From assembly GCA_903930515.1 (NCBI GenBank), contig CAIYYW010000001.1, positions 1-11,373 on the forward strand: DNA of 11,373 nucleotides. The letters run 5' to 3'. A program made the translations under genes and the position numbers. The notes under the pieces were generated by a model. That model searched no databases, was not told the DNA's origin, and saw only the letters and a list, made by a program, of their open reading frames with translations. This document shows, one piece after another, positions 1 through 11,373 of the stretch. The DNA comes from an uncultured delta proteobacterium. Lineage in GTDB: Bacteria > RBG-13-61-14 > DRUE01. Position 1 is the stretch's first letter; each line of letters begins with the position of its first letter.

Positions 1-1175
1 ATATCTTCCTTTCCTAACAAATCAATCAGATCTGCTGAAATGTACCCCTTTGATTGATCCTTGAAGAATTTTTCAAAAATCTTTAGCACCTTTCCATATA
101 CAGAATCCGCCAGCTTTTTATCCTTGCATTGCCGTTTAAGTTGATCCCGAAGCCATCTTTTATTATGATATATTGTTCCTGATTTTGTTGGACTTAAGGC
201 CAATAGACTTAATAGGACTCCTTCTTTTGGAAGGAGCATTTGAATCGCTATTTCTGTTTTGTTAGATCCTGCAATCAAATCCAAGCTACTAAATCCAGAA
301 AGCAACTTGCGGGCAACTCTGACTATTTGATCGCCTTTTGGCAGTTGTTTTAGAGATTCAAACAGGATCTCTTCAGACATGTATGTTGGTTTTTCTATGG
401 TTTTTTCAAGAATGGTCACTTTGGGTTTTTCGGCTCCAGAATATTGGATATCCAATTTAATATGTTCAATTGCTTCGGACTCGGCAACAATATGGGGAAT
501 GATGAACAATGGATATTTTTCATCTTTGCCTTCTGAGAGTGAGAACAATTTGAGTTCAATCAATTTTAGTCTAAAATGAAAATGCGCAAAGAGATTCAAA
601 TAATTAGCAAGTTCTTTGGCTTGCTCCTGGATGCCCTCTCCGATAATCAATAATAAGATTCTGCCTTCAGAAAGATTTCTGGATACCTGATCAATGAAAG
701 TTTGTTCATCAAATTCAGAGAAATTTGCTTTAACGGCTTCTATAAGGTCTTTATTCTTAAGTTGATACTTATCCTTAAAATTGATGAAAAATTTATTGCT
801 CTCTTCTAAGAGCTTTTCATAATTCCATTGTGCCATTTGATTTGCGTAATCCAAGATTTGAGCAACTACTTGCCTCCTCGCTTCAGGATTTCTCCATAAC
901 TTGGTTTCAACGATCACGGGGACCCCTGATTCGGTAATGAATAGGTTATCTATGGGCCCTGCATTCGTGCCAACCTCCCTTCCAATTGGTATCAGCGATT
1001 CCCCGATCCCCGGCTCAATTTCTTGCAAAGGAATCAATTCGGGATGAATAATCAACAAATCCTGAATCCACTCTTCCTCAATTAATTTTTCTCCAAGTGG
1101 AATTTGGGTCAGCTGTTTTCCTTTATCCCTTTCCGCATTTAGAAATATAGGCGTCCCTAGATTATTTTTTCTCAT
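1..1175 (-). CDS. PD-(D/E)xK nuclease-like protein, partial (3' end outside window)
   Basis: The reading frame is open from an ATG at 1175 to the window edge: 391 codons without a stop, so the C-terminus is missing. Residues about 73-110 have a PD-(D/E)xK nuclease-like arrangement: D76 (GPIDNLF), a beta-strand ending in E90-x-K92 (VPVIVETKLW), then Q106-xxx-Y110 (QILDY), which resembles the helix after the active site in RecB/NucS-like nucleases. A second recognisable block is RILLLIIGEGIQEQAKELA near residues 190-212, followed by a hydrophobic strand segment (LKLIELKLF). I recall similar blocks in uncharacterised conserved proteins with an N-terminal nuclease fold. Substrate and role are unknown; DNA repair or defence are both possible. 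A modest AAGGG lies upstream of the start. The DNA is AT-rich (27%, 43% and 55% GC in three 60-base samples) compared with the downstream genes, which hints at separate acquisition. Its nearest neighbour is serA, 115 bp away on the same strand. Confidence 0.8.
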   Translation of the reverse strand, partial: MRKNNLGTPIFLNAERDKGKQLTQIPLGEKLIEEEWIQDLLIIHPELIPLQEIEPGIGESLIPIGREVGTNAGPIDNLFITESGVPVIVETKLWRNPEARRQVVAQILDYANQMAQWNYEKLLEESNKFFINFKDKYQLKNKDLIEAVKANFSEFDEQTFIDQVSRNLSEGRILLLIIGEGIQEQAKELANYLNLFAHFHFRLKLIELKLFSLSEGKDEKYPLFIIPHIVAESEAIEHIKLDIQYSGAEKPKVTILEKTIEKPTYMSEEILFESLKQLPKGDQIVRVARKLLSGFSSLDLIAGSNKTEIAIQMLLPKEGVLLSLLALSPTKSGTIYHNKRWLRDQLKRQCKDKKLADSVYGKVLKIFEKFFKDQSKGYISADLIDLLGKED

Positions 1176-1201
1176 TAAGATCCCTTTTGACCCATTTCTC
1201 T

Positions 1202-1279
1202 TCTCTGTGTCCTCTGTGCCTTTGTGGTGATAATTATTTCTCCATTATATTCTCTGCGTTCTCCGTGTCTCTGTGGTGA
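1202..1279. repeat. Two tandem copies of a GA-rich 29-nt intergenic repeat, period 49 bp
   Basis: Copy 1 is 1202-1230 and copy 2 is 1251-1279. They match at 24 of 29 positions, and all differences are C/T (A/G on the other strand). The bases after each copy are also similar (an ATTTCTC motif follows both). Read on the minus strand, each copy is built from three related 9-mers of the type CACAGAGAN, so there is a short period inside the longer one. The block fills most of the 115-bp gap between serA and the nuclease-like gene. I recall CACAGAGACACAGAG-type sequence as a widespread intergenic repeat in environmental bacteria; its function is not known to me. It lacks the copy number and uniform spacing of a CRISPR array. 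Confidence 0.8.
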
Positions 1280-1290
1280 GGTTTTATTTC

Positions 1291-2868
1291 TCAGCCCAGG
1301 TTAACCTGTCGCGCGGAAATAATATTGGGCAGTCTCCGGATTTCTTCCAAAGCCGCCTCCGGAATCAAGCTGTCCACATTCACGATACAGATCGCCTCCC
1401 CGCCTTTCCTGCCCAACTGGAACCTTCCGATATTGATCTGGTGTCTGCCCATAAGGGAGCCGATATTCCCGATCACGCCCGGCCGGTCCACATTCCGGAT
1501 CACCAGCGCGTATCCCTGCGGGATCGCGTCCAGGCTGATCCCGCCGATCAGCACGATCCTGGGATCGGTTTTTCCGAACAGGGTTCCGGCGATCTCGGCC
1601 AGCTCCGGGGTCTGGTCCTGGATCTTGAGCTTGATCAGGCTGGCATAATCCCCGGCCTCGGAATCGCTGGACTCGCGCACCGTGATTCCCCGGGCCTTGG
1701 CCAATGCCGGCGCGCTCACATAATTGACCGGCTCGTCCATAAAACTCTCCAGCAAGCCCTTGAGCACGGAATGCGTGATCGGCTTGGTATTGAGGTTGGC
1801 CACCTCGCCGCGATATTCTATCTCCAGGCCGTGCAGGGTGGAAAGCAATTGCCCGGCCAATCTTCCCATCCGCTCCGCCAGGTTCAGATACGGAGAAATT
1901 TGCTCCATCACTTCCTTGCTCACGCTCGGGAAATTCACCGCGTTGGTGATGATGCCGTAAAGCAGATAGTCAACCATCTGCCTGGCGATCCCGACCGAGA
2001 CATTGACCAGGGCCTCGCCCGTGCTCGCGCCCAGGTGGGGCGTGTAAATGATCTCGGGGAGATCAAACAGCTCCCCGAACTCGGGCGGCTCCTTTTCAAA
2101 CACATCCAGGGCGGCTCCGGCCACCTTGCCCGACTTGATCGCCGCGATCAAATCTTTCTCCACAATGATCCCGCCGCGCGCGCAATTGATCAGGCGCACC
2201 CCGTCTTTCATTTTCGCGATGGTCTCGGCCCTGATCATCCCCTTGGTCTCCTCGGTCTTGGGAACATGCACGGTGATGAAATCAGACCGGCTGATCAAAT
2301 CGTCCAGGCCGGCCATTTCCACTCCCAGCTTTGAGCCCATCTCCGCGGTCACGAACGGATCATACCCGAGCACCTTCATCTTCAGGCCCAAAGCCCGGTC
2401 CGCCACGATCCTGCCGATATTGCCCAAGCCGATCACTCCCAGGGTTTTTCCCATCACCTCCACGCCGGTGAATTTTCCCTTCTCCCATTTCTTTTCCTTG
2501 AGCGTGAGATAGGCCTGCGGAATCTTGCGCGCCAGCGACATCATCAGGCTCAAAGTATGCTCCGCGGTGGTCACCGCGTTTCCGCCCGGGGTGTTCATCA
2601 CCACAATCCCCTGCCTGGTCGCGGTTTCCACATCCACATTGTCCACCCCGATCCCGGCCCTCCCGATCACGCGCAGGTTCTTCCCCGCTTCAATGATCTC
2701 CTTGGTGGCCTTGGTGGAACTACGGATCGCGAGCGCGTCATACTCCCCGATCACCGCTTTCAACTCCTCCGGCTTCATCCCGGTCTTGTAGTCCACAGTC
2801 AGGCCGGGAGCTTTCTTGAACAGCTCTATTCCTTCCGGCGCAAATTTATCGCTGATCAGTATTTTCAT
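1291..2868 (-). CDS. serA: D-3-phosphoglycerate dehydrogenase, long (ACT-domain) form
   Basis: A 525-aa protein that oxidises 3-phosphoglycerate to 3-phosphohydroxypyruvate with NAD+, the first step of phosphorylated serine synthesis, in the cytoplasm. The N-terminal substrate-binding lobe and Rossmann domain are clear: NAD-binding GLGNIG at 147-152, D-isomer dehydrogenase signatures at about 222-262, and catalytic R231, E260 and H278 (in TPHLGAS), with the same spacing as human PHGDH. Residues about 315-445 form the intervening (ASB-type) domain and about 453-525 a C-terminal ACT domain (VDRPGVIGNIG), so serine feedback or other allosteric control is plausible. The start at 2868 is chosen because AGGAGG at 2875-2880 lies 6 nt upstream and the protein then begins MKILISDKF as in relatives; a longer in-frame start at 2952 would overlap the aminotransferase gene. 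It lies 34 bp downstream of that gene on the same strand and is probably co-transcribed with it. Confidence 0.97.
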   Translation of the reverse strand: MKILISDKFAPEGIELFKKAPGLTVDYKTGMKPEELKAVIGEYDALAIRSSTKATKEIIEAGKNLRVIGRAGIGVDNVDVETATRQGIVVMNTPGGNAVTTAEHTLSLMMSLARKIPQAYLTLKEKKWEKGKFTGVEVMGKTLGVIGLGNIGRIVADRALGLKMKVLGYDPFVTAEMGSKLGVEMAGLDDLISRSDFITVHVPKTEETKGMIRAETIAKMKDGVRLINCARGGIIVEKDLIAAIKSGKVAGAALDVFEKEPPEFGELFDLPEIIYTPHLGASTGEALVNVSVGIARQMVDYLLYGIITNAVNFPSVSKEVMEQISPYLNLAERMGRLAGQLLSTLHGLEIEYRGEVANLNTKPITHSVLKGLLESFMDEPVNYVSAPALAKARGITVRESSDSEAGDYASLIKLKIQDQTPELAEIAGTLFGKTDPRIVLIGGISLDAIPQGYALVIRNVDRPGVIGNIGSLMGRHQINIGRFQLGRKGGEAICIVNVDSLIPEAALEEIRRLPNIISARQVNLG

Positions 2869-2874
2869 TTTCCA

Positions 2875-2880
2875 CCTCCT
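2875..2880 (-). promoter_or_regulatory. Ribosome binding site of serA
   Basis: AGGAGG on the minus strand, 6 nt before the ATG at 2868. It decides the start: the longer in-frame ATG at 2952 has no comparable site and lies inside the preceding gene. Confidence 0.85.
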
Positions 2881-2902
2881 AAATGAATCGGTAACCGAAT
2901 CC

Positions 2903-4036
2903 TCAGCCTCCGAAAACCTGCTCGGCGCGCCTGACGCCGCTTCCCAGCTCAAACTTGTATCCGAGATCGGTTAAAGTCTGCTCCAGGGCCGCGATCCCGG
3001 CGATGATGTCGTAGCGGGCGATGTATCCCATATGCGCGATCCGGATGATCTTCCCCTTGACCTGGTCCTGTCCGCCCGCAATCGCGTATCCATAAACATC
3101 CCGGATCCGCTTCACCACCTCCGCCCCATCCACTGTTTCCGGGGTCCAGGCCGCGGTGCAGGCGTCGCTCGGAGACTCCGGGGCAAACAGCTTCAGGCCC
3201 ATCGCCTTGAGCGCTTCCCGGGTCGCTTCCGCCATCCGGGCGTTCTCGGCGAAAACCTTCTCCAAGGTTTCTTCCTTATACATCTTGATCACCTCGTGCA
3301 ATCCCACGATCAGGCTCACCGCCGGAGTATAAGCGGTTTCATTATTGCCGAGGTTTTTCAATTCCTTCCGGAAATTAAAATAATATTTGGGCAGGTCGGA
3401 TTTCTCGCAGGCCTTCCAGGCCTTTTCGCTTAGAGCGGCAAAGGCTAGTCCGGGCGGAAGCATCAAGGCCTTTTGCGAGCCGGTGACCAGGAGATCAATC
3501 CCCCATTCGTCAAACGGGAGAGGGAACACCCCAACCCCGGTGACGCCGTCCACGATCAGGAGCGTTTCGGTTCCTTTGGTCAGCTCGGCAATTTCCTTGA
3601 CCGGATGTTGGACCGCGGTGGAAGTCTCGGTGGCCTGGATCAGCAACGCCTTATAAGCCTTTGCCTTCAGTTTCGCCGCCACCTCCGAAACCTTCACGGC
3701 GCTTCCCCATTTAACTTCAATCCCGTCCGCATTCACGCCGTAGGCTTTGCAAATATCCGCCCACCTTTCCCCGAATTTCCCGCTCCGGACCACCAACACC
3801 TGGTCGCCCTTGCAGAGCGTGTTGGTCACCGCGGCTTCCATCGCGCCGGTCCCGGAGGACGCGAAAATAATTACCTCGCCTTTGGTTTGGAAAATGTACT
3901 TGAGGCCTTCTCTCACTTCTCCCAGGACCTTCTTGAATTCGGAGTGACGGTGATGCATTGCCGGCATCGCCATCCTTGTGAGAGCCCTTTCCGGGACCGG
4001 GGTCGGGCCCGGGGTCAATAGAGTCTTCTTCTTCAT
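2903..4036 (-). CDS. Class V aminotransferase of the alanine-glyoxylate / serine-pyruvate family
   Basis: A 377-aa pyridoxal-phosphate enzyme of fold type I, close to the usual length for this family. Visible features: N-terminal LLTPGPTPVP at 6-15, phosphate-binding S61-G62-T63 (ASSGTGAME), D163 (LIVDGVTG) for the pyridine ring, the PLP lysine K189 in TGSQKAL, and R332 (KIIRIAHMG) as likely substrate carboxylate anchor. Family members transaminate alanine, serine, glyoxylate or pyruvate. Because serA follows 34 bp downstream, I infer that this enzyme converts 3-phosphohydroxypyruvate to phosphoserine in place of SerC. A related aminotransferase does this in Methanocaldococcus jannaschii, and a similar gene sits beside serA in Thermotoga maritima, as I recall. 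Serine-glyoxylate or alanine-glyoxylate transamination is the alternative. The start at 4036 has GGAGG at 4043-4047, 6 nt upstream. argG lies 95 bp upstream on the same strand. Confidence 0.93.
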   Translation of the reverse strand: MKKKTLLTPGPTPVPERALTRMAMPAMHHRHSEFKKVLGEVREGLKYIFQTKGEVIIFASSGTGAMEAAVTNTLCKGDQVLVVRSGKFGERWADICKAYGVNADGIEVKWGSAVKVSEVAAKLKAKAYKALLIQATETSTAVQHPVKEIAELTKGTETLLIVDGVTGVGVFPLPFDEWGIDLLVTGSQKALMLPPGLAFAALSEKAWKACEKSDLPKYYFNFRKELKNLGNNETAYTPAVSLIVGLHEVIKMYKEETLEKVFAENARMAEATREALKAMGLKLFAPESPSDACTAAWTPETVDGAEVVKRIRDVYGYAIAGGQDQVKGKIIRIAHMGYIARYDIIAGIAALEQTLTDLGYKFELGSGVRRAEQVFGG

Positions 4037-4059
4037 CTTAATCCTCCCGCTTTTATTTC

Positions 4060-4081
4060 CAGGCGTTCCTGTAGTCGCCTG
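4060..4081. repeat. Hairpin between argG and the aminotransferase gene (6-bp stem)
   Basis: CAGGCG (4060-4065) and CGCCTG (4076-4081) are perfect inverted copies around a 10-nt loop. The hairpin lies 24 nt upstream of the aminotransferase start and has no U-tract on either strand, so I do not call it a terminator. It could stabilise or mark processing of a polycistronic message, or be a remnant of a dispersed repeat. Confidence 0.4.
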
Positions 4082-4100
4082 AATTAAATCTTATATCTAC

Positions 4101-4131
4101 GGATCCGGGAACCCTTGGTCCGGCTGGATCC
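4101..4131. repeat. GGATCC inverted repeat directly after the argG stop codon
   Basis: GGATCC occurs at 4101-4106 and 4126-4131 and, being self-complementary, can form a 6-bp stem around a 19-nt loop in the argG transcript. It begins on the base after the argG stop codon. No run of T follows, so it is at best a weak terminator, and read-through into the aminotransferase gene is likely. Confidence 0.35.
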
Positions 4132-5331
4132 CTATTTCTTACGAGCCTGGTTCACCAGCGCGTTGGTCCGGAGCCGGAGCGCGTTCAAATTTATAAATCC
4201 GGTCGCGTCCGCCTGCTGATACCCGCCGGCCTCTTCAAAGCTGGCCAATTTGGGAAGGTATAAACTCGCCGGACTCTTCCGTCCGGAAACCGTCACATTC
4301 CCCTTGTAAAGCTTCAGCCGCGCCTCTCCTAAAACCTTCTCCTCCATCTTGTCAATCAGCGCCTGCAAATCCTCACGCTCCGGCGCGAACCAGTATCCGA
4401 AATAGACCAGCCGCGCATACATCGGCATCAGGCTGTCTTTCAAGTATAGCTCCTCCCGGTCCAGCGCAAGCGTCTCCACCGCCCGGTGCGCCGCGTGAAG
4501 GACCGTGGCGCCCGGCGATTCATAAACCCCGCGCGACTTGAGTCCCACATACCTGCTCTCAACCAGATCCACCCGTCCGATCCCATTCCTGCCCGCGATC
4601 TTATTCAAATGTTCCACGATGGCCGCCGGCCCGAATTTCCTGCCATTCACCGATACCGGGTTGCCGGCTTTGAACCCGATCAAAATCTCCTCGGCCCGGT
4701 CCGGCGCCTTCTCCGGCGAGACCGTCATTTGAAACATATCGTCTTTGGGCCCGGTCCAGGGGTCTTCCAGGATCCCGCCTTCATAGCTGATATGGAGCAG
4801 GTTCGCGTCGGAACTGTATGGCTTCGCGGCCGTGACCGGGACCGGGATCTTATGCTTTTTCGCGTAAGCGATTAAATCCGCCCGTCCCTGGAAATCCCAG
4901 GTCCGCCAGGGGGCGATCACCTTGAGCGCAGGCGCGAGCGCGGCCAGGCTGAGTTCAAACCGGACCTGGTCGTTTCCTTTTCCGGTCGCCCCGTGCGCGA
5001 TGTATCCCGCCTTTTCCTTCTTCGCAATCTCCGCCAGCTTCTTCGCGATCAAGGGCCTTGCCAAACTGGTGCCCATCAAGTAAAGGTCCTCATAGCGCGC
5101 CCCGGCCCTGAGAGCGGGGAAGAAATAATCCCGGATCAATTCCTCGTCCGCGTCTATAAAATAAACCTTCTTCGCCCCGACCCGGACCGCTTTTTGACGG
5201 ATCGCAACCTTGTCCTCCTTCTGCCCCAAGTCAACATAGACCGCGATCAAATCCGCGGCATACTCCTCCTGCAGCCACTTCAACAACACCGAAGTGTCCA
5301 GGCCGCCGGAATACGCGAGAATGATCTTCAT
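4132..5331 (-). CDS. argG: Argininosuccinate synthase
   Basis: A 399-aa cytoplasmic enzyme, the usual length for the family, that joins citrulline and aspartate with ATP cleavage to give argininosuccinate in arginine synthesis. The N-terminal PP-loop SGGLDTS is at 8-14, and the nucleotide and aspartate-binding block GATGKGNDQVRFE is at 114-126. Other family signatures are KPYSSDANLLH (170-180), SYEGGILEDP (182-191) and GVYESPGATVLHAAHR (268-283). The start at 5331 is chosen because GGAGGAGGG (5338-5346) ends 6 nt before it and the protein then starts MKIILAYSGG. An ATG at 5355 in the same frame lies upstream of that site and at the edge of the predicted transcript start, so it is unlikely. 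Neither argH nor another arginine gene is visible in the window. It heads the minus-strand amino-acid gene group. Confidence 0.97.
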   Translation of the reverse strand: MKIILAYSGGLDTSVLLKWLQEEYAADLIAVYVDLGQKEDKVAIRQKAVRVGAKKVYFIDADEELIRDYFFPALRAGARYEDLYLMGTSLARPLIAKKLAEIAKKEKAGYIAHGATGKGNDQVRFELSLAALAPALKVIAPWRTWDFQGRADLIAYAKKHKIPVPVTAAKPYSSDANLLHISYEGGILEDPWTGPKDDMFQMTVSPEKAPDRAEEILIGFKAGNPVSVNGRKFGPAAIVEHLNKIAGRNGIGRVDLVESRYVGLKSRGVYESPGATVLHAAHRAVETLALDREELYLKDSLMPMYARLVYFGYWFAPEREDLQALIDKMEEKVLGEARLKLYKGNVTVSGRKSPASLYLPKLASFEEAGGYQQADATGFINLNALRLRTNALVNQARKK

Positions 5332-5357
5332 CAAATGCCCTCCTCCAAGACCCAAAA

Positions 5358-5386
5358 AGTTTAACTGCTGATCGGCGATTTGTCAA
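5358..5386 (-). promoter_or_regulatory. Sigma-70-type promoter of argG
   Basis: On the minus strand TTGACA (5381-5386) is followed by a 17-bp spacer and TAAACT (5358-5363). The -35 box is perfect and the -10 box matches TATAAT at 4 of 6. Transcription would start near 5351, giving a leader of about 20 nt that contains the ribosome binding site at 5338-5346. Confidence 0.7.
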
Positions 5387-5456
5387 TATTTTAACCCGCA
5401 TCCTTGGGTTCTCGCTGAATTGGATCAAGGATCAATCATTGTAAAAATTGAACCCC

Positions 5457-5484
5457 TTGACAGCAGCCGGCCTGAATTTAAAAT
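5457..5484 (+). promoter_or_regulatory. Sigma-70-type promoter of bioB-bioF
   Basis: TTGACA (5457-5462), a 16-bp spacer and TAAAAT (5479-5484): a perfect -35 and a 5-of-6 -10 box. Transcription would start near 5491, only about 8 nt before the ATG at 5499, so the leader is very short. A tandem GGATCAA repeat at 5422-5435 lies just upstream and could be a regulator contact, though I recognise no known biotin repressor site. Confidence 0.6.
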
Positions 5485-5498
5485 TAAGCTGGAAGGAA

Positions 5499-6500
5499 AT
5501 GGAGATTGAACTGAATTTGTTGATTGACGCGATTGTCGGCTCCCTGATCGCCGGGATCGGCATCAGCGAGTTCGAGGCCGAGGCCATCTCCGGCCTGTCC
5601 TTCCCCGAACTGCTCCAGCTGCTCCCGATCGCAAACCGGTTGCGCGAGGAAAAATTCGGGAACTCTGTCCGGCTCTGCGGGATTTTGAACGCCAAGTCCG
5701 GAAGGTGCGGAGAAGACTGCAAGTTCTGCGGCCAAAGCGGCCGCTGGAAGACCGAGGTTGAAAGCTTCGGATTGCTGGCTCAGGAAAAAATAATTGGCGC
5801 GGCGAAGCGGGCAAAGCAGGATGGCGCCAAAGAATTTTCCATTGTCACCAGCGGGAAAGGGATCAGCGGAGAGGATGAGATGGAAACGATCTGCTCCTCG
5901 CTGAAAAATATCCGCTCGCTCGGCCTGGAGCCTTGCGCCTCGCTCGGGATCCTGAGCCAGGGGCAACTGTCCCGGCTGAAAAATTCCGGCCTGGCCCGGT
6001 ATCATCATAATTTGGAAACCTCCCAAAATTTTTTCCCCCAAATCTGCGCCACGCATCAGTGGCAGGAATCTTATGACACGGCCCGGAGCGCGAAGGAACT
6101 GGGATTGAAACTTTGCTGCGGAGGAATTTTCGGATTGGGGGAGAGATGGGAGGATCGGGCGGATTTGGCCGTAACTTTGAGCCGGCTCAAGCCGGAGTCG
6201 GTCCCGATCAATTTCCTGATCCCGATTCCGGGCACGCCCCTGGAACATCAGCAGAGGCTCAGCCCGCTGGACGCGCTCAAGATTATTGTAATCTTCCGGC
6301 TCACTTTGCCGGACAGTGACCTCATTGTCTGCGGAGGCCGCGAGGAAATCCTGGGGGATTTTCAAAGCTGGATCTTTCCCGCCGGAGCCACCGGCCTGAT
6401 CCTGGGAGATTACCTCACCCGCAAAGGCCGAAGCCCGGAACAGGATTTGGCAATGATCAGCAGCCTCGGACTATCCGCCAGGGAAAATGGGCTGGACTGA
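5499..6500 (+). CDS. bioB: Biotin synthase, probable type II (auxiliary-cluster variant)
   Basis: A 333-aa radical SAM enzyme that inserts sulfur into dethiobiotin, the last step of biotin synthesis. C70-x3-C74-x2-C77 (CGEDCKFC) binds the SAM [4Fe-4S] cluster. Family signatures follow: ASLGIL (147-152), YHHNLETS (168-175), GGIFGLGE (208-215), SVPINFLIPIPGTPLE (234-249), GGRE (279-282). The sulfur-donor site differs from E. coli BioB: ligand C97 is S114 here and R260 is I276, while C128 (C146) and C188 (C206) are kept and extra cysteines C207 and C278 appear. This fits type II BioB, reported from Blautia obeum with a [4Fe-5S] cluster. Start: ATG 5499 places the CxxxCxxC motif at about the distance seen in Bacillus BioB, and the promoter at 5457-5484 lies just upstream; the TTG at 5448 would lie before the transcript start. 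The ribosome binding site is poorly spaced (GGAAGGAA directly before the ATG). It overlaps bioF by 14 nt. Confidence 0.95.
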   Translation: MEIELNLLIDAIVGSLIAGIGISEFEAEAISGLSFPELLQLLPIANRLREEKFGNSVRLCGILNAKSGRCGEDCKFCGQSGRWKTEVESFGLLAQEKIIGAAKRAKQDGAKEFSIVTSGKGISGEDEMETICSSLKNIRSLGLEPCASLGILSQGQLSRLKNSGLARYHHNLETSQNFFPQICATHQWQESYDTARSAKELGLKLCCGGIFGLGERWEDRADLAVTLSRLKPESVPINFLIPIPGTPLEHQQRLSPLDALKIIVIFRLTLPDSDLIVCGGREEILGDFQSWIFPAGATGLILGDYLTRKGRSPEQDLAMISSLGLSARENGLD

Positions 6501-7641
6501 AAAACAACTCCGGCGGATCCACGCCCAAGGATTGTTCCGCTCGCTTAAAACCATTGAGCAAAAATCCGGAACCCGGATCGTGATCTTCGGGAAACGGCTG
6601 GTCAATTTCTGTTCCAACGACTACCTCGGACTCGCGAACGATCCCCGCGTCAAAAAGGCCGGAGCCGACGCGATCCAGAAATGGGGCGCCGGCGCCGCCG
6701 CCTCCCGGCTGGTTTCGGGGAATTTTTCGCTTCACCTGGAACTGGAGCAAGGGCTGGCTGGATTCAAAGGCGCCCAGGCCGGTCTTCTCTTTTCCTCCGG
6801 ATACCTCGCCAATATCGGCGCGATTCCCGCATTGGTTGACCAAGATGATCAAATTTTCTCGGATCAGATGAATCACGCCAGCCTGATTGACGCCTGCCGG
6901 CTTTCCAAAGCCAAAATAAAAATTTTCCCCCATTCGGATTTGAGCGCCCTTAATAAAATGCTCTCCGGCGCGAACCGGCGCGCGAGAAAATTGATTGTGG
7001 CGGAAGGCATTTATAGCATGGACGGGGACCTTGCCCCGCTCCCGGAAATTCTTGAGCTGGCGGAAAAATTCGGAGCGATGGTCTATCTTGACGAGGCGCA
7101 TTCCACCGGCGTCATCGGCAAAAAGGGCAAAGGAGCGCTGGAGTATTTCGGGATCAAAGGCTTTCCTCAAAACCTGGTCCTGATGGGCACCCTGAGCAAG
7201 GCCCTCGCCGGCCAGGGCGGATTTATCTGCGGCCCGAAATCCTTGCGCGAACTTCTGATCAACCGCTCGCGCGCTTTTATCTTTTCCACCGGACTCAACC
7301 CCGCGGCCGCCGCTTCCGCGCTCAAATCCCTGGAAATCATTGAGCAGGAGCCGGAATTAGTGGCGCGTCTCCAGGACCATATTGCTTTTGCGCGAAAGTG
7401 CCTGAAGGGAATCGGATTGAAGATCGGTTCCGGCCCCAGCCCGATTCTTCCCATCGTCTTGCGCGATCCGGCCCGGACTTTGAAGGCGAGCCAAAACCTT
7501 TTCCGCAAAGGATTTTTTGTTCAGCCCATCCGCCCCCCCAGCGTCCCCTCCGGAACCTCCCGACTCCGGATCACCGTCTGCGCGGCGCATAGCCGGAAAG
7601 AAATTGAGCGATTGGCCGAAACGCTCAGCGAGGTTTTATAG
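6487..7641 (+). CDS. bioF: 8-amino-7-oxononanoate synthase
   Basis: A 384-aa PLP enzyme of the alpha-oxoamine synthase family that condenses a pimeloyl thioester (CoA or ACP) with alanine to 8-amino-7-oxononanoate, releasing CO2. Length is normal. Signatures: CSNDYLGLA (42-50), GAGAAASRLVSGN (67-79), H130 in NHAS, LDEAHSTG (201-208) with D202 and H205, the PLP lysine K238 in GTLSKALAGQGG, and C-terminal IRPPSVPSGTSRLRI (348-362) typical of BioF rather than of 2-amino-3-ketobutyrate ligase. The start ATG overlaps the end of bioB by 14 nt and is preceded by AGGG at only 3-nt spacing, so translational coupling to bioB is likely. bioB places it in a biotin context, which supports BioF over serine palmitoyltransferase or ALA synthase. 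It ends 44 nt from the stop of the convergent secreted-protein gene. Confidence 0.95.
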   Translation: MGWTEKQLRRIHAQGLFRSLKTIEQKSGTRIVIFGKRLVNFCSNDYLGLANDPRVKKAGADAIQKWGAGAAASRLVSGNFSLHLELEQGLAGFKGAQAGLLFSSGYLANIGAIPALVDQDDQIFSDQMNHASLIDACRLSKAKIKIFPHSDLSALNKMLSGANRRARKLIVAEGIYSMDGDLAPLPEILELAEKFGAMVYLDEAHSTGVIGKKGKGALEYFGIKGFPQNLVLMGTLSKALAGQGGFICGPKSLRELLINRSRAFIFSTGLNPAAAASALKSLEIIEQEPELVARLQDHIAFARKCLKGIGLKIGSGPSPILPIVLRDPARTLKASQNLFRKGFFVQPIRPPSVPSGTSRLRITVCAAHSRKEIERLAETLSEVL

Positions 7642-7662
7642 CATCCCTTCACCCGGCAGTTA

Positions 7663-7679
7663 CACGGGGACAACCCGTG
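7663..7679. terminator. Candidate hairpin terminator between convergent genes
   Basis: CACGGG (7663-7668) and CCCGTG (7674-7679) form a perfect 6-bp GC-rich stem around a 5-nt loop, centred in the 44-bp gap between the stops of bioF and the convergent gene. It could act on either strand, but no T-run follows it, so the call rests on position and stem only. Confidence 0.4.
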
Positions 7680-7685
7680 CCCCGC

Positions 7686-9665
7686 TCAGAATATTGACAA
7701 TACCAGCATCACTCCCCATCCGGCGCATTGGATTACGAGCCAGGCGAGGAAGATGATGCCGAGGGTCAGGAACATTTTGGGGAGGAATTTTTTTCCGCCT
7801 TCGGGACTGAATCTGCTAAAACCAATAATCGCTCCGCCGATCAGGGTCATGCAAGCCAGGGTAATCCAGGAAAATCCTTTGAAGCCTTTGGCGAGAATAT
7901 TGGGCAGATACCAGAAGCTGATAACGGTTGGTCTCTTGTCCCCGCCTTCGCCGGGGAAGAGTTTTTGGAACTGAAAAAGTTTGCCCTGGCGGGGAATATC
8001 CAGTTTGATGGGCAAAATGCCCGAGGCATGAGGCCCGATTTTAACCGGAGGAATTTTTTTCACTGATTCCAGGTCCGCGATGATTCCTTTGGCTTTCAAA
8101 TCTTCCAGGGTCTGCATCACCTGCTCATCCAATTCATCCAACTCCAGGTCGTTGACGAGATTGACGATCTTTTTGTTCTCGTCAATCATCCAGATGTCCG
8201 GCACCGGATCGGCGTCAATATTGCCAATGGCAAAAGTTTGAAACCCGGAAACATCGGCCCGGGTGTTTTTGATCACGCGTTTTGCCGGCGACTCAGATTG
8301 GTCTGGAGAGTTTGCGGGGATAAAATCCTTGCCCATATAGTATTGATACCTGGTGCTGGTTTTAGGCGCCCAGCCGGCCTCGTCAAAAGTTTCCGAATAG
8401 GCATGCAGTTTTTCCTGGTGCGCTTTTTGAGCCGAGAAAATGGCGCTCAGGTTTTCTTTCGCTTCCACCTGCCGGGCCCGGGCTTTAAACTTCAGAAAGC
8501 TCGGCGCGAGCAAAGTAGAGGAGAAAACATTCAAGGCGTCCTTGATCTCCATCTCAGCGCCGCTTCCGCCCTTTTTTTCCGGAACCAACTCCAGGCCGGA
8601 GAAATTCTGGTATTGATATTTATCGGGCAAAAACATAAACCAGTTCATCTCCCGCACCACCAGGTCCAATTTCGGCAATTCCATCGCGGTTCTTCCGCCT
8701 GCGCCCCATTGTTTGGCAGGATTGACATAGACAATTTCCACGGGAAAATCCTCAATCCCGCTCAAGCCCAGATCCGAGCGGGTGAGGGGGACCAAAAACT
8801 CTCCATCCGCGTTCCGGGAGGGCCGAACCGGATTATCCACCAGGAACGCGCTCCAGATTTTGGCGTCCTGAGGAAGTTGGATCTTAAGGTATTGGCGGGA
8901 CTTGTTGCGGACGCTGAAGATGCCTTTGGTGATACAGAAGCCGTCTTGCAGGCAAAGGGTCAAATACCTGGCGTCATCAATGATCGCGTCAATGACCTGG
9001 ACATCCTGGTATCTGGTGAGCTCAAAAGTAAGCGAGCGTTTAATTCCGGGTTCGCCCAGGGCGGAGTAAGCAAATCCGAGCAGGATCACGCTCTGGGTTT
9101 GTTTGCTCAAGGAGTCGGGAATCTGGCTTAAATCCAGTTGCTTAATGTTTTCGGACGGTCCGATCTTGATTTCCAGATTCGCGCTTGCCTCCAGGCCGAA
9201 AACGGCTTCGGTGGACTTGACGCCTTTCAATTCCAGGAACGGAAAATCCAGCGACTTGGCATCCTTGGGAATATATTTTTCATAGGTGAGGAACAGCGTC
9301 CATTCATCGCGCACCGGCTTGGTCAAGGCAATTTTCAGTTGTTGCTTATCCTCAAGCTGGATTATGTCTTGAGTGCGGATGAACTGCCCCTGGACCCGGG
9401 TAATATTGACCTCTTTAGGAAATTCAATCACCAAGTTGCTCATCCCCGGATCCGGGATCAGATAGTTGATCTGGACATTGATGCTGGCGAGGTTGTCGCT
9501 GAGGTTAATCAAGCCGAGAACTTCAGCAGTGATCTGGCTTTTGGCCTGGGATCCGGTTGGCAATAGATTGGAAGGATTTTTCTTTTCCTGGCCAGAAGCC
9601 TGAGCAAACGCGAATAATCCCAGAAGCATCACGATGGCCGCTAAAATTTCTCTTTTCTTTTTCAT
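7686..9665 (-). CDS. Secreted, C-terminally anchored protein with an embedded type IV pilin-like headgroup
   Basis: A 659-aa protein I cannot name. Residues 1-23 look like a signal peptide (KKKR, then a hydrophobic stretch, cleavage likely after AQA). Residues about 40-360 are a beta-rich extracytoplasmic body; C238 and C244 may form a disulfide. Residues about 387-506 (minus strand, roughly 8507-8148) resemble the part of a type IV pilin that follows its hydrophobic N-terminal helix: LLAPSFLKFKARARQVEAK (385-403), NLSAIFSAQKAH (405-416), GW..STRYQYY (431-443), and GFQTFAIGNIDADPVPDIW (474-492) leading into IDENKKIVNLVNDL. A short helical linker follows, then a strand-rich part (LPIKLDIPRQGKLFQFQKLF, 551-570), and two membrane helices at about 597-616 and 631-659. 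The loop between them is basic, so both ends probably face the periplasm. It has no prepilin leader and should not polymerise as a pilin. Start: AAGGAGG upstream, 6 nt spacing. It runs antisense to, and between, the two biotin units. Confidence 0.85.
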   Translation of the reverse strand: MKKKREILAAIVMLLGLFAFAQASGQEKKNPSNLLPTGSQAKSQITAEVLGLINLSDNLASINVQINYLIPDPGMSNLVIEFPKEVNITRVQGQFIRTQDIIQLEDKQQLKIALTKPVRDEWTLFLTYEKYIPKDAKSLDFPFLELKGVKSTEAVFGLEASANLEIKIGPSENIKQLDLSQIPDSLSKQTQSVILLGFAYSALGEPGIKRSLTFELTRYQDVQVIDAIIDDARYLTLCLQDGFCITKGIFSVRNKSRQYLKIQLPQDAKIWSAFLVDNPVRPSRNADGEFLVPLTRSDLGLSGIEDFPVEIVYVNPAKQWGAGGRTAMELPKLDLVVREMNWFMFLPDKYQYQNFSGLELVPEKKGGSGAEMEIKDALNVFSSTLLAPSFLKFKARARQVEAKENLSAIFSAQKAHQEKLHAYSETFDEAGWAPKTSTRYQYYMGKDFIPANSPDQSESPAKRVIKNTRADVSGFQTFAIGNIDADPVPDIWMIDENKKIVNLVNDLELDELDEQVMQTLEDLKAKGIIADLESVKKIPPVKIGPHASGILPIKLDIPRQGKLFQFQKLFPGEGGDKRPTVISFWYLPNILAKGFKGFSWITLACMTLIGGAIIGFSRFSPEGGKKFLPKMFLTLGIIFLAWLVIQCAGWGVMLVLSIF

Positions 9666-9738
9666 CTTCCGCCTCCTTTTCTGGTTTAGTGTTCACATTT
9701 TCTTTAATAGTTCCCGAAACTATGGGAATTGAAACCAA

Positions 9739-9758
9739 GCCTGCCCGCATCAGCAGGC
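9739..9758. repeat. Hairpin in the leader region of the secreted-protein gene
   Basis: GCCTGC (9739-9744) and GCAGGC (9753-9758) form a perfect 6-bp stem around an 8-nt loop. A second, weaker one (TTCCC 9711-9715 with GGGAA 9724-9728) lies beside it. Both lie 45-95 nt upstream of the ATG at 9665. Function unknown; they could be leader structures or dispersed-repeat remnants. Confidence 0.4.
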
Positions 9759-9792
9759 GCTTATTCAGGTGATCCGGCAATGAGGCAGAGGG

Positions 9793-9863
9793 GAAAAATA
9801 TCAAAAACCGGACCAAGGCCGAAAAGTCCGGCCGGTTTCAATCTTTGTGACCTGATATTTTTC
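9793..9863. repeat. Nested inverted repeat upstream of bioA
   Basis: The outer arms, 9793-9803 and 9853-9863, are a perfect 11-bp inverted repeat (GAAAAATATCA and TGATATTTTTC). Inside, three stems compete for the same bases: AAACCGG/CCGGTTT (9805-9811 with 9832-9838), CCGGAC/GTCCGG (9808-9813 with 9826-9831) and GGCCG/CGGCC (9817-9821 with 9829-9833). On the minus strand the CCGGAC hairpin is followed by TTTTT (9807-9803), so it resembles an intrinsic terminator for transcription running leftwards out of the bioA region. It lies between the divergent secreted-protein gene and the bioA promoter. It could equally be a protein-binding operator or a small structured RNA. Confidence 0.6.
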
Positions 9864-9881
9864 AGGGTCAATCCTTTTGGG

Positions 9882-9910
9882 TTGCCCCGGATTGCTTACC
9901 AGCCTATATT
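9882..9910 (+). promoter_or_regulatory. Sigma-70-type promoter of bioA-bioD
   Basis: TTGCCC (9882-9887), a 17-bp spacer and TATATT (9905-9910): 4 of 6 and 5 of 6 matches to consensus. Transcription would start near 9917, giving a leader of about 44 nt. The rest of the 295-bp gap (9666-9960) holds the inverted repeats listed separately and no gene I can support. Confidence 0.5.
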
Positions 9911-9960
9911 AAGATTTTATTGAAAATGGGATTAAAAGAAGGGGAGGAACAGGAATCAAA

Positions 9961-11322
9961 ATGAGTTTACAGGATGAATGGCGGAAGCGGGACCGAAAGG
10001 TGCTCTGGCATCCGTTCACTCAGCACCGGCTCTGGGAGAGAGAGGAATTTCCGGTGATTGAACACGGTCAGGGGGTTTATCTTTATGATCTGGACGGGAA
10101 CAAATATCTTGACGGCATAAGCTCGCTCTGGGTATCGGCGCACGGGCATAATCATCCGGTATTGAACCGCGCCATCGCTGATCAACTTTCCCGCGTCGCT
10201 CATTCCACTTTTCTCGGCCTGTCCCATCAGCCGGGGATTGAGTTGGCGGAGGAACTTTTGAAGATCGCTCCCCAGGGCCTGACCCGGGTTTTTTACGCGG
10301 AGAATGGCGCGAGCGCGGTGGAGATCGCGCTGAAGATGGCTTTCCAGTACTGGCAGAACCGGGGCGAAAAAAAGCGGAAAAAGTTTATCTGTTTCAGTAA
10401 CGGGTATCATGGCGACACCATTGGCGCAATGAGTCTGGGCGGGGTTGAGCTTTTCAACCAGGTATATCAGCCCTTGCTTTTTGAGGTTTTGCGCGCGCCC
10501 CTGCCTCGCTGCTACAAGTGTCCGAAAGGCCGAGGGGATTGCGAGGAAGACAAATGGCAATGCTTGGCCAAGCTGAAAACCCTGGCGGAAGAGCACAGCC
10601 AGGAGCTGGCAGGTATTATTATTGAGCCGATGGTTCAAGCCGCGGGCGGGATGATCGTCCAGCCCAAAGGTTATCTCAAGGCCGTGGAAATGCTTTGCCG
10701 GCAACATAAAATTCTTTTTATCGCGGACGAGGTCGCGGTTGGACTCGGGAGGCTCGGGAAAAATATCGCGTGCGAGCTCGGGTTTGTCCAGCCTGACCTG
10801 CTGGTGCTGGGAAAAGCGCTGGGAGCGGGATATCTCCCGATCGCCGCGGTGCTTGCTACCGAAGAAATTTTTTCCGCGTTCTTGGGCAGGCATCATCAGG
10901 ATCAGACTTTTTTCCACGGCCATACCTACACCGCAAACCCGCTCGCCTGCTCAGTCGCCCTGGCCGGGCTGGAGTTGATGAAAAAAGAAAAAAGACTGGA
11001 GAATGTGAATGCGCGCGCTCGGCAGATTGAACAATGGATTCCGAAATTCAACCAGCTCCCGAGCGTGTTCCATTTTTCCCGGCTCGGGCTCTTGGCCGGA
11101 ATTGAACTGATGAAAGACCGGGAAAAATACGAAGAATTTATGCCCGATGAAATGGTCGGGTTCCAGGTCGCGCGCTCCGCTCGCAAGCGCGGCGCGATTC
11201 TCCGCCCGCTCGGAAATGCCATAGTCCTGATGCCGCCTTTGACCATTTCGGAAAAGGAATTGGACTTGCTGCTCCGGATCACCTGGGAGAGCATCCAGGA
11301 AGTTCTGGAGGAGCTTGGATGA
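9961..11322 (+). CDS. bioA: Adenosylmethionine-8-amino-7-oxononanoate aminotransferase (DAPA synthase)
   Basis: A 453-aa class III PLP aminotransferase that converts 8-amino-7-oxononanoate to 7,8-diaminopelargonate. The BioA hallmark HPFTQ is at 17-21, followed by YLDGISSLWVSAHGH (49-63), AHSTFLG (80-86), GYHGDT (148-153), DEVA (256-259), the PLP lysine K285 in LGKALGAGYLP, FFHGHTYTANPLA (317-329) and R415 in LRPLGN, the expected substrate-carboxylate arginine. It resembles Bacillus BioA closely (for example MVQAAGGMIV, IALKMAFQYW). The Bacillus enzyme uses lysine as amino donor, so donor (lysine or SAM) is open. Four cysteines, C184, C187, C194 and C201, cluster in an insert. The usual DEVATGFGRTG reads DEVAVGLGRLG here. 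Start: AGGA at 9951-9954, 6 nt upstream. bioD overlaps its stop by 4 nt. Confidence 0.95.
   Translation: MSLQDEWRKRDRKVLWHPFTQHRLWEREEFPVIEHGQGVYLYDLDGNKYLDGISSLWVSAHGHNHPVLNRAIADQLSRVAHSTFLGLSHQPGIELAEELLKIAPQGLTRVFYAENGASAVEIALKMAFQYWQNRGEKKRKKFICFSNGYHGDTIGAMSLGGVELFNQVYQPLLFEVLRAPLPRCYKCPKGRGDCEEDKWQCLAKLKTLAEEHSQELAGIIIEPMVQAAGGMIVQPKGYLKAVEMLCRQHKILFIADEVAVGLGRLGKNIACELGFVQPDLLVLGKALGAGYLPIAAVLATEEIFSAFLGRHHQDQTFFHGHTYTANPLACSVALAGLELMKKEKRLENVNARARQIEQWIPKFNQLPSVFHFSRLGLLAGIELMKDREKYEEFMPDEMVGFQVARSARKRGAILRPLGNAIVLMPPLTISEKELDLLLRITWESIQEVLEELG
11307..11313 (+). promoter_or_regulatory. Ribosome binding site of bioD inside bioA
   Basis: GGAGGAG lies 5 nt before the ATG at 11319 and within the last codons of bioA. 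Together with the 4-nt stop/start overlap it supports translational coupling of bioD to bioA. Confidence 0.7.
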
Positions 11323-11373
11323 TTTATTACGGGCTGGTGGTCGCGGGCACGGACACCGGGGTGGGCAAGACCG
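11319..11373 (+). CDS. bioD: Dethiobiotin synthetase, partial (3' end outside window)
   Basis: Only the first 18 codons are present, but they contain the diagnostic BioD P-loop: GTDTGVGKT at residues 10-18, after a short beta strand (YYGLVVA). BioD uses ATP and CO2 to close the ureido ring of 7,8-diaminopelargonate, giving dethiobiotin, the BioB substrate. The ATG overlaps the bioA TGA (ATGA), with a strong ribosome binding site 5 nt upstream. A cobyric acid synthase-like P-loop enzyme could start similarly, but the position directly after bioA makes BioD by far the best reading. Confidence 0.9.
   Translation, partial: MIYYGLVVAGTDTGVGKT

Follow-up and report, generated by a model that had tools for sequence, protein, structure and literature searches.

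Can the globular head of a type IV pilin be parted from the stem by which pilins polymerise, and be built into a membrane protein of otherwise unrelated descent? This question is raised by an open reading frame of 659 codons lying on the reverse strand of the window, by which we mean the whole stretch of DNA analysed here, namely one entire contig of 11,373 bp from a metagenome-derived assembly of 401 contigs. The initial annotation of this DNA had read residues 387-506 of the encoded protein (8148-8507, reverse strand) as a pilin head that lacks the polymerisation helix, carried by a secreted body with two membrane helices. The neighbouring genes encode D-3-phosphoglycerate dehydrogenase, a class V aminotransferase, argininosuccinate synthase and, as assigned by family and context, the biotin enzymes BioB, BioF and BioA, and this biotin-gene neighbourhood offers no clue to the function of the 659-residue protein. 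When an empty site at the biotin locus was sought, the same-genus genome gave no bioF match at E <= 1e-40, and the bioF of an order-level relative lies in a different gene neighbourhood. A separate reading frame of the window (3-1175, reverse strand) is AT-rich (37% GC) and without a Pfam match; its VETK motif is, we presume, suggestive of a PD-(D/E)XK-type nuclease.

Sequence comparisons confirmed the pilin identity of residues 388-508. The Pfam model Pilin_PilA (PF14245), whose cut-off is 28.5 bits, scores the protein at 39.1 (E 1.2e-9), and the NCBIfam model of Myxococcus PilA gives an E-value of 1.6e-12, a partial match that falls far under the full-length cut-off of that model. The best relative of solved structure, by sequence, is the PilA of PDB entry 8tj2 (E 1.8e-9, residues 382-444), which we take to be the M. 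xanthus pilus. For an independent HMM of heads only, five genomes supplied seven true pilins, which were used from the helix-ending proline onwards; the 659-residue protein was left out. This HMM aligned end to end (HMM positions 1-120; 101.9 bits) with residues 388-508 and matched 0 of 102 other scaffold-family proteins, the 659-residue protein being its sole match among 103 ORFs. Pfam and this HMM thus bear out a significant pilin match over residues 385-510, beginning at P388 as the initial annotation had stated, and all the motifs that it quoted are found in the protein. In an alignment that comprises 15 pilins and fusions, every invariant position of the head is retained, namely W, two Y, F, A and N-x-D-x-D-(x)3-D-x-W; the acidic motif GNIDADPVPDIW (residues 481-492) is a possible metal site. 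When the whole protein was modelled with AlphaFold, the scaffold was obtained confidently and the head with low confidence, because none of the alignment rows used covers the head. A head-only model derived from distant viral-contig pilins was also of low confidence, and a PDB search with it was uninformative, so that the pilin fold of the head is a prediction from sequence that modelling did not confirm.

The remainder of the protein, comprising residues 39-368 and approximately 549-620, belongs to a scaffold family without a Pfam or NCBIfam name, whose members share in alignments a conserved body and a closing GxLP...P..G anchor, with G549, P558, G561 and F566 invariant or nearly so. The family profile recovers the protein at E 1.8e-153 (the profile itself includes it), and a single-sequence search links it to the family at E 8.7e-38; the initial scaffold alignment was too diverse to serve a pattern search. 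In a broad sample the scaffold is present in 20 of 256 good-quality genomes, and it occurs in MAGs labelled Delongbacteria, KSB1, Calditrichaceae, Latescibacterota, WOR-3, TA06, Gemmatimonadota and Deltaproteobacteria, its units often being arranged in tandem or as fused pairs. The family loci are positions 7902-9539 of the window and L051-L057 and L062-L087. Scans of genome contigs with the whole 659-residue protein returned no relative, scans of viral contigs returned none of the whole protein and none of the head family, and scaffold searches in two further phyla turned up few genomes and no additional fusion resembling it.

The AlphaFold model has pLDDT values mostly of 80-95 over residues 45-358 and assigns residues ~223-356 and 561-588 to a second beta domain, which strands 561-569 and 581-588 close according to both the model and the structure search, and after which the first membrane helix comes directly. 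Since the match to M1 aminopeptidase-type structures spans residues 227-587, the head is nested in a membrane-proximal loop of this domain. Of 66 scaffold units measured, 62 have a loop of 57-144 residues; that of the 659-residue protein has 201. Three other long loops (182, 204 and 250 residues) all come from a second phylum: that of 250 contains its pilin insert, that of 204 keeps a pilin-like helix and is headless, and that of 182 has hydrophobic segments and no recognised pilin. Relatives that have the body without the insert were found; both flanks, beta strands included, are preserved in them, and a variable loop of unrelated sequence occupies the site of the head; by sequence, therefore, the head is not continuous with the surrounding fold.

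Table 1. Features of the 659-residue protein and its gene, with positions in the window
Feature	Residues	Positions	Strand	Basis
Whole gene, membrane-anchored scaffold protein with nested pilin head	1-659	7686..9665	-	ORF with ATG start; translation; Shine-Dalgarno AGGAGG at 9672-9677, immediately upstream
Signal peptide	~1-26	9588..9665	-	Hydrophobic stretch 5-26 after KKKR; position of cleavage putative
Scaffold beta domain 1	~43-222	9000..9539	-	Family alignment; AlphaFold pLDDT mostly 80-95
Scaffold beta domain 2, first part	223-356	8598..8999	-	Family alignment; model matches M1 aminopeptidase N-terminal domains (residues 227..587)
Junction	357-387	8505..8597	-	Resembles scaffold motif EEIIRGLNVF and also an eroded pilin N-terminus (KKG....E); permutation tests, post hoc
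Type IV pilin head (helix 1 second half and globular part)	388-508	8142..8504	-	Pfam, head-only HMM, alignment
Conserved acidic motif GNIDADPVPDIW	481-492	8190..8225	-	N, D, D, W invariant in 15/15 aligned pilins and fusions
Linker 3' of head	509-548	8022..8141	-	No family match; AlphaFold confidence low
Scaffold beta domain 2, closing part (GILPIKLDIP anchor)	549-588	7902..8021	-	Family alignment; model strands 561-569, 581-588
Membrane helix 1	589-618 (model helix)	7812..7901	-	Hydropathy peak 597-617; model helix
Membrane helix 2	628-647 (model helix)	7725..7784	-	Hydropathy peak 626-658 (hydrophobic to ~658); model helix

It is therefore with great confidence that we place the protein in this scaffold family and its pilin head, devoid of prepilin motif and hydrophobic helix, in the membrane-proximal loop of beta domain 2. 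The core of the initial annotation, a pilin head lacking its polymerisation helix on an otherwise unrelated membrane-anchored scaffold, is supported, as are the two C-terminal membrane helices, which hydropathy places at ~597-617 and 626-658. Two of its details need rewording. The protein is not simply 'secreted', for besides a signal peptide it has a membrane anchor, which holds the body outside the cytoplasm; and the head lies inside one beta domain rather than between whole domains.

The absence of the polymerisation helix and of a prepilin cleavage site, also claimed previously, held up: the 19 residues preceding P388 have a mean Kyte-Doolittle hydropathy of 0.5 against 3.0 in pilins, and the prepilin-motif models PF07963 and TIGR02532 find no match in the 659-residue protein, while the true pilin of the genome matches both. 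Compared with a polymerising pilin, the prepilin motif and the hydrophobic half of helix 1 are thus missing, and the second half of helix 1 and the head are present by sequence. The hydrophobic stem and Glu5 are the pilin parts that contact the machine and the filament neighbours (PMC10191384). Because the N-terminal half of helix 1 and a Glu5 in a usable context are absent, entry into a filament is not expected, and the head should not polymerise. The junction admits two descriptions. The 24 residues preceding P388 align without gaps to a pilin N-terminus, with KKG and Glu5 kept (permutation p 0.002, post hoc), and part of the same 24 residues resembles the scaffold (EMEIKDALNVF versus EEIIRGLNVF; permutation p ~0.003, post hoc). 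Residues 357-387 may accordingly represent an eroded pilin helix, or else a scaffold linker.

A parallel case is found in the second phylum (genomes G120 and G197-G221), where the scaffold occurs in 31 of 39 genomes. There, the scaffold proteins of 15 ORFs from as many genomes hold a different, ComGC/GspG-like pilin in the corresponding loop, preceded by an extra membrane helix; the pilin-carrying scaffold loci of this phylum (G120) are L036, L169-L175, L179-L181, L184, L186, L189 and L190. These inserts differ from that of the 659-residue protein in keeping the hydrophobic helix and often the GFRLxE motif. A motif of this kind survives in about nine of the 15, and the two that were scored reach 23.1 and 23.6 bits, above the NCBIfam prepilin-motif cut-off of 16.3; in others it is degraded, with the head retained. 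To judge from the motif, an internal GFRLxE might be cut by prepilin peptidase. At another locus (L187 of genome G199) the loop has a pilin-like hydrophobic helix and is headless, the mirror image of the 659-residue protein.

Pilin heads have also been joined to other membrane parts closer to home. The host phylum is represented by three genomes in the collection examined, and in these, seven further proteins combine the head with different membrane parts; the prepilin-motif model matches none of the seven. Two belong to the genome of the 659-residue protein itself, a zinc-ribbon-DUF4190 protein with a head (L003, 1489-2262, reverse strand) and a multi-helix protein with a head (L002, 1174-1998, forward strand). 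The same-genus genome has two tandem multi-helix head fusions (L042), and the order-level relative has three, two in L044 and one in L045. The L002 fusion is AT-rich, with 34% GC versus ~55% in most genes read, and was perhaps acquired from elsewhere. In the tree the zinc-ribbon and L042 fusions nest among resident true pilins with support of 99/94, which indicates repeated local capture; the seven fusions of this phylum and the inserts of the second phylum together imply that pilin heads have been captured repeatedly. One origin for all the pilin-head fusions of the host phylum was considered and rejected, as the well-supported branches cannot be reconciled with fewer than two changes. The tree position of the head of the 659-residue protein is itself unsure because its branch is long. 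No orthologue with the same scaffold-head fusion was found, and among open frames of more than 301 codons in 386 sampled genomes the head family matched this protein only, so that this precise combination has to date been seen in one genome.

A true pilin of the same head family is present in the genome, as the initial annotation would lead one to look for, together with candidate pilus genes, several of them named by sequence reading: a PilB-PilT-PilC-PilS-like set, a prepilin peptidase and a GspE/F/J/K-like set. The gene for the 659-residue protein does not lie near the pilus genes. Elsewhere in the genome there is a broken pilin gene (L004, ~1400-1890, forward strand) with one stop in frame and another right before the prepilin motif.

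What, then, might the nested head do? The initial annotation had offered assembly partner, cap, adhesin and remnant as conceivable roles. The explanation that we favour, and consider somewhat better than even in its chances, is that it is a fixed module for binding or display, the pilin fold having been reused as a recognition domain on a membrane-anchored scaffold, as would also be the case in the lineage's other membrane proteins with a pilin head and in the scaffolds of the second phylum that carry a pilin. The Sec signal would export the protein body, the two C-terminal helices would anchor that body to the inner membrane, and the head would face the periplasm beside the membrane, on the side occupied by a pilin head before assembly. 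Being stemless, it would stay out of the filament and act as a non-polymerising, membrane-proximal module. The order of the parts, beginning with the Sec signal, continuing with extracytoplasmic beta domains and head and ending with the anchor, is consistent with this. The head could instead serve the type IV pilus in a dedicated manner, as a membrane-fixed mimic of a pilin that docks on the platform, the minor pilins or the base and so works as a regulator, anchor or stop. The pilus and GspE/F/J/K-like genes just listed, the true pilins of the same head family and the placement of the head on the membrane side where pilins wait all speak for such a partner; the position of the gene away from the pilus genes, the absence of the very parts by which pilins touch machine and filament, and a wider scaffold family without any link to pili tell against it, and we regard it as rather unlikely.

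A functionless remnant, left when a piece of a pilin gene happened to land in a loop that tolerates insertions, appears improbable. It would sit well with the variability of the loop, the restriction of the exact fusion to one genome, the long branch of the head, a junction that may be an eroded pilin N-terminus and the broken pilin gene in the same genome. Against these stand an intact reading frame, the retention of all the head's invariant positions, N-x-D-x-D-(x)3-D-x-W included, in spite of long divergence, and a pilin insertion conserved at the same loop across 15 genomes of the second phylum; it is because pilins have been inserted repeatedly in that loop elsewhere that the remnant becomes less likely. 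That the fusion is an artefact of assembling metagenomic reads is very improbable indeed: the contig is short and its assembly fragmented, but scaffold sequence lies on both sides of the head, so two in-frame joins would be required, and GC content is uniform across the joints (scaffold 0.505, head 0.515, anchor 0.505).

If a fixed recognition module is the right reading, it has a bearing beyond this locus. A second phylum has fitted an unlike pilin to this very loop of the scaffold, so pilin heads appear to serve as components away from pili as well, and the two situations point to them as mobile recognition modules. A more general proposal, which we offer tentatively and with some doubt, is that pilin heads constitute a general non-pilus recognition domain, and that a membrane-proximal socket of a ribophorin-like bacterial scaffold received pilin domains on separate occasions in two or more phyla, which would link components or ligands of the pilus to an envelope complex. 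The comparison also draws attention to a widespread scaffold family of the envelope that is as yet uncharacterised, and some caution is advised in genome annotation, as a Pilin_PilA label need not mean a pilus subunit.

Among known systems, the scaffold is closest in predicted structure to OST1/ribophorin I (Foldseek E 1.7e-11, probability 1.00; VIA Z 14.7 over 328 residues, rmsd 21.8 A) and to the N-terminal domains of M1 aminopeptidases (Z 12.5, rmsd 3.1 over 149 residues), with which the model would share a pair of beta domains and the membrane helix after them. The rmsd of 21.8 A implies that the domain arrangement differs from that of OST1, or that the model does not define the arrangement; the 659-residue protein matches no ribophorin I Pfam family at E up to 1, and the shared fold does not by itself point to a function such as glycosylation or peptide cleavage. 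In the literature searched, which covered few subscription papers, no paper described a pilin head set inside a protein that is not itself a pilin, and none joined DUF4190 to a pilin. With Myxococcus xanthus PilA (8tj2) and the Pilin_PilA family the protein has in common, by sequence, the second half of helix 1 and the head; it differs in having neither a class III signal nor the hydrophobic helix, and in the membrane scaffold around the head. In the Geobacter pilin split, stem and head are two proteins (PMC10191384), and there too the head is apart from the stem; the Geobacter head, however, joins its stem in the filament, whereas in the present protein the head and its membrane scaffold form one covalent chain. 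Modular type IV pilins, such as Streptococcus sanguinis PilB, combine an N-terminal pilin with a grafted module and are polymerised into the pilus (PMC8179133), and they resemble the present protein in having a pilin and a non-pilin domain grafted in one chain. Known pilin fusions of this kind keep the prepilin motif and the polymerising stem, and their added modules decorate the pilus; in the 659-residue protein, by contrast, the pilin part is internal and without either, and the head, split from its stem, has been built into a domain of another, membrane-anchored protein.
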